Source: Aureispira sp. CCB-QB1 (GTDB lineage: Bacteria > Bacteroidota > Bacteroidia > Chitinophagales > Saprospiraceae). Taken from it: a stretch of 64,000 nucleotides of DNA. A model generated the notes under the pieces. It was not told the DNA's origin, made no database searches, and saw only the letters and a list, made by a program, of their open reading frames with translations. Position numbers and translations under genes: made by a program. The DNA is taken from the NCBI RefSeq assembly GCF_000724545.1, contig NZ_JHBV01000007.1:62001-126000 (forward strand), in the 5' to 3' direction. Each line of letters begins with the position of its first letter. Position 1 is the stretch's first letter. Shown here piece by piece: positions 1 to 64,000 of the stretch.

Positions 1-623
1 TTATAATGCTCTGGAGGTGTATATTCGGGCGTTGCTACAGGAGCCGAAAAAATTGCTTTGCCATCTTTGATGACTTCAACCGAATCCATATCTACAACTG
101 CCAACAAACCATTGGGTTGCATCAAAATATTATCTGGTTTTAGATCTACCAAGACATATTGACCGCTTGCATGAATTTGATGAATAACAACGGCTAGATT
201 AAAGCAAGTGCGCAATCTAAGTTTGAGAGCATTGGGTTGCTGAAATGCAAACCGTTGCCAAGCCTTATCGGCTTTGCGAGGAAGCTTGGATAATGTTAAT
301 TTTGTGAGCTTTTTGCCTTCTATTTTTAGCAACAAAATACCAATAAATTGTTTGTCTTTATACACTAAATCTTGCACCCAACCAATAGAAGGAGCTTGAT
401 TTTTACTAAATGTAATCGGAGGGTGCTGCATCAAATACTGCATCTTTGCCTCCCGTTCTGCTGTACGTTTTTCAGGATAGTAGATTTTAGCAACCATATA
501 ACTATACGTTCTTGGGCTAGCAATGGCATAAATTGCTCCCTCTCCACCACTGGCAAAAGGTTTGTCAGAAATTTTTATTTTCTCCTTACTATATTTAGTA
601 TAAAAGTGTAGTTTGTTAGACAT
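1..623 (-). CDS. Kinase-like protein, N-terminal part (cut by window edge)
   Basis: The frame is open from ATG at 621-623 to the left edge, giving at least 207 codons. The peptide begins MSNKLHFYTKYS and has a glycine-rich loop (SGGEGAIY), a VAKI lysine, VDLKPDN in the catalytic-loop position, VDMDS in the DFG position and TPEYTPPEH in the APE position. It is very similar along its whole length to the complete neighbour at 886-4272, so the two are tandem paralogues. The protein-kinase fold with a D-x-D-S metal motif recalls the YegI-like kinases often found with PP2C phosphatases and TerY-type VWA proteins; such partners would lie outside this window. The missing HRD histidine and arginine leave catalysis uncertain. 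The C-terminal part, probably transmembrane plus coiled coil as in the neighbour, is not visible. Confidence 0.85.
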   Translation of the reverse strand, partial: MSNKLHFYTKYSKEKIKISDKPFASGGEGAIYAIASPRTYSYMVAKIYYPEKRTAEREAKMQYLMQHPPITFSKNQAPSIGWVQDLVYKDKQFIGILLLKIEGKKLTKLTLSKLPRKADKAWQRFAFQQPNALKLRLRTCFNLAVVIHQIHASGQYVLVDLKPDNILMQPNGLLAVVDMDSVEVIKDGKAIFSAPVATPEYTPPEHY

Positions 624-885
624 TAGGATTCTATTCGTTCATGATTTGTTGTAGGTGTAAAGGCACAGAGTAGGATTTATTCTTTAAATATAAAGGATAG
701 ATAATTAATACTACACGGATTTTTTAGTTTTTTGATGAAAATATAGAGATTTATCTTTTATTTGATTGATTATGAGTGTTTTGTTGGGTTTTGGCGATGT
801 TGCCTAATTCATTGCGACTGGCACGCAGTAATGAGGCATAGAATACACAAAAAACAGTTTTTTGCTCAATACGCCTGTTTCAATC

Positions 886-3800
886 TTATGACTTATAATC
901 GGTTTGCTTGTCGTCTAGCTGTTCTAGGCGGTTGAACAACAGGTCTTTAATGTAAATTTTGGTTCGATAACTTTCTTTCCATTGTATCAATGTCTCTATT
1001 TTAATTTTTTCTTCCTCTGTGTGCAGCGTTTTGTGTTCTATAGAGGTAAGCGCACGACCTAATTTTTCTAGTTGTACCTGTTGTTGTTTGAATTTATCAA
1101 GATTCACTAGACCTTTTTTGTATTCTTTCTTATGATTTTTAATATGGTGAATGGTATTTTGATGGCTATGAGCATATTGATGAAATGCTTGTTCAAGGGA
1201 AGCGTATTCTTTGTCATAAGCTTGTTTGTATTTGTCATAAACAGCTTCAGATTTGGATTGAACAGCTATTAAATCTTCTTCATATTGTTTAATAAGTAGT
1301 GTTTCTTCTTGATTGAGCGCTTCTTGCTTGTCGTTATAATCCTTTTCTAATTGTTCCCAATGCTGTTGTTCTTGTATCAACTGTTGGTGCAATTGTTCGT
1401 TTTTAACTTCCCAATCTTTTTGTAGCTTTTGTTGAGCCTCTTGATATGCTTGTGTTAGAGTTTGAATGGAAGTTTCTTTTTCTTGTAACCAAGATTGACT
1501 GTATGCATTCAATGCTTGTGAACATTCATCTTGTAATTTTTTTTCTTGTTTTGCTCTGTTAATAGTTTCTTGAGGAAGCAAATTCTCCACGACTTTGTTT
1601 AAGTTAGCTTCATAAGCTGCTTTTAATTCGTCAATGGCTTGTTGATGATAAAGGTAACTTTCCATCATGGTAGCCGTTTGAAAAATTTTTGCCGCTGAGA
1701 AGAAAGCCGTTTGGAGCTCTGTGTATTGTTCAAGATCTATTTCTATCGTTAGTAGATGTTCTTTTACAGAATCGACCCAATGTTCCATGAATCCACTATC
1801 TTCAGATAGTGGAGGATACTGGAGTAACCAATCAAGAGCTTTGTGTACAGCATCAAAAGCACGCATCATACTATCGTAATGTGATTTTATTTTCTTTTGG
1901 CGATGACGCAGCGTATAATTGGTAGTATGTCCCAAGCTGGCTTTTTCAATGACAATAGGTGTTGATGTTTGAGTATTATAAGCACTAGCTAATAGAATGG
2001 CATTAACGGACGGAATGGAAAGCCCCAATTTTGAAATGGCTGCTTGAATTTTTTGATACTGTTTTTGATATTCGAACAAAGCAAAATTAAGCGCCGTTCC
2101 ATCCAAGGGTGTTGCCAGTAATCTTAAGGCAGGTTTGTATTGAGAGTTAAACTTACTGCCGACTTTCTTCTTAGCTGCTTTTAGTACTTTTTCTTTAGTA
2201 ATTAGGTGTTTTTTCATCTGTTTGTGCAATTTTGACAAAAGTATTTTCTGTTGCTGTGTATAAGAAGCATACTTAGGATGATTAAACGCAATAGGATGTA
2301 AATCCTGTTGGAGTGATTTTAGGTCTTGTGCAAGTTGTTGATTAACAGTATCGCAGTGGGTTTTGAATTGAGAAAACGAATCAACGTGAATTTGCTTTAT
2401 TTTTTGCGTATAATCTTCGTCTAACTGTTGGGCACTAACGGATTTTTCAGCGTTGAGTTGTTCTAATTCCTTCTTTAAAAGATCAATCCTTTTTTTGCTC
2501 TTAAATTGATGATGGGTATTGTCTTTTTCCAATTGGCGCCCCGTTGATTTGATTTGTTTAAATTGTTTGACAAATTGCTTTCTAATTGCATCTTTTTGAC
2601 TCCACTCTTGTTGCCTAGCCTTTTCCAAAATTGGTTTTAATATACTCTTGATCCAGTGATTAAATTGTGCTACTTCTTGTTTTATTTTTTCTTGTTTGAT
2701 CAAACCTATTTTGATTGGCTCCACAAGATTTTGAGTATGTTGTATTTGTTGAAGATACTGCTCCAACATTTTTTGTTTCTCATGCAATTTTACGACTTGC
2801 TGTTGATGTTGAAGTTCTTGTTGTTTTTTTGTTCGCAATAAAGCATCGTGCTCAACGTATAAGTTGTGGTTTATTTTGGATGATACCGTTTTGCCTACAG
2901 CTTGAATGATATCGTGATTCTTGACAAAGAAAAAGTGAATAGAGATAACGCAAAATAGAATTAACCCTATTAACAACAATCCTTGAAAAAAATAGATAAT
3001 TCCTGATAGAACACACAAAAGCAGCAAGCCCATCATTAATTTGTTACGTTGCAACTGTATGCTTTGTTGATATGCCTTCAAAAGCAAGTCATAGGCACGA
3101 TTCTGCGTATTGAGTCCTATTTTAGGATATTGATGCGTCAAGGAATTGGACAGTCCCTCTTTGATAGGAGGGAGGGAGGGAATGCGAATATCTAAGGGAG
3201 TATAATCTAAATTTAAATCGAGGTCAGGTACATAGTTGGCTGGTTCAAAATACAAATCAGAAGGTGGAATGTCGATTTTAGGAACCTTATCCGCAGCAAT
3301 ATCAAAAGGCAATTCTAATAATTCTGCTAAGGTACTACACCAATCCAGCGCACTCGGTCTATCAAAAGGATTTTTTGCCCCATTCTCAAAACAAGCTTGA
3401 AACAACTGCTGTACAGGAATAGGCAGCTGATGATAATGTTGATGTGGGGGAGGAATAACTTTAAAAGATGCTTTTTTATCAGCATTATGAACATATAAAT
3501 GATGTTGAATTTTGTCGTGGAGACCTACTAAATTATCATAAGGAGGATGGCAGGACGCAGCAAAGGGATGCAACCCCAAAAGCAACTGATAAAAAATAAC
3601 GCCCAAACTAAACCGATCCCATGTCTCATGAATTGTTGTTCGAGGATTGGTATAGTGTTCTGGTGGAGTGTATTCTGGAGTAGCCACTGGAGCCGAAAAA
3701 ATTGTTTTGCCATCTTTGATGACTTCAACCGAATCCATATCTACAATTGCCAATAAACCATTGGGTTGCATCAAGATATTGTCTGGTTTTAAATCTACCA

Positions 3801-4272
3801 AGACATATTGTTCACTTTTGTGAATTTGATAAATAGCAACCGCCAAATTAAAGCAAGTACGCAAACGGAGTTGAAGTGCATTGGGATCTTGAAACGAAAA
3901 ACGTTGCCAAGCTTTATCTGCACGGCGAGGTAGTTTGGCTAAGGTTAGCTTGGTGAGCTTTTTTCCTGCTATTTTTATTAATAAAATACCCAAAAATCGG
4001 TTGTCTTTGTACACTAGATCTTGTACCCATCCAATAGACGAATGTTGTCCTTTGGTAAAGTGAATTGGTGGATGCTCTAACAGGTATTGCATTTTTTGTT
4101 CCCGTTCTTTTGTTCGTTTGTTGGGGTAGAAAATTTTAGCCACCAAATGTCGGTAAGAACGAGGACTTGCAATGGCATAGATAGCCCCTTCACCACCACT
4201 AGCCATCGGCTTGTCGGATATTTTGATTTTTTCTTTGCTGTACTTTGTGTAAAAATGTAATTGATTGGGCAT
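886..4272 (-). CDS. YegI-like protein kinase with membrane hairpin and long coiled coil
   Basis: The 1128-residue product has a kinase-like domain at about residues 20-315: glycine-rich loop SGGEGAIY, VAK lysine near 46, VDLKPDN near 159-165, VDMDS near 177-181, TPEYTPPEH near 198-206 and FDRPSALDW near 303-311. Two adjacent hydrophobic segments at about 412-450 form a membrane hairpin, followed by some 650 residues of Gln/Lys/Glu-rich coiled coil. The catalytic loop lacks the HRD histidine and arginine but keeps Asp and Asn, and DFG is replaced by DMD, as in YegI-type kinases. The start is set at ATG 4270-4272 because the paralogue upstream starts at the equivalent MxNxLHFYTK; an ATG five codons earlier is possible. 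It probably signals at the inner membrane. Substrate unknown. Confidence 0.85.
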   Translation of the reverse strand: MPNQLHFYTKYSKEKIKISDKPMASGGEGAIYAIASPRSYRHLVAKIFYPNKRTKEREQKMQYLLEHPPIHFTKGQHSSIGWVQDLVYKDNRFLGILLIKIAGKKLTKLTLAKLPRRADKAWQRFSFQDPNALQLRLRTCFNLAVAIYQIHKSEQYVLVDLKPDNILMQPNGLLAIVDMDSVEVIKDGKTIFSAPVATPEYTPPEHYTNPRTTIHETWDRFSLGVIFYQLLLGLHPFAASCHPPYDNLVGLHDKIQHHLYVHNADKKASFKVIPPPHQHYHQLPIPVQQLFQACFENGAKNPFDRPSALDWCSTLAELLELPFDIAADKVPKIDIPPSDLYFEPANYVPDLDLNLDYTPLDIRIPSLPPIKEGLSNSLTHQYPKIGLNTQNRAYDLLLKAYQQSIQLQRNKLMMGLLLLCVLSGIIYFFQGLLLIGLILFCVISIHFFFVKNHDIIQAVGKTVSSKINHNLYVEHDALLRTKKQQELQHQQQVVKLHEKQKMLEQYLQQIQHTQNLVEPIKIGLIKQEKIKQEVAQFNHWIKSILKPILEKARQQEWSQKDAIRKQFVKQFKQIKSTGRQLEKDNTHHQFKSKKRIDLLKKELEQLNAEKSVSAQQLDEDYTQKIKQIHVDSFSQFKTHCDTVNQQLAQDLKSLQQDLHPIAFNHPKYASYTQQQKILLSKLHKQMKKHLITKEKVLKAAKKKVGSKFNSQYKPALRLLATPLDGTALNFALFEYQKQYQKIQAAISKLGLSIPSVNAILLASAYNTQTSTPIVIEKASLGHTTNYTLRHRQKKIKSHYDSMMRAFDAVHKALDWLLQYPPLSEDSGFMEHWVDSVKEHLLTIEIDLEQYTELQTAFFSAAKIFQTATMMESYLYHQQAIDELKAAYEANLNKVVENLLPQETINRAKQEKKLQDECSQALNAYSQSWLQEKETSIQTLTQAYQEAQQKLQKDWEVKNEQLHQQLIQEQQHWEQLEKDYNDKQEALNQEETLLIKQYEEDLIAVQSKSEAVYDKYKQAYDKEYASLEQAFHQYAHSHQNTIHHIKNHKKEYKKGLVNLDKFKQQQVQLEKLGRALTSIEHKTLHTEEEKIKIETLIQWKESYRTKIYIKDLLFNRLEQLDDKQTDYKS

Positions 4273-4374
4273 TGTCGTTCCGTTCAACAGCAGTTTATAT
4301 AGTGTTTGACTAAGGTACTTTAAATGTACTTAAGAATTGGTAGAAAAGCTAGTTTTTGTAGAACGTTATTACAA

Positions 4375-4423
4375 AATAGCCCACTTAAAAGCATTCTTTT
4401 GATATTACTTTTAGTGGGCTATT
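4375..4423 (-). terminator. Hairpin terminator of the efflux operon
   Basis: The arms AATAGCCCACT (4375-4385) and AGTGGGCTATT (4413-4423) are perfect inverted repeats, with further A/T pairing inside. It lies 40 bases past the stop of the outer-membrane channel gene. On the minus strand the hairpin runs into TTTTGTAATAA, a short U-rich tail. Confidence 0.6.
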
Positions 4424-4462
4424 GTCTACTTTTTGGAGTCTTAGAATAGAGGCAATTAAGTG

Positions 4463-5653
4463 TTATGACTCTAATAAATAATTATAATCTACCCATGCCA
4501 AATTCAATTGCAAAACAAGTTGTAGGTAACGCCTTTTAACTTCTATAATTTGCTCCAAACCTTGAAGGACATTCAAATAATCTAATTCTCCAATAGAGAA
4601 TGCCTGTTGATTGAGAGCTTGTTGTTGTTGTAATGTTGGCAGCAAAACCGTTTCAAAGTAGCTTAGTTGCTTGGTTAATAACCGAATGTTTTGTACCGCT
4701 ATTTTTTGCTGACTTTGCAATTGTTGTAATTGCCAAACTTTGCGTTGTTCTAGCATTCTACTATTTAAGGTATTAGCTTGAACCTGTGCCTTAATCCCTT
4801 TGGCAAATAAAGGAACATTCAAACCAATTTGACCTCCAAAGTTAGGAAATGTTCCCTCTGCTACTTGTAGTTGGATGCCTGTTGATAATTGAGGTAGTAA
4901 TTGACTTTCAATTACTTCACTCTGCAAATCATTTGCTAGTTTACTTTGATGGATTTGCTCGACCAAAGGATGTTTGTCCAAATTGATTGGCGCAATCCTC
5001 GACGAGGAAGGAGTTAATGAAGTGTCAGCTACGTCAATGATGGAGCTATCCATTAATATTTGTTGAAGCAAAATCAATTGGTTGGTATAGTCTTGTTCCA
5101 AATTCATTTGTTGCCATTCAATTTGTTGTTTGGCAGATTGTGTTGTGATCAACGGAATTGCTCCAGTTTCGCCAACTTTTGCTCGTTTTTTGGCAATGGT
5201 TTCGATTTTATCATAAACGATCAACAATTCTTTGTTAAGCCCTTCTTGACTTTTTAAAAATAACAATTGCTGATACAAAGCAGCAACCGATCGCTCCAGT
5301 TGTTTTTGGGTCGCAACCTTTTGCCATTCGCCTGTTTGAGCGAGCGCTTCTTGATACACTGATTTTCGTTTGGCAACCTGAGGCAGGTTGAAATCTTGTT
5401 GTGCATAAAGGGCATGCACACCAGTTCCCGCAGCACCAAGTTCTTCCATGCTATACCCCAAACTTAAGAAAGGCTGATTTTTGCCTGCATCTTTTAAAAT
5501 GCGCTGTTGTTGGATATATAAATCTTGTTGCAAGATCGTTGGATGTTGTGTTTTGACTTGTTCGATTGCTTCTTCTAAGCTAATAACTCTTTGCGCATTT
5601 AAACGCCAACACATTATGACAAAGAGTGTTGTTATCAAAATAAATCTATGCAT
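4463..5653 (-). CDS. TolC/CusC-family outer-membrane efflux protein
   Basis: The 396-residue protein has a cleavable signal peptide (MHRFILITTLFVIMCWRLNAQ) and the long amphipathic, Gln-rich helices of TolC-like channels. SLEEAIEQVKTQHP near the start and a late repeat of similar helices match the two-fold OEP repeat. It is the last gene of the operon: its first 8 bases overlap the end of the RND pump gene upstream, implying translational coupling. The role would be the outer-membrane exit duct for the CusA/CzcA-type pump, working with the adaptor two genes upstream. It is somewhat shorter than the usual 420-480 residues, as is common for CusC-like proteins of Bacteroidota. Substrate is inferred from the pump family only. 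Confidence 0.9.
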   Translation of the reverse strand: MHRFILITTLFVIMCWRLNAQRVISLEEAIEQVKTQHPTILQQDLYIQQQRILKDAGKNQPFLSLGYSMEELGAAGTGVHALYAQQDFNLPQVAKRKSVYQEALAQTGEWQKVATQKQLERSVAALYQQLLFLKSQEGLNKELLIVYDKIETIAKKRAKVGETGAIPLITTQSAKQQIEWQQMNLEQDYTNQLILLQQILMDSSIIDVADTSLTPSSSRIAPINLDKHPLVEQIHQSKLANDLQSEVIESQLLPQLSTGIQLQVAEGTFPNFGGQIGLNVPLFAKGIKAQVQANTLNSRMLEQRKVWQLQQLQSQQKIAVQNIRLLTKQLSYFETVLLPTLQQQQALNQQAFSIGELDYLNVLQGLEQIIEVKRRYLQLVLQLNLAWVDYNYLLES

Positions 5654-8600
5654 GTGTTTTTTGTTTTAGTAAATAAAAAGTACAAGGAACGACTACTAAG
5701 TTGAGTAGAGTAGAAGAAACAAGTCCCCCTACTATGACAACAGCCATAGGGCTTTGGATTTCATTTCCTGCCTGCCCTCCAGCTAAGATCAAAGGAATTA
5801 GAGCCAGTCCAGTTGTAGTAGCTGTCATTAAAATAGGGTTGAGTCGATCCAAGGAGCCTTCTACAATGGCTTCTTTTAGCGATTTGCCTTCTTCTAACAA
5901 AACTTGATACCTTGAAATGAGTAACATTCCATTTCTGGTTGCAATTCCAAATAAACTAATAAAACCAATGGTACTGGCAATAGAGATAATTCCAGAATCA
6001 AAATAAATCATAAAAATTCCTCCAATTAAAGCCAAAGGTAGGTTGGTGAGAATAATAATAGACAGCCAGAATTCTTTGAATTCTCGTAAGATGAGGAAGA
6101 AAATAATAACTAAAGAAAACAAGGAAGTTAACAAGAGCATACTCGTTGCTTTTTGCTCGTTCTCAAACTGACCACCATATTCTAGGTGATAACCTTCGGG
6201 GAGCTGTACATTTTGAGCGATGGTAGCTTGAATTTCTTCTACAGCACTTTTTAAATCTCGGTTGGCAACATTCGTGGCAATGACTAGTTTTCGGTGTACA
6301 TTTTCTCGACTAATGCGCTCAGGACTACTGTTGGATACAATTCGAGCTACTTTACCAAAAGGAATTTTATCCCCTTCAAAGTTCTCAATCAAGAGGTGCT
6401 CTAGTTTTTCGATTTTGTCCCTTGCTTTTTCTTCCAAACGCAATTTTAAATTAAAGCTACGCTGATTTTCGTATACTTGGACTACTGTTTTTCCACCAAT
6501 AGCCATGTCAATAAAATTGGCAAATTGCTCTATACTAATGCCACTACGCGCTAACATTTCATGTTTAGGATAGATATAAATGTGAGGAATTTCTGTCTTT
6601 TGATCCAAGTTAACATCCACAATTCCATCAATAGAACTAATGTTCTGTTTGATCTCATTGCCAATTTGGAACATTTTGGTTAAATCCTCTCCAAATAACT
6701 TAATAGCAACATTAGAACGAGTACCGGAAATCATGTGGTCGATTCGATGTGAGATGGGTTGACCAATGTTAATGGTGACTCCAGGTAGTGCCCCAATTTT
6801 GGCACGAATATCTGCCAATACTTCACTTTTAGAACGCTCCTTCATATTTAAAGGAACCTCAATTTCAGAGGCATAATGACTTTGAGCATGCTCATCCATT
6901 GATGCACGACCAGTACGGCGACCTACCAAGTCTACTTCTGGTATTTCTAATAATAGTTGTTCTACTTTTGTTCCAATTTTATTGGTTTCTGTTAAAGACG
7001 TTTCAGGAGGTACTACTACAGAGATGGTCAAGGAGCCCTCATTGAAATCAGGCAAAAAGGAACGACCTAAACTAGACATTGTAACAATAGAAATAACCAA
7101 CAAAACAAATGCAACTCCTAATACAACATAAGAACGGTTTAAGCTTAGCTTCAAAACCTTGTTATACAGACGCATTAAGCTGCGAATAACAATATTGTAG
7201 TTGATTTTTTGTGTTTCTGTTTCCTCTGCTTGGGCATCTGTTTTGAGTAAGACACTACATAGGGCAGGTGTAATGGCAACTGCTACCAATAAAGAAACGA
7301 CAATAACGATTAAAAAAGCGATCCCTAAAGGCTGTAAAAGACGTCCTTCAACTCCACTAAGGAAGAACAAGGGCAAGAAAGAAGCAATAATAATCAAAGA
7401 AGAATTCAGAATAGAAGACCGGACTTCAAATGTCGCTTCATAGATAATCGTTAGTTTACTGCGTTGTTGATCAATAGGCAAGATGGCATTTTGACGCAGC
7501 CGTTTATAAACATTCTCAACATCCACAATAGCATCGTCTACCAATACACCAACGGCGATAGCCAAACCACCCAAAGTCATGGTGTTAATAGAAAAACCTG
7601 TCCAGTATAATACTAAAATACTTGTGAGTAGTGATAGAGGAATGGTAATAACGGAAATCAAGGTCGTTCGCCATTCCATTAAAAACAAGAAGAGGACTAA
7701 AATAACAAAGAAAATACCTTCCAATAAAACACGCTGTAAGTTATTAATAGAATTTTCGATAAAATCCCCTTGTTTGAATAGTGCCGGGTTTAACTCAACA
7801 GAGGTAGGCAAATTTTTGGCAATCTCTTGGACTGTTTTGTCAATTTCTTGAGTCAATTTTAAGGTGTTGGCACTAGGTTGTTTTAGGATGGTTAAGGTTA
7901 ACGCATCTTGACCATTGATCGAAGCATTTCCTAACTTGGGGGCGCCTCCAATTTTGACATCAGCCAAGTCTCCAACACGGATAGCTACTTCTCCTTCCAT
8001 TTTAACAAAGGCTTCTTCGATCTCCTGAATAGAGCGAATTCTACCTTTGCCAGAGATTAAATATTGTTTGCCATACTGTTCTAAATAACCACCAGAGGCA
8101 TTGTGATTTAATTGTTCAATTGCTTGGTATAGTTCTTCTAAAGAAACATGATGCAACTTCATTTTGGCAGGAGAAGCCAATACTTGATACTCCTTTTCTT
8201 GACCTCCATAAATAATAACTTTGGCAACACCTTCAACGGTCAATAAACGAGGCTTGATATACCAATTGGCTAAGGTATTCATTTCAATTCCAGATAGAGA
8301 GTCGGAAGACATACCGATCATCTGAATTTCTCCCATAATAGAGGCGATTGGTGCCATGACTGGTGTTTTGACCTTGTCTGGCAAATCAGATTGTACGGTT
8401 CCAAGACGCTCGTTGACAATTTGCCGAGCACGATAAATATCCGTTCCCCAATCAAATTCTACAATAACACTAGAAAGTTCAGAGGAAGAAGTCGAGCGAA
8501 TGCGTCGAACATTGGGGGCGCCATTTAAGGCGGTTTCTAGTTTGAATGTAACCAATCGTTCCATTTCTTCGGCAGACATGCCATGTGCTTCTGTCATGAC

Positions 8601-8744
8601 CGTTACAGTCGGAGCAGTTAAGTCAGGAAATACGTCTACATCTACCTGTGTGGTAACCCAAGCACCTGCTAACATTAGCAAGACTGCGATGACCAACACA
8701 ACAGCTCGATTGTGCAGCGCATTTTTTATAATTATATTTAACAT
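5646..8744 (-). CDS. CusA/CzcA-family heavy-metal RND efflux pump
   Basis: The 1032 residues match the full length of HME-type RND transporters. An N-terminal membrane helix is followed by VDVDVFPDLTAPTVTV, then a first porter domain. TM4 carries GVLVDDAIVDVENVYKR, which holds the acidic proton-relay residues of the family, and a second half repeats the topology, ending with FGIATRNGMLL and multiple helices. It would exchange protons for transition-metal cations across the inner membrane and feed the adaptor and outer-membrane channel encoded on either side. The gene starts 80 bases after the adaptor stop and overlaps the channel start by 8 bases. Whether the metal is Cu/Ag or Co/Zn/Cd cannot be settled by eye; the His-rich adaptor and the DUF6660-like gene upstream favour Cu or a similar ion. 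Confidence 0.95.
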   Translation of the reverse strand: MLNIIIKNALHNRAVVLVIAVLLMLAGAWVTTQVDVDVFPDLTAPTVTVMTEAHGMSAEEMERLVTFKLETALNGAPNVRRIRSTSSSELSSVIVEFDWGTDIYRARQIVNERLGTVQSDLPDKVKTPVMAPIASIMGEIQMIGMSSDSLSGIEMNTLANWYIKPRLLTVEGVAKVIIYGGQEKEYQVLASPAKMKLHHVSLEELYQAIEQLNHNASGGYLEQYGKQYLISGKGRIRSIQEIEEAFVKMEGEVAIRVGDLADVKIGGAPKLGNASINGQDALTLTILKQPSANTLKLTQEIDKTVQEIAKNLPTSVELNPALFKQGDFIENSINNLQRVLLEGIFFVILVLFLFLMEWRTTLISVITIPLSLLTSILVLYWTGFSINTMTLGGLAIAVGVLVDDAIVDVENVYKRLRQNAILPIDQQRSKLTIIYEATFEVRSSILNSSLIIIASFLPLFFLSGVEGRLLQPLGIAFLIVIVVSLLVAVAITPALCSVLLKTDAQAEETETQKINYNIVIRSLMRLYNKVLKLSLNRSYVVLGVAFVLLVISIVTMSSLGRSFLPDFNEGSLTISVVVPPETSLTETNKIGTKVEQLLLEIPEVDLVGRRTGRASMDEHAQSHYASEIEVPLNMKERSKSEVLADIRAKIGALPGVTINIGQPISHRIDHMISGTRSNVAIKLFGEDLTKMFQIGNEIKQNISSIDGIVDVNLDQKTEIPHIYIYPKHEMLARSGISIEQFANFIDMAIGGKTVVQVYENQRSFNLKLRLEEKARDKIEKLEHLLIENFEGDKIPFGKVARIVSNSSPERISRENVHRKLVIATNVANRDLKSAVEEIQATIAQNVQLPEGYHLEYGGQFENEQKATSMLLLTSLFSLVIIFFLILREFKEFWLSIIILTNLPLALIGGIFMIYFDSGIISIASTIGFISLFGIATRNGMLLISRYQVLLEEGKSLKEAIVEGSLDRLNPILMTATTTGLALIPLILAGGQAGNEIQSPMAVVIVGGLVSSTLLNLVVVPCTFYLLKQKTHA

Positions 8745-8824
8745 CTAATTTTGATTTATTGTTGAGAACGTGGCAGCATACCCCATGGATTGTTCCTTAG
8801 TTTCTGTTGCCGCGTTTATGATGG

Positions 8825-10366
8825 TTAGTGATTGTGACCAGCGTGTGGATCCACCGTTCCAGCCATAGAGGCTAATTTTACTTGCAAAGCACCTTTGGTA
8901 ACTACTTTGTCGTTAAGAGATAGTCCAGATAAAATTTCGACTACTTTACCGTCATTAACACCAATTTCTACCACTTGCTTTTCATAACTTTCAGCACTCT
9001 TTTGAACAAAAGTTACATAGCTTCCCATTTCTTCGAGGACAGCAGAGACAGGAACCGTTAGGCGCTTGGTATTGGCTTGTGTCATTAAAAAAACTTCCAC
9101 CATAGCTCCTGGAGATAAATCAGGATGATTGTTAATCTCAAAATATAGTGGAATGTAATGTCCTTCTGCATGGCTGGTCATTCGACCAAAGGAAATAACT
9201 TTCCCCTCCAAGTCAGACATTGAATAAGCTCTATCGGTATAAGGATTGACAAAATTAGCATCTACGATGGTGGGTAATAACGAACGATAACGTGGGGAGA
9301 CATCTACTTTAATTTGCACTCGACTTGTTTTAAGAATGGAGGCAAGAGGCTGTCCTGCTTTGACAAACTGCCCTTCTTGTACTAATAATTGAGATACAAA
9401 GCCTGTGGTAGAAGTGGTCACCAAATGGCGTTTTTCTCCTTTGTTGAATAATTTCTTAATGTTGTCAAACTCTGCTTGCGCCAATTCGTATTCATTTAAA
9501 GCTTGATCGTATTCTTTTTGACCAATAATATTATCGTCCATAAGCTTCTTTTTGCGATCCAAGTTGGCTTTTTGGCGATCAAGATTCGATTGTGCTTTTA
9601 TAAAATTCATCTCTAAGTCATCCTCCATGATTCCCTTTCCTGTCACTGTAAAAAGCAATTCTCCTGAGCGGACTGCTGTACCAGAGGTTAGATTTTTTTT
9701 GCGGATATTGACAACTCCATCTCGTTTGGCAACCAATGTCGATAAATCAGTGGTAGAAGGTTCTATAATCCCTGAGGTGTGAACGACATTTCCAACAGGT
9801 CTTTGTTGAACCGTTTCCACATCAAATAAATTATTCCATGCTTCTTGACGTTGATAGCTAATACTTCCTGTCGGGTCTGCATTGGGATGCGTTCCTTGAA
9901 AAGCGGCTTCTTCGTTTTCGAATACAGGGATGTTATTAAGAACCAAAGAGCGTTTGTTTCCTTCTTTGCCAACAACAAAGATTAGTTTGTGTTGACCAGC
10001 GTTCGAAAAACTCAATTGTGCTTCATAGATACCTTTAGAGATGCTTTGACTGGGTAACTTTGGACCATTATTAATATGGATACTTAGTTCTGATGAAAGC
10101 GGCTGAAAACCATCTAGGGTTGTTAAAATGACTCGTATAGAGTTGGTTTTATTTATAATGAAAGGCGCAAACTCAACAAATAATTCGGTGTTGCCTTCCC
10201 ATAATGTATAGGTGATGACCTCTAATTCTGGTCCATGATTATGCCCTTCGTGTGCATCGTGGTTGTGACCACTGTGATCATGATCATGTCCTTCATGATC
10301 GTGAGAATGGCAACCTGTTATGAATAACCAGCTAGCTACCATTAGTAGCAGGATGAATAATTTCAT
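8825..10366 (-). CDS. Periplasmic adaptor lipoprotein of the metal efflux pump, His-rich at both ends
   Basis: The 513-residue protein begins with a lipoprotein signal ending in FITGC (lipid cysteine at residue 19). A dense His/Asp tract with repeated HDHEGH/HSGHNH-type units follows immediately. The middle has the membrane-fusion-protein pattern: a barrel-sandwich segment (VVNIRKKNLTSGTAVRSGELL), an alpha-helical hairpin around 250-310, a second lipoyl half (GFVSQLLVQEGQFVKAGQPL) and a beta-barrel. The protein ends DPHAGHNH, a second His cluster. It would be anchored in the periplasm, bridge the RND pump and the TolC-like channel, and possibly chelate or deliver metal through its His tails. 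It is the first gene of the B-A-C operon, with the pump 80 bases downstream. Confidence 0.93.
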   Translation of the reverse strand: MKLFILLLMVASWLFITGCHSHDHEGHDHDHSGHNHDAHEGHNHGPELEVITYTLWEGNTELFVEFAPFIINKTNSIRVILTTLDGFQPLSSELSIHINNGPKLPSQSISKGIYEAQLSFSNAGQHKLIFVVGKEGNKRSLVLNNIPVFENEEAAFQGTHPNADPTGSISYQRQEAWNNLFDVETVQQRPVGNVVHTSGIIEPSTTDLSTLVAKRDGVVNIRKKNLTSGTAVRSGELLFTVTGKGIMEDDLEMNFIKAQSNLDRQKANLDRKKKLMDDNIIGQKEYDQALNEYELAQAEFDNIKKLFNKGEKRHLVTTSTTGFVSQLLVQEGQFVKAGQPLASILKTSRVQIKVDVSPRYRSLLPTIVDANFVNPYTDRAYSMSDLEGKVISFGRMTSHAEGHYIPLYFEINNHPDLSPGAMVEVFLMTQANTKRLTVPVSAVLEEMGSYVTFVQKSAESYEKQVVEIGVNDGKVVEILSGLSLNDKVVTKGALQVKLASMAGTVDPHAGHNH

Positions 10367-10850
10367 GTTATAAATGATATTTTGACACTTTGAAATACCT
10401 GATGTTGCCTAATTTGTAACCTGATGACGATGTAGTACAGTAGCAGATGACTAGCACAATTGGTAGCCCAAAGTGTTATTTTTAATAATTGTATGTTAGT
10501 ATTATACTTTGTTGCATTATTCCTCGATTGTTGTTATTAAGGCTTGGAGGATAACGCATAAGTCTAGTTTTAGTGAACATTTACGACTAGATACGAGTCC
10601 TTCAAGGTTTTTACAATCAAACTTAGAGGAAAATAGAGTACAACATTGTGAGTTGGATAGTAGCAAACTCCATGGATAAATACACAATAACTTATCTCCT
10701 TCTATGTTGTTTGATAAGAAGTATACAAGTGAGATTATAGAAGACAAGTAGCATGACAAAACCGAATTAACAACCTCGTTTTGAGGCGTCATTGGGATGT
10801 TCTCTACTTGAAATATTTCCTAGTTAGTGTATTAATTATTGGAATTGCTG
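10367..10850. other. Intergenic stretch upstream of the efflux operon
   Basis: This 484-base gap between the adaptor gene and the DUF6660-like gene, both on the minus strand, should contain the operon promoter. A 91-codon minus-strand frame at 10517-10792 is present but has no recognisable features, so it is not called. No convincing hairpin or repeat was seen. Confidence 0.5.
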
Positions 10851-11240
10851 TTAGACTACTTGGGGAGGATGCCAAATGTCTTTAGAGAGGAGTTGTTTGT
10901 AATTGTCGGTAGGCATTGCCCATTCTGTTGGTTCTAAATTTTGTGTGTTGCCATTAAATGGGAGATTAGAGGCGTCAATAGCTTGGAAGCTAGGGATGTT
11001 TAGTATAAAATGACTAATGCCACAAGCACAAAAAGGAGTACAAGCGTGATGGTGGTTAGAACCTTCATCGTGGTGGTGGTGATTTTCATTGGTCACAACC
11101 GTTGTATGGGTACATTTTTCGTGCATGTCTATGCCTACTATATTTTCCATGACTTTAGTGTATAGCAAGGTGTGATTGCAAGGCACAACCATTAAACAAG
11201 TAAAATAAACACTATATATTATCAATAGAAAATGTTTCAT
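10851..11240 (-). CDS. Small secreted His/Cys-rich protein, DUF6660-like
   Basis: The 129-residue product starts at ATG 11238-11240 with a signal peptide (MKHFLLIIYSVYFTCLMVVPC). It then carries a His-rich patch (NENHHHHDEGSNHHH) followed directly by ACTPFCACG. A small exported protein with a VPC motif, a His/Asp patch and a C-S/T-PFC-x-C motif is the pattern of DUF6660 proteins, which in Bacteroidota sit beside Cus-type efflux genes. Here it is 484 bases upstream of the adaptor gene on the same strand. A role in periplasmic metal binding or sensing is inference. A longer frame extends 41 codons further upstream, but those residues precede the signal peptide and are unlikely to be translated. 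The last 60 residues show no motif. Confidence 0.7.
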   Translation of the reverse strand: MKHFLLIIYSVYFTCLMVVPCNHTLLYTKVMENIVGIDMHEKCTHTTVVTNENHHHHDEGSNHHHACTPFCACGISHFILNIPSFQAIDASNLPFNGNTQNLEPTEWAMPTDNYKQLLSKDIWHPPQVV

Positions 11241-11503
11241 ACAGCTAAGATAAACAAAAATGATGCTCAAATCAACAACTGAATCTGCTTTTTTTTGTTT
11301 CAAGGCAAAATTAGTGATTGGAAATATACACTTCTTTTTATTAAGGTGTAAATAATTTTTCAATCTACTTAACTTTTGAATCTAAAAAGTAGTACCTTGT
11401 GTACTCATAATAGAATACAAGACCTCGCTATAAGAGCGAAGCAAATTAACAAAAGAGTTGTATCAATCAACTTGTATTTTTTATCTAAAAAAGTTTGTCG
11501 GAA

Positions 11504-14398
11504 ATGTTTGATATTCAGCATCCTGATCGTTTTGTGAATCGTCATCTGGGCCCCAATAAAGAAGCATTAAAAGATATGTTAGCAACTATTGGTGTAGACT
11601 CTTTAGAGCAACTAATAGAGGAAACGGTTCCGTCTAATATTCGTTATAAAAAAGAGTTAAATCTTCCTGAAGCTATGTCAGAGTTTGATTACTTGAACAT
11701 GCTTAAAGAAGTAGCCGCCAAGAACAAGGTGTTTAAATCATACATTGGTTTGGGATATTACCCAACGATTACACCTCCTGCTATTTTAAGAAACGTTTTT
11801 CAGAATCCTGGTTGGTATACTCCTTATACGCCTTATCAAGCAGAAATAGCACAAGGTCGTTTGGAAGCATTGTTGAATTTCCAAACTATGGTGAGTGATT
11901 TAACAGGTTTGCCAATAGCAAATGCTTCTTTGTTGGACGAAGGAACTGCTGCGGCAGAGGCTATGTACATGTTTTATAACAATAAAAACAAGCGTGCAAA
12001 AGGAGATTTGGCCAATCAAATCTTAGTTTCTAAAAAAATATACCCTCAAACCTTGGATGTTATTTATGCAAGGGCTGAACCATTGGATATTGAGGTCGTT
12101 CTAACAGATACTTTTGAGATAACAGATAAAACATTTGCTATATTATTACAATATCCTGACTTAAACGGGGAGGTGGTTGACTATAAGGCAATTGTAGAAA
12201 AAGCGCAAGCCAATAAAATACATACTATTGTAGCTGCGGACTTAATGAGTTTGGCATTGTTGACACCTCCAGGAGAATGGGGGGCAGATGCTGTGGTTGG
12301 AAATACACAGCGTTTTGGTGTGCCAATGGGCTTTGGTGGTCCTCACGCTGCTTACTTTGCAACAAAGGATGATTTTAAACGCCAAATTCCTGGGCGGATT
12401 ATTGGGGTATCTATAGACAGTAGTGGAGATCGTGCTTTGCGAATGGCTTTGCAAACAAGAGAGCAACATATTCGACGCGATAAGGCAACTTCTAATATTT
12501 GTACAGCGCAGGCTTTGTTGGCTGTTATGGCAAGTATGTATGCGGTTTATCATGGTCCTGATGGTATCAAAGCAATTGCTGGGCGTATGCATACGTTAAC
12601 ACAAATCTTAGATTTGGAATTACAACGATTGGGGTACAAACAGTTAAACAGCTATTATTTTGATACAATAAAAATAGAGATTGATCCTACTCAAAGAGGA
12701 AAAATTAAAGATGCGGCTTTGGCAGCTAAAATGAATTTCTACTATGCTGATGAGCAATCTGTTCAAATTTCGTTGAATGAAGTTGTTGACATTCGTGCTG
12801 TAGCAGAAATTATAAATGTTTTTGCAGAGTTGAAAGGAGCAGCTGATGTTTCAATAGAACAGTTGGTAAATAAATACAAAGATTTAACCGTAAAAATCCC
12901 TGCTGACTTAGTACGAACAACGGCTTATTTGACACACCCAACATTTAATACGTATCATTCAGAAAGTCAGTTGATGCGTTACATCAAGATGTTAGAAAAT
13001 AAAGATTTGTCATTGGTGCACTCGATGATTTCTTTGGGCTCTTGTACGATGAAGCTAAATGCAGCGACAGAAATGTTTCCTGTGTCTTGGTCTGAATTTT
13101 CAGATATACATCCGTTTGCTCCAAGCAGTCAAACAAAGGGCTACGAACAGCTGATTAATGAATTAGAAGATTACTTGTGTGTTATCACAGGATTTGATGC
13201 TTGTTCGTTGATGTCCAATTCTGGTGCACAAGGAGAATACTCTGGTTTGTTAGCCATTCGTGCTTATCATAAGTCAAGGGGAGAAGGGCATCGAAATATT
13301 GCTCTAATTCCATCTTCTGCACATGGAACAAATCCTGCTTCTGCAGTTTTGGCAGGAATGAAAGTGGTTGTAACAAAATGCGATGAGCGAGGAAATTTGG
13401 ATATTAATGACTTAGCCGAAAAAGCCGAAAAGTACAAAGATAATTTAGCTGCTTTGATGGTTACTTATCCTTCAACACATGGTGTTTTTGAAGCAAATAT
13501 CAAAGAAGTGTGCGCTTTGATCCACAAATTTGGAGGAAAGGTTTATATGGATGGAGCGAATATGAATGCACAAGTAGGGTTAACTTCTCCAGGAGAGATC
13601 GGGGCAGATGTTTGCCACCTAAATTTACACAAGACTTTTGCAATCCCTCATGGCGGGGGAGGACCAGGAATGGGACCTATTTGTGTGAACGAAAGTTTAG
13701 CGCCATTCTTACCCAAGCATGCTTTCCGTATGGTTGGAGGGAGTCAAGGATCACATGCCGTTTCGGCAGCACCTTGGGGCTCTGCTAGCATTTTGCTGAT
13801 TTCTTATGGATATATTCGATTATTGGGGCGTACGGGTTGTAAAGCAGCTACCGAATATGCTATTTTAAATGCCAATTATATCAAAGCAAAATTAGAGACG
13901 GAATACGATGTTTTGTATACAGGAGAGCAAGGACGTGCTGCGCATGAATTAATTATTGATTTGCGTAATTTTAAAGCAGTAGGGGTATCTGCTGAAGATG
14001 TTGCTAAGCGTTTGATGGATTATGGTTTCCATGCTCCAACTATGTCGTTCCCTGTTGCGGGGACTATTATGATAGAACCCACCGAATCAGAAGATCAAGC
14101 AGAACTAGATCGTTTTTGTGATGCCTTGTTAGAAATTCGCAAAGAAATTGATGAAATTGCAACAGGCAAAGCGGATGCTCAAAATAATGTATTGCATAAT
14201 GCCCCTCACAAACAAACAGTTGTTGTAAGTTCTGAGTGGGATCGACCATACAGTGTCGAAAAAGCAGTATTCCCGTTGCCTTATTTAAGAACGAACAAGT
14301 TTTGGCCACAAATAGGGCGGGTTAATAATGCCTATGGCGATAAGAATTTAATTTGTGCTTGTCCTCCAATGGAAATGTACGAAGAGGTAGAAGCGTAG
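11504..14398 (+). CDS. gcvP: Glycine dehydrogenase (decarboxylating), P-protein of the glycine cleavage system
   Basis: The 964-residue enzyme is the long, fused type of P-protein. It opens with DRFVNRHLGPN, has the N-terminal half with YTPYTPYQAEIAQGRLE, and the C-terminal half with the pyridoxal-phosphate lysine in NLHKTFAIPHGGGGPG (about Lys710). It decarboxylates glycine and transfers the aminomethyl group to the lipoyl H-protein. The genes for the H, T and L components are not in this window, so it is encoded apart, as is common in Bacteroidota. The start is placed at ATG 11504; a TTG three codons earlier is in frame. A strong terminator follows 25 bases after the stop, so the gene is probably a single transcription unit. 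Confidence 0.97.
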   Translation: MFDIQHPDRFVNRHLGPNKEALKDMLATIGVDSLEQLIEETVPSNIRYKKELNLPEAMSEFDYLNMLKEVAAKNKVFKSYIGLGYYPTITPPAILRNVFQNPGWYTPYTPYQAEIAQGRLEALLNFQTMVSDLTGLPIANASLLDEGTAAAEAMYMFYNNKNKRAKGDLANQILVSKKIYPQTLDVIYARAEPLDIEVVLTDTFEITDKTFAILLQYPDLNGEVVDYKAIVEKAQANKIHTIVAADLMSLALLTPPGEWGADAVVGNTQRFGVPMGFGGPHAAYFATKDDFKRQIPGRIIGVSIDSSGDRALRMALQTREQHIRRDKATSNICTAQALLAVMASMYAVYHGPDGIKAIAGRMHTLTQILDLELQRLGYKQLNSYYFDTIKIEIDPTQRGKIKDAALAAKMNFYYADEQSVQISLNEVVDIRAVAEIINVFAELKGAADVSIEQLVNKYKDLTVKIPADLVRTTAYLTHPTFNTYHSESQLMRYIKMLENKDLSLVHSMISLGSCTMKLNAATEMFPVSWSEFSDIHPFAPSSQTKGYEQLINELEDYLCVITGFDACSLMSNSGAQGEYSGLLAIRAYHKSRGEGHRNIALIPSSAHGTNPASAVLAGMKVVVTKCDERGNLDINDLAEKAEKYKDNLAALMVTYPSTHGVFEANIKEVCALIHKFGGKVYMDGANMNAQVGLTSPGEIGADVCHLNLHKTFAIPHGGGGPGMGPICVNESLAPFLPKHAFRMVGGSQGSHAVSAAPWGSASILLISYGYIRLLGRTGCKAATEYAILNANYIKAKLETEYDVLYTGEQGRAAHELIIDLRNFKAVGVSAEDVAKRLMDYGFHAPTMSFPVAGTIMIEPTESEDQAELDRFCDALLEIRKEIDEIATGKADAQNNVLHNAPHKQTVVVSSEWDRPYSVEKAVFPLPYLRTNKFWPQIGRVNNAYGDKNLICACPPMEMYEEVEA

Positions 14399-14423
14399 TC
14401 TTATTTTAAGATAAAAGGTAATG

Positions 14424-14459
14424 AGCTGGTAATTGTGTCATACAATTATCAGCTTTTTT
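14424..14459 (+). terminator. Rho-independent terminator of gcvP
   Basis: AGCTGGTAATTGT (14424-14436) pairs with ACAATTATCAGCT (14442-14454) through 13 pairs, one of them G-U, with a 5-base loop. A run of six T follows immediately. Confidence 0.85.
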
Positions 14460-14927
14460 AATATAGGCTTAATATGGAGATAAAAAGCAGTTTGTAGATG
14501 CAACGAGTTAACACTTTTTAACGTTTGATTTACATCGGATCGGGTAAGTGTTGAAAAGTTGTAAAGAGTTTTTTTGCGTATAAAATGAGGTGTTAGAGGT
14601 GATTTACCGTATAAAAAACTACTAAAAAACCATCTTAAAACAATAAATTCTTTACAAAATGTTAAAATATCTCCGTTAAAATTGACTTGTTATTTTAATT
14701 CTTGGTGATTAAAATGTAACTTTGAGAGATTCTCAAGAAATAGAAAGCGCTGTGTATTGTAGTTTTATTACATTTTTAGAAAAGTATAAAGCTACTTTTA
14801 CTTGTTGGAAGCTATTCTTAAGGTTAATAAAATAATGACGGTCACCCCAACAAGAACAACGTCCTATAGAGGATTACTATTATACGTAATACATATATTA
14901 TTTTTTTAACTACTAAATCATATAGTT
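14460..14927. other. AT-rich leader region of the giant surface protein gene
   Basis: No gene is visible in these 468 bases. TAACTTTG at 14717-14724 fits the Bacteroidota -7 box TAnnTTTG, but no TTG lies at the usual spacing upstream, so it is only a weak promoter candidate. It would imply a leader of about 195 bases. A dyad TTAACACTT (14508-14516) / AAGTGTTGA (14545-14553) lies upstream of it. Confidence 0.4.
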
Positions 14928-17900
14928 TTGGATAGCAAAAATTTTCCTCCAAGTTTAGCGCAACGATGTTGGCGTTATTCGCGTATCCTCTTACTAGCTT
15001 TGGGCTTTTTTGTCTTCGGCAGTCAAGATGCGAACGCTTCTCATTTTGCTGGTGCAGATCTCACTTATGAATGTGTTGGTAATAACCGATACGTTGTTAC
15101 TCTAACAATATATCGAGATTGTGTTGGTGCAGGAATGGGAACTACAGAATTTATTGGTCTTACGTCTGCTAGTTGTGGGGTTACTCCTCCTAATATTGGT
15201 TTGCCAAGAGACACTTTTTATGAAGCATCTCAACTATGTGCTCCTGAATTAGCAAATTCAGCTTGTAAACCAGGTGGAACACTTCCTGGAATTGAGGCAC
15301 ATGTTTATCGAGATACAATTACTCTACCTCAAACTTGTACAGATTGGGTAATTAGTTGGTCTAGTTGTTGTCGAAATGCTGCGATTACAAACTTAGCATT
15401 AAACCAAGCTTCTTTTTACATCGAAGCAGGGATTAACAGTACTATATGTAATAGCTCTCCGACGTTTACATCAAACCCAACGCCTTATTTTTGTGCAGGA
15501 CAATGTTACGATTATAATCACGGTGCTTTTGATCCAGAGAATGATTCGCTGCGGTATGCGATGAGTTGTCCATTGCAAGGAGCTAATAACTGTATTCCTC
15601 ATGCGGCACCGCAAACAGTTCAACAGCCCTTAGTTACTAACCCTGCGAATAGCTTTGTATTGGATAGTGTGACAGGACAAATGTCTTTCTGTCTTGCACC
15701 AAACCAAACACAAATCGCTGTAGCAGCAGTAACAATTTACCAAATTATTAATGGCGATACAATGGGATATGTACAACGTGATATTCAAATGGTTGTTTTG
15801 AATAATGCGAACTGTACCTCTCCAGTAGGTTCTAACTCTCCATTGGTATTAAACGGAGGTTCTTATGATACGACAGCAAATACATTTGTTGTTTGTGCAG
15901 GGGAAACTTTAATCTTCGAATTGATTTTGACAGATCCTGATGGAGATACGATTCAAATTAATCCTGCAAATACGAACATTAATCAAGTATTTGGATCTAG
16001 CGCTTCGCTTATTTTACAAAACACAGCTCCTTTTAGACCAGATAGTGCAAAACTATTTGTTCAAGTACAAGCAGTTCCATCTAATATTGGTGTCAACCAG
16101 TTTACGATAGGTATTACCGATGGTGCTTGTCCTATTCCAGGAGACCAAATTTTAGGTTATAACTTGATTATACCAGGGGTTGAAGTGACAGCTTCAGATA
16201 CCACAATTTGTCCTGGTATTGCCCAACAAATACAAATGAATGCGAATAGTTTCTCCTCGGTCGGAGCATTAGCAGCAGGAACTTTCTCTTGGACTCAATT
16301 ATCAGGTCCTAATATAACATTTAGTGATGATACAATTCCTAACCCATTAGTAGACGTTCCTTCAACAACTTTAGATGGAGAAGTAATTACTTTACAAGTT
16401 ACCTTTACAACAACACCAGACCCTGTTACAGGGACAAGTTGTGTGACAACAGATTCCGTTTCTATTTTCTTAAGTGCTTTACCACTAAGTTTGAATGTTT
16501 TTGCAACGGATACCTCTTTATGTCCGAATAATCAGCCTGATACAGTTTCGTTTAATACAGCGATTTCTGGACCAGGTATTGATTTGGTAAATGGGGTGTA
16601 TTCTTGGACAGCCAATCCATCAAGTTATTTAGGTAATTTGACAAGTACTAGTATCAACAATCCAGATGCGATTGTAAGCGGAGGTCCTGGCGATGCGGTT
16701 ACTTATGCTGTTAATTACACGTATGGATTATGTACAGGTTCAGATAGCATTCAATTAACTTGGAGAAATGCTATACCTCTAGTGAGTGCTGCTCAAGATA
16801 CTATTTGTCCTGGAGATACAACTCAATTAACAGCTGTACTTTCAGATTCTATTATTGTAATTGACCCAACAGCATGTAGCACTTACACCGTAGATCCAAT
16901 TCCATACGGACCTGTTGCAGGTTCGGGAACTTCTGTATCATTGACAGATGATGCAACGACAGGAGCATTACCAATTGGGTTTAGTTTTGAGTTTTTCTGT
17001 AATACTTATACACAGTTTGTTATTAGTTCAAATGGATTTATTTCATTTGATTTAGGCTCGCCTAATGGTTGTTGTTCTGGACAGCTAGTGCCTAATAATG
17101 GTTTTGGACCCAACAATGTCATTGCCTTAGCTTGGGAAGATTTGAACCCCAATAATGGTGGTACCATTGAATACTTTACAGTAGGTACTGCACCGAACAG
17201 ACAATTGATTGTTAACTATATCAACGTACCTCGTTTTGGTGGTGCTAGTAACGTGTCAGGACAAATTGTGTTGCACGAAGGAACAAATATAATTGATATC
17301 CACAGTACTTCTATTACAGGTGCTGCATTTGATATTACTACACAAGGTATTGAAAATAATGATGGTACAGCAGGTTTTGCCGTGCCAGGTCGTAATGGAG
17401 TTGCTAACTGGTCGGCAAACAATGATGCTTTCCGTTTCACACCAGGTGTGGCATTCTTATTTGGACCAATTACATACAACTGGACACCAGGATTTGCTGT
17501 TTCTGATGCAGCAGCATACAACCCAGATGCATTCCCTCCGTCTACAACTACTTTTGTAGCACAGATTAACGAAAAGGGATGTATCTTAACAGATTCGGTA
17601 GAAATATTTGTGAATAGCCAAATTCCAGTTCCAACTGTTTCTTGTGGTACGCCTGCTAATCAAGCAACAACTGTATTGTTTGAGTGGGGTGGTTCTCCAG
17701 GAGCAACAGGATGGGAATATAGTTTAGATTCAGGTTTGACTTGGACTCCTAGACCATTGGCTGATAGTTCTTACTTAGTTACAGGATTGACAAATGGCGA
17801 TTGTGCTAATATTTTAGTTCGTGCTGTTGGTGGTGCAGGTCCTTGTCCAACAAATGCCGCTGCATATTTAGAATGTTGCACGACACCTTGTCCAATGCCA

Positions 17901-20132
17901 ACGACTTCAACAATTACTAATCTAACTTGTAATGGTTCGAACGATGGAACGATGACAATTGATATTGATGGAGGGGTTTTAGGAGATCATCCTAGTTATA
18001 CCGCAACTTTATTTGACACTTCTGGTGCTCAAATAGGAACTCCATTTGTTACTCCTGCTGGAACATCACCAGCAACAGCTACCTTTACAGGGTTATCTGC
18101 GGGAGTATATTATGCTTACTTGACAGATACATTTGGTTGTTTTACCAATTCTGATACATTAGTAATTACAGAACCAGATACACTGATTATTTCTTTAGAT
18201 AATACAACTTTAACGACTTGTTTTGGCGATGCAGATGGAACAGGAACTGTTCTTGCTACGGGAGGAACTCCTTCGTATAACTTCCAATGGGATGCTGCTG
18301 CAAATGGACAAACAACGGCTACAGCTACTGGATTGGCACGTGGCAACTATGATGTAATTTTGACAGATGCGAATGGTTGTATGGATACTTTAACAGTAAC
18401 TATTAATTCTCCATTCCCTGCTGCTCCTGCAATTACGTTAAACTCTACACCAAGTACAAGTTGTGCTGGAGATGGTACGGCTACTGTTTTTGCTACCTTT
18501 AATATGGTAGGTAGTGCCAATGACTATACTTACACTTGGGCTAACAGTACTTCTACTGGACCAACAGCTACTAACTTGCCTTCAGGTATGGCAATTGTTA
18601 CGGTAACAGATGTGAATGGTTGTCAAGCAGTAGATAGTGTTTTGGTTACAGGTAGCCCAACCGTAAGTATTACAGCTATGCCTGTAATTAATACTGGATG
18701 TGGTACTTCTGTAGGACAAATTACTGTAGCGGCTACCGGTGACCCTGCGGGATATACTTATCAGTGGTCTCCAAATGCAAATGGACAAACAACAGCTTTG
18801 ATTACTGGTTTAGGCTTGGGTACATACGATGTTACTGTAACAGGTATTTCAAATGGATGTACAGCAACTGGAACAGCAATCGTACAAGAGGCAAGCCCAT
18901 TGAACGTTGTTGGATTTAATGTTACTAACCCAACTTGTGGTGGTAGTGATGGAGATGCTACTGTACTAACAGTAGGAGCTACCGGCGCTTTATCTTACAA
19001 TTGGTCCAATACTCAAACAACCAACCCTGCTACAGGTTTGGCTGCGGGAACATATTTTGTAACCGTTACAGATGCAGCGACAGGTTGTTCTGCAATTGGT
19101 GATACTGTATTGATTCAGCCTAATTTCTCAGCTAGCTTTACAGCACAAAATGATCCATCTTGTAACTTGTCAAATGGTAGTATTACGGTGACAGGTACTG
19201 TGACAGATGGTCCTGCTGGTCCATTTACATACTTGTGGAGTGATGGACAAACAACAGCAACGGCTACTGGTTTGAGTGCTGGTGTGGCATATACTTGTGA
19301 TGTTACTTATCAAGGATGTACACAAACAGTAGGTCCTTTGACAATGAACAGTAGTACCTTACAAATTGCAATTACAGATAAAGATGATATTATTTGTAAC
19401 GGAGACTTGTCTTCTTATGCAAATGTAACATTAGTAACAGGTGATTCAGCAACAACTACTTACTTGTGGTCTAATGGAGCAACTACTCAGAATATTTCTG
19501 GAATGCCTGCTGGAACATATACTGTGACAGCAACATCTGGTTCTTGTACCGTAACACAATCTATTACAGTAGTAGATGTTACGTTGACTGTTAATGCATG
19601 GATTGTAAGTGCAGGTCAAAAAACAGCAACTATTCAAGTAAATGATGTTGTTCCTATTAGTGGAGGGGTTGTGACAAATCACGCTAACCCTGTTTATACT
19701 TGGTCAGAAAGCAACCCTGCAATCGTAGATATTACAGATTCTACGGCAATTGCTACTGATGCAACAGGTAATCCTGGTAATGGTAGTTCTTGGTTGACAT
19801 TCTCTGCAACAGCTGGACCTTGTACGGCTGTAGACTCTGTAATGGTAACTGTAGAATCTTACATGGGAATGCCAACAGCCTTTACGCCAAATAACGATGG
19901 AATTAACGATTTATTCCAACCTGCTGGTTTGCAAATGTCTGATAAGGTAATTCAATTTAAGATTTACAACCGTTGGGGACAATTAATGTATGATGATACT
20001 GTTAATCACTTCTGGGATGGTACATTTAATGGAGTACCTCAACCACAAGATGTGTATGTTTATGTATTTGAATATATTCCTTCTGTAGGTAACCCAATCT
20101 TAATTAGAGGTGAATTTACATTGATACGATAA
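14928..20132 (+). CDS. Giant T9SS-exported surface protein with SprB-type repeats and CHU_C domain
   Basis: The 1734-residue protein has an N-terminal signal region (hydrophobic LLLALGFFVFGS, cleavage after NAS) and a family-typical opening, SHFAGADLTYEC and LTIYRDCVGAG. PKD/Ig-like modules follow, then several SprB-type repeats at about 1000-1570 of the form 'TCFGDADGTGTVLATGG ... LARGNYDVILTDANGC'. The C-terminal ~85 residues (PTAFTPNNDGINDLF, IYNRWGQ, WDGTFNG) are the gliding-motility-associated CHU_C domain, a type B sorting signal for the type IX secretion system. It would be displayed on or shed from the cell surface as an adhesin. The only plausible initiation codon is TTG at 14928: no in-frame ATG exists between the upstream stop and the signal peptide. 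Ligand unknown. Confidence 0.9.
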   Translation: MDSKNFPPSLAQRCWRYSRILLLALGFFVFGSQDANASHFAGADLTYECVGNNRYVVTLTIYRDCVGAGMGTTEFIGLTSASCGVTPPNIGLPRDTFYEASQLCAPELANSACKPGGTLPGIEAHVYRDTITLPQTCTDWVISWSSCCRNAAITNLALNQASFYIEAGINSTICNSSPTFTSNPTPYFCAGQCYDYNHGAFDPENDSLRYAMSCPLQGANNCIPHAAPQTVQQPLVTNPANSFVLDSVTGQMSFCLAPNQTQIAVAAVTIYQIINGDTMGYVQRDIQMVVLNNANCTSPVGSNSPLVLNGGSYDTTANTFVVCAGETLIFELILTDPDGDTIQINPANTNINQVFGSSASLILQNTAPFRPDSAKLFVQVQAVPSNIGVNQFTIGITDGACPIPGDQILGYNLIIPGVEVTASDTTICPGIAQQIQMNANSFSSVGALAAGTFSWTQLSGPNITFSDDTIPNPLVDVPSTTLDGEVITLQVTFTTTPDPVTGTSCVTTDSVSIFLSALPLSLNVFATDTSLCPNNQPDTVSFNTAISGPGIDLVNGVYSWTANPSSYLGNLTSTSINNPDAIVSGGPGDAVTYAVNYTYGLCTGSDSIQLTWRNAIPLVSAAQDTICPGDTTQLTAVLSDSIIVIDPTACSTYTVDPIPYGPVAGSGTSVSLTDDATTGALPIGFSFEFFCNTYTQFVISSNGFISFDLGSPNGCCSGQLVPNNGFGPNNVIALAWEDLNPNNGGTIEYFTVGTAPNRQLIVNYINVPRFGGASNVSGQIVLHEGTNIIDIHSTSITGAAFDITTQGIENNDGTAGFAVPGRNGVANWSANNDAFRFTPGVAFLFGPITYNWTPGFAVSDAAAYNPDAFPPSTTTFVAQINEKGCILTDSVEIFVNSQIPVPTVSCGTPANQATTVLFEWGGSPGATGWEYSLDSGLTWTPRPLADSSYLVTGLTNGDCANILVRAVGGAGPCPTNAAAYLECCTTPCPMPTTSTITNLTCNGSNDGTMTIDIDGGVLGDHPSYTATLFDTSGAQIGTPFVTPAGTSPATATFTGLSAGVYYAYLTDTFGCFTNSDTLVITEPDTLIISLDNTTLTTCFGDADGTGTVLATGGTPSYNFQWDAAANGQTTATATGLARGNYDVILTDANGCMDTLTVTINSPFPAAPAITLNSTPSTSCAGDGTATVFATFNMVGSANDYTYTWANSTSTGPTATNLPSGMAIVTVTDVNGCQAVDSVLVTGSPTVSITAMPVINTGCGTSVGQITVAATGDPAGYTYQWSPNANGQTTALITGLGLGTYDVTVTGISNGCTATGTAIVQEASPLNVVGFNVTNPTCGGSDGDATVLTVGATGALSYNWSNTQTTNPATGLAAGTYFVTVTDAATGCSAIGDTVLIQPNFSASFTAQNDPSCNLSNGSITVTGTVTDGPAGPFTYLWSDGQTTATATGLSAGVAYTCDVTYQGCTQTVGPLTMNSSTLQIAITDKDDIICNGDLSSYANVTLVTGDSATTTYLWSNGATTQNISGMPAGTYTVTATSGSCTVTQSITVVDVTLTVNAWIVSAGQKTATIQVNDVVPISGGVVTNHANPVYTWSESNPAIVDITDSTAIATDATGNPGNGSSWLTFSATAGPCTAVDSVMVTVESYMGMPTAFTPNNDGINDLFQPAGLQMSDKVIQFKIYNRWGQLMYDDTVNHFWDGTFNGVPQPQDVYVYVFEYIPSVGNPILIRGEFTLIR

Positions 20133-20157
20133 GAATCAATTATTATCGAAATATATT

Positions 20158-20190
20158 AAAGCGACTGCCCAATTCGGGTGGTCGCTTTTT
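20158..20190 (+). terminator. Terminator between the surface protein gene and alkB
   Basis: AAAGCGAC (20158-20165) pairs with GTCGCTTT (20181-20188), extended by GCCC/GGGT inside, around an AATTC loop, and ends in five T. It lies 26 bases past the surface-protein stop. The convergent alkB could also use it, since the outer pairs are A/T. Confidence 0.8.
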
Positions 20191-20244
20191 GTATGTAGTA
20201 TGTGGTATTAGGTAAGTAATCAAAAAGAACTTTTGTACAAATAC

Positions 20245-20847
20245 TTAAGGTTGAATTTTTCGAAAAGTAAGGTTGATTCTAGGTGTTGTAATACGTTTTG
20301 TTTTAGCAATTTGGTGTTGCCATTTATGTTGACTATCTCCTTGCATAAGCAAGAGACTACCCGGTTCTAGCAATACGGTAGTTTTTATTTTATGATTTTC
20401 TTTTTGGCGCAGTTGAAATTTTCTGGCAGTCCCCAAACTAATAGATGCTATTGTAGGTTGTGTTCCTAGTTCTTTTTCATCATCGCTGTGCCACCCCATA
20501 CTATCTTGACCATCTCTATACAAGTTGGCAAGTACAGAGTTAAAATTTAGTTGTAATTCATGTTGTAATTTTTCTCGAAGCTGCTTTAAATCATTGTCCC
20601 AACCTTCTGCGGTTAAAGTCGTTTGAGAATAGGTGTACTGAATGTCTTTATCACCATACCAAGCAATCAGCCTAGGTTGCCAAATAGTCTTCCCAAACAT
20701 ACGAATAGGGTATTGTTGCCAATCTAAATTATGAAGCAACTTTTGATACAATACTTGGGCTTCAACTGTCGATAAAAAATTATTGTAATAAAGAATGTTA
20801 TCTGATTGGCTTAATATAGAAATGGCTTTATTTTTGGAGCTCTTCAT
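20245..20847 (-). CDS. alkB: AlkB-family 2-oxoglutarate/Fe(II)-dependent DNA repair dioxygenase
   Basis: The 200-residue protein has all catalytic marks of AlkB. Iron ligands are H120 and D122 in MGWHSDDE and H178 in WQHQI; the 2-oxoglutarate-binding motif RxNxxxR is at R190, N192 and R196 (PRINLTFR). NLYRDGQDSMGWH is typical of the ABH2/ABH3-like branch of the family. It would oxidatively remove methyl groups such as 1-methyladenine and 3-methylcytosine from DNA or RNA. It is convergent with the giant surface protein gene and stands alone. A second alkylation-repair gene (AlkD-like) lies 10 kb away at 30068-30763, not in an operon with it. Confidence 0.93.
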   Translation of the reverse strand: MKSSKNKAISILSQSDNILYYNNFLSTVEAQVLYQKLLHNLDWQQYPIRMFGKTIWQPRLIAWYGDKDIQYTYSQTTLTAEGWDNDLKQLREKLQHELQLNFNSVLANLYRDGQDSMGWHSDDEKELGTQPTIASISLGTARKFQLRQKENHKIKTTVLLEPGSLLLMQGDSQHKWQHQIAKTKRITTPRINLTFRKIQP

Positions 20848-21126
20848 CTAAAAAAGGATTTTTAGTTGATATTTCAAAAGTGAATAATTATCTTGTATTA
20901 GCTCTCCATATATACAACATATATTCTGAAATATTAATTGATAAATTAGCAGAATAAATACTTAGAACTACTTTTAAAAGAAGATTACTGGATTAAAGAT
21001 ACAACTTTAAGACAACTAGATGTGTTTATTTAGTGACAGACAAAGTTTATTTTTACCCACAAAAAATTAAATAATATCGATTAAAATCTACTAGCAAGAC
21101 CGCTAATAGATAAAAACACACACGTT

Positions 21127-24100
21127 ATGGCAAAAGCAGGAAAGATAGTAAAAACAGTTCTCAAAGTAATAGGCGTTATTCTTATTCTAATTATTGGGGC
21201 ACTGATAGCAATTCCTTATTTCTTTAAGGATGAAATTCTGGATAGAGCAAAAGAATTTGCCAATGAACAAATTAATGCAGATTTAGATTTTGATAATGAT
21301 CAAGTGAGTTTATCATTGTTGTGGACATTCCCTAATTTTAGTTTTAATATTGGTGATTTATCCGTAACAGGAAAAGAGGAGTTTGAAGGAAAAAAGTTGG
21401 CTCAAATAGGCAATTTTTACTTTACACTGAATCTGATGGATGTTTATAATGGAGAATATCGCATTAATGGTGTTACTCTAAGTGATGCGGATTTGTATAT
21501 AAAAGTATTGAGAAATGGTAAAGCAAATTATGATATATTCGAGACCGAACCTTCGAAAGAAGAAAAAGGCGGAAGCAGCGATTTAGAATTGGCTATTGAT
21601 TATTGGTCGGTAGAAAATACAAATTTTGTTTATGATGACAGAACAGCTGAGATTTATGTTGAAGTCAAAAATTTGAATCATAATGGTAGTGGTGATTTCT
21701 CAACAACTGTATTTGATTTGGAAACAGAAACAGATATTGAGGCATTAACGATTGCAATGGGGCAAGTTTCTTATTTGAAAAAGGCAGCAGTTAATGTAGA
21801 TTTTAATGCCAATATAGATTTAGGGAAAAAGGTCTACAAAATTCAAGATAATACCTTTCGTTTGAATGACCTTGTCTTGAAATTGGATGGAGAGGTAGCT
21901 CAACCATCTGAGGATGATTTGAAAATGGATTTGAAATTCAATGCTCCGAATACAGCATTTTCAGAAGTCTTGTCTATGATTCCAGCAGCCTATACCAAAG
22001 ATTTTTCTTCTGTTAAAACCAAAGGAGATTTTAAATTTAACGGCTATGCAAAAGGAATTTTAAATACTAAAAAAGAAAGTTATCCTGCGTTTGGAATTGA
22101 TTTATCGGTCAAAGATGCAGAGTTTCAGTACCCTGATTTGCCATTGCCTGTAGAAGATATTAATACTAAGATATCGGTAAAAAGTCCTTCTTCAAATTTA
22201 GATAAGATGGCTATTGATGTGAGCCAGTTTCATGTTAAAATTGGTTTGAACCCTTTTGATGCTATGCTGAAACTGCGTACTCCTATTAGTGACCCTGATG
22301 TGGAAGCTAAAATAGATGGTACTATCAATCTGACCGAATTAGGAAAGGCATTTCCAATGGAAGGTGTTTCAAAGCTTTCAGGAATTGTTAAAGCCAACTT
22401 AGAGACCAATACAAAGATGTCTTATGTCAATAAGAAACAATACGATAAGGTTAAGATGAAAGGCTTGGTGATTGTTTCTAATGCTAACTATGTATCTGCG
22501 AATTTGCCTCCTGTAAAGATTCATACAATGGCACTCAATTTTACGCCGAATAATGTTGATTTACAGAATTTCGATTTAAAAGTAGGGAAAAGCGATGTCA
22601 AAGCTAGCGGAAAGTTAGATAACATTTTAACCTATTTTTCTAGAGATAAAATCATGAGAGGAGACCTAAAAGTCATCTCTAATATGCTAGATTTTAATGA
22701 AATTTTAGAAGCAGCAGGTGGGGCAACTTCTACTTCAGAAGAGTCCTCTAAAACCACTTCAGAAGAAGAGTTAGCAACCAGTATGCAAGATACGACAAGC
22801 TCCAAAAAAGCACCAATCTTTGATAGTTTTGAATTTGGGATGGATGTAGACTTGAAGCAGGTAAAGTATGATGTTTATGATGTTAAGAACTTTACAGCTA
22901 AAGGTAGTTTTGCACCAATGAGAGCAGAACTAAAAGATATGAGCTTGATGATTGGGAAAGTAGATTTGAGGGCAAAAGGTACTTTGGAGAATATTTACGG
23001 CTATTTGTTTGCGGATGAAATCATAGATGGAGAACTCACTTTGTATTCTAATTATATGAATTTAAATCAGTTTATGTCTGAGGATGGAACGGCTGTAGAA
23101 AAAGAAGAAGAAATTAATGAGGTGCCTGATGATTTGAGTCAAGTGGAAAATGATCTAGAACCAATGCAAATCCCTGGCAATATTAATTTTACGCTTTATG
23201 CAACGTTTAAAACATTGATTTATGATACTTATAATCTGAAGAATGTTCAAGCAGAGGCGCATGTTTATGATCATATATTGGATATTAATGCGTTGAGAGC
23301 AAATGCTTTTGGTGGTGCAATGGCTATGAATGGGAAGTATGATACGCAAGACCCTGCTAACCCCAAATTTAAGTTTGGGTACGATGCCTCAAAGGTAGAT
23401 ATTCAAAAAATTGCAAAACAAGTAGGGCTGTCTAAACGATTTTTGCCAATCTTAGAATCTGTCTATGGGCAGTTCAATTCTGAATTTGAAATCAATGGTG
23501 TTTTGGATAAAAATTTATACCCAGATTTAGGCTCTTTGTCTGCGAAGGGAATTTTAAAGACATTTAATACTACGATTAAGAATAACAAAAGTTTGGACGC
23601 CTTGAGTGATAAACTTAATATGGAAGATTTAAGTACATTGGATTTAGGAAATACAACCAATTTCTTTACCATAGAAGATGGACGTTTGAAAATTGATCCT
23701 GCAACGTATGCCGTAAAAGGAATGGATATCATTTTTGGAGGGTCACATGGTTTAGACAATACGTTGGATTATGATATGAAAATGCGTGTTCCTCGTGAGC
23801 TTTTATCTAAGAATGCCGCAGGCGCAGCTGCGAATAATGCTGTCAGTGCAGGTTTAGGAGCTTTGGGCGCACAAGCAGATAAATTAGGTATAAAGATACA
23901 GGATAGTGAGTATTTAAATCTAAATGTAGGTGTCGGTGGAACGGTTAAGAAACCTAAATTTAATGTCAAATTATTAGGAGCAGGAGGAAACGGTGACAAA
24001 GGGTTGGCTGGGCAAGCTGTGGATGCTGTTAAAGAAGAAGCGCAAAAGGTAAAGGATGAAATAGAAGCAAAAGCAAAGGCGGAAGCAGAACGAATTCGTG

Positions 24101-24381
24101 CAGAGGCAGAAGCAAAACTAAAAGCAGAACAAGAACGTTTGAAAAGAGAAGCAGAAGAAAAGGCAAAACAGTTGGCACAACAGGCGGTAAAAGATCCAAG
24201 CTCTGTTGTTGATAGCTTAAAGAATATCGACCCAAGTAAGATTATCAAAAATCCTGGAAATATTCTTAAAAATCCTGGTGGTCTTTTGGGCGGAGATAAA
24301 AACAAAGATGGGAACAAAAAAGGAGACGATAAAAAAACAAATCCTTTTGGTAAATTTAAAAATCCTTTTGGACCGAAATAG
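21127..24381 (+). CDS. AsmA-like inner-membrane-anchored protein
   Basis: The 1084-residue protein has one N-terminal membrane helix (about 12-32) followed by a short charged segment. The long beta-rich body alternates DINTKISVKSPSSNLDKM-like strands. Near residues 790-950 is the AsmA C-terminal-like region, with the LDNTLDYDMKMRVPRELL pattern seen in AsmA/YhdP-type proteins of Bacteroidota. The last 130 residues are a Lys/Glu/Ala-rich coiled coil (about 955-1020) and a low-complexity NPG/K tail. AsmA-family proteins are bridge-like and implicated in phospholipid transport to the outer membrane; that role is inferred from the family. The gene stands alone with a terminator 20 bases downstream. 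Confidence 0.85.
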   Translation: MAKAGKIVKTVLKVIGVILILIIGALIAIPYFFKDEILDRAKEFANEQINADLDFDNDQVSLSLLWTFPNFSFNIGDLSVTGKEEFEGKKLAQIGNFYFTLNLMDVYNGEYRINGVTLSDADLYIKVLRNGKANYDIFETEPSKEEKGGSSDLELAIDYWSVENTNFVYDDRTAEIYVEVKNLNHNGSGDFSTTVFDLETETDIEALTIAMGQVSYLKKAAVNVDFNANIDLGKKVYKIQDNTFRLNDLVLKLDGEVAQPSEDDLKMDLKFNAPNTAFSEVLSMIPAAYTKDFSSVKTKGDFKFNGYAKGILNTKKESYPAFGIDLSVKDAEFQYPDLPLPVEDINTKISVKSPSSNLDKMAIDVSQFHVKIGLNPFDAMLKLRTPISDPDVEAKIDGTINLTELGKAFPMEGVSKLSGIVKANLETNTKMSYVNKKQYDKVKMKGLVIVSNANYVSANLPPVKIHTMALNFTPNNVDLQNFDLKVGKSDVKASGKLDNILTYFSRDKIMRGDLKVISNMLDFNEILEAAGGATSTSEESSKTTSEEELATSMQDTTSSKKAPIFDSFEFGMDVDLKQVKYDVYDVKNFTAKGSFAPMRAELKDMSLMIGKVDLRAKGTLENIYGYLFADEIIDGELTLYSNYMNLNQFMSEDGTAVEKEEEINEVPDDLSQVENDLEPMQIPGNINFTLYATFKTLIYDTYNLKNVQAEAHVYDHILDINALRANAFGGAMAMNGKYDTQDPANPKFKFGYDASKVDIQKIAKQVGLSKRFLPILESVYGQFNSEFEINGVLDKNLYPDLGSLSAKGILKTFNTTIKNNKSLDALSDKLNMEDLSTLDLGNTTNFFTIEDGRLKIDPATYAVKGMDIIFGGSHGLDNTLDYDMKMRVPRELLSKNAAGAAANNAVSAGLGALGAQADKLGIKIQDSEYLNLNVGVGGTVKKPKFNVKLLGAGGNGDKGLAGQAVDAVKEEAQKVKDEIEAKAKAEAERIRAEAEAKLKAEQERLKREAEEKAKQLAQQAVKDPSSVVDSLKNIDPSKIIKNPGNILKNPGGLLGGDKNKDGNKKGDDKKTNPFGKFKNPFGPK

Positions 24382-24400
24382 CTTTTTTAGCTTTGAATAG

Positions 24401-24452
24401 AATGCTCTGCTCTTAGGAAATATTTGTCTTAGGAGTAGAGCATTTGTTTTTA
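24401..24452 (+). terminator. Terminator of the AsmA-like gene
   Basis: AATGCTCTGCTC (24401-24412) pairs with GAGTAGAGCATT (24433-24444) with one G-U pair; additional TTAGG/CTTAGG pairing lies inside. A T-rich tail (TGTTTTTA) follows. Confidence 0.75.
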
Positions 24453-24489
24453 TTGGAAGTGCTGTATTCTGGGCAAAGGGAATTTTTTA

Positions 24490-24519
24490 TTGTTAAAATG
24501 GTTTATATCATTATCTTTG
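24490..24519 (+). promoter_or_regulatory. Bacteroidota-type promoter of argS
   Basis: TTG at 24490-24492 is separated by 19 bases from TATCTTTG at 24512-24519. This fits the TTG / TAnnTTTG consensus and spacing of the Bacteroidota primary sigma factor. The predicted leader to the argS ATG is about 88 bases. Confidence 0.6.
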
Positions 24520-24612
24520 TGAAACTAGAAGCAGATAGGATTATTATCTTTTAAAGATCTTGATTTTAAATAGTGAAAAGACAACGTCTAGCAAATTATT
24601 AACAAGAGTAAC

Positions 24613-26586
24613 ATGAACATAGAATTAACAATAAAGGAAAATGTATCTAAAGCCATTGAAACGCTTTATGATAAAAAAATAGAACTAAATCAGGTTCAAA
24701 TCAAACAAATTCCCAAGCACTTGGAAGGAGACTATAGTGTCATCACATTTCCTTTTGCCAAAGTATTAGGAAAGAAACCTAACGAGATTGCTGCTGAATT
24801 GGCTACTCAGTTAATGGCGCAAAGCAAGGTGATTGCAAATGCTATTTCGGCGGGACCTGGTTTTTGTAACTTGAGTATAGGAGATGCCTATTGGACCGAT
24901 TTTGTGAAAGAGGTTTTAAAAAGTGAAGCTTATGGACAACATCCTTCAAAAAACGAAACGGTGGTGGTCGAATATTCTTCTCCAAATACGAATAAACCGT
25001 TGCATTTAGGGCATATTAGAAACAATCTTTTGGGCTATGCAACGGCTGAAATTCTTAAGGCAGCGGGATACGATGTGAAAAAAGTTCAAATTATCAACGA
25101 TAGGGGGATTCATATTTGTAAGTCTATGTTGGCTTGGCAAAAATGGGGGAATGGCGCAACACCTGCCTCTAGCGAAATGAAAGGAGATCATCTCGTTGGT
25201 TTCTATTACGTGGAATTTGAAAAGCATTTTCAACAAGAGTATTCGGCTTGGCAAGAAACAGAAGTTGGTCAGCAGCATTTGACTGAATGGCTATCCAATG
25301 AAAAGAATGTTAAAAAAGCAGAAAAAGCCATTGAAAAGCAAAAGCAAAAAGCAATAAAAGAGGCAGAAAAAAATGATATTCCTGTTCCAACAGAAAAAGA
25401 ATTAAGCCTTAAATACAATTTGAAAAACTATTTTTATAAAGAGGTTTATAAGAATAAGTATTTTAATAAATATAGTGTATTGGGGACTGCAGCTAAGAAT
25501 ATGCTTCAAAAATGGGAGGCAAATGATGCAGAAATCAAAAACCTTTGGAATACAATGAACAACTGGGTTTATGAAGGGTTTAAGGAAACCTATGAAACCT
25601 TAGGGGTTAATTTTGATAAGTTGTATTACGAATCCCAAACCTATCTGTCGGGCAAACAATTGGTCGTTGATGAATTGAAGTCTGAAAACTCTATTTTCTT
25701 TAAAAAGGATGATGGTTCTACTTGGATAGATTTGACCGATGTCAAATTGGATGAAAAAGTGGTCTTGAGAAGTGATGGAACATCTATGTATATTACACAA
25801 GACTTGGGAACTGCTGCTTTGAGATTCCAAGATTTTGGAATGGATAGAATGGTGTATGTTGTGGGGAATGAACAAGATTATCATTTTAAGGTGTTGTTTG
25901 AAACCTTGAAACGTTTGGGGCATAGCTTTGCCAATAATTGTCACCACTTGTCATACGGAATGGTCAATTTAACAACTGGTAGAATGAAATCTAGAGAGGG
26001 AACGGTAGTGGATGCCGATCATTTGATGGCTGATGTTATTGCAAATGTAAAAGCGGAATCTGAAAGTAGAGAGAAATTGACGGAGTTAACGGAAGCTGAA
26101 AAGGTGAAAATTTGGGAGGCAGTTGCTTTGGGAGCTTTGAAATTTTATATCTTAAAAGTAGAGCCTAGAAAAACCATGACATTTGACCCTAAGCAATCAA
26201 TCGACTTGCAAGGACAAACCGGACCTTATATTCAAAATGCACACGTAAGAACGCAGTCTGTTCAGCGAATGGTGGTAGAGAAAGGGATAGAATTGGTGTC
26301 GTATGATCATTATCAATTGAGCGATGTAGAGCGTGATATTCTTGTCTTAGTACACGAATTACCAAGTACTATTGAAAAGGCGGCTCAAAATTACAATCCA
26401 GCAGATATTGCGAATTATCTCTACGATTTGGCAAAAGAATTTCATAAGTTCTGGGGAAATACAACGATTTTGGATGCGGCTAATCCTGCGGCAACTTCCT
26501 TCCGTTTAGATATGAGCAAAGCGGTGGCGGTAGCACTCAAAGCTGCGGGGCAGCTAATTGGTATGCAAATGCCAGATAGAATGTAG
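24613..26586 (+). CDS. argS: Arginyl-tRNA synthetase
   Basis: The 657-residue class I enzyme has the HIGH-type motif in SSPNTNKPLHLGHIRNN (HLGH near residue 133), an ArgRS N-terminal additional domain in the first 110 residues, a degenerate KMSKS loop (GRMKSREGTVVDAD near 460), and the C-terminal anticodon-binding helical domain ending MQMPDRM. It charges tRNA-Arg in the cytoplasm. Most bacterial ArgRS proteins are 550-600 residues. The extra length here is a Lys/Glu-rich insertion at about residues 225-290, before WNTMNNWVYEGF. The flanking motifs are intact, so function is expected. A promoter upstream and a terminator downstream make it a single unit. Confidence 0.97.
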   Translation: MNIELTIKENVSKAIETLYDKKIELNQVQIKQIPKHLEGDYSVITFPFAKVLGKKPNEIAAELATQLMAQSKVIANAISAGPGFCNLSIGDAYWTDFVKEVLKSEAYGQHPSKNETVVVEYSSPNTNKPLHLGHIRNNLLGYATAEILKAAGYDVKKVQIINDRGIHICKSMLAWQKWGNGATPASSEMKGDHLVGFYYVEFEKHFQQEYSAWQETEVGQQHLTEWLSNEKNVKKAEKAIEKQKQKAIKEAEKNDIPVPTEKELSLKYNLKNYFYKEVYKNKYFNKYSVLGTAAKNMLQKWEANDAEIKNLWNTMNNWVYEGFKETYETLGVNFDKLYYESQTYLSGKQLVVDELKSENSIFFKKDDGSTWIDLTDVKLDEKVVLRSDGTSMYITQDLGTAALRFQDFGMDRMVYVVGNEQDYHFKVLFETLKRLGHSFANNCHHLSYGMVNLTTGRMKSREGTVVDADHLMADVIANVKAESESREKLTELTEAEKVKIWEAVALGALKFYILKVEPRKTMTFDPKQSIDLQGQTGPYIQNAHVRTQSVQRMVVEKGIELVSYDHYQLSDVERDILVLVHELPSTIEKAAQNYNPADIANYLYDLAKEFHKFWGNTTILDAANPAATSFRLDMSKAVAVALKAAGQLIGMQMPDRM

Positions 26587-26611
26587 TGAAAAACGATTTT
26601 AGTGATCATAG

Positions 26612-26645
26612 AGCAATCTAGCATTTTGTGTTAGATTGCTTTTTT
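26612..26645 (+). terminator. Terminator of argS
   Basis: AGCAATCTAGC (26612-26622) pairs with GTTAGATTGCT (26630-26640), one G-U pair, 7-base loop, followed by a run of T. Confidence 0.85.
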
Positions 26646-27016
26646 GTTGTAGAGAGGACTTATTTAGATTCCAGAAAATAATTTCCAACCTTGCTTTGAA
26701 TTTCAAATAATTGGTTAAAAAAATACTAAAAGTCCTTTTTTCAAATACTAAAATATAAAAAGTAGAGTTTACTTAAATAGGGAAATAGAAATTGTCATAC
26801 GACTTTTTATTACTTACAACACACTTTGTTTGTTAAGTCAGAGAACAGGAAATAAACGATCGAATAGATACCTTTGTCTGAAGAATCCCTTATTTTTAAA
26901 TAAAACAATACTTACTTATAAGACAAACTAATACATTGAACGAATAACTTACCGAGGCTAGGTGAGTTGTCAAAGGATTACAAAACAAGTTTTATAAAGT
27001 CTCTTAAATAGAGTAG
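26646..27016. other. AT-rich intergenic region without a gene
   Basis: This stretch lies between the argS terminator and the MITE-like element at 27017-27156. No open frame, promoter match or strong hairpin was seen. Confidence 0.5.
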
Positions 27017-27156
27017 TAGTTCGTTGATTTTTTACTTTTTTACCAAAAAGATAAAAAAGCACATTTATATTAGTTTGATAATCAAAATTTTAATGCAAAA
27101 CGCAGCAAAGGCGCAACTTGCTGATTATCAAACTAATAAAGTTTTTCAACGAACTA
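27017..27156 (+). repeat. MITE-like element, copy 1
   Basis: The 140-base element has perfect 11-base terminal inverted repeats, TAGTTCGTTGA (27017-27027) and TCAACGAACTA (27146-27156). Inside, ATTAGTTTGATAATCA (27069-27084) and TGATTATCAAACTAAT (27122-27137) form a 16-base inverted repeat. A longer copy lies in the opposite orientation at 48818-49037. It ends 35 bases before the next gene start, so it may supply or disturb promoter signals. No transposase is encoded. No clear target-site duplication could be fixed. Confidence 0.75.
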
Positions 27157-27191
27157 TTGATAGAGACAATTAGGGATTAATCATTCAATGT

Positions 27192-28109
27192 ATGCAATTA
27201 TTTAAGATTGTTTTTATTGCCGTTTGGGCAATATCCACTCAACATTTGGTCGCACAAGAAATAGAGGCAGGGCTATTGGCTTGTGAAACAGCTGATACAC
27301 CAGACTTATTGGCGCCACCAATTTCCAATATTGAACATTATTACAAAGAACTGATCGCTAAAGAAGGGCAAAATGCACGCTATCGTGCAAGTGATTTAGC
27401 TTTGCAAAAATACGGCTGTGACAAGGAAGAGTACAGTGCCAAACTGTATAATTTACTAGCAGAAGAAGCCTTTTTGATGCAGAACTATGAGGTGGCGAAA
27501 TTGTACTATGACAAAGTTCTAGAAACAGAATTTGTGGCAGATTATTTTGCACAAGGTTTAGTTGCAGATCGAGCTAAATTAACAGCATTAGTGGGGCTTC
27601 GTAATATTGCCATGCAAGAGGAAGATTATTCAACTGCTTTGATTTTTCATCAGAGTTATGTCGACTCGTTGGAAAAAAATTGGAGAACCATTGCTGCACA
27701 GAATAAATTGGAGCACGATAAAATATTTGCAAAATGTTATCAAGCTTTAGGGCAGTCGGAACAAGCCATTAATTATTTGATGCCTTATGCTTTTGGTGCA
27801 GTAGCAGGAACTTATGGTACGATTGATAAAGAGGCGATTGACTATCTAACAGATTTGTTACGCACAAAATATCCTAAGAAAATATACAAACAGTTTCTAA
27901 ATAATATAGCAATGCAAATTTATAGTGAGGAAAAAGGAGGGAAGGTGCTGTTTTTTCTGCAAGTCCTAGATAATAAGATTTATTTCCAAAATGATTCGGC
28001 AAATTATCAATATCGAGTGGCAGAAAACGCCTCATTGAGGGGGCAGGCAGTGGCACATTATCAACGAAAATTGTTGAATTCTTATTTTTATCAAAGTCTA
28101 TTTCGGTAA
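27192..28109 (+). CDS. Secreted helical-repeat (TPR-like) protein of unknown function
   Basis: The 305-residue product starts with a signal peptide (MQLFKIVFIAVWAISTQHLVAQ). The mature part is almost entirely helical, with TPR-like pairs such as LYNLLAEEAFLMQNYEVAK and the following YYDKVLETE, and RNIAMQEEDYSTALIFHQSYV. No catalytic motif was recognised. Helical repeats of this kind usually mediate protein contacts; here the location would be periplasm or cell surface. The C-terminal ~60 residues (Lys/Gln/Tyr-rich) are not repeat-like. The gene stands alone, directly downstream of MITE-like copy 1. I do not recognise the family. Confidence 0.7.
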   Translation: MQLFKIVFIAVWAISTQHLVAQEIEAGLLACETADTPDLLAPPISNIEHYYKELIAKEGQNARYRASDLALQKYGCDKEEYSAKLYNLLAEEAFLMQNYEVAKLYYDKVLETEFVADYFAQGLVADRAKLTALVGLRNIAMQEEDYSTALIFHQSYVDSLEKNWRTIAAQNKLEHDKIFAKCYQALGQSEQAINYLMPYAFGAVAGTYGTIDKEAIDYLTDLLRTKYPKKIYKQFLNNIAMQIYSEEKGGKVLFFLQVLDNKIYFQNDSANYQYRVAENASLRGQAVAHYQRKLLNSYFYQSLFR

Positions 28110-28287
28110 TTGTAAACTGTTTTAGTGTCATAATGGCACCTTTGATGAAAGTTTTAATGTCATTTTGTCATTTGTTTTTGTGTTTTTTGTACTTTTTGTC
28201 GCTTTTTGTTCTTTTTTTTTGATTGGTATTGGATTTGACTAATAGAAAAGCAACAACACAACAAAAAATATTTTAACAATACAACCA

Positions 28288-28330
28288 TTAATCATCTTGT
28301 TCAAATAGATAAACGTTGAAAGATGATTGA
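28288..28330 (+). promoter_or_regulatory. Leader hairpin upstream of the small heat-shock gene
   Basis: TTAATCATCTT (28288-28298) pairs with AAGATGATTGA (28320-28330) through 11 pairs, one of them T-G; TCAA/TTGA can pair inside. The structure ends 20 bases before the hsp20 ATG. It could act as a thermo-responsive or stability element, but this is only suggested by position. Confidence 0.35.
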
Positions 28331-28350
28331 CATTAAACAACACAACAATT

Positions 28351-28830
28351 ATGAGATTAGTAACAAGAAATTTCAATAGACCAACAATCAATACTTTTCC
28401 TAGTTTATGGAACGATTTATTTGCGGATGACTTTTTTGCCAAGCAAGCTAAGAACAAAAATACCTGCAATCCAGTTTATACCAACACACCAGCGGTAAAC
28501 ATCAAAAATAGAGCAGGGCATTATTTTATCGAAGTGGCTGCACCTGGCTTCAAAAAGTCAGACTTTTCGGTAGAGTTAGAAGATAGTACCTTGACAATTG
28601 CTGCAAAGAAAGTTGAGGAAAAAGCGACAGAAGGGGCAGGCGAAAAAACAGAAAAAGAGAGCTATACGCATCGTGAATTTACAAGCCGTTCTTTTAAAAG
28701 AGCATTTACTATCCCAGAAAAAGCAGTCGATGTTGATAAAATTGAAGCAAGTTATGAAGCTGGAGTTTTGGTTATTTCAATTCCTAAAAAGGAAGTAGAA
28801 GAAACAAAATTAAATATTGATGTTCTGTAA
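28351..28830 (+). CDS. Small heat-shock protein (Hsp20/alpha-crystallin family)
   Basis: The 159-residue protein has the N-terminal arm (FPSLWNDLFADDFF), the alpha-crystallin domain from about residue 42 (PAVNIKNRAGHYFIEVAAPG) with a GVLVISIPK motif near 142-150, and a short C-terminal tail. These proteins are ATP-independent chaperones that form oligomers and hold unfolding clients. The start is set at ATG 28351 because homologues begin near here (MRLVTRNFNRP); an in-frame TTG 24 bases upstream lies in the leader hairpin region. The inserted acidic/Lys loop KVEEKATEGAGEKTEKE is typical of Bacteroidota members. It stands alone, followed by a repeat-rich non-coding region. Confidence 0.95.
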   Translation: MRLVTRNFNRPTINTFPSLWNDLFADDFFAKQAKNKNTCNPVYTNTPAVNIKNRAGHYFIEVAAPGFKKSDFSVELEDSTLTIAAKKVEEKATEGAGEKTEKESYTHREFTSRSFKRAFTIPEKAVDVDKIEASYEAGVLVISIPKKEVEETKLNIDVL

Positions 28831-28840
28831 GCACTACGCT

Positions 28841-28870
28841 GTTGAAACCACGCAGTAGCAGCGCAGCAAA
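28841..28870 (+). repeat. Dispersed GTTGAAACCACGCAGTAGCA-type repeat, copy 1
   Basis: The core CCACGCAGTAGCAGCGCAG (28848-28866) begins 17 bases past the hsp20 stop. The same core occurs at 48831-48849 (one mismatch, inside MITE-like copy 2) and at 52729-52747. The shared GTTGAAA just before the core links this copy to the one at 48.8 kb. No hairpin with T-run follows, so it is not an obvious terminator. Confidence 0.6.
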
Positions 28871-29187
28871 CTAAGTAAAGCGATTTTGCGAAGTAAATCG
28901 TATTAGTAAGAATAAACGCACAAGTTTCCTTGGTAGCTACTTAGATAGAAAGAAGCGTAGATGATGTATACAATAGAAGATAAGCAATAAGTAGTTGCCA
29001 ATTGTTCACCCTTTAAAACAAGAAAATAATGAGTAGTAGTAGTAATTATAGGTTTCAAGTCGTTTCGGATTCGTTCCGAAACGACCATTTTTCCATCTCA
29101 AAAGATGTGGGGGGAGTTGGAAAAGTACGTCCCAATTTAGAAGCGGTTGATTTTATGCCAAAAGTAATCTCTAGAGAAAAAAATAAA
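28871..29187. other. Non-coding region downstream of hsp20 with a strong hairpin
   Basis: GTCGTTTCGGA (29059-29069) and TCCGAAACGAC (29075-29085) form an 11-pair perfect hairpin with a 5-base loop. It is followed by CATTTTT, so it could terminate transcription reading rightwards. A weaker dyad CGATT/AATCG lies at about 28880-28899. A 54-codon frame at 29029-29193 spans the hairpin. Confidence 0.5.
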
Positions 29188-29193
29188 AGTTAA
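29029..29193 (+). CDS. Possible 54-residue small protein
   Basis: ATG at 29029 opens a frame to TAA at 29191-29193. The peptide starts MSSSSNYRFQVVSD and contains KDVGGVGKVRPNLEAVDF, a plausible mixed composition without signal peptide or membrane segment. Against it, the frame spans the perfect hairpin at 29059-29085, as expected for non-coding DNA, and its last bases overlap the start of the twin RNA-like unit A. No family was recognised. It is listed as a candidate only. Confidence 0.22.
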   Translation: MSSSSNYRFQVVSDSFRNDHFSISKDVGGVGKVRPNLEAVDFMPKVISREKNKS

Positions 29194-29387
29194 ACAAAAC
29201 TAGAGGTTTGGATGTTATAAAGACATAGAAATTACAACAGAAGAGTGGTCGTTTAAGACTATTTAAAAATAAGAAGGTCGCTTTGCGATAGATACGAAAA
29301 TTAGCACCCCAAGGTGCTATAGGTCACGTTAAGACAACCCAAAGAAAAAAAATGTGCTATCTTGATATATTCGAGATGGCTTTTTTT
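29188..29387 (+). ncRNA. Candidate structured RNA, unit A of a tandem pair
   Basis: This ~200-base unit shares roughly 80% identity by eye with unit B at 29495-29688, and neither carries a shared reading frame. Three hairpins occur in both. The first is AGTGGTC/GACTATT (29244-29250 / 29257-29263), whose two G-U pairs become A-T and G-C in B. The second is AGCACC/GGTGCT (29303-29308 / 29313-29318). The third is a terminal hairpin GCTATCT/AGATGGC (29356-29362 / 29374-29380) followed by seven T. Conserved pairing with changed bases and an intrinsic terminator suggest a small RNA. No clear TAnnTTTG promoter is visible. Confidence 0.5.
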
Positions 29388-29494
29388 GTTTTAAGAGGCA
29401 CCTCTATTTTTAGAAATGATAGACAATTCCATTTATAAATTGATACCTCTTTCGAAAAAAAAAAGTTAAACAAAACGCAAATTTTTTCAAAAAA

Positions 29495-29688
29495 AGTTAA
29501 ACAAAACTGGAGGTTTGAGTGTTATAAAGATATAGAAATTACAACACAATAGTAGTCTAAGACTACTTAAAAATAGGAAGGTCACTTGACGATAGATGCG
29601 AAGATTAGTACCAGTAGGCGCTATAGGTCACGACAAAGAAACCTCAAAGAAGAAATTATGCTGTCTTGATATATTCGAGATAGCTTTT
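29495..29688 (+). ncRNA. Candidate structured RNA, unit B of a tandem pair
   Basis: The second copy starts with the same AGTTAAACAAAACT stretch as unit A. Its hairpins are AGTAGTC/GACTACT (29551-29557 / 29561-29567), AGTACC/GGCGCT (29607-29612 / 29617-29622, one mismatch) and the terminal GCTGTCT/AGATAGC (29660-29666 / 29678-29684) followed by TTTT. ATATATTCGA in the terminator loop region is conserved. A third, isolated AGTTAAACAAAAC lies at 29464-29476 between the units. The convergent gene at 29711 ends 22 bases downstream. Confidence 0.5.
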
Positions 29689-29710
29689 CTTATTTTAGGA
29701 AAGAAAGAGT

Positions 29711-30037
29711 TTAATGAAAAAAAGCAATCATTTCTTTAGCGACAAGATTTTCCAAGCCTTCTTTATGCCCTAGTAAATTATCATCAATAAATTGCTGTAA
29801 TAAACAAAGAATCTCTTTTTCTGCTTTAGATTGCAAAGGAAGCATGGCATTGTTAAGATATATTCTACGAGGTGTTGTATAAGGAATTAAGTCATCGTCA
29901 AGGTTGGGTAAAAAATCAATTTTAATTTTTTGATTTGTATGTAATTCAAGTTGCAGCATTAAACTGCAAGGTTGGGGTGGAACCCAAGCATGAACTTGTT
30001 TGATTTCGGAGTAGTTGGGAATAAAGAAAACGGTCAT
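29711..30037 (-). CDS. Conserved-looking hypothetical protein, 108 residues
   Basis: The product starts MTVFFIPNYSEIKQVHAW and has neither signal peptide nor membrane segment, so it is probably cytoplasmic. A beta-rich first half (SLMLQLELHTNQKIKIDFLP) is followed by a helical second half rich in Leu, Lys and Glu (SKAEKEILCLLQQFIDD). It lies 30 bases downstream of the AlkD-like gene on the same strand, so the two are probably co-transcribed. I do not recognise the family, and no catalytic motif is visible. Confidence 0.6.
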   Translation of the reverse strand: MTVFFIPNYSEIKQVHAWVPPQPCSLMLQLELHTNQKIKIDFLPNLDDDLIPYTTPRRIYLNNAMLPLQSKAEKEILCLLQQFIDDNLLGHKEGLENLVAKEMIAFFH

Positions 30038-30067
30038 ATTGGTGCGGTGATGTTTATGTTAGCAAGC

Positions 30068-30763
30068 TCAAATCAAGTCTTGTTTTTTCATCCATTTTCT
30101 AGCTTCACGATAAGTAAGAGGCGACAACAAGTCTTGGTAAGATGTTGTAAAGTGTATCACCGCTTCTGCGTTAGTTTTGGAATATTCTCTCAATGCCCAA
30201 CCACTAGCTTTCTGAACAAAGAACTCTTTGGAATCTGCACGACCTAAAATATAATCGAATAAGATTTGTTGATTGGTTTTATCTTTGTATTTTAATTGAA
30301 ATATAATTGCTACCCTTTGCAACCAAAAATTGTCTGACTCAATCCATTTTTGGGTATAAGGAATGGTGTGTTTTGGATATTTTAAAAGCATTGCTCCAAT
30401 AAGCCTTGGAGCTAAATAATCTACTGTATCCCACCAAGATTTTTGAACCACAAGTTGTTCCCATAGGTTTAACCAACTAGGAGATGATTTTTTGATAGAT
30501 TGATGCATAAGATCTAATGCGTGGTATTGTAATTCACGATAAGGACTTTCCCATAAAGCCTGAACAAGTGAGGGAAGTTCCTCTAGGGTAGGGCGTGTTC
30601 TTGTTTCCCAAAACGATTTACATAATTTTTGGCGAGCAGGTTTTTTTAATCCAAAAAAATCAAATTGATTGCGCATATAGCCAGCCATAATAGGGGCGTC
30701 TACTGGGTTTTGGTGAGCACTTAGAAAAGTGCTTAACTCTGCTGTGATTTGTTGTGAATCCAT
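30068..30763 (-). CDS. AlkD-like DNA alkylation repair protein (HEAT-like DNA glycosylase)
   Basis: The 231-residue, all-helical protein matches the DNA_alkylation family. Signature segments are ADAPIMAGYMRNQFDFFG-like region 'PIMAGYMRNQFDFFGLKKPAR' in part near residues 23-43, LWESPYRELQYHALDL near 82-97 and QKSWWDTVDYLAPRL near 118-132, where the family's Trp/Asp active-site pair lies. AlkD removes bulky or cationic alkylated bases such as 7- and 3-methyl purines without flipping them. The start is ATG 30761-30763; an in-frame TTG seven codons earlier is less likely. A short hypothetical gene follows 30 bases downstream. It is divergent from the ceramidase cluster. Confidence 0.9.
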   Translation of the reverse strand: MDSQQITAELSTFLSAHQNPVDAPIMAGYMRNQFDFFGLKKPARQKLCKSFWETRTRPTLEELPSLVQALWESPYRELQYHALDLMHQSIKKSSPSWLNLWEQLVVQKSWWDTVDYLAPRLIGAMLLKYPKHTIPYTQKWIESDNFWLQRVAIIFQLKYKDKTNQQILFDYILGRADSKEFFVQKASGWALREYSKTNAEAVIHFTTSYQDLLSPLTYREARKWMKKQDLI

Positions 30764-30974
30764 GTAGAAAACGATTTGTAGCAACCAATTGAGAATACGG
30801 TGATTATTAAAATCAAAAATAAAATAAAATTTTTTATTTAATTAAACAGTTAGTTAAAATTTGACATGATTTTTGCTGTTGAAAAGGTACAAAAAATCAA
30901 TCCATTTATAAAAAAAAAGATAGCTTAGAGAAGACTTCAAACTCAAGTTTATTTTACAAACGGGACTAGTATAT

Positions 30975-32786
30975 ATGTATAAAATTGGCGTTAGCAAGGT
31001 CGAGATGACCTATTTTAAAGAAGGAGCAGGAATGTTAGGGTATGGCATGCATTTTCATAAAATAGAAGGTGTAGAAACTCCCCAATATGCACGTGCTTTT
31101 GTTGTTGAAAATGACCATAAAAAAGTTGTTTTTGTGAATGCAGATTTCTGTTTTTCAACAAACTATCTTAAAACCAGAGTGCTTACTCGTTTAGTGTCGG
31201 AAAAACCAGAATTGGGCTATTCGGATGCAAATGTAATGATTACAGCACAGCATACACACAGTGCGGCGGGTGGGTATACTCAACATTTGGCGTATAATTT
31301 TACAACCCCTGGTTTTAAAGAGGATGTTTGTATGCGTTATGCAAATGCTATTTTTGATGCTATTGTCCTAGCAGATAAGAATAAGAAACCTGGCAATATC
31401 AGCCATCACAAAGCTATGTTTGATAAGGACGCTGAAATATGTTTTAATCGTTCTATTCGTGCTTACAATCAAAACCCAGAAGTTGGCGTACGTATTCCTA
31501 TGAAAAAACGTCATTTGGCTGCTGATCGAACCATGAAATTATTGCGATTTGATGATGCTGATGGGAAACCTATTGGTAGTTTGAACTGGTTTGGCGTACA
31601 CACAACTAGTGTTTCAAATCGCTATCGCAAGGTTTGTTATGATAATAAAGGATATGCAGCTGATATGTTTGAAAATTATCTTCAAGAGAAATATGATAAC
31701 AAAGATATTGTAACAGGTTTTGCACAAGATGCAGCAGGAGATATTAGCCCTAACTTTATATGGGATCGTAGAAATAGAGAGTACCGTGGAAAGCATTTGG
31801 ATGATTACGAAAGTGCGGCTTATAATGGAAAACTGCAAAGCGATAAAGCCAAAGAGATTTTTGAATCTGCTTCTAAGATTGGTAAAAAAATAGAAGGCGA
31901 TATTGATTATTTATTGATGTATGCAGATATGTCGGATGTTGGTATTGACGAATCTTATACAGGAGGGCTAAAACATGAAACGACAAGTGATCCAACTTGG
32001 GGAATGTCTTTTTTGGAAGGAACCACAGATGGTCAAGGAGCAGCTAAGATTGTAGGGCAAGCAGTTCGTGTGTTTTTGGGATCAATTCGTCAAGTCGAAG
32101 TGATGGCAGCTAGAATGAGCAAAGACGAGGCACGTCAGAAAAGAGTAATTGGTTATTATAATGCGCATCACCCTAAGGCAATTGTTATTAATCATGCAAC
32201 AGGGGTAACAGCAGGCGCTATACATCCTGAGAAGTTGGTCGTTCCTGGATTTGTTGATCCGTCGATTAAATTTATCAAATTTGCCAATAAGGTAGGTTAT
32301 GGGAAAAAAACACCTTGGATACCTAAAATTTTACCATTGCAAATTTTTATTATTGGCAATATGGCAATTGTGGGCGTACCTTCAGAAATAACAACGATTG
32401 CAGGAGCTCGCTTGCGCAAGACGGTAGCAAATGTACTAGAAGAACGAGGCGTTTCAGAAGTTTTATTGTCTCCTTATGCGAATTCTTATGCAGGCTATAT
32501 TACCACCTACGAAGAGTATCGTTTGCAATTGTATGAGGGAGGTCATACGCTGTTTGGCAAATGGACTTTAGCGGCTTATCAGATGAAGTTTAGACAGATG
32601 GCAGAGGAACTTTTGAAAGCTCCTGAAGATCGAAAGAAGGTTGCCTTACAGCCCGAAATATTCGATATGAAGGATATTTGGACAGGTATGGATGACTTAG
32701 GTATATTGGCTGCCTTAGAGGCTACGGATGAATTGCTTGAATCGGGAGAGGAAGAAGAAGAAAAAGACGAAGAAGAAGCGGTTTAA
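30975..32786 (+). CDS. Neutral/alkaline non-lysosomal ceramidase-like protein
   Basis: The 603-residue protein resembles neutral ceramidases. Near residues 88-100 is VMITAQHTHSAAGG, matching the zinc-binding HTHS motif (H93, H95), and GDISPNF with the candidate nucleophile Ser258; NWFGVHTTSVSN holds a further His. Ceramidases hydrolyse the ceramide N-acyl bond to sphingosine and fatty acid. The usual signal peptide is absent: it starts MYKIGVSKVEMTYF, so the enzyme appears cytoplasmic, which is odd for the family. The tail is strongly acidic (EEEEEKDEEEAV). The PLP-enzyme gene follows after 41 bases, so they form an operon. The physiological substrate is not evident; Bacteroidota often make sphingolipids, which makes ceramide plausible. 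Confidence 0.85.
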   Translation: MYKIGVSKVEMTYFKEGAGMLGYGMHFHKIEGVETPQYARAFVVENDHKKVVFVNADFCFSTNYLKTRVLTRLVSEKPELGYSDANVMITAQHTHSAAGGYTQHLAYNFTTPGFKEDVCMRYANAIFDAIVLADKNKKPGNISHHKAMFDKDAEICFNRSIRAYNQNPEVGVRIPMKKRHLAADRTMKLLRFDDADGKPIGSLNWFGVHTTSVSNRYRKVCYDNKGYAADMFENYLQEKYDNKDIVTGFAQDAAGDISPNFIWDRRNREYRGKHLDDYESAAYNGKLQSDKAKEIFESASKIGKKIEGDIDYLLMYADMSDVGIDESYTGGLKHETTSDPTWGMSFLEGTTDGQGAAKIVGQAVRVFLGSIRQVEVMAARMSKDEARQKRVIGYYNAHHPKAIVINHATGVTAGAIHPEKLVVPGFVDPSIKFIKFANKVGYGKKTPWIPKILPLQIFIIGNMAIVGVPSEITTIAGARLRKTVANVLEERGVSEVLLSPYANSYAGYITTYEEYRLQLYEGGHTLFGKWTLAAYQMKFRQMAEELLKAPEDRKKVALQPEIFDMKDIWTGMDDLGILAALEATDELLESGEEEEEKDEEEAV

Positions 32787-32827
32787 TAAACGGTGTTATT
32801 AGTAATCACTATCCTAATCAATAATTA

Positions 32828-34021
32828 ATGAAGAAAAGAACTTATCCATATTATAAAAATGCATTTGAAGGACAAGCAATGCCCTTTGCCTATGTTGATT
32901 TAGATTTTTTTGATCAAAACATAAAAGATATTCTAGAGCGTGCCAATAGAAAAAATATTCGGATTGCATCTAAGTCGATTCGTTGTGTTCAGTTGATGCG
33001 CCGAATATTGGATTATAGCGACCAGTATCAAGGAATTATGTGTTTTACTGCAACCGAAGCGGTTTGGTTGAGTCGCCAAGGCTTTGACGACCTGTTGGTT
33101 GCTTATCCTACGTTTCAGGCAAAGCATATTGAAGGCGTTGCCCAAGAAGTTCAAAAAGGGAAAAAAATCTATTTAATGACGGATAAGTTAGAGCATCTTC
33201 AGCAGATTAATAAAATTGGTGAACGCTTGAAGGTGAAAATTCCTATTTGCATGGATTTGGATGTTTCTAGTGATTTTCCTGGGTTGCATTTTGGCGTTTA
33301 TCGATCTAGTTTGTGTACCCTAGAATCTGTTAAAATCTATTTGGAGCAGTTGAAAAAATTCCCTTTTGTAAACTTGAAGGGGATAATGGGCTATGAAGCA
33401 CAAATTGCAGGGGTGGGAAATCAAGTGCCGCATCAAGGAGTTAAAAATAGGTTGATCAGAATATTACAAAGACGCTCTATTAAGGAAATACGAGAGCGCA
33501 GAGGAAAAGCAATCGAGTTGGTAAAGGAGGCAGTTGGTGCACTAGACTTTGTGAATGGAGGAGGGACTGGAAGTGTGGAAGTGACTAGCGAAGAGGAGGG
33601 CATTACAGAAGTAGCTGTGGGCTCAGGATTTTATACCCCTACTTTATTTGACAATTACGAGCATTTTCAACATTTGCCAGCGTCAGGGTATGCCATAGAG
33701 ATTGTGCGCCAACCGCAACAACAAATTTATACTTGTTTGGGAGGTGGTTATGTTGCTTCTGGTCCTTTGGGGATCGACAAATTACCCAAACCTTATCTTC
33801 CCGATGGTTGTGAACTCTACCCCAATGAAATGGCAGGCGAAGTTCAAACGCCTATTTATTATAAAGGAAAAGAATCGTTGCAGATTGGCGACCCTATTTT
33901 TTTTCGACATAGTAAGGCTGGAGAACTATGCGAGCGATTCAACGAGTTGTTATTGCTGAAAGGAGGTAAAGTAGTAGAAAAAACAGAAACGTATAGAGGA
34001 GCAGGGCAATGCTTTTTGTAA
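32828..34021 (+). CDS. PLP-dependent amino acid deaminase/aldolase (alanine-racemase fold)
   Basis: The 397-residue protein has the N-terminal alanine-racemase TIM barrel with the pyridoxal-phosphate lysine in RIASKSIRC (K49), and PFAYVDLDFFDQNI before it. The C-terminal region carries CLGGGYVASGPLG and GDPIFFRHSKAGELCERFNE, the pattern of the D-threonine aldolase / D-serine deaminase-like branch, in which His and acidic or Cys residues bind a metal. It probably cleaves or deaminates a hydroxy-amino acid. It sits between the ceramidase-like gene (41 bases) and an FAD lactone oxidase (266 bases downstream). A role in metabolising an amino-alcohol or hydroxy-amino acid related to the neighbouring enzymes is possible but unproven. 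Confidence 0.87.
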   Translation: MKKRTYPYYKNAFEGQAMPFAYVDLDFFDQNIKDILERANRKNIRIASKSIRCVQLMRRILDYSDQYQGIMCFTATEAVWLSRQGFDDLLVAYPTFQAKHIEGVAQEVQKGKKIYLMTDKLEHLQQINKIGERLKVKIPICMDLDVSSDFPGLHFGVYRSSLCTLESVKIYLEQLKKFPFVNLKGIMGYEAQIAGVGNQVPHQGVKNRLIRILQRRSIKEIRERRGKAIELVKEAVGALDFVNGGGTGSVEVTSEEEGITEVAVGSGFYTPTLFDNYEHFQHLPASGYAIEIVRQPQQQIYTCLGGGYVASGPLGIDKLPKPYLPDGCELYPNEMAGEVQTPIYYKGKESLQIGDPIFFRHSKAGELCERFNELLLLKGGKVVEKTETYRGAGQCFL

Positions 34022-34287
34022 TGATGCGAATAGTTATTTTTATAATAACCATAAATGCCTAACCATAAAATCAATGGAGGGTGACTAAAGCTATCGGAAA
34101 AATATTAAATTTTTTGTAGCTTTATTAGCTACAATAGTTTGTTGATTTTTATACAGTAATTGCTTCCAATTTAACGGAACGATATTGCACGGAGTTAGTT
34201 TATAATTCATTAGCTTGTTCTAAACGAAAATTGTGAGAGAGGGCAACTAATTCACTATATTACTATAACATCAATTAATTTGCTGAA

Positions 34288-35619
34288 ATGATAGAAGGAC
34301 TTATCAAGAGCGTTGCTAAAAAAGGAACCCAATGGTCTAATTGGGCTGGTAATGTAGCGTGTGTTGCGGAGCATATTTTTTATCCTAGAACAGAAGCGGA
34401 CATAATCGAAGTGATTCAGTTGGCAGCAAGAGAAGGAAAACAGATACGGGTGGTTGGAGAAGGGCATTCTTTTTCGCCTTTGATAGCAACGGATTGCTTT
34501 ATTCTATCGCTCACTTATATGACTGGAATTATTGACGTAGACAAAGATAATTTGCAGGCAACAGCTTGGGCAGGAACGTCGATTAATAAGGCAAATGCAG
34601 CGTTGTTTAAGTTTGGAGTAGCTATGATTAATTTGGGCGATATTGATGTTCAGAGCTTAGCGGGGGCAACGGCTACGGGAACACATGGCACGGGAACTGC
34701 TTTCGGAAATGTTAGCACAGAGATTGTTGCCTTTACAATTGTTACTGCCGATGGTAGAATTCTTAATTGTTCTAAGGATGAAAATGCAAGATTATTTGCG
34801 GCAGGAAGAGTGTCACTAGGGGCTTTAGGAGTGATTACTAAAATAACTTTTAATGTAGTAGAAGCTTACAAATTGGAATATAAATCCTCTGCCAATGATT
34901 TTTATGAAACGTTAGATGCGTTAGAAGCTTACAATCAAAAAAACAGAAATTTTGAATTTTATTATTTCCCATATTCCAATCAATTGCAACTAAAAGAGTC
35001 CAATGTCACAGATAAGCCTATCAAACACAATAAAATTTTAGCTCATATCAATGATGTATTTTTGGAAAATACAGTTATGAAATTGGTCTGTAAAGTTGGG
35101 GTTGCTTTTCCTAGTTTGACCAAAACATTGGGTCGATGGATGGCAAAAGCAGTGCCCAAAGGTGTTACCATAGATTATAGCCACGAAATTTATGCAACTG
35201 TTCGTGATGTGCGTTTCAAAGAAATGGAATATAATATTCCGATAGAGCACTTTAAAACTTGTATTCGAGCGTTCAAAGAGCTGTTGGAGGAAAAGGAATA
35301 CGAGGTGTTTTTTCCTGTGGAATGCCGTTTTGTAAAAGGAGATGATATTTGGTTGAGTCCAGCTTATGGGCGAGATTCGGCTTATATTGCTGTTCATGTG
35401 CCAGCAGCGGCTGAACACAACCCTTATTTTAAAGAGATGGAAGCTTTATTTATGCGTTATGACGGGCGACCACATTGGGGTAAAATGCACACAAGAACAG
35501 CAGAGAGTTTATCGGCTACTTACGAAAAATGGGATGACTTTTTGGCACTTAGAGCAGAATTAGACCCTAATGAGCTATTTTTGAATCCTCATCTTAAGAA
35601 AGTCTTTGGATTAGAATAG
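34288..35619 (+). CDS. FAD-binding D-arabinono-1,4-lactone oxidase-like protein
   Basis: The 443-residue protein belongs to the vanillyl-alcohol-oxidase fold. VVGEGHSFSPL near residues 55-64 contains the histidine (H60) that binds FAD covalently in aldonolactone oxidases. GATATGTHGTG is the second FAD-contact motif, and RPHWGKMH near 395 matches the HWxK motif of the ALO domain. Family members oxidise aldonolactones or other alditol-type alcohols with O2. No signal peptide is present. It is the third gene of the plus-strand cluster, though the 266-base gap upstream could hold its own promoter. The convergent desaturase stop lies only 14 bases downstream, leaving no room for a separate terminator. 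Confidence 0.88.
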   Translation: MIEGLIKSVAKKGTQWSNWAGNVACVAEHIFYPRTEADIIEVIQLAAREGKQIRVVGEGHSFSPLIATDCFILSLTYMTGIIDVDKDNLQATAWAGTSINKANAALFKFGVAMINLGDIDVQSLAGATATGTHGTGTAFGNVSTEIVAFTIVTADGRILNCSKDENARLFAAGRVSLGALGVITKITFNVVEAYKLEYKSSANDFYETLDALEAYNQKNRNFEFYYFPYSNQLQLKESNVTDKPIKHNKILAHINDVFLENTVMKLVCKVGVAFPSLTKTLGRWMAKAVPKGVTIDYSHEIYATVRDVRFKEMEYNIPIEHFKTCIRAFKELLEEKEYEVFFPVECRFVKGDDIWLSPAYGRDSAYIAVHVPAAAEHNPYFKEMEALFMRYDGRPHWGKMHTRTAESLSATYEKWDDFLALRAELDPNELFLNPHLKKVFGLE

Positions 35620-35632
35620 ATAATATTGTTCC

Positions 35633-36577
35633 TTACTTGCCAATTGTAGTGTTTTTAAACACCATCCAATGAAATTTAGGATGGTTTTGATCTTTGTGTT
35701 TTAATTCATCTTTCATTTCTTGGTGCAATAGGGGCAAGGCGTGAAAAGGAACCGCAGGATAAGCATGATGTTCGGCATGGTACGGCATGTTCCACATTAA
35801 GAACTTGACAAAGGAGGGCGCAGCAATACTTCTCGTTTTTTCTAAAATAGAACCTTCGTGAGGAAGTCCGTTGTGTTCTGCTGCGGTGTAACTTGCCAAC
35901 ATACAATGCCCAATTAATAAACCTACGAACAATCCCCAAAAGCCATTGTTAACAAATAGAGCCAATCCAACGATGCTCAATTGCACCATCAATATTGCCC
36001 AAGATTCTAAGACTATTTTTAAACGAACTTCTGGACGGATAAACGGATAGACATTTTTGCGCATAAACTCTGGCATTCCCAAGGCTCCAACAATCGTCAT
36101 TCCTAGTTTGAACATAAATAGAGGAAAGCCCGATAACCAAGTTAGGTAAAAAGGCAAACTGCTTACAACAGAGGGAATGGCTTTGCCGCCCAATGATATT
36201 TCTGGATCTAGACCAGGTTCGTGGGTATGGCGATGATGTGTAAAATGTAATTCTCTGAAAATACTAGAGGGGTAGATATAGCTAAGTCCAGTTATAAAAG
36301 CGATGATTCGATTGAGTTGGGGAGACTTGAAGGCTGTGTTGTGTACGCATTCATGTTGACAGGCAAAAAGACTGCAAACTAACATTCCAAATATTAATAA
36401 AAAAACAATTAATAGGATGGTAGAATGATTCCAACTCCACACAATTCCTATCCCCATACTTACAAAAAGACTATACATACTTATAAAACGACTTAAAGCA
36501 GTCGTATTATTTTTCTTCAAGAGTTTTTGCATGACTTGGGGATTTATATGGGGACTTTTGTAGAAACTTTCTTGCAT
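35633..36577 (-). CDS. Membrane fatty-acid desaturase family protein
   Basis: The 314-residue protein carries the three His boxes of membrane di-iron desaturases/hydroxylases: HECVH (75-79), HFTHHRHTH (111-119) and HAEHHAYP (about 268-275). Two or three pairs of hydrophobic segments lie between them, as expected. It would insert a double bond or hydroxyl into a lipid-linked or carotenoid substrate at the inner membrane using O2. The HxxxHN / HFTHHRHTHEP / YHAEHH pattern fits the fatty-acid desaturase (and beta-carotene hydroxylase-like) branch; substrate cannot be decided by eye. It is convergent with the lactone oxidase and divergent from the LOG gene. Confidence 0.88.
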   Translation of the reverse strand: MQESFYKSPHINPQVMQKLLKKNNTTALSRFISMYSLFVSMGIGIVWSWNHSTILLIVFLLIFGMLVCSLFACQHECVHNTAFKSPQLNRIIAFITGLSYIYPSSIFRELHFTHHRHTHEPGLDPEISLGGKAIPSVVSSLPFYLTWLSGFPLFMFKLGMTIVGALGMPEFMRKNVYPFIRPEVRLKIVLESWAILMVQLSIVGLALFVNNGFWGLFVGLLIGHCMLASYTAAEHNGLPHEGSILEKTRSIAAPSFVKFLMWNMPYHAEHHAYPAVPFHALPLLHQEMKDELKHKDQNHPKFHWMVFKNTTIGK

Positions 36578-36934
36578 AATCTTGATGTTTTGGCACTTAA
36601 AAACAAAGGCTTAGTGGCATGGTAAAATACCAATTTTTGATCTGAATATTTCTATGAAATAATTTTTTTTGAATAAAAAATTTAAAATCTAAGAAGGATT
36701 AATTCCCAGAACCCTTTTTTTTATTAAAAAATTAATATCTTGTTGTTTCGTGCTTGATTTTAAATGCTGTATTTTTTGGCAAGATTATAGCCACTTATAA
36801 AGCATTTGATAGCACAGATAGACAAGATATTATATCATAAAAAGGTTCTTTTAGAGACAATTGGAGAAAACTATTCATGGGAATAATATGTTTGGCAAGA
36901 TGTCGGAGAAAGAACTATTAAAAAATAACGTATT
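36578..36934. other. Divergent promoter region, AT-rich
   Basis: This 357-base gap separates the divergent desaturase and LOG genes. It is rich in A/T runs, with no gene, repeat or clean TAnnTTTG box seen on either strand. Confidence 0.5.
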
Positions 36935-37669
36935 ATGCAAGAGGAGAAGAATGGAATTGATGGAACAACGTCTCCCAAAAGAACAAAAGAATGGAATAGC
37001 ATACACCAAATGAAAGCCTCTAACTCATGGACGGTTTTTAAAGTAATTGCTGAGTTTGTAGATGGTTACGAGCGTATGAATAAAATAGATCCTTGTGTAT
37101 CTATTTTTGGTTCAGCACGTACCAAACCAGACAATCCTCATTATAAACTAGCCGAGCGTGTTGCTGGCTTGTTGGTAGAAGAAGGATATGGAATTATTAC
37201 AGGAGGGGGACCTGGTATCATGGAAGCTGCCAACAAAGGGGCAAAAGAGAGCGGTGGTACATCAGTAGGACTTAATATTGATTTGCCTTTTGAGCAAGGT
37301 TACAATCCTTATATAGATGTAGATAAAGTATTTAACTTCAACTATTTCTTTATTCGTAAAGTTATGTTTGTGAAGTATGCACAAGCTTTTGTTGTGTTGC
37401 CTGGTGGGTTTGGAACCATGGACGAATTGTTTGAGGTATTGACATTGGTGCAAACTAAGAAAATTGCTAAAATTCCAATCGTATTGATGGGTACAGACTT
37501 CTGGAAAGGCATGATTGAATGGATCAAAGGGTCTTTATTAGAGAAATATGCTACGATTAGCGCGCACGACTTGGATTTGATTCCAATTACAGATTCGCCA
37601 GAAGATGTTGTGAAAATTATTAACGATTTCTATGAAGCAGAGGAGTTAAAGCCAAATCTGCCCTACTAG
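36935..37669 (+). CDS. LOG-family (TIGR00730) Rossmann-fold nucleotide phosphoribohydrolase
   Basis: The 244-residue protein has CVSIFGSAR near residues 54-62, GGGPGIMEAANKGA near 90-103, and the LOG motif PGGFGTMDE at 156-164. Proteins with these motifs, long misannotated as lysine decarboxylases, cleave the N-glycosidic bond of nucleoside 5'-monophosphates; in plants and some bacteria they activate cytokinins. The first 30 residues form a charged, non-conserved extension. It is a cytoplasmic, single-gene unit, with a terminator about 100 bases downstream. The true substrate in this organism is not known; nucleotide salvage is the likeliest role. Confidence 0.93.
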   Translation: MQEEKNGIDGTTSPKRTKEWNSIHQMKASNSWTVFKVIAEFVDGYERMNKIDPCVSIFGSARTKPDNPHYKLAERVAGLLVEEGYGIITGGGPGIMEAANKGAKESGGTSVGLNIDLPFEQGYNPYIDVDKVFNFNYFFIRKVMFVKYAQAFVVLPGGFGTMDELFEVLTLVQTKKIAKIPIVLMGTDFWKGMIEWIKGSLLEKYATISAHDLDLIPITDSPEDVVKIINDFYEAEELKPNLPY

Positions 37670-37772
37670 ATCGTTGCAAGAGTACAATGATTTATGATTG
37701 TTGCACCTGTTTATAAAACGAAGTTGCAGATTATTCTTCATTGCTTGCACAGCGCCTTTTTTTAAGATATTT

Positions 37773-37807
37773 AGTCCTCCCAGTTCTTAATTGAGGGGAC
37801 TTTTTTT
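37773..37807 (+). terminator. Terminator after the LOG gene
   Basis: AGTCCTCCC (37773-37781) pairs with GAGGGGACT (37793-37801) with wobble pairs, then seven T. It lies about 100 bases past the stop. Confidence 0.7.
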
Positions 37808-37869
37808 ATTTTTATTAAAAATGTATAAAAAGGATTGAAATAAGAAACCGAAAATATAATAAGATAGGA

Positions 37870-38520
37870 ATGACAAAAGAAGAATATGTAAGTACTTTTA
37901 GGGAAGAAGAATCAGTGGGGTGGCTTTTTTTAGATCGACAGTTGGAAACAGTGTATGGTAGCGTAGAACCTCGACATTATGCTGCTGAAGTGCCTTATGT
38001 GATAGGTGGGAATGATCCTTTAGATGGTGTCAGTATATACGATTCAGAGGCACAAAACAAACATTATCATTTGATTACTTATGGAATGTCCGAATTGTAT
38101 TATGACGAAGAATTAGTTGGTGGAGATTTCAGTAAATGGGGATTTGAATTTACATTTCGATTGAAGCCTTTTGAAGCGGATGAAGGCGATCCATTTTGGG
38201 CAATAGAGGTATTGAATAATTTGGCGCGTTATGTATTTGAAACAGGCAATTGGTTTGAAGAAAATCACTTTGTACCTATCAATGAGCCAATTCGATTAGA
38301 GACAGATACGGATATTGTTGGTTTAATCTTTGTTCAAGATCCAGAACTAGGCAAAATAGAAACACCTCATGGAGATGTGACGTTTCTACAAATGGTAGGT
38401 ATTACCTCTAAGGAGTTAGACACCTTATTAGAAAATCCAACAACAGAAGCAGTAGAGGCTTTAGCCAACAACTTGAAAAAAGATAATCCTTTGCTGATTA
38501 CGGATTTGAACCGAAAGTAA
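37870..38520 (+). CDS. Suppressor-of-fused (SUFU) domain protein
   Basis: The 216-residue protein contains the SUFU-type core: DPLDGVSIYDSEAQNKHYHLITYGMSELYY and WGFEFTFRL are its characteristic segments (residues about 56-105). The C-terminal half (VGLIFVQDPELGKIETPHGDVTFLQMVGITSKEL) also matches bacterial SUFU proteins. There is no signal peptide. In bacteria, SUFU-domain proteins are recognised mostly as immunity proteins of polymorphic toxin systems. No toxin gene is adjacent, so it is an orphan copy; the next gene, 95 bases downstream, is a peptidase. The start ATG is preceded only by an A-rich region. Confidence 0.88.
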   Translation: MTKEEYVSTFREEESVGWLFLDRQLETVYGSVEPRHYAAEVPYVIGGNDPLDGVSIYDSEAQNKHYHLITYGMSELYYDEELVGGDFSKWGFEFTFRLKPFEADEGDPFWAIEVLNNLARYVFETGNWFEENHFVPINEPIRLETDTDIVGLIFVQDPELGKIETPHGDVTFLQMVGITSKELDTLLENPTTEAVEALANNLKKDNPLLITDLNRK

Positions 38521-38615
38521 AATGTAACGCACATTCTATTAGTTTGATGCATATTATGCAGCTAACTATTGTGTTACAAAACAGTCAATTTATAGCATAC
38601 AAAAAGACAGAATAG

Positions 38616-41000
38616 ATGGATTTAATGACACCCAATAAAATAGAAGAAGATAACTTAAGTTACCAAAAACCTCCAAAGGAAATTTTAGATTTAGTAGACG
38701 TACCTCGGGCGCCATTTGTACAAGTAGATCGAAAAGGAAAGTATATGCTGTTTATTTACAGGGATAGTTATCAGACAATTGCAGCACTTTCGGAGGAGGA
38801 ATTACGTTTGGGAGGGTTACGGGTTAATCCTATTACAAATATTGGGAGTCGAACTATTTATTATAATAACCTACAACTAAAATTATTACAAGATAAAGAA
38901 ATTACGCAGGTCAGTGGCTTGCCAGCAATGCCTAAGTTAGCCAATTTTATTTGGTCGCCCTGCCAAACGAAATTAGCATTTACACACACAACTTCAACAG
39001 GAGCAGAAATTTGGGTGTTGGATATGGAAACAGCCCAAGCTCGTGCGTTAACTCCTGCTACTGCCAATGCCAACTTAGGAAATCCTATTGTTTGGTTTGA
39101 AGATAGTCAATCGTTGTTGGTTAAACTATTGCCCTCTTCAAGAATGAACTTAATTGATACCGATACCGCCGTTCCTACAGGACCAACAATATCTGTTAGC
39201 GATGGTTCTAAGGCACAAAACAGAACGTATCAAGATTTGTTAAAAAATCGAAATGATGAGCATAATTTTGAAGTACTAACAACATCTGAGTTATACAAAG
39301 TGGATTTAGATGGTCAACATACAAAATGGCTGGAAGTATCGGGTATGTATCGTTCTTGTTTGGTTTCTCCTAATGGCGAATATGTACAAGTAACGACAAT
39401 ACATCCTCCTTTTTCTTATTTGGTACCTTATACTAGATTTCCACACATAACTCGATTATATACAAGAAAAGGTGATTTGGTTCAAACGATTAATGATGTT
39501 CCTCTAACAGAAGATATACCAAAAGGATTTATGTCTGTTCGAAAAGGGCGTAGATTGTTGCAATGGAGAAATGACAAGGCTGCTAGTTTAATTTGGGCAG
39601 AAGCTTTGGACGAAGGAGACGCAGGAAAGGAAGTGCCATTTAGAGATGCAGTTTATGAACTGGCAGCTCCTTTTACAGAAAAACCTAGGTTATTACTTAA
39701 AACAATCAACCGCTTTGATTCTATTGAATGGGGAAGCGAAACGTTTGCCATTGCGCATGATTATTGGTGGAATACTAGAAATACAAAAGTATACGGATTT
39801 AATCCTTCCAATGCGTCAGAGCAACCTGTAGTTATTTTTGATCGAAATTATCAAGATAAATATAGTGATCCTGGTCTGTTTTTGACAGAGAAAAACAAAT
39901 TCAATCGAACAGCATTAACGATTAAAGAAAATGCTTTGTTTTTAATAGGAGAAGGACATTCCGAAGAAGGACAATTTCCTTTTGTAGATCAGCTAAATTT
40001 AGAGAACAACGAAACAAAGCGCCTTTATCAAGCGGAAGATAAACATACGTTAGAATCAATTTATTTTCCAATTGACTTGGAGAAAGGTTTGTTTATTGTT
40101 CGTATAGAAGCGCCAACAGCTTATCCGAATTATTATATTCGAAATATTTTCGAAAAGGATGACTTACAGCAAATAACGGCATTTGAAAATCCGTTTAAAA
40201 GCATTCAAGATGTCCACAAAGAGGTCATTAAATACACAAGAGAAGATGGCGTAGAACTATCTGGTACCCTGTATTTGCCTATAGGATATGATCGAGCAAA
40301 AAAAGAGAAAAAGCCCATGATTATGTGGGCTTATCCTCGCGAGTACAAAGATAATAATAGTGCTGGACAAGTAACAACAAGTTCCAATGAGTTTATCTAT
40401 CCATTTTATGGTTCGATGGTGTATTGGGTAGCGCGAGGATATGTAGTATTGGATGATGCCTCTTTCCCAATAGTAGGAACAGGCGAAGAAGAACCTAACG
40501 ATACGTTTAGAACACAATTGGTTGCTAATGCTAAGGCAGCCATTGATGCTGTAGATGCTTTGGGATATATAGATCGAGAACGAGTTGCAGTAGGAGGGCA
40601 TTCATATGGCGCATTTATGACGGCTAATTTATTATCTCACTGTGATTTGTTTGCAGCAGGAATTGCTCGAAGCGGTGCTTATAATCGTACTTTAACACCC
40701 TTCGGATTTCAAAGTGAAGAACGCAATTATTGGGAAGCACCAGATGTATACAATGCTATGTCTCCCTTTATGCATGCGCATACGATGAAAACACCGTTAT
40801 TACTGATTCATGGAGAGGCAGATAATAATTCGGGAACTTATCCATTGCAGTCGGAGCGTTATTTTAATGCTTTAAAAGGCTTAGGAGCGACAGCGAGATT
40901 GGTTATGTTGCCTAAAGAAAGCCATGGTTATAGTGCCAAGGAATCGATCTTGCATCTACTGTGGGAGCAAGATACTTGGTTGGAAAAATACCTCAAATAA
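38616..41000 (+). CDS. S9 family (prolyl oligopeptidase-type) serine peptidase
   Basis: The 794-residue protein has an N-terminal beta-propeller-like half and a C-terminal alpha/beta-hydrolase domain. The nucleophile is Ser663 in GGHSYGAF, the acid lies in LIHGEADNNSGTYPLQ, and the histidine is in PKESHGYS. The set matches the glutamyl-endopeptidase-like S9 proteins of plants and Bacteroidota. The protein starts MDLMTPNKIEEDN without a signal peptide, so it appears cytoplasmic, whereas many relatives are exported. It would cleave short peptides. It follows the SUFU gene by 95 bases on the same strand and may share its transcript; a strong terminator closes the unit. Confidence 0.92.
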   Translation: MDLMTPNKIEEDNLSYQKPPKEILDLVDVPRAPFVQVDRKGKYMLFIYRDSYQTIAALSEEELRLGGLRVNPITNIGSRTIYYNNLQLKLLQDKEITQVSGLPAMPKLANFIWSPCQTKLAFTHTTSTGAEIWVLDMETAQARALTPATANANLGNPIVWFEDSQSLLVKLLPSSRMNLIDTDTAVPTGPTISVSDGSKAQNRTYQDLLKNRNDEHNFEVLTTSELYKVDLDGQHTKWLEVSGMYRSCLVSPNGEYVQVTTIHPPFSYLVPYTRFPHITRLYTRKGDLVQTINDVPLTEDIPKGFMSVRKGRRLLQWRNDKAASLIWAEALDEGDAGKEVPFRDAVYELAAPFTEKPRLLLKTINRFDSIEWGSETFAIAHDYWWNTRNTKVYGFNPSNASEQPVVIFDRNYQDKYSDPGLFLTEKNKFNRTALTIKENALFLIGEGHSEEGQFPFVDQLNLENNETKRLYQAEDKHTLESIYFPIDLEKGLFIVRIEAPTAYPNYYIRNIFEKDDLQQITAFENPFKSIQDVHKEVIKYTREDGVELSGTLYLPIGYDRAKKEKKPMIMWAYPREYKDNNSAGQVTTSSNEFIYPFYGSMVYWVARGYVVLDDASFPIVGTGEEEPNDTFRTQLVANAKAAIDAVDALGYIDRERVAVGGHSYGAFMTANLLSHCDLFAAGIARSGAYNRTLTPFGFQSEERNYWEAPDVYNAMSPFMHAHTMKTPLLLIHGEADNNSGTYPLQSERYFNALKGLGATARLVMLPKESHGYSAKESILHLLWEQDTWLEKYLK

Positions 41001-41006
41001 AAGAAC

Positions 41007-41045
41007 GGGCTACTGAATACTCCATAAAGTATTCAGTAGCCTGTT
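41007..41045 (+). terminator. Terminator of the S9 peptidase gene
   Basis: GCTACTGAATACT (41009-41021) and AGTATTCAGTAGC (41028-41040) are a perfect 13-base stem, extended by G-C outside, with a 6-base loop. The T content after it (TGTTTG) is modest. Confidence 0.75.
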
Positions 41046-41257
41046 TGTAATTAATAATAAGTAAGTGGACAGAAAAAAGTATAGTTAAAAATGTAATTGT
41101 TTTTAGTGCTGTTCAAAGAAAAGAATTGAAGTTTTAGCGGGCTAAAACGAGATTTTTTGATGAAGAACAGTGCAAAAAGAATTCTATTTTGCCTATAAAT
41201 TTTTATGAACGATTACTTATAAGCCTCAATTATTGTAGGTCTATTGGCACCACAATT

Positions 41258-41824
41258 CTACTTGTCATAGTTATACAGTTTGTAGCGCTCAATCAATTCA
41301 ATCAAGATAGATGGGTATCTAGGATTGGTCGCATAACCTGCTTTTCGTAACCCTTTTGCCCATCCTTTGTAATCGTTGCGTTTTAATTTAAACAAATCTT
41401 TATAACGGCTGCTATTGGTCAAAAAATAAGAGTGTTCTTTGTAAGCATCATTCCCGTTTTTGAATACTCGGTAACAGCTTCCTTTATACTGAATTTTCTT
41501 ACCTGTCCAACCACTACCACATTTAATTCCAAAGTGATTGTTCGATTTTTTTGCTAAAGGACTACTTCCATAGCCTGATTCCAAAATACCTTGGGCTAGT
41601 TTTATACTAGCAGGAATGCCCGTTCGGATGCTTTCAGATATGGCAATACGTTTGTATTGCTCCACATAAGCAACAGCATTTGATGGTCCTTTTATCGTAT
41701 ATTTTGCAGCATTGGAGCTACTAGAAGTTGTCGGAGGTTTGGAACTAGTGGTTGTTCTAGATGTGGTACAAGCACTGGTTAATGCGGTTAAAATACAAAT
41801 AAAGAACAAATACTTTACGGACAT
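41258..41824 (-). CDS. Glucosaminidase-domain lipoprotein (peptidoglycan hydrolase)
   Basis: The 188-residue protein begins with a lipoprotein signal (lipobox LTSAC, Cys19) and a Ser/Thr-rich linker. The rest is a FlgJ/LytG-like glucosaminidase domain: IPASIKLAQGILESGYGSS contains the catalytic Glu (E82), followed by NNHFGIKC, YRVF, and SYFLTNSSRYKDLF. It cleaves glycan strands of peptidoglycan, anchored to a membrane facing the periplasm. The C-terminal LysM domain found on many Bacteroidota relatives is absent, so this is a minimal version. The gene stands alone on the minus strand; a TACTTTTG box lies about 100 bases upstream (41920-41927, minus strand) without a partner -33 box. Confidence 0.9.
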   Translation of the reverse strand: MSVKYLFFICILTALTSACTTSRTTTSSKPPTTSSSSNAAKYTIKGPSNAVAYVEQYKRIAISESIRTGIPASIKLAQGILESGYGSSPLAKKSNNHFGIKCGSGWTGKKIQYKGSCYRVFKNGNDAYKEHSYFLTNSSRYKDLFKLKRNDYKGWAKGLRKAGYATNPRYPSILIELIERYKLYNYDK

Positions 41825-42082
41825 AATCTATTGTGTTTTTAATGCGATTAGAATTATTGTATCGTAACGAATGCTTTGGAGAATTTCGTATTCCTAATTC
41901 GTTCGAATGAAGCAAAGCGCAAAAGTAGTATTTCTATTGTTTGGATAGAAATTAGCATGCAAAAATATTGGTATGATCATGCATATTCCAACTTTATGCC
42001 AAATAAGAGGAATGCTCCAATTGTCTTGTATACTGTATTCCGTGTTTAAAAGAATAAAAACAATTGTTTTAGAAAGGAGGGT

Positions 42083-43327
42083 TTACAAAGTAATGTTGAT
42101 ATGTTGCAGAATAAGATCACTAGCACCGCTATTTTGCTGAAAGTAAAGTTGAGCTTGTTGTTGTATGGCACAAGCGATTTCTTTAGATTGTATTTGACGA
42201 ATACAATTGATGGCAGTTTGAGCATGTTTTATTTCAAATCCAACCCCTATCGCTATTAGATCCTTGGCTTCTTGAAATTTATAATGATTGGGACCAAAAA
42301 GAACAGGAATTTCAAAAACAGCCGCTTCTAAGATGTTGTGTATGCCTGCACCAAAACCACCTCCAATATAAGCTATATGAGCATACGCATAGATAGAACT
42401 AAGCATGCCGATATTATCTATAATTAAGACAGAAAATTCATCCAACTGAGAATTAGATACAGCAGAAGAATAACGAATACAAGTAGTAAAATCAAACAAA
42501 CGCTCTATTTCTTTTAGGTGTTTTTCATTAATTTGATGCGGGGCTATGATAAGTTTTTGGTTGGGAAGTGTTTGCAGAACTTTGGCTAAAATTTGTTCAT
42601 CAGGAGTCCATGTACTTCCAGCTACTAAGCAACGGTTGTTTGAACAAAATGCTTCTATGATAGGAAGGGGGGGGGCTTGTGCTCTTATCTTTAGTACTCG
42701 ATCTAATCGAGTATCACCAGCCACATAAGCCGTTTGGTAATTAAGTTGATGTAATAAATCTAGGGATGCTTGATTTTGGACAAAAATGGTTTTGAAACAA
42801 AATAGCATTTGGCGAAAGAAGGCGCCATACCATTTAAAAAAAGCTTGGTTAGGGCGAAAAGAAGCTGATATAAGATAGGTTGGAATCTGTTGTTGCTGTA
42901 AAGTGGTTAGGTAGTGGTACCAAAACTCATATTTTACAAAAATGACTTGCTGTGGACGTACAATCGAAATAAATCTTAGCGCATTTTTTTTTGTATCAAG
43001 AGGCAAATAAAACACCCAATCTGCATCCGTATAATTTTTTCGAACCTCATAGCCAGAAGGCGAGAAAAAGGTGAGTAAGATTTTGAAATGTGGGTGTTGT
43101 TTTTTGAGCGCTTCTATAAGAGGGCGCCCTTGCTCAAATTCTCCTAAAGAGGCACAATGTACCCAAACAACAGGAGCCGTATTGTTGGCAAAGGTACTAT
43201 TGAGTTGCTGAAAAATATGCTGGCGTCCATGCCTCCATTTTTGGGCTTTTGAATGACCACCCCAGGCGGCTATACGAATAACTAAAGTGTAAAAAAAAAT
43301 AGCCGTGTTATAAAAAAATAAAGACAT
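42083..43327 (-). CDS. waaA: 3-deoxy-D-manno-octulosonic acid (Kdo) transferase
   Basis: The 414-residue protein has the N-terminal membrane anchor (FFYNTAIFFYTLVIRIAAWGG) of WaaA/KdtA. Both GT-B halves are recognisable: APVVWVHCASLGEFEQGRPL near the start, with the catalytic-region Glu, and GGGFGAGIHNILEAAVFEIPVLFGP near residues 340-365, which is the nucleotide-sugar binding side. It attaches Kdo to lipid A on the cytoplasmic face of the inner membrane, an early step of LPS core synthesis. No other LPS gene is adjacent. The HhH protein gene upstream is separated by its own terminator. The length fits the family. Confidence 0.95.
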   Translation of the reverse strand: MSLFFYNTAIFFYTLVIRIAAWGGHSKAQKWRHGRQHIFQQLNSTFANNTAPVVWVHCASLGEFEQGRPLIEALKKQHPHFKILLTFFSPSGYEVRKNYTDADWVFYLPLDTKKNALRFISIVRPQQVIFVKYEFWYHYLTTLQQQQIPTYLISASFRPNQAFFKWYGAFFRQMLFCFKTIFVQNQASLDLLHQLNYQTAYVAGDTRLDRVLKIRAQAPPLPIIEAFCSNNRCLVAGSTWTPDEQILAKVLQTLPNQKLIIAPHQINEKHLKEIERLFDFTTCIRYSSAVSNSQLDEFSVLIIDNIGMLSSIYAYAHIAYIGGGFGAGIHNILEAAVFEIPVLFGPNHYKFQEAKDLIAIGVGFEIKHAQTAINCIRQIQSKEIACAIQQQAQLYFQQNSGASDLILQHINITL

Positions 43328-43365
43328 TAAATAGATGTAACTTTCAAAATAGGTGTATTCATAAA

Positions 43366-43403
43366 TAAAAAAAAGGTAATGCCAAGCCCAATGACATTAC
43401 CTT
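43366..43403 (-). terminator. Terminator of the HhH protein gene
   Basis: AAGGTAATG (43373-43381) and CATTACCTT (43395-43403) form a 9-pair stem; reading on the minus strand it is followed by a run of eight to nine T (43372-43364). It lies 19 bases past the stop of the gene at 43423. Confidence 0.85.
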
Positions 43404-43422
43404 AAATGTATTTTTTTAGATT

Positions 43423-43953
43423 TTATTTACCAAGCTCTTTTGCTTGTTTTTTGAAATCTTTTCTTTCGTAAGCAGAAGCAAACCCTCTAATTGATTCACC
43501 TAGTTGAGCAACATGTTTCTTCGTCAATGACGCTAGTTGTTCGAAAGAGGTGATACCCGCAGCGCTAAGACTTTCCATCATTTTAGCTCCCAAACCATTA
43601 ACTCTTGTTAGATCATCTGGTTCTTGAGCTGGTGTAGATGTTTCTTCTACTGTTGGATCGTGTAGTGCAAATTCTGTAATGTTGTTTTCTACAACCTCTT
43701 CAATGGTTGTTTTTTTCTCCTCTACAGGAGGTGCTTCTTTTGCTTTTGCAGGTGCTTTGCTCTTGGCTTTTCCCTTCGCTTTAGATTTGCCTTTAGCCTT
43801 GGTCTTGGCTTTTGCTTTGTTGTCAGCCTTCTTTTTCTTAGGTTTTTTAGCCGTTTCGGCTAAATCATCTAAGAGACGAGCGATGAGCCACCGGTTCTTA
43901 TGGAAGAACTTGGCTCTATCCTCAAAAGATGCTCTTTCGATTAGAATTGACAT
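43423..43953 (-). CDS. Histone-H1-like Lys/Ala-rich protein with helix-hairpin-helix domain
   Basis: The 176-residue protein has three parts. Residues 1-35 (MSILIERASFEDRAKFF) are a short helical region. Residues about 36-75 are a Lys/Ala/Gly low-complexity tract of KAKAKTKAKGKSK type, resembling histone H1 tails. After an acidic linker, residues about 112-175 contain DLTRVNGLGAKMMESLSAAGI, a helix-hairpin-helix motif like DUF4332/SAM-type fingers, ending with KKQAKELGK. Both halves suggest non-specific DNA or RNA binding, hence a nucleoid-associated role by inference. The start is ATG 43951-43953; an in-frame TTG 15 codons upstream is unlikely. It is a single unit with a clear terminator. 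Confidence 0.8.
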   Translation of the reverse strand: MSILIERASFEDRAKFFHKNRWLIARLLDDLAETAKKPKKKKADNKAKAKTKAKGKSKAKGKAKSKAPAKAKEAPPVEEKKTTIEEVVENNITEFALHDPTVEETSTPAQEPDDLTRVNGLGAKMMESLSAAGITSFEQLASLTKKHVAQLGESIRGFASAYERKDFKKQAKELGK

Positions 43954-44283
43954 AATTGGTTTCAATTTAATTGTTTTAAAATAAATGTTTTTCAACAAGC
44001 ATCAGAAAATCACCTTTTTAACGGAGAACATAGTCAAAGAAAATTTACAATTTGACATCAATGCAAAATAGCCCAAGTTGCTCATCAAACTTTCAATTTT
44101 TGAGACAAGTACATAAAAGGGCAAACCTGAAAAAATGTTAAAAAACTATATAATGGAGTATTTAGTATCGTAAGTATACAAAAAAAAACGCTAAAAAAGA
44201 AAGAATATCAGTAGTATATGAACCCCTCTTTATACTCAAGTATAAAGAGGGGATATTTCTATATTGATAACAAAAAAATGGCG
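43954..44283. other. Intergenic region with a strong hairpin
   Basis: The 330 bases upstream of the HhH gene and downstream of the MORN-caspase gene contain CCCCTCTTTATAC (44223-44235) and GTATAAAGAGGGG (44240-44252), a perfect 13-pair hairpin with a TCAA loop. It probably ends the caspase transcript on the minus strand, although no T-run follows on that strand. No gene was seen in the rest. Confidence 0.55.
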
Positions 44284-45693
44284 TTATTGTTTACGTTTTA
44301 GCAAACCAACAGGCATGTGTTTATCATATTCGCCGTAAATTAAAGGATGTTGAAATCCGTAAGTGAAATTGCGAACATTTTTCTCGATAAATTTATAAAG
44401 TTCTTCTACATCAATTACATTGTCTTTTTTACCATGTTCATCGGCACGGTTGGCAGCTCCTTTCATTGCTTGGATAAAATAGTAGCTAAAGACACCTTGT
44501 TGTAATTTGTTAGCTTCTAAAGAAATTTCTTCAGAAGCAGAAGACATGATGACAGCCAAGCCACCTTTAACTCCATCAAAACTTTTGTAATAATCTTTGA
44601 TGCGCTCTCGGACATTTTTGCTTGAACGAGTAGAAGCAAAAGGATTGCCCATCGCTTCGCCTTCGCTGTTATAGTTTTTTAGATAATCTTGATAAGAAAT
44701 AACTGTGTTCATGTCAAAGCTTCCAGAGTGACAAGCATCGACAGCACACAATTTGTATTTGGCAGGGCTATCTTTTAATAACGAATTAACAAGTCCGTGG
44801 TAGAGTAGATTTGAATTGGTACCATCGTAGTCATATGGCAAGAAAGCACCATTTTTACCATGACCAGCGAAGTAGAAAATAATCAAGTCGTTACTATCTG
44901 CTTGTTCGTACAAATCTGCTGCGGTATTCATAATATTAAAAGCGGTAGCATCTTGATCCAACAAAAGTTCAATTTGATCTTCAGGAACAGCTCCACCTTC
45001 TACACTTCTCAAGAAAGCATACACTCGTTGTGCATCTCTAGTCGTATAGTTTAGTTTTTGAAAATGTTGATAGTCTGCTACTCCAACGACAAGCGCCCAT
45101 ACTTTCATTTTGTTGTGTGTGTACTCTCCATTCAAGAATTTTCCTGTATTGACGTGCCCATTATTAAAATAATAAGAGCCTTGTCCATGTTGAAGTCCAT
45201 TTGCCCAGATGCCTTTGTAGCGATCACCATTGTAGTAGCGCATTTCACCAAAACCGCTGTATTCGCCCTTAGAGAATTCTCCATTGTAAACATTGCCACG
45301 GCTATCTTTGGATTTGCCATACCCTTCTTTACAATTACCAACCAAGCATTCACGGCTGATATCCTCTTTTTGGCGAGCAATTAATTTTCCATCTTGCCAC
45401 GTTCCCACTTTTATTTTTCCATTTTTCGCCACTCGTGCACCGAGTCCATTTGGTTTTCCTTCTGCCCAATTTCCTTCGTATTTGTCTCCGTTGGCATAAA
45501 TAAATTTACCTTTGCCAGCGCGAAGCCCATCGACGAAATTTCCCTCATAACGCCCTTGATAAATGTCTCCAACATAATACTCATAAATTCCCCAACCATT
45601 TTCACAATTGCCTTCTAGACAACCTTTTTCTTGAGCAAATAAAGAAGTTGTTAAGAGCAATGACAACAAGGTAAGAGCTAATTGAATGTACAT
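44284..45693 (-). CDS. Secreted MORN-repeat / caspase-like (C14) peptidase
   Basis: The 469-residue protein starts with a signal peptide (MYIQLALTLLSLLLTTSLFAQ). Residues about 33-195 hold MORN repeats (YEGNFVDGLRAGKGKF, YEGNWAEGKPNGLGA, YNGEFSKGEYSGFGE, YKGIWANGLQHGQG). Residues about 196-460 form a caspase-hemoglobinase domain: catalytic His278 in FYFAGHGK and Cys321 in VDACHSGSF are intact. Bacterial caspases of this type (metacaspase/orthocaspase-like) cleave after basic residues, but some are pro-death or regulatory enzymes. The signal peptide points to the periplasm or surface, unusual if it acted in intracellular defence. No T9SS tail is visible. It is a single unit, 340 bases downstream of the TIR-like gene. 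Confidence 0.9.
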   Translation of the reverse strand: MYIQLALTLLSLLLTTSLFAQEKGCLEGNCENGWGIYEYYVGDIYQGRYEGNFVDGLRAGKGKFIYANGDKYEGNWAEGKPNGLGARVAKNGKIKVGTWQDGKLIARQKEDISRECLVGNCKEGYGKSKDSRGNVYNGEFSKGEYSGFGEMRYYNGDRYKGIWANGLQHGQGSYYFNNGHVNTGKFLNGEYTHNKMKVWALVVGVADYQHFQKLNYTTRDAQRVYAFLRSVEGGAVPEDQIELLLDQDATAFNIMNTAADLYEQADSNDLIIFYFAGHGKNGAFLPYDYDGTNSNLLYHGLVNSLLKDSPAKYKLCAVDACHSGSFDMNTVISYQDYLKNYNSEGEAMGNPFASTRSSKNVRERIKDYYKSFDGVKGGLAVIMSSASEEISLEANKLQQGVFSYYFIQAMKGAANRADEHGKKDNVIDVEELYKFIEKNVRNFTYGFQHPLIYGEYDKHMPVGLLKRKQ

Positions 45694-46032
45694 AAGCTTA
45701 TATTCTTTAGGAAGTTTTATAGATTGTTATAAAAAAAATCTAGTATGTGATTCTCAATTCAACAACGGTTGATAGAGAAACAAAACTTAGACTTCATTCG
45801 TTTAAAATGATCTTAGAACTTTTAATATACAAACAATCTATCGAATTTGTTTTTTTTTCTTGGAAATGTTGTGTGGTAGATCGTTATTATAGCAAAACAA
45901 ATATTGTGCTAAAAGTAGAGGAGTACGTACATACAAGAATATAACGAGAAAAGAGCGGAGTTTCTTATTTAGGTACCTAAAGAAATTTATAAAAGAAATA
46001 AGAATCCTGTAATCCCAATGTGTTTCTTAGGA
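45694..46032. other. Intergenic region between TIR-like and caspase genes
   Basis: No gene is visible in these 339 bases. The palindrome TTAGGTACCTAA lies near 45968-45979. The terminator-like hairpin of the TIR-like gene sits at its right end. Confidence 0.5.
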
Positions 46033-46037
46033 TTACA
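46008..46037 (-). terminator. Terminator-like hairpin of the TIR-like gene
   Basis: TGTAATCC (46008-46015) and GGATTACA (46030-46037) pair across a 14-base loop and include the TAA stop codon region of the TIR-like gene. The minus-strand tail is T-rich (TTCTTATTTC). This separates the TIR/Mrr pair from the caspase gene. Confidence 0.5.
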
Positions 46038-46515
46038 AGATATTAAGAAGGGTAATAGCGACAGGACCGCCAATAAACCAAGCGGCTTCTCTCACAAAAG
46101 GAGAATTTTCGACTCGATTGGTTGCCGCATCACTTTTGGCGCGCACCATTTGAATGGTTTTGTTCAAATTAGATTTTGTTGCTCTATTGAACCGAATGAC
46201 ATCAGGATGCCTGTTAATAGACGGAAAATGATTCGTATCAACAGTGTCTTCTACCAATAACAATGCAGGTGTTTCAGATTTTAATGCAAACTGCCATTCG
46301 TTATGGACGCGCTCTACTTCAGTACTATTGGCAGTAATAATCCCAATAAAAAGATTGGCTTTATTGATCTCATGAAAAGCAAGTTCATTATTGGTTTGTC
46401 CAAATTTATGATACCCACCCGTAAGAGCAATGCCATTGGCACGAATCCTTTTAGAGAGTGCGCTGATTATGTTTTGTTCGTCATCTGTGACCGATGGAGA
46501 AAAATAGGCTTTCAT
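46033..46515 (-). CDS. TIR-like domain protein with C-terminal hydrophobic tail
   Basis: The 160-residue protein has a TIR-like layout: a first beta strand (MKAYFSPSVTDDEQNI), an I-x-K-A-N-L-F-I-G-I-I segment near 50-60 corresponding to the strand before the BB/CC region, and NEWQFAL with Glu73 in the position of the catalytic Glu of NAD-cleaving TIRs. Residues 143-160 (EAAWFIGGPVAITLLNIL) form a short hydrophobic tail that could insert in a membrane. An alternative is the nucleoside 2-deoxyribosyltransferase-like fold, which is related. It lies 104 bases downstream of an Mrr-type nuclease gene on the same strand, suggesting a two-gene system. NAD cleavage is inference. Confidence 0.6.
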   Translation of the reverse strand: MKAYFSPSVTDDEQNIISALSKRIRANGIALTGGYHKFGQTNNELAFHEINKANLFIGIITANSTEVERVHNEWQFALKSETPALLLVEDTVDTNHFPSINRHPDVIRFNRATKSNLNKTIQMVRAKSDAATNRVENSPFVREAAWFIGGPVAITLLNIL

Positions 46516-46619
46516 GTACGTGTTTTTAGTTCAGAAATTACATAACCGTTATGGTTAGAAGTGGTTTAGTTGATCTTATCTATTTGCCAAACCGATTGGT
46601 AGTAATGATTAGTTTCTAT

Positions 46620-47102
46620 CTATAAGCTTCTGTAATAAGCAGGAAAAAACTCTGCCAAAATTTCATCATTGAGACGAATTCTGCGTAAAAAATCAGATCC
46701 TGTCCAAATTTCATAAGTATATTTCAAGCGACATTTACGTCTAAAGTTTTCAAACATATTACTTACGTTAGAAGTAACACCATTTTTGCATACCAAAAGA
46801 TACCCATCCGCCCCATATTCATGAATCAAGCTAGGTATATTAACAGAAGCTAAATCTCTTTTGGATAATGAATTGGTGTAAAATTTACATTGAATTACCC
46901 ACTTGCGTTCAAAAATCTCAATAGAGTCTGATACTCGAAATGTAACGAGAATATCTCGACCACCATCTGTCCCTTCGCCAGAAGGTTCCACCCGTACTTC
47001 TGTAATATTGTTGCTACTATCTTGTTGTATATATTTAAAATAGGCTGCAACTAAATCTTCAAATACTTGCCAGTTGGTTATTTCATCGAAACTTAGAATC
47101 AT
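46620..47102 (-). CDS. Mrr-type restriction endonuclease-like protein
   Basis: The 160-residue protein has the PD-(D/E)xK fold marks of the Mrr catalytic domain: WQVFEDLVAAYF near residues 11-22, the acidic metal ligand in GTDGGRDI (D50), and WVIQCKFY with the Q-x-K motif (Gln71, Lys73). VPSLIHEYGADGYLLVCKNGVT-like downstream strands (GYLLV) also fit. It has no DNA-recognition domain, so it is a nuclease domain alone. It would cut DNA, perhaps modified or invading DNA. It is the first gene of a pair with the TIR-like gene; a standalone nuclease next to an NADase-like effector is suggestive of defence. The promoter lies in the divergent region towards the RarA-like gene. Confidence 0.8.
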   Translation of the reverse strand: MILSFDEITNWQVFEDLVAAYFKYIQQDSSNNITEVRVEPSGEGTDGGRDILVTFRVSDSIEIFERKWVIQCKFYTNSLSKRDLASVNIPSLIHEYGADGYLLVCKNGVTSNVSNMFENFRRKCRLKYTYEIWTGSDFLRRIRLNDEILAEFFPAYYRSL

Positions 47103-47435
47103 AATACCTGTTTGAGCAACGTGTTTTATTTAGGTGTCAAAATATTATTGTAGTAAAATATTATTCACTATTTAATTAAGAATGATAAAACCTGTACTCG
47201 TATTAACTCATGTATAACTGATTAAAGATCCATTTGTTACAGATAGTTCCCTGTTTAGTTTTTTAATTCATTTTACGGTTGAAATTGACACAAAAATGAT
47301 TATTTAGGAATAGAAACCAAATCTCTACGAATTTTAGGTGTTTATTTTAAACAAGTTTAACCTCTTAAAAAGTTCCAAAAGATAAAGATATTCTTGGAAT
47401 TTTTTTAGTCCTAAACGTATTCTTATCTTGTGCCC
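47103..47435. other. Divergent intergenic region with a leader hairpin
   Basis: This 333-base region must promote the Mrr/TIR pair (minus) and the RarA-like gene (plus). TTCCAA (47373-47378) / TTGGAA (47394-47399) followed by eight T (47400-47407) is terminator-like and lies only 28 bases before the plus-strand start, where an attenuator would sit. The stem is short, so this is weak. Confidence 0.4.
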
Positions 47436-48743
47436 ATGCCAGCACATTTACATACTATTAACTTATATAAATTTGACGATGTCGTTTCCGCTTTGCAGAA
47501 GAGTATTCGACGTTGTGATACTGCACAAGCTTTGTTTTGGGCAGGAGAGCTTAATCAAGGATTTAAGCCTATTTTGTACAGTCGATTGTGGACAATTATT
47601 GCAGAAGACATAGGTTTGGCAAGTCCTTTTTTAGCACAAGAGCTCTTTCCATTGTATCAAGCATGGACAAAAGCACAAAATACCAATACAGCATTGGCAG
47701 AAGAACTGACGATACGTATTGTTTATACCTTGTCCAAAGCACCTAAAAATAGAGTTGTAGATAACTTATTGTTGTACAATTATTTTCAACCAAGACCTAC
47801 CAATGGGTGGAAACGAAGTACTGTTACTAAAAGATGGCAAGAAAAAATTCAACATTTATTTAGTGTTAATTTATTTGAGCAGGCAGTAGAGAAAGAAATT
47901 GATGTGCAAGCTGCTTTGGTGCAATTGGTTGCTTGTCTAGAGAAGAGGGATGCGACTAATGCGTATTACTTTTGCAATATAATCAATTTATCCACAGAGG
48001 AAACGGATCGTTTGCCTTGGTTGTTGCAGTATTTAGGGCTTAACAAACCCTTGAAAATAGATAGCAAATGGAGTAAGAAAATGACTCTTTTTTGCTGGTA
48101 TATTCTATTTGAAATGGTAAAGGATAAGAAGGAGTTGCTGGATGTATTGAAGGTGTTGTTTCAATTATATTTGGGAAAAATAGGTGCTCCCAATTTGTTG
48201 TTAGCCTTTGCTATACTATTGTATTGCAATGAGAAACGACTTGTTCAAGAAACAACTAGATTACCGTTGATTTCAGAAATTCCAAGCGATCTTCAGAATC
48301 TTTATTACAATAATCAAGCAACTATTCTAGAGCGACGCCAACTTTCGATACCAGATTATGCCATAGACAAGCATACCGACAGAGGAAAGCCTTCTGCATA
48401 TGCTCCACACAATATTGCAGATTTGCATACAGAGGCACAAAAAAAACGCATTGCTACTTATCAATGGTCGCCCAAAGAAATTGCTAAATCTCATGGTAAT
48501 TATAAGGTTTTTGCAGATTACGTCCAGTCTGGGCAACATTCTCGCATGAGTCATTTTTTTCAAGAAGGGGCTTTGTTAAAGAATACTCCTACTAATTGGA
48601 AAGGGGAAGATCCTTATAAAAAAGAGGTAGAGCGGTATTTTTTAAGTTTAGAAAAGAAATACAATTATCAAGCTTGTAGTGGTTTTTTTATTCTTGAAAA
48701 AATGCGCCCAATTTGGATTCAACAACAAGAACTTTGGAAGTAA
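47436..48743 (+). CDS. RarA/MgsA C-terminal-like protein without AAA+ ATPase
   Basis: The 435-residue protein lacks any Walker motif. Residues about 9-110 match the C-terminal part of RarA/MgsA clamp-loader-like ATPases: SALQKSIRRCDTAQALFWAGEL, LWTIIAEDIGLASP, QAWTKA and YTLSKAPKNRV correspond to the KSIRxxDxxAALYW, SEDIGLADP and APKS signatures of that family. A second conserved-looking region near 315-400 has DKHTDRGK and HFFQEGALLKN. The start is ATG 47436; a GTG two codons upstream is in frame. As the AAA+ motor is missing, it may partner another clamp loader or act in replication-coupled DNA processing; this is inference. It is divergent from the Mrr/TIR pair. Confidence 0.7.
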   Translation: MPAHLHTINLYKFDDVVSALQKSIRRCDTAQALFWAGELNQGFKPILYSRLWTIIAEDIGLASPFLAQELFPLYQAWTKAQNTNTALAEELTIRIVYTLSKAPKNRVVDNLLLYNYFQPRPTNGWKRSTVTKRWQEKIQHLFSVNLFEQAVEKEIDVQAALVQLVACLEKRDATNAYYFCNIINLSTEETDRLPWLLQYLGLNKPLKIDSKWSKKMTLFCWYILFEMVKDKKELLDVLKVLFQLYLGKIGAPNLLLAFAILLYCNEKRLVQETTRLPLISEIPSDLQNLYYNNQATILERRQLSIPDYAIDKHTDRGKPSAYAPHNIADLHTEAQKKRIATYQWSPKEIAKSHGNYKVFADYVQSGQHSRMSHFFQEGALLKNTPTNWKGEDPYKKEVERYFLSLEKKYNYQACSGFFILEKMRPIWIQQQELWK

Positions 48744-48817
48744 ATGATTGTTATACAACCGAAAGTAAGTAATCAGAATTATCATTTAAACAATTATTTA
48801 CTTATTGGAAATAACAA

Positions 48818-49037
48818 TAGTTCGTTGAAACCACGAAGTAGCAGCGCAGCTAAACTTTATTAGTTTACTTCGTGAGTGCTGCGCAGTTGATAATCAGCAA
48901 GTTGTGTCTTTGTTGTGTTTTGCGTTAAAATTTTGATTATCAAACTAATATAAATGTGATTTTTTATCTTTTTGGTAAAAAAGTAAACAACTAAGCGATA
49001 GCGATCTCACGACCGCAGGGAGCTAATCAACGAACTA
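48818..49037 (-). repeat. MITE-like element, copy 2 (inverted, longer)
   Basis: The element is bounded by the same 11-base terminal inverted repeats (TAGTTCGTTGA 48818-48828, TCAACGAACTA 49027-49037). Read on the minus strand it matches copy 1 at 27017-27156 closely, with three extra segments: about 36 bases near one end (within 48990-49026) and two of about 21 bases, one of which is the CCACGAAGTAGCAGCGCAG core (48831-48849). The second segment (GTGAGTGCTGCGCAG region, 48873-48888) interrupts one arm of the internal 16-base inverted repeat. The element ends 40 bases before the ankyrin gene start. Confidence 0.75.
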
Positions 49038-49077
49038 CTAAAATAATAATTTGTATCGCTAATAAATAGCAATTCTT

Positions 49078-49392
49078 ATGGCAGCTGGAGATTGGAAAGA
49101 TTTATTGGATGCCACGCAACGTGGCGATTTGGATTTGGTACGTTACCATATCAAAAAGGGGGTTAATCCAAATTATCAGCACCCTGAATTATTGACAACG
49201 CCTTTGATTGAAAGCGTTGAGTTTGAGCAAATAGAGGTGGCAAAATTTTTGCTCGAAAATGGAGCTGATGCTAGTATCCCTGCTGGATTTAGCACAGAAA
49301 CCCCTTTAAAAGTAGCTAAGCGAAAGAAAAATAAAGACTTGATTCGTTTGCTAAAACAGTATGAAAAAAGACCTTTTTGGAAAATTTGGTAG
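49078..49392 (+). CDS. Small ankyrin-repeat protein
   Basis: The 104-residue protein starts MAAGDWKDLLDATQRGDL and contains two to three ankyrin units: DLDLVRYHIKKGVNPNY, TPLIESVEFEQIEVAKFLLENGADAS and TPLKVAKRKKNKDLIRLLKQY. No signal peptide or catalytic domain is present; it would act through protein binding in the cytoplasm. The gene stands alone between MITE-like copy 2, which ends 40 bases upstream, and the NlpC-like gene. Ankyrin proteins of this size are sometimes immunity or regulatory partners; no partner is obvious here. Confidence 0.85.
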   Translation: MAAGDWKDLLDATQRGDLDLVRYHIKKGVNPNYQHPELLTTPLIESVEFEQIEVAKFLLENGADASIPAGFSTETPLKVAKRKKNKDLIRLLKQYEKRPFWKIW

Positions 49393-49561
49393 TGCTTGAA
49401 GTAACGGATTGGTACTTTTGTCGTTTAGAGGAGGTATGGGGTTCTGTAGGTGCTATTACTATGTTGTGGGAAATTTACCTTTGAGGAAAAATAGTAATAT
49501 TGGCGACTAGCCCTAATTTATATCAATTCAGCATTTTGTTGTTTTCTAAAACGATTCATAG

Positions 49562-50377
49562 ATGAGCCTTTTATTTGCATTTTTGTTGTCCATGTTGCCT
49601 CTAGGAACTATTATATATGATTGGCACACAGAACCACTTGATATTGGATTCAAAGCAAAAGCAATTACTCTTTATCAAACCTGCTTTGTGCAAGATAGTA
49701 CCGTTTTGCCAATTCCAACGCTAGATAAAAAAGCAACTTACAGAAAAACAAAAGAAGGCATTCGTTCCCAACAAAAAACATTTCAAACCGCTTACAAAAA
49801 CGCTAGGACAGAAGAAGAAAAGGCTGTTATTCGAACACGTGCACAGCATTATATTACGAAAGCATTGGTAAATGATTTATTTCCTTATTGGTATGGAACA
49901 ACATGGTCTTTTGATGGTTATTCGGCTGTTCCTAACGAAGGGAGCATAGGTTGTAGTTATTTTGTATCTACAACTTTATTGCATGCAGGTTTTAATTTAA
50001 ACCGTTATCGCTTGGCGCAGCAAGGACCTGTTGCCGAAGCACAAAGCTTGTCACTAGGAGAGGAGCTAATTCTTATACAACTGACAGAAGGAAATAAGGA
50101 TTTTGCCAATATAATGAAGGCGAAATGTAAAGAAGGTCTATATTTTATAGGTTTAGGACATAGCCACGTTGGGTATTTGTATTATAGAGAAGGAGAATGC
50201 TATTTCATACAATCAAGCTATGGTAAGAGTGGGCAAGTAGAAATTGATTATGCACGAGACTCTGATATCTTGACAGGTTTTTCAGAGTTTGTCTTAACAC
50301 CAATAACAACTAATGTTGCATTGATAAATGCATGGTTAGAAAGCACCGAAATTAGCATTATAAAAGGCACCGAATAA
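49562..50377 (+). CDS. NlpC/P60-like (papain-fold) protein with N-terminal hydrophobic segment
   Basis: The 271-residue protein begins with a hydrophobic segment (MSLLFAFLLSMLPLGTIIYD), a likely signal peptide or anchor. The catalytic candidates are Cys131 in GSIGCSYFVSTTLLHAG and His200 or His202 in GLGHSHVGYLYY, with polar residues following in CYFIQSSYGKSG. This is the order and spacing of NlpC/P60 or related papain-fold amidases/transpeptidases. GTTWSFDGYS before the cysteine matches the usual G-x-x-W-D context. It might act on peptidoglycan or exported proteins in the periplasm. Family assignment is by motif only. It is convergent with the Na/Pi transporter gene and shares its terminator. 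Confidence 0.7.
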   Translation: MSLLFAFLLSMLPLGTIIYDWHTEPLDIGFKAKAITLYQTCFVQDSTVLPIPTLDKKATYRKTKEGIRSQQKTFQTAYKNARTEEEKAVIRTRAQHYITKALVNDLFPYWYGTTWSFDGYSAVPNEGSIGCSYFVSTTLLHAGFNLNRYRLAQQGPVAEAQSLSLGEELILIQLTEGNKDFANIMKAKCKEGLYFIGLGHSHVGYLYYREGECYFIQSSYGKSGQVEIDYARDSDILTGFSEFVLTPITTNVALINAWLESTEISIIKGTE

Positions 50378-50381
50378 AAAA

Positions 50382-50424
50382 AGAAGATTTGAGAAAAAGA
50401 CCATCCCTCGTTCTCAAATCTTCT
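50382..50424. terminator. Shared bidirectional terminator
   Basis: AGAAGATTTGAGAA (50382-50395) and TTCTCAAATCTTCT (50411-50424) form a perfect 14-pair stem between the convergent NlpC-like and Na/Pi genes. The minus-strand reading ends in a run of seven T (50381-50375). Confidence 0.85.
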
Positions 50425-50448
50425 TGTAAACTTCTTTTGAAATTCAAT

Positions 50449-52146
50449 TTAAATCTCGCCTACAACAGACTCTGTTACATTGATAATATGATCACCTATA
50501 CGCTCCAAAGAAGAGAATAAATTGTTGTAAATCATAGCAGCTTTTACCTTGTAGTCAGGATTTCCCAAACGATCTAGGTTGTTCGAACGCAATTGATCTC
50601 TGAGGTCATTAATTGCATCTTCCAATTGACGCGCTGCACTTTTGTCAACCGTACTATAGTCCGCTACAGCTAAGTTTCTATTCATTTCCTGAAAAGCCTT
50701 ATCGACTAATTCCAACATTTGATTTAAACCATTGCGTTGTTCGGGCAAGAAATAAATGCGTTCTTCTATTTTTTGTTCCAATGTCTTGGCAATTTGGAAA
50801 TAAATATCGGCAATACGTTCCAAGTCATTGGCAATATTCATATAACTTCTCAGGCGAGTAGAAGTGTCAGAAGTGATTTCTTTGTCTGCAAGGTTGGTAA
50901 TATATTCTGTAATTTCGATTTCCATCATATCCGAAATTTCTTCGTACTTAAACAAGCGTTTGATGGCTTCGTCTTTTTCCTTGTTATTAATGGTATTCAA
51001 AGACGTTTTTAGAAATCCGTTCATTCTTCCTATAACATCTCCGAAATGTGCTGTTTCTTTTTGTACAGCATCGGTATTTAATTCAGGGGTTAAATTACCA
51101 TTGGTGATGAATTGTAATTTTTCCACTTGATTGTCTCCATCCTTATCTTTGACAGTATACGTAGCTGCACGAACCAACAAAGGCACAAAAGGTAAAACCA
51201 AACATACATTGATGGTATTAAAAGCCGTATGAAACGCTGCCAAAGACAATGGAATAGCTGCTGCGTCTGCATATGGATTGCCAAATAAATTGGGGAATAA
51301 ATCCTGCAAGGTATTTGACAAAACTGGTAAGAACCAAGGCAGTACAATAACCATCCAAGCAACTCCAACGGTATTGAATAAAGAGTGTATTCTAGCCGAG
51401 CGTCTTGCAGAGGTGTTGCCTATTAAAGAGGCCAACTCTGCTGTAATGGTCGTTCCTATATTTTCACCTAAAATCATTGCTGCTGCAACGTCAAAAGGCA
51501 ATAGACCATTGGCACAAAGCGTCAATGTAATTGCCATCGAGGCACTAGAAGATTGTACAATGATGGTTAATAGTGTTCCAACAATAACAAATAAAATTCT
51601 AGAAAAAATACCCCATTGTGTGTATTGTGCTAAGAACTCCAATGCTTCTGGATTCCCTTTCAAGTCAGGAACCGCACTTTTTAGTTCACTTAAACCTAAA
51701 AACAAAATGGCAAAACCAATAATAAACTGTCCCCAGTATTTGACTTTCCCTTTTCCTGCAAAAACCATGGGTACTCCAAAGGCAAACAAAGGTATAGAAT
51801 AAGCCGATAGTTTGACCTTAAAACCAAGGACTGAAACAATCCATCCTGTAATCGTGGTTCCAATATTGGCACCGATCATTACTCCTGCAGATTCTGTCAA
51901 CGATAAGAGTCCCGCATTAACAAAACTTACGGTCATTACAGTAGTAGCGGAGGAGGATTGTATGAGGAGCGTGATTAAAAAACCTGTGAAAACCCCTAAA
52001 AACCGATTTTGGGTCATGGTTCTCAAAATACTTCTAAGTTGTGAGCCGGCTGCACGTTGGATGCCATCACTCATCATCTTCATGCCATAAATAAAGAAGG
52101 CCAAAGATCCTATGATATTAAGAACACTTCCAAAGTTGAAATCCAT
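50449..52146 (-). CDS. Na+/phosphate cotransporter family protein with PhoU-like C-terminal domain
   Basis: The 565-residue protein has two repeated membrane halves, each with the QSSS motif (LLIQSSSATTVM and IIVQSSSASMAI) diagnostic of NptA/PiT-type Na/Pi cotransporters. Around ten membrane helices cover residues 10-330, followed by a cytoplasmic PhoU-like helical domain (about 365-560). It would import phosphate using the sodium gradient, or export it, depending on conditions. The fusion to a PhoU-like domain is common and suggests regulatory gating. It is a single unit transcribed toward the shared terminator at 50382-50424. No pho-box-like motif was recognised in the upstream 636 bases. 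Confidence 0.93.
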   Translation of the reverse strand: MDFNFGSVLNIIGSLAFFIYGMKMMSDGIQRAAGSQLRSILRTMTQNRFLGVFTGFLITLLIQSSSATTVMTVSFVNAGLLSLTESAGVMIGANIGTTITGWIVSVLGFKVKLSAYSIPLFAFGVPMVFAGKGKVKYWGQFIIGFAILFLGLSELKSAVPDLKGNPEALEFLAQYTQWGIFSRILFVIVGTLLTIIVQSSSASMAITLTLCANGLLPFDVAAAMILGENIGTTITAELASLIGNTSARRSARIHSLFNTVGVAWMVIVLPWFLPVLSNTLQDLFPNLFGNPYADAAAIPLSLAAFHTAFNTINVCLVLPFVPLLVRAATYTVKDKDGDNQVEKLQFITNGNLTPELNTDAVQKETAHFGDVIGRMNGFLKTSLNTINNKEKDEAIKRLFKYEEISDMMEIEITEYITNLADKEITSDTSTRLRSYMNIANDLERIADIYFQIAKTLEQKIEERIYFLPEQRNGLNQMLELVDKAFQEMNRNLAVADYSTVDKSAARQLEDAINDLRDQLRSNNLDRLGNPDYKVKAAMIYNNLFSSLERIGDHIINVTESVVGEI

Positions 52147-52782
52147 TTTTTACTTTTTGTTATCTGTTAAACACTGTTGATTGATAAGATCTTGCTTTCC
52201 CAATTCACCTATCATCCATTTAATGGGGCGAAAGTACGTAGTTTTTTTGGTATTAGATGGGCATTTTAAATTAAATTAATAAGGATTGCAAGAAGTTATT
52301 TTTTTTCATTCTTATAATTAAGAATTACTTAAAGATACCCTTGTTATGTTGTCTTATTTTTAGCTTATTGTTAACTTAATGTTAATTGAAATTAGAGGCG
52401 TTTAGGGTGTTGTTTATCAATTGTTTGGAGTAGTGTTTTGGGGCGAAATCAAGGAAAAAAATAATGCTAAGTAATTGTTTTGAAAAAATAATAGGTACCA
52501 CGTGTCAGCAAGACCGCTAAACTATAATTTTTTTATATAATTCTTGATTCTAAAAAACGCTTCTTAGCGAATGTAGTAGCAGCGATAATAAGATGCTGAT
52601 GGCTTCGATTTATGCTAAAAAATCAACGGAGTATTAAAGATTATGCATGTAAAAAGTTGTGGGAATAGTTTACTCCTTTGTCCTTCTTTTACTGCGTGAG
52701 CCTTTGGGTTCTTGATAAAAGAAGCAAACCACGCAGTAGCAGCGCAGTTAACTATTGACTAAAATAAACCTAGTTTTTATTG
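52147..52782. other. Non-coding region with the third dispersed repeat copy
   Basis: No gene is visible in these 636 bases. At 52729-52747 the CCACGCAGTAGCAGCGCAG core recurs, identical to the copy at 28848-28866. TACTGCGTG just upstream (52690-52698) can pair with CACGCAGTA inside the core (52730-52738), giving a 9-pair hairpin. The promoter of the Na/Pi gene should lie on the left side. Confidence 0.55.
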
Positions 52783-53997
52783 TTATTGTAATTTAGCTGC
52801 AATAAAAGCTGTAGTCCAAGCAGCTTGGAAATTATATCCTCCTGTAATGCCATCTATGTCCAATACTTCTCCCGCAAAATACAGATTAGGGCAAACCTTG
52901 CTTTGCATTGTTTTGGGATGGATACTTTCTAAGCTAACTCCACCACAGGTCACAAACTCTTCCTTAAATGTAGTTTTGCCCTTTACTTCATAACTGTCAT
53001 TCGTAAGGAGAGCCACTAATTTATGCAATCCTTTTTTACCCAATTCTGCCCATTTTTTATGGATAGGAAGTTCACTTTTTTTCAATAAGTAATGCCAAAG
53101 TCGTTCAGGAAGTAAATAAGGACGGTAGTTCGTTAGCAATTTGTTAGGGTGGGCTTTGACAATATCGGATAGTTTTTCAGCAACTAAAGCGTTGTTGAGT
53201 TCATTTACCCAATTGACTTGAACGTTGAACGAATAATTACACTCACTAAGCAGACGAGCTCCAAATGCAGAGAGTTTGAGAATCGAAGGACCACTCATGC
53301 CCCAATGTGTGATGAGTAGAGGACCATCCGATTTGAGTTTGGTACCTTGGATGCTTGTTTTGGTTTCTTCTACAACAATTCCCATTAATTCTGTGATGTC
53401 TTCATGGGGCATATTAAAGGTAAATAAGGAAGGAACAGGCAGTTCAATTTGGTGTCCTAAATCGGCGAGCCACTGAAGTCCTTGTTGTTTGGGAGAACCA
53501 CCCGTAGCAACAATTACTTTATCAAAGGTTCTAAATTCATGGGCTGTTTTTCCCAGTGTTAGTTTTATTCCATCCGTAGTAGGAGTGAGGGCTTTGACAA
53601 CTTTGTTTGTTTCGATTTGTACTCCTAGTCGGCGGCTTTCCTCCAAAAAACAATCAATAATAGATTGAGAATTTTGAGAGGTAGGAAAAACACAGTTGTC
53701 TTCTTGGATAACCAAGGGAACATTCCTAGACTGAAACCAGTCCATAGTATGTTTGGTATTGAAGGTCGGGAATATTTTTTTTAATAATTTATTGCCTCTA
53801 GGGTAAGCTTTGACCAATTCTTTGATTGAAGTACAGCCGTTGGTTACGTTGCAGCGACCTCCACCGGAGATTTTTACCTTAGAAAGTAACTTTTTGGTTT
53901 TTTCTAAAATCACAACCTGAGCATCAGGATAATTTTCTTTGGCAGCAATAGCTGCAAAAAAGCCTGCTGCCCCTCCTCCTATAATAGCAACTTTCAT
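52783..53997 (-). CDS. NAD(P)/FAD-dependent oxidoreductase, HI0933/YhiN (BaiN-like) family
   Basis: The 404-residue flavoprotein starts at ATG 53995-53997 with VAIIGGGAAGFFAA, the dinucleotide-binding motif, followed by VKISGGGRCNVTN, the signature of the HI0933 family (YhiN/BaiN). The C-terminal FAD loop is in YFAGEVLDIDGITGGYNFQ. The family binds FAD through two motifs; physiological reactions are poorly known, although one member reduces bile-acid intermediates. The frame extends 16 codons further upstream to another ATG, but homologues start at the Rossmann strand, so the internal ATG is chosen. The protein is cytoplasmic. It is a single-gene unit with no terminator recognised. Confidence 0.93.
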   Translation of the reverse strand: MKVAIIGGGAAGFFAAIAAKENYPDAQVVILEKTKKLLSKVKISGGGRCNVTNGCTSIKELVKAYPRGNKLLKKIFPTFNTKHTMDWFQSRNVPLVIQEDNCVFPTSQNSQSIIDCFLEESRRLGVQIETNKVVKALTPTTDGIKLTLGKTAHEFRTFDKVIVATGGSPKQQGLQWLADLGHQIELPVPSLFTFNMPHEDITELMGIVVEETKTSIQGTKLKSDGPLLITHWGMSGPSILKLSAFGARLLSECNYSFNVQVNWVNELNNALVAEKLSDIVKAHPNKLLTNYRPYLLPERLWHYLLKKSELPIHKKWAELGKKGLHKLVALLTNDSYEVKGKTTFKEEFVTCGGVSLESIHPKTMQSKVCPNLYFAGEVLDIDGITGGYNFQAAWTTAFIAAKLQ

Positions 53998-54082
53998 GAA
54001 GTATACTTTATTTTTAAAATCTCGAAAAACATTGGTTTGAAGCACTGCAAAAGTCGATAAAAAAGCGTTAATTTTATATTAA

Positions 54083-54466
54083 TTAGGCAACTTCATCAAA
54101 AATAATGCTTTCAACAGTCTTTTTTAGGAGTTGAATTTTGGGGTAAAACCATAGAAAAGAGACCAACTGTCCTAATATAATAGCAGAAATGAAAGGAAAT
54201 GGGAGAAAACCTGAAAATCCAATGATTAAAAAAAAGATGGTTGCAAGTACTTGAGGACCACTGCCAATTTGAGGAAATTTTTTTTGAACAGTAGCCGTTC
54301 CGTGAGCATCAAGATTAATCTGAACTTTTACGCTATCCCCATAAGTACCTTTAACAATGACATAGCCTTTTTGGTGTGCGTACATATTGGTAATGCCTGC
54401 TTTGATTAGACTTTCTTTGATGCTATTGATAGTATGTGTGCGATGATCTAAAGGAAGATTTTGCAT
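54083..54466 (-). CDS. Hypothetical protein with two C-terminal membrane segments
   Basis: The 127-residue protein starts MQNLPLDHRTHTINSIKESL. Its N-terminal 60 residues form a small alpha/beta segment (KGYVIVKGTYGDSVKVQINL), and residues about 70-110 are hydrophobic (ATIFFLIIGFSGFLPFPFIS, then AIILGQLVSFLWFY), giving one hairpin of membrane helices. No motif or family was recognised. It lies 85 bases upstream of the flavoprotein gene on the same strand; the two may be co-transcribed. It probably localises to the inner membrane. Confidence 0.6.
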   Translation of the reverse strand: MQNLPLDHRTHTINSIKESLIKAGITNMYAHQKGYVIVKGTYGDSVKVQINLDAHGTATVQKKFPQIGSGPQVLATIFFLIIGFSGFLPFPFISAIILGQLVSFLWFYPKIQLLKKTVESIIFDEVA

Positions 54467-54856
54467 AATAGGGGGTGGTTTGAGATATTTTGTAATTAGA
54501 GCGTGTTTAAAATTGATCTATATTTTATGAATTTAAACACAGATTTTTAGAAGTTGGAACTAGCCGTCTAAAATAGAAATATTGTAGCAGAAAATCATCA
54601 AAGCGTCCCAAAAAGAATTTTTTGATTTTTTGATAAAAAAAGGAAAGTATGGAGCAATGTGTTGCTAATTAATTATTTACATGCTTGCAAGTCTGGGCAG
54701 CTTGCAAAAAATGACATATTCCTTTGGTAGATTGCAACATTATATCTACATTCGTTGTTATGAACATTGATTAATATATTCGATTCCAAGTTGTCGATTT
54801 TAGAAGCCATTTTGAGCTTTAAAAAGATGACTTAGAAAATACAAAAAACTTTAAAA
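54467..54856. other. Divergent region upstream of trxA
   Basis: These 390 bases hold the promoters of the hypothetical gene (minus) and trxA (plus). A dyad, TTGCAAG (54685-54691) and CTTGCAA (54701-54707), with a 9-base spacer, might be an operator or a small hairpin. No gene was seen. Confidence 0.45.
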
Positions 54857-55177
54857 ATGGCACTCGAATTCACAGATAGCAACTTCGAAGATAAAGTATT
54901 AAACTCAGGTAGTGTAACAGTTGTTGATTTTTGGGCACAATGGTGTGGTCCATGTAGAGCTATTGCTCCAATTATTGAAGAGTTGGCAGACGAGTATGCT
55001 GGAACTGCTTTGATTGGAAAAGTAGATGTAGACGCAAATCAAGAGCTAGCAATGCAATATAGCATTCGTTCAATTCCTACAATTTTAATCTTGAAAGATG
55101 GAGAAGTTGTTGAAAAACACGTAGGCGCAATTACGAAGCCTGCTTTGCAAGCTAAATTAGATAAGCATTTGGCATAA
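54857..55177 (+). CDS. trxA: Thioredoxin
   Basis: The 106-residue protein has the classic thioredoxin fold order with the active site WCGPCR (Cys30, Cys33), the buried DVDANQELA region and the cis-proline in RSIPTILILKDG. It reduces protein disulfides in the cytoplasm, recharged by thioredoxin reductase. The protein has no signal peptide and the family length is normal. A perfect terminator 26 bases after the stop makes it a monocistronic unit. Confidence 0.97.
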   Translation: MALEFTDSNFEDKVLNSGSVTVVDFWAQWCGPCRAIAPIIEELADEYAGTALIGKVDVDANQELAMQYSIRSIPTILILKDGEVVEKHVGAITKPALQAKLDKHLA

Positions 55178-55203
55178 ACGTTTGATGCGTAAAGAAAATA
55201 CAG

Positions 55204-55238
55204 AAGCGATAAAAACTTAAGTTTTTATCGCTTTTTTT
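55204..55238 (+). terminator. Terminator of trxA
   Basis: AAGCGATAAAAAC (55204-55216) and GTTTTTATCGCTT (55221-55233) form a perfect 13-pair stem with a TTAA loop, followed by a T-run. Confidence 0.9.
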
Positions 55239-55389
55239 ATTGTTCCTTACTCTGTTGATTTTTATGTTCTTTATAGAAAAATATAAAAAACAATAGAGTA
55301 TTAATTGCTATAACATATAGGGTTTGGAACATTTTTGGTATACTTATACTCATAACGATTTAAAATCAGGCTATTCTAAATTATTATCT

Positions 55390-56829
55390 ATGAGAACAAT
55401 TGTTACACTACTGTTTTTAATATTACCCTTAGTTGGATTGTTAGCACAACAAACAACACCACTATCAGAAGCTGAGTTTGAGGTGCATCGAGCACAGATT
55501 GCAGGGCAGTCTTTTGATAGCAAACGACTCTTGAAAGCAAAGGAATTGTCAGATGTACAATATCTGTATGTTAGCCAGATAGAAGCTATCATAAAAGGGT
55601 TTTCTTTAGAAAGTAATAAATTGGAATATGCTAAATATGCTTATTCAACAACTTTAGATGCTGCTAATTATCCCAATTTAGTTGCTCTCTTTCGATTGAG
55701 CGAATCAAAAGAGGCATTAAAAGGTTTTTTGTCGAAACGCGAAATTCCTGTGGTACCTCAAGCCTCAGAAAAGACAGTAACTATTGAAGAGCCAGCGAGT
55801 GACAACGAATCTAGTGTTGTAGAGATTACGACAGGACCTAAACCTATAGACGATCCATCTTTTGCTGCTGCTAAGCGCTCTGTAAGTGAAGAATCTTTTG
55901 AGAGTGCTAAATTGCGCCGTGCAAAACAAATTAGTGATGCCAACTATTTGTTGGCAGGACAAGTAAAAGAACTGTTAGATTTGCTAAGTTTTGAAAGCTC
56001 AAAGTTGGAGTATGCGCAGTATGCTTATGATAAAACATACGATCAGGCAAATTATGAAATCGTCAAGGAAGGTTTAAAACATTCTAAGAGTAAAGAAACA
56101 ATGACGGCTTTCTTGAAAAATAAACCAGTGACAACATATCAGCAAAAAAAAGAAGTCGTAAAAGCGAATCTTACTCCTGTAGCTAATACTCAAACACCAA
56201 ATACACCATCCACGATCGTTATGTCTCAAGGAGATTTTATCAATGCTCAAAATCAAATTACTAGCCAAACCTCAGATTCAAAAAAATTAGAAGAAGCAAA
56301 AGCAATTGCCAATAAAAACAACTTATCTAGCGAACAGATCAAGTCTATTGTTGGAATCTTTTTGTTTGAAGATAATCGATTGGAATTTGCAAAATATGCT
56401 TATGCTAAAACCGTAGATCAGGAAAATTATGATTTGGTTAAGGCTGCTTTGGAGAAAGAAAATCACAAATTTCTAGAGGATTACATCAAGCATGTTGATA
56501 AAAAAATGGCTGAGAATACCTTAGCTACTGGTCCTAGCGAATTATCTTCAGAAGATTTTGAGGCTCTAAAGCACAAATTAAAAGGACTGGCATTGGAGAG
56601 TCATAAATTGGAGCGAGCTAAGATAATTGTTGACCGCTCTAAAATTAGTGCCATGCAGGTAAAACAAATTAATGATCTATTTGAGTTGGAAGAAACTCGA
56701 TTAGATTTTGCTCAATATGCGTATTCCAAGACTTTGAACCCTCAAGACTATTCTATTGTACGTGAGGCGCTGACAAAAACAACGAGTAAGTATGCACTAG
56801 ATCGATTTATCAAAGCACAAAAGAAATAA
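55390..56829 (+). CDS. Secreted protein with four tandem DUF4476 domains
   Basis: The 479-residue protein starts at ATG 55390 with a signal peptide (MRTIVTLLFLILPLVGLLAQ). It then has four copies of a ~95-residue DUF4476-type unit at about residues 22-125, 140-245, 275-375 and 390-479. Each has the pattern D-x-x-x-L-x-x-A-K ... S-x-x-Q-[VI] ... F-x-[LF]-E-x-x-[RK]-L-[ED]-[YF]-A-[KQ]-[YF]-A-Y, for example FESSKLEYAQYAY and FEDNRLEFAKYAY. Linkers are Ser/Thr/Pro-rich. DUF4476 proteins are exported Bacteroidota proteins of unknown function; most carry one or two copies. An upstream ATG (55324) would add 22 residues before the signal peptide and is not chosen. Confidence 0.85.
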   Translation: MRTIVTLLFLILPLVGLLAQQTTPLSEAEFEVHRAQIAGQSFDSKRLLKAKELSDVQYLYVSQIEAIIKGFSLESNKLEYAKYAYSTTLDAANYPNLVALFRLSESKEALKGFLSKREIPVVPQASEKTVTIEEPASDNESSVVEITTGPKPIDDPSFAAAKRSVSEESFESAKLRRAKQISDANYLLAGQVKELLDLLSFESSKLEYAQYAYDKTYDQANYEIVKEGLKHSKSKETMTAFLKNKPVTTYQQKKEVVKANLTPVANTQTPNTPSTIVMSQGDFINAQNQITSQTSDSKKLEEAKAIANKNNLSSEQIKSIVGIFLFEDNRLEFAKYAYAKTVDQENYDLVKAALEKENHKFLEDYIKHVDKKMAENTLATGPSELSSEDFEALKHKLKGLALESHKLERAKIIVDRSKISAMQVKQINDLFELEETRLDFAQYAYSKTLNPQDYSIVREALTKTTSKYALDRFIKAQKK

Positions 56830-56916
56830 AGAATGGTCATTACAATTAAGATGCCATGATATATCTTAGTAGTAAGTACTGCTACTGGAGTTGTTCGGAA
56901 AATACATTTTTTTTAG

Positions 56917-56952
56917 CTCTAAATACTTTAATTAGTATTTAGAGTTTTTTTT
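56917..56952 (+). terminator. Terminator of the DUF4476 gene
   Basis: CTCTAAATACT (56917-56927) and AGTATTTAGAG (56934-56944) form a perfect 11-pair stem with a 6-base loop, followed by eight T. It lies about 90 bases past the stop. The rest of the gap to 57147 is AT-rich without features. Confidence 0.88.
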
Positions 56953-57147
56953 GTTATAGCTTGATTAATAGTTGAGTAGGTCTTTTTAGATGTGTTGTTT
57001 TATAAAAGAAAACCATAGTTAGAAGTTATAAAAGAAAGATAATTGATAGAAAATATTATAACAAGAATAAAAATAATAGGGAACTAAAAAGCATCGTATA
57101 TCCTTTAATAGATACTAATCTTTAGAAATACACAAAATCTTAGAACC

Positions 57148-57426
57148 ATGAAGAATTTTATCCTTCTTATGACATTGCTATGTCTAGGATTATGGATTGG
57201 TTGTGCTCCTAATTGTCCTAGTGATGCTGAATTGCTAAAAATGACCACTGTTGAAAAATGGACTTGTCTAAAAAAAGGAATGCCAAAGGAACGAGTCTTT
57301 AAGATTGTTGGAATGCCTCAAAATTCGAGAAGTTCTAAAACCGACACCGTGTATACTTTTGACTGTTTTTTATGTACAGCTACGTTTGATACCTTACAAC
57401 AGCTGAAGTCGTGGCATGGTCCATAA
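57148..57426 (+). CDS. Small BamE/SmpA-like lipoprotein
   Basis: The 92-residue protein has a lipoprotein signal ending in LWIGC (Cys19). The mature part includes LKKGMPKERVFKIVGMPQ, which fits the 'G-M-x-x-x-x-V-x-x-[IL]-x-G-x-P' segment of the SmpA/OmlA (BamE) fold, and a beta hairpin (TVYTFDCFLC). Its cysteines (C25, C41 and the FDCFLCTA pair) may form disulfides. BamE proteins are outer-membrane lipoproteins of the beta-barrel assembly machinery, but many small look-alikes have other roles. It stands alone between the DUF4476 gene and the convergent LamG protein gene. Confidence 0.65.
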   Translation: MKNFILLMTLLCLGLWIGCAPNCPSDAELLKMTTVEKWTCLKKGMPKERVFKIVGMPQNSRSSKTDTVYTFDCFLCTATFDTLQQLKSWHGP

Positions 57427-57432
57427 AGAAAT

Positions 57433-57507
57433 AAGGCAATAGGGCAAATACGTCCCTATTGCCTTCACCGAATATAAGTGCTTTACCTTGAAGTCTTCAC
57501 AAGACTT
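57433..57507. terminator. Hairpins between convergent genes
   Basis: AAGGCAATAGGG (57433-57444) and CCCTATTGCCTT (57454-57465) form a 12-pair perfect stem. A second hairpin, AAGTCTT/AAGACTT with a CAC loop, follows at 57491-57507. T-runs are weak on both sides. They lie between the small lipoprotein gene and the convergent LamG protein gene. Confidence 0.65.
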
Positions 57508-57533
57508 ATGAAGCCATCTAAAAAGCGTTTAAA

Positions 57534-59450
57534 TTAAGATTTGCGCTTGCTTATTTTGTGAACAACAGTTTGATTTTTAGTTGAAATTACTACAAAATAG
57601 ATTCCTGCGTTTAAAGTTGAAACATCAAGATTTGTTGTTCTATTAGAACCAATAAAGGCTTGTTTTACAGTTCTACCTAGTGCGTCAACTATACTTACTT
57701 GCAATGGACTTGTAGGAAGAGTTTTGCTTTGTATCGTTAATACATCTTGTGCTGGATTTGGAAAAATATTGAAGTCAGTTTTGGCGTTGATAGCTTCTAC
57801 TCCCAAACAAATATTAACTGTAATCATGGTAGAATCGGTAGCCGTACAATTGTTGGCATCGGTATAGGTATAAGCAACATAATGGATACCAGGTCCACTG
57901 ATGGCAGGATCAAAGTTAGCTCCACTAACTCCATTACCACTATAGGAGCCACCTGCTGGCGTAGCAGCTGGAAGTGGGATTGGTGCGCCATTATCACATA
58001 ATGTATCTGGAGAGAATGCTGTCAAAATAACATTAGGAGAAGGATAGACAACAAGTGTTTGTTGGTGGATACTATCGCAACCCGCTGTACTTTGAAGGGT
58101 ATCAGAATAGGTGCCTGCCGTCGATTGATATACTCCTGCAATTAGGACACTATCTCCTTGGCAAATGCGAATGGTATCTGTTGATGTAACCGTAGAAATA
58201 ATGGATAATGTTGTGGTTAAAATAACACTATCACAACCCATCGTATTTTTTAGTGAGTCCATGTAATTACCAGCAGTTGTTTGATATGCTCCACCCAATA
58301 AAATGCTATCTCCTTGGCAAATCTGAGCAGTAACACTGACAGAGGCAGGAACAAGAACAATAAGGGTCGTTGATATAAGGCTATCACAACCAGAAGCGGC
58401 TTGAAGGGTATCTACATAAATGCCTGTTGTAGTTTGATAAGCTCCTCCCAACAGAATGCTATCTCCTTGACAAATAGTAGCATTGTTGTTAGTTACAACA
58501 CTTGGAGTAACTGCTAATGTAATTCTAATCAAACTGTCACAGCCGTTGATGGTTTGTAAAGAATCAAAATAAGTGCCTGAAGTTGTTTGATAACTCCCAC
58601 CTATTAAAACACTATCTCCTTGACAAATGGTTAGAGAACTATCAGAAGTTGATAGATAGACACCTTCTACCCAATTAGAAACGGCACCATTAAGGCTACT
58701 ATTAATAATGGTTCCATTTCCTACTCCAATTTCTTCATTAATTGTTGTTAGCCCTGCATTATTGCCATTTGCAACTCCTTGATTGAATTTGTAATAAGCA
58801 ACTAGACCAGTTGGATAATTAGAACAAGCATTATTGTTCATGTCTTCTATAATTTCTTGCGCTGTTCTTGTGGTGTTCCAAATACGAACCTCGTCAATTC
58901 TACCTGGAAAATATCTTCCTGTAAACTGAGGATCGTCTCCAAAAAGTAAGTTGTTGGAAGCAAATCCAATGTTACCAGTTAAAGGACCTGTTGCTACCTC
59001 TACACCATCTACATACAGACGCATTGTTGTTCCATCATACGTTCCTGCAATGTGATGCCATGTGTTTAGTGCAACGGTACCTGTAGGAGAGTTGATTTCG
59101 TTCCAAGCGCCATTTCCAATATTAAAATTAACTTGTCCATTGTTGCCAACACGAAGCATATAACCAAAATCTCCATTACCACTTTTGTTTACAACATTTC
59201 CCTGCCATACATTGGTTGTAAAAGAAGTAGAATATACCCATGCTTCTAGGGTAATAGAGGTACCTGTGATGTCTAGACTAGAATGGTTGCCACAATCAGC
59301 AAAGTCATTGTTGCCGTCTAAACCTAGTGCATTTCCTTGCGCAAATGCATTGTTACTAAATATCCAAAGAAAACTAAGGAGAACGCTGAATTGGAGTACT
59401 GTTTTAAATTGTTTCACTTTTTTAAAATTTTGAGTTATTAAAGTAATCAT
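57534..59450 (-). CDS. T9SS-exported LamG protein with four ICQGDS repeats
   Basis: The 638-residue protein has a signal peptide (hydrophobic VLLSFLWIFSNNAFAQ) and a LamG/concanavalin-like domain at about 40-225 (ITLEAWVYS, LNTWHHIAGTYDGTTMRLYVDG, IDEVRIWNTTRTAQEI). Four tandem ~50-residue repeats follow, each starting T-[IL/RIC]-C-Q-G-D-S-[VI]-L with G-x-Y-Q-[TS]-T and containing NGCDS. An Ig-like module precedes the last 75 residues (FNIFPNPAQDVLTI ... LNAGIYFVVI), the type A sorting domain of the type IX secretion system. It is probably a cell-surface or shed carbohydrate-binding protein. The start is ATG 59448-59450. A hairpin pair at the 3' end separates it from its convergent neighbour. 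Confidence 0.9.
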   Translation of the reverse strand: MITLITQNFKKVKQFKTVLQFSVLLSFLWIFSNNAFAQGNALGLDGNNDFADCGNHSSLDITGTSITLEAWVYSTSFTTNVWQGNVVNKSGNGDFGYMLRVGNNGQVNFNIGNGAWNEINSPTGTVALNTWHHIAGTYDGTTMRLYVDGVEVATGPLTGNIGFASNNLLFGDDPQFTGRYFPGRIDEVRIWNTTRTAQEIIEDMNNNACSNYPTGLVAYYKFNQGVANGNNAGLTTINEEIGVGNGTIINSSLNGAVSNWVEGVYLSTSDSSLTICQGDSVLIGGSYQTTSGTYFDSLQTINGCDSLIRITLAVTPSVVTNNNATICQGDSILLGGAYQTTTGIYVDTLQAASGCDSLISTTLIVLVPASVSVTAQICQGDSILLGGAYQTTAGNYMDSLKNTMGCDSVILTTTLSIISTVTSTDTIRICQGDSVLIAGVYQSTAGTYSDTLQSTAGCDSIHQQTLVVYPSPNVILTAFSPDTLCDNGAPIPLPAATPAGGSYSGNGVSGANFDPAISGPGIHYVAYTYTDANNCTATDSTMITVNICLGVEAINAKTDFNIFPNPAQDVLTIQSKTLPTSPLQVSIVDALGRTVKQAFIGSNRTTNLDVSTLNAGIYFVVISTKNQTVVHKISKRKS

Positions 59451-59843
59451 CTGCTTGTAATCTTGGCATAAAAACTTAACAACTTAAGATTTTGTATTGA
59501 TGGGTTGGCTAAGTTGGTAGGAGATGTAGTAGCAGACTTTTTAAATAGCTTCAACAAAGAATAGGGAGAACTCTAATTATCTACAATACATCGATCTCTT
59601 AGTAGAGAGTTTATTGTGTTTTGGTGGGGTAGAGAGGATAGAGACGCAAACTGTTCTAGGTGAAAGGATGTTTTTAGGTTTCTAAATCGTTTTAGATTGT
59701 TGCCAAAAAAATAGTTGAAGGTGAATGAATAAAAAATTTAACCATACAAAGTAAAGAAAAAAATGTTAGAGCTAAAAGAAAATGCAGCGTTAAAAGATGT
59801 TAAACATTTGATTTGTAGTTGGTTATTGTGTCAAGTGACGGCA
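59451..59843. other. AT-rich intergenic region
   Basis: This stretch lies between the LamG protein start and the ahcY terminator, both genes being on the minus strand. It should hold the LamG gene promoter; no gene, repeat or clear box was recognised. Confidence 0.5.
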
Positions 59844-59878
59844 TAAAAAATGGCAATGTTCTTAAAAAAACATTGCCA
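59844..59878 (-). terminator. Terminator of ahcY
   Basis: TGGCAATGTT (59851-59860) pairs with AACATTGCCA (59869-59878). On the minus strand the stem is followed by six T (59850-59845). It lies 30 bases past the ahcY stop. Confidence 0.85.
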
Positions 59879-59907
59879 CTTAATATATTCTATAAAATGC
59901 TTAGATT

Positions 59908-61224
59908 CTAGTAACGGTAGTGTTCTGGTTTGAATGGACCTTCAACTTTTACACCGATATAGTCAGCTTGCTCTTTAGACAATGTTTCTAATTGAACATC
60001 AATTTTTGCTAAGTGCAAACGAGCAACTTCTTCGTCCAAATGTTTTGGCAACATGTATACTTTGTTTTCGTATTTATCGTTGTCTTTATTTTCCCAAATT
60101 TCTAATTGAGCTAATGTTTGGTTTGTGAAAGAGTTCGACATCACAAAAGATGGGTGACCAGTAGCACAACCCAAGTTTACCAAACGACCTTCAGCCAAAA
60201 CAATAATATCGTTTCCATCAATGTTGTATAAGTCAACTTGAGGCTTGATTTCAACTTTAGAATCGCCGTGATTGCTGTTCAACCAGTTCATATCGATTTC
60301 GTTGTCAAAGTGACCAATATTACAAACGATTGTTTTGTCATTCATCATTTTGAAATACTCGCCAGTGATGATGTCTTTGTTTCCTGTAGCAGTAACAACG
60401 ATGTTCGCTCTAGGAATCGCATTTGCCATTGTTTTCACTTCAAATCCGTCCATAGCAGCTTGCAAAGCACAGATTGGGTCAATTTCAGTAACAATAACAC
60501 GAGCACCAGCACCACGCAAAGAAGCAGCAGAACCTTTTCCTACGTCACCATATCCAGCAACAACAGCAACTTTTCCTGCCATCATTGTATCTGTAGCACG
60601 ACGGATAGCATCTACTAAAGATTCTTTACAACCGTATTTATTATCAAATTTAGATTTTGTAACAGAGTCATTTACGTTGATAGCAGGCATTGTCAACGTA
60701 CCGTTTTTCATTCTTTCGTACAATCTGTGAACACCAGTAGTTGTTTCTTCAGAAAGACCGTAAACTCCTTTGGCAATATCTGGGTAACGATCCAAAACCA
60801 TATTGGTCAAATCACCACCGTCATCCAAAATCATATTAAGTGGTTCACCGTTTTTGAATGCAAACAAAGTTTGCTCGATACACCAATCAAATTCTTCCTC
60901 GTTCATTCCTTTCCAAGCAAAAACAGGTACACCAGCTTCAGCAATAGCAGCAGCAGCATGATCTTGAGTAGAAAAGATATTACAAGAAGACCAAGTAACA
61001 TCAGCTCCCAACTCTACTAGAGTTTCAATCAAAACAGCTGTTTGAATTGTCATGTGCAAACATCCTGCAATACGAGCACCAGCCAAAGGCTTAGCAGCAC
61101 CATACTTTTCACGTAGCGCCATTAATCCAGGCATCTCAGCTTCCGCCAATTCAATTTCTTTGCGTCCCCAAGCAGCTAGGGAAATGTCTTTAACTTTGTA
61201 TTGCACTTTATTAGTAGTTTCCAT
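59908..61224 (-). CDS. ahcY: Adenosylhomocysteinase (S-adenosyl-L-homocysteine hydrolase)
   Basis: The 438-residue protein has the family's whole architecture: an N-terminal substrate domain ([21 protein letters not shown] and [15 protein letters not shown], holding the adenosine-binding residues), the NAD-binding Rossmann motif [20 protein letters not shown], and a C-terminal PEHYRY that contributes to the neighbouring subunit's NAD site. It converts S-adenosylhomocysteine to adenosine and homocysteine, removing a methyltransferase inhibitor in the activated-methyl cycle. No other cycle gene is adjacent. It is a monocistronic unit with a good terminator. A TACCTTTG box about 100 bases upstream is a candidate promoter. 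Confidence 0.97.
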
Positions 61225-61321
61225 GAAAAAATCTAATTTTTTTATTTAAAAATGAGCTCTGTAGGAGCTTTATCAATGTCAAATCTGTCTGAAATAGACG
61301 GATTTACTTTGAAAACTAGTG

Positions 61322-61329
61322 CAAAGGTA
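61322..61329 (-). promoter_or_regulatory. Candidate -7 box of ahcY
   Basis: Read on the minus strand, these bases are TACCTTTG, an exact TAnnTTTG match about 100 bases upstream of ATG. A TTTG lies only 14 bases further upstream (minus strand), shorter than the preferred 19-21, so the promoter is tentative. Confidence 0.35.
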
Positions 61330-61499
61330 TGAAATTCAACGACCAAATACGAATTAAAAAATGTTATTTTTAGTTTAAAATTACCAAAGGGCAAATTTAA
61401 CCAAATAGCTAATTTGAGATGTACTTAGAATCCTAGGGGTTTTACCTATTTTTCCTATTTTGACAATAAATTTCCAAGGGAGTATTATAACCTTAGTTT

Positions 61500-62489
61500 T
61501 TATTGTTGTGTTTCTAAAAAATGTTTTTGGTTGAGCATAATATTTTCGGCGGTCCATTTAACATTTTGTTGCCACTGGGCTTGTCGAACAGGGCAGTCTT
61601 TTTTGGCGCAGATGATACAAGATTGTGGTATACAGGGATCTACGTGAATGAAAAATTCAATGGGTTTTTCAGTGTTTGCAGCTAATAATTCTTCCAATCT
61701 ATCAACTTCGTCGTGTGCTTGGCGTGTGTCAAAAAACCAAGGAATTGTGATGTGGCAATCGATGTGTAATGCTGTACCGTATTTGATGACTCGTAAATTG
61801 TGTACATCAATCCAATCGGAGTGCCTGTTTTGATCTAGAATTTGAACAATGGCTTCTACCAAGGGATAATCTACTTCGTCCATAATACCTGCCATGGATG
61901 ATTTAATGACATCAATTCCTGTTTTTAAGATAATAAATCCAAATATAATCGCAATAATAGAATCCAACCAAAGCCAATTGGTAATTAAAATGGTTGCCAA
62001 GCCTAAAATCATCCCTAAGGTAGAGTAACCATCTGATTTTAAGTGCTTCCCGCTTGCTATCAAGACCATTGAACTGGCTTTTTTGCCTTGTTGTTCAACA
62101 TAAGCGCCCAATAAATAATTGATTAGTCCTGCAATCGCAGTAATCCAAATTCCTGTGTCAACGTCGTGAATAGGAATGGGATATTGTAAGTTGTAAAGTG
62201 ACTTTAGTAAAATAATAATTCCAGCTAAAGCAATTAAAACGCCTTCTACTGCAGCAGAAACAAATTCAATCTTGCCATGTCCATATGGGTGATTTTCATC
62301 TTTTGGAAGTGCTGAAATATATAAACTGAACAAACCAAATCCTCCTGCTACAACGTTAACAATGCTTTCTAAAGCATCTGTCAAAATTGTATTTGAGTGT
62401 GTTAGAAAGTAGGCACTAAATTTTATAACTAATAAAATTACTCCAACAAGTAAGGTGATCCGTTGTGTTGTGATTAGCCTATTGTTCAT
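61500..62489 (-). CDS. Cation diffusion facilitator (CDF) transporter with C-terminal Cys cluster
   Basis: The 329-residue protein has six predicted membrane helices in the first 210 residues. NTILTDALESIVN and KHLKSDGYSTLG carry the Asp/His ligands of the CDF transport site, and HPYGHGKIEF lies at the cytoplasmic start of a later helix, as in FieF. The C-terminal cytoplasmic domain is followed by a Cys-rich end, DPCIPQSCIICAKKDCPVR, with C-x5-C-x2-C-x4-C spacing, which may bind zinc. It would export divalent metals such as Zn2+ or Fe2+ by proton antiport. No partner regulator is adjacent. The stop is followed by a gap to the ahcY start region. Confidence 0.93.
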   Translation of the reverse strand: MNNRLITTQRITLLVGVILLVIKFSAYFLTHSNTILTDALESIVNVVAGGFGLFSLYISALPKDENHPYGHGKIEFVSAAVEGVLIALAGIIILLKSLYNLQYPIPIHDVDTGIWITAIAGLINYLLGAYVEQQGKKASSMVLIASGKHLKSDGYSTLGMILGLATILITNWLWLDSIIAIIFGFIILKTGIDVIKSSMAGIMDEVDYPLVEAIVQILDQNRHSDWIDVHNLRVIKYGTALHIDCHITIPWFFDTRQAHDEVDRLEELLAANTEKPIEFFIHVDPCIPQSCIICAKKDCPVRQAQWQQNVKWTAENIMLNQKHFLETQQ

Positions 62490-62686
62490 AATGCAATTAT
62501 TGGATTAAAAGTTGTAGTGTTTGGCAATATGGCTCTATAGATATTACAAATAAAAACTAAAATTTCGTTAAGCGCTTCATTTGACTTAGGAAAAAACACT
62601 TTTAATTGTACTTTTGTGTTTTTATACCGTTTTGTATGGAGGTTCTAAATGGACTTAGAGGTTGAATGATGCCTAGGAATAAGAGT
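62490..62686. other. Intergenic region upstream of the CDF gene and the ABC permease gene
   Basis: TACTTTTG at 62609-62616 on the plus strand fits the -7 consensus, with TTTG at 62580-62583, giving a spacer of 25 bases, longer than usual. It could promote the ABC permease gene, with the repeat array in its leader. Confidence 0.35.
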
Positions 62687-62907
62687 AATCTGCTTGGCGG
62701 TTCACTCACCTATTTTGATTTTGACAGATAGGAATTTAGTATAGAGGGAATAGAAAAACCAATCCGCTTTGCGGTTCACTCACTTGAATATCCACTGGAT
62801 ATATAATAGATAGGTATTAAGGAGTTTGATATAGGGATTATTTTAGAGTTGAGAATAGAAAAACCAATCCGCTTTGCGGTTCACTCACTTGAATATCCAC
62901 TGGATAT
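62687..62907 (+). repeat. REP-like palindromic repeats, two identical 55-base copies plus a partial one
   Basis: The 55 bases at 62748-62802 are repeated without change at 62853-62907, 105 bases apart. Each copy contains two short dyads: CCGC-TTT-GCGG, and ATATCC-ACT-GGATAT. A diverged partial copy, with TGCTTGGCGGTTCACTCACC, lies at 62687-62720. All three share GCGGTTCACTCAC. The last copy ends 33 bases before the ABC permease ATG, so the repeats lie in its leader. The compact palindromes resemble REP/extragenic repeats. Confidence 0.75.
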
Positions 62908-62940
62908 TCATTTTTTGCGTTGCAAAAAAAACGTTCGTTC

Positions 62941-64000
62941 ATGTTTGATATAGATAAATGGCAGGAGATAATTTTATCGTTAAGTAAGCATAAGTTGCGT
63001 ACTGGATTGACTGCTTTTGGGGTATTCTGGGGAATTTTTATGTTGGTCTTGTTGCTAGGTGCAGGGAATGGTTTGCAAAATGGGGCGGAGTATGAGTTTA
63101 GAGATGATGCAACCAATAGTCTTTGGATATACCCTAGAAGAACTTCGATTGCGCACAATGGTTTGGCTAGTAGTCGTAATGTAGAATTTGATAACTCCGA
63201 TTATGATTTGTTGAAGGATAAAGTAGATGGTACAGAGTATATCACAGGACGTTTTTATTTGCCTTCGGAATTGGAGAAGATGGTTTATAATAATGTACGG
63301 TACAATTTCAGTGTGCGTTGTGTGCATCCCGATCACCAAGTTTTGGAAAATACATTGGTAGAAGAAGGACGTTATATTAATACGATGGATTTAAAGGAGT
63401 ATAGAAAAGTAGCTGTAATTGGGAAATTAGTAGTCGAAGAGGTGTTTCCTAATGAAAATCCAATTGGCAAATACATTCAAGTTGGTGGAATTAGTTTTCA
63501 GGTCGTTGGGGTATTTTCGGACACAGGGGGAGACGATGAAATGCGTATGATTTACCTTCCTATTACAACTGCACAACGTTGCTTTGATACCAAAAGTTCT
63601 ATCAATCAAATCATGCTCACCACTGGAGACGCTAGTTTGGAAGAGGTCATGGCGTTAGAACAGGAGGTGATCCAAAAATTAGCTATTAAACATAATTTTG
63701 ACCCTAGAGACAAGCAAGCATTACGGATTCGTAATAGAGTGGAACATTTTCAGTCTATTATGAATTTGTTTAAGATGATTAGCTTTTTTATTTGGGTGGT
63801 AGGAGTCGGGTCTATCGTTGCGGGAGTAATTGGGGTCAGTAATATTATGTTAATTGTAGTGAAAGACCGAACAAAAGAAATTGGCATTCGCAAAGCATTG
63901 GGCGCAACTCCATTCTCTGTAGTGAGTATGATTTTGCAAGAGGCTGTTTTAATTACTAGTGTCGCTGGTTACTTAGGAATGGCTTTGGGGATCGGTTTAA
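62941..64000 (+). CDS. MacB/FtsX-type ABC transporter permease (cut by window edge)
   Basis: ATG at 62941 starts MFDIDKWQEIILSLSKHKLR, and the frame is open to the right edge (353 codons). A first membrane helix (TGLTAFGVFWGIFMLVLLLGAG) is followed by a periplasmic MacB_PCD-like domain, then at about residue 275 a membrane helix (ISFFIWVVGVGSIVAGVIG) and VSNIMLIVVKDRTKEIGIRKALGATP, the signature of FtsX permeases. It would pair with an ATPase, MacB-type, and usually an adaptor and TolC; those genes lie outside the window. Such transporters export peptides, lipoproteins or drugs. The C-terminus is cut off. The preceding 250 bases contain the REP-like repeats. Confidence 0.9.
   Translation, partial: MFDIDKWQEIILSLSKHKLRTGLTAFGVFWGIFMLVLLLGAGNGLQNGAEYEFRDDATNSLWIYPRRTSIAHNGLASSRNVEFDNSDYDLLKDKVDGTEYITGRFYLPSELEKMVYNNVRYNFSVRCVHPDHQVLENTLVEEGRYINTMDLKEYRKVAVIGKLVVEEVFPNENPIGKYIQVGGISFQVVGVFSDTGGDDEMRMIYLPITTAQRCFDTKSSINQIMLTTGDASLEEVMALEQEVIQKLAIKHNFDPRDKQALRIRNRVEHFQSIMNLFKMISFFIWVVGVGSIVAGVIGVSNIMLIVVKDRTKEIGIRKALGATPFSVVSMILQEAVLITSVAGYLGMALGIGL

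Follow-up and report, generated by a model that had tools for sequence, protein, structure and literature searches.

A probable small RNA family in tandem copies downstream of an hsp20 gene in Aureispira

To our knowledge, no sRNA has been described in the Saprospirales. The nearest functional parallel to the locus considered here is provided by the CcsR1-4 RNAs of Rhodobacter sphaeroides, a group of homologous sRNAs that belong to the photo-oxidative stress response and are made together with the upstream small-protein gene ccaF1 (PMC8307010). The two units of Aureispira sp. CCB-QB1, termed A and B, are likewise homologous and follow a small ORF, and the box at their start is common to sigma-factor and carotenoid genes. 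In contrast, the CcsR RNAs belong to a different phylum and arise by processing of one precursor that they share with ccaF1; no sequence relation is claimed, and the terminator-like end that A and B each possess argues against a common CcsR-like precursor.

Rfp18 of Flavobacterium is a structured, lineage-restricted sRNA with measured expression that affects protease mRNAs (PMC9723704), an example of such sRNAs acting on mRNA levels in this phylum. It belongs to the same phylum as A and B, is like them structured and conserved within a lineage, and was absent from general descriptions until transcriptome mapping; it, too, is not claimed to be related to them in sequence. A third comparison is offered by the light-responsive carotenoid regulons of CarH/LitR (PMC7064467). 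CCB-QB1 possesses a MerR protein that carries a B12-binding_2 domain (L095:3381-4259), and its ECF genes and a carotenoid operon are preceded by the box; however, this protein resembles CarH below the NCBIfam cut-off (76.5 bits against 400), its gene does not adjoin those with the box, and any binding of the protein to the box would be putative.

Two tandem units downstream of hsp20

The stretch analysed here (the window) comprises 64,000 nt of contig C7 in the 7.37-Mb genome of Aureispira sp. CCB-QB1 (G000). The features of the locus are as follows.

28342-28830, plus strand: hsp20 heat-shock gene (Pfam HSP20, 71.9 bits), which invariably precedes the RNA units where these occur
29029-29193, plus strand: 54-aa ORF between hsp20 and unit A, with similar ORFs in G001 and G006
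29212-29389, plus strand: unit A, probable sRNA (5′ end estimated), from its folding and its homologues in seven of the nine genus genomes
29242-29264, plus strand: hairpin 1 of A, from sequence and fold
29291-29325, plus strand: conserved core of A with hairpin 2 (64.5 bits with covariance model R2)
29356-29389, plus strand: terminator-like hairpin and T tract of A, from sequence, fold and pairs kept among the four closest copies
29519-29693, plus strand: unit B, probable sRNA (5′ end estimated), from its identity to A and folding
29595-29629, plus strand: conserved core of B with hairpin 2 (61.7 bits with R2)
29660-29693, plus strand: terminator-like hairpin and T-rich tract of B, from sequence, fold and pairs kept among the four closest copies

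A preliminary description had placed two similar tandem units at 29188-29387 and 29495-29688, and these positions are right, with A and B 82% identical over about 215 nt (210 bits). As first drawn, both begin at a promoter-like box (29189, 29496), so the RNA would probably start some 20 nt later. The units share one layout, in which a start block, GTTAAACAAAACTrGAGGTTTGnnTGTTATAAA, is followed by hairpin 1, the core with hairpin 2, and the terminator-like hairpin with its T-rich tail. The stems reported earlier are all present. Hairpin 1 (AGTGGTC/GACTATT in A, AGTAGTC/GACTACT in B) agrees letter for letter, the two G-U pairs of A being A-U and G-C in B, while hairpin 2 (AGCACC/GGTGCT against AGTACC/GGCGCT) has one A-C mismatch in B, and the terminal hairpins (GCTATCT/AGATGGC and GCTGTCT/AGATAGC) both run into T-rich tracts. 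Compared with dinucleotide shuffles, A folds with a z-score of -3.87 (1 of 200 as good) and B with -3.53 (0 of 200). Neither unit holds a reading frame of at least 50 aa, the longest overlapping one being of 47 aa and confined to B, and A and B share no frame, as had been noted. The earlier reading of A and B as homologous RNA-like units is supported.

The surroundings of the units are constant on the 5′ side and variable on the 3′ side. The best hsp20 match lies upstream of the RNA core in G001, G006, G003, G004 and G007; identity to the window gene is 73% in G003 and 39-53% in G002, G004, G005 and G007. On the 3′ side of A and B come two opposite-strand genes, the second of the DNA-alkylation-repair family, and the next same-strand gene varies between species. 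The second genome of the same species, G040, is identical at 3004 of 3014 positions over the compared stretch of the locus, and the differences include a one-base deletion in the terminator loop of unit A. The rest of the window appears housekeeping-like, with an arginyl-tRNA-synthetase-like ORF (24613-26586, by eye) and a neutral ceramidase family gene (30975-32786), and the whole window contains no tRNA and no known RNA family.

A small ORF of 54-64 aa is located between hsp20 and the sRNA in three species (29029-29193 in the window, L010 from 1204 and L011 from about 1220). The window ORF has no Pfam match. Pairwise differences show a moderate third-position excess (16/30, 14/27 and 9/23), nonsynonymous codons outnumber synonymous ones, and the matching stretch of G003 is not open, as it contains a premature stop and a hairpin leading into T; the ORF is possibly coding in the three nearest species. 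In G001 its stop codon overlaps the first GTTAAACAAAACTAG box.

Distribution and structure of the RNA family

The family is defined by a 55-nt core, GAUrCGAArAUUA-hairpin-UAUAGGUC or a near variant, which is found downstream of hsp20 in seven of the nine genus genomes, two of which (G000 and G040) are of one species. Four of the seven positive genomes carry tandem copies (G000, G040, G003 and G004). BLAST of 40 related genomes located one full copy each in G001 and G006, again downstream of hsp20, and the hsp20 neighbourhood of five other congeners yielded tandem pairs in G003 and G004, the second G004 copy being the weaker, and a single copy in G007; in G002 and G005 the RNA was found neither near the best hsp20 match nor by R2. 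A covariance model with a search of related genomes, as suggested in the preliminary description, indeed recovers copies with the same core: R2, built from nine copies all downstream of an hsp20 gene, scores the true copies in these seven genomes at 47.5-70.4 bits.

Beyond the genus, four of 389 other family genomes have an R2 match at E ≤ 0.05, the best of 30.8 bits, and at E ≤ 0.01 there is none in the order sample (396 genomes) and one in the phylum sample (395 genomes; G799, 29.3 bits), samples that overlap and were searched with stricter filters, so weak relatives may be missed. Weak, uncounted matches in the family sample are G006:C243 (37.8 bits), G326 (30.8), G252 (29.2), G300 (27.8) and G382 (26.3), and no hsp20 gene or box is present in the stretches read around the first three. 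The first, at G006:C243:7715-7761 (L168), is a weaker core-like hairpin away from hsp20, either a chance match or a distant paralogue. A second model, R1, covering the 3′ part of the units in four sequences, matches in 58 of 398 family genomes, including the G000, G040, G001 and G006 copies and two matches beside hsp20 in G003; its other matches (27-42 bits) were taken as terminator-like AT-rich noise since several lie on both strands and R2 over the 398-genome family sample did not confirm them. A scan of genome contigs with the core pattern returned 18 stretches, three of them Aureispira copies (L170, L179, L184); the other 15 were taken as chance, seven scoring 15-37 bits with R2 (the best, 36.5, on a Bacillus contig) and eight having no match at E ≤ 1. 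A search of the plasmid collection found nothing.

Rfam 15 has no match at the gathering threshold in the window or in L144, L146, L148, L010 and L011, and at E up to 10 only weak matches appear, all below gathering, which agrees with the earlier statement that no named family fits. Judging from Rfam and among the literature matches listed on Aureispira and on Bacteroidetes or flavobacterial sRNAs, the family, found so far only in Aureispira, a genus of marine bacteria, is apparently new; neither PMC13370916 nor PMC7064467 names this RNA in the portions available.

Covariation lends the RNA structure modest support, to which terminator replacement and the near-invariant core flanks add. The preliminary description had taken base changes that preserve pairing as a sign of structural selection, and in the core hairpin two of seven pairs do change on both sides yet stay paired across nine copies, namely columns 24-37 (A-U in five, G-C in four) and 25-36 (C-G in five, U-A in three, U-G in one), with no broken cell in either. 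Between A and B themselves, as among the four closest copies, the changes are one-sided only, and three distal pairs of the core hairpin are broken in two to three of the nine copies each; the covariation support is therefore real but modest. Paired cells make up 89.9% of the nine-copy alignment, whereas shuffles give 83.9%, none of 500 being as high, and sliding the partners leaves 29-51%; the covariation score is equalled by 2 of 500 shuffles, figures to be read with the structure having been drawn from the same sequences and with sequence kinship inflating the shuffle and slide controls. The number of pairs with double-sided changes, two, is no higher than in shuffles (mean 2.4), a slide of -3 gives three, and the number of pair types in the core hairpin is below that of shuffles.

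Conservation is far stronger in the core flanks GAUrCGAArAUUA and UAUAGGUC than in the stem that they enclose, and in the more distant copies hairpin 1 can no longer be recognised. In the terminators of the four closest copies, 10 pairs are kept in all four, four of them with one-sided changes, and the terminator hairpins of G003, G004b and G007 are of unrelated sequence; G004a has no evident terminator. A reading of the core loop as a k-turn was dropped as the needed G-A pair is not conserved.

The shared box and a candidate regulon

A, B and the copies of G001 and G006 have a conserved start block in common, and this contains a box, GTTAAACAAAAC, which stands at the start of four of the nine copies; the other five (G003, G004 and G007) have no box within 260 bases. 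In the window it occurs three times.

29189-29201, plus strand: GTTAAACAAAACT box at the start of unit A
29465-29477, plus strand: GTTAAACAAAACG, the first of the two boxes that precede B, at a spacing of 31 bp from the second
29496-29508, plus strand: second box, at the start of unit B

The exact 13-mer AAGTTAAACAAAA has eight sites in the G000 genome, three of which lie at the sRNA locus, three precede genes 1 to 3 in a cluster of five ECF sigma-factor genes (C30), one stands before a phytoene desaturase / phytoene synthase operon (C42) and one before a multihaem cytochrome gene (C16). In the genus genomes without G040 there are 29 exact sites. Sorted by eye, with a Pfam search for two ECF proteins, they comprise 11 before ECF genes, five before carotenoid-type operons, three at the sRNA locus and 10 elsewhere, several of the last inside genes. 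Two of the five carotenoid-type sites, both in G003, precede a DUF2141 gene and an FAD oxidoreductase gene, and their role is less sure. G002 has no exact site.

In total the exact 13-mer is not enriched, with 37 sites against 33 for the reversed control over the nine genomes, the balance varying between genomes (8 against 3 in G000, 3 against 6 in G003 and 2 against 10 in G005), and with one mismatch allowed it is rarer than its control in G000 (75 against 130), so only the placement of the box counts as evidence. Binomial figures for its clustering, 2e-11 and 1e-8, serve as a rough guide only, the intervals having been chosen after the sites were seen. By placement, the box marks a candidate regulon.

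In Flavobacterium psychrophilum, of the same phylum, TAnnTTTG is reported as the sigma-A -7 box (PMC9723704). With a sigma-A-like match defined as TTTG-N18-21-TAnnTTTG with at most one mismatch, the box falls inside the spacer of such a match in five of nine regions upstream of ECF genes and in the units of G001 and G006; A, B and the four carotenoid-type regions have no match under this definition. The box before the sRNA is oriented opposite to that before most ECF and carotenoid genes. Its reading as a sigma-factor element was set aside, since its orientation to the gene is inconstant and it also forms inverted pairs, features more in keeping with a DNA-binding regulator than with a sigma factor. 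One such inverted pair, about 32 bases apart, is conserved in the carotenoid operon promoters of three species (L064:3016-3062, L111 about 4368-4414 and L107 about 7301-7347). The C30 cluster itself (L062:5404-9635) consists of five tandem ECF genes of one family with no evident anti-sigma gene between them, several with upstream GTTTAAC boxes, and in the stretches read of G001, G004, G005 and G006 one such ECF gene each is present.

The MerR-B12 protein might act on the box. In the furthest extension of this idea, a CarH/LitR-like regulator of this kind would control the ECF cluster, carotenoid synthesis and the tandem sRNA pair beside hsp20 through one GTTAAAC operator, the sRNAs being an arm of a light or photo-oxidative stress circuit; we regard this circuit as rather unlikely, and if it is true, RNA control would be wired into the response to light damage in Bacteroidota.

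Possible function and alternative origins

As a conserved non-coding element with predicted intrinsic terminators, the A/B family probably represents sRNAs, ordinary in kind and with a suggestive but unproven regulon. Our main reading, with a probability of roughly 0.55 as a whole, is that A and B are tandem, genus-specific sRNA genes downstream of hsp20 which would have their own promoters, come under the control of a stress regulon and act in trans by base pairing. Each unit would most likely give rise, from a promoter of its own, to an RNA of some 175 nt with its 3′ end at the intrinsic terminator. At the start of the unit, the species of the window and the two closest to it carry GTTAAACAAAAC as a putative operator, and as the same box also stands before ECF genes and a carotenoid operon, the RNA is probably controlled jointly with this regulon of (light or oxidative) stress. 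It would then probably pair with target mRNAs through the near-invariant flanks of the core hairpin, CGAArAUUA and UAUAGGUC.

Whether the units own their promoters bears on a rival account, in which they are parts of the hsp20 3′ region, as read-through or processed 3′-UTR RNA. The RNA units always lie on the same strand as hsp20 and downstream of it, the first core of G004 comes a few tens of bases past the hsp20 terminator, and the copies without a preceding box (G003, G004, G007) fit this account as well. However, terminator-like hairpins intervene between hsp20 and the core in several species, and a conserved box and start block stands before A, B and the G001 and G006 copies, with a sigma-A-like match there in the latter two; such an origin seems rather unlikely. 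A cis-acting leader or attenuator of the following gene would equally account for a structured element with a terminator-like end, but the gene order speaks clearly against it, as the following same-strand gene differs between species and two opposite-strand genes come next in the window, which makes it very unlikely. Least probable of all is a decayed protein gene or a transposon or MITE remnant duplicated by chance, for which the tandem duplication and the AT-rich DNA might be invoked; evidence for such a remnant would have contradicted the preliminary description, but the lack of a shared frame, the absence of any other full-length copy in a search of the G000 genome, and the conservation of position and core in seven genomes speak against it.

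The main alternative to base pairing is protein binding: the RNA may bind a protein or ligand through its core, as a titrating or structural RNA, with no mRNA pairing. The far better conservation of the flanks than of the stem would suit such a role, yet base pairing would conserve the same unpaired flanks, and no known protein-binding motif was recognised in the core. A search of the nine genomes for exact complements of one core flank gave 19 sites, nine of which are the cores themselves, and in eight of the other 10 contexts, viewed by eye, no target recurs between species; this too would agree with protein or ligand binding, although the search covered exact complements of one flank only. 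We consider the binding role rather unlikely.

The RNA family now has a covariance model, keeps a fixed place next to hsp20 and is duplicated in tandem in several species; for a genus that has been little studied, it offers a link to sigma-factor and carotenoid control that can be put to the test. In the reading of A and B as trans-acting sRNAs, the effects of the two copies would add up. The 31-bp spacing of the paired boxes before B is also found in G001 and G006, each with a single copy, so that B may be ancestral and A the more recent of the two. Some 400 nt past the G001 copy, a terminator-like stretch (L010 about 2022-2063, on G001:C420) is 81% identical to the 3′ end of unit A, and R1 scores 33.4 bits over G001:C420:6548-6680; this stretch is possibly the relic of a second tandem copy.
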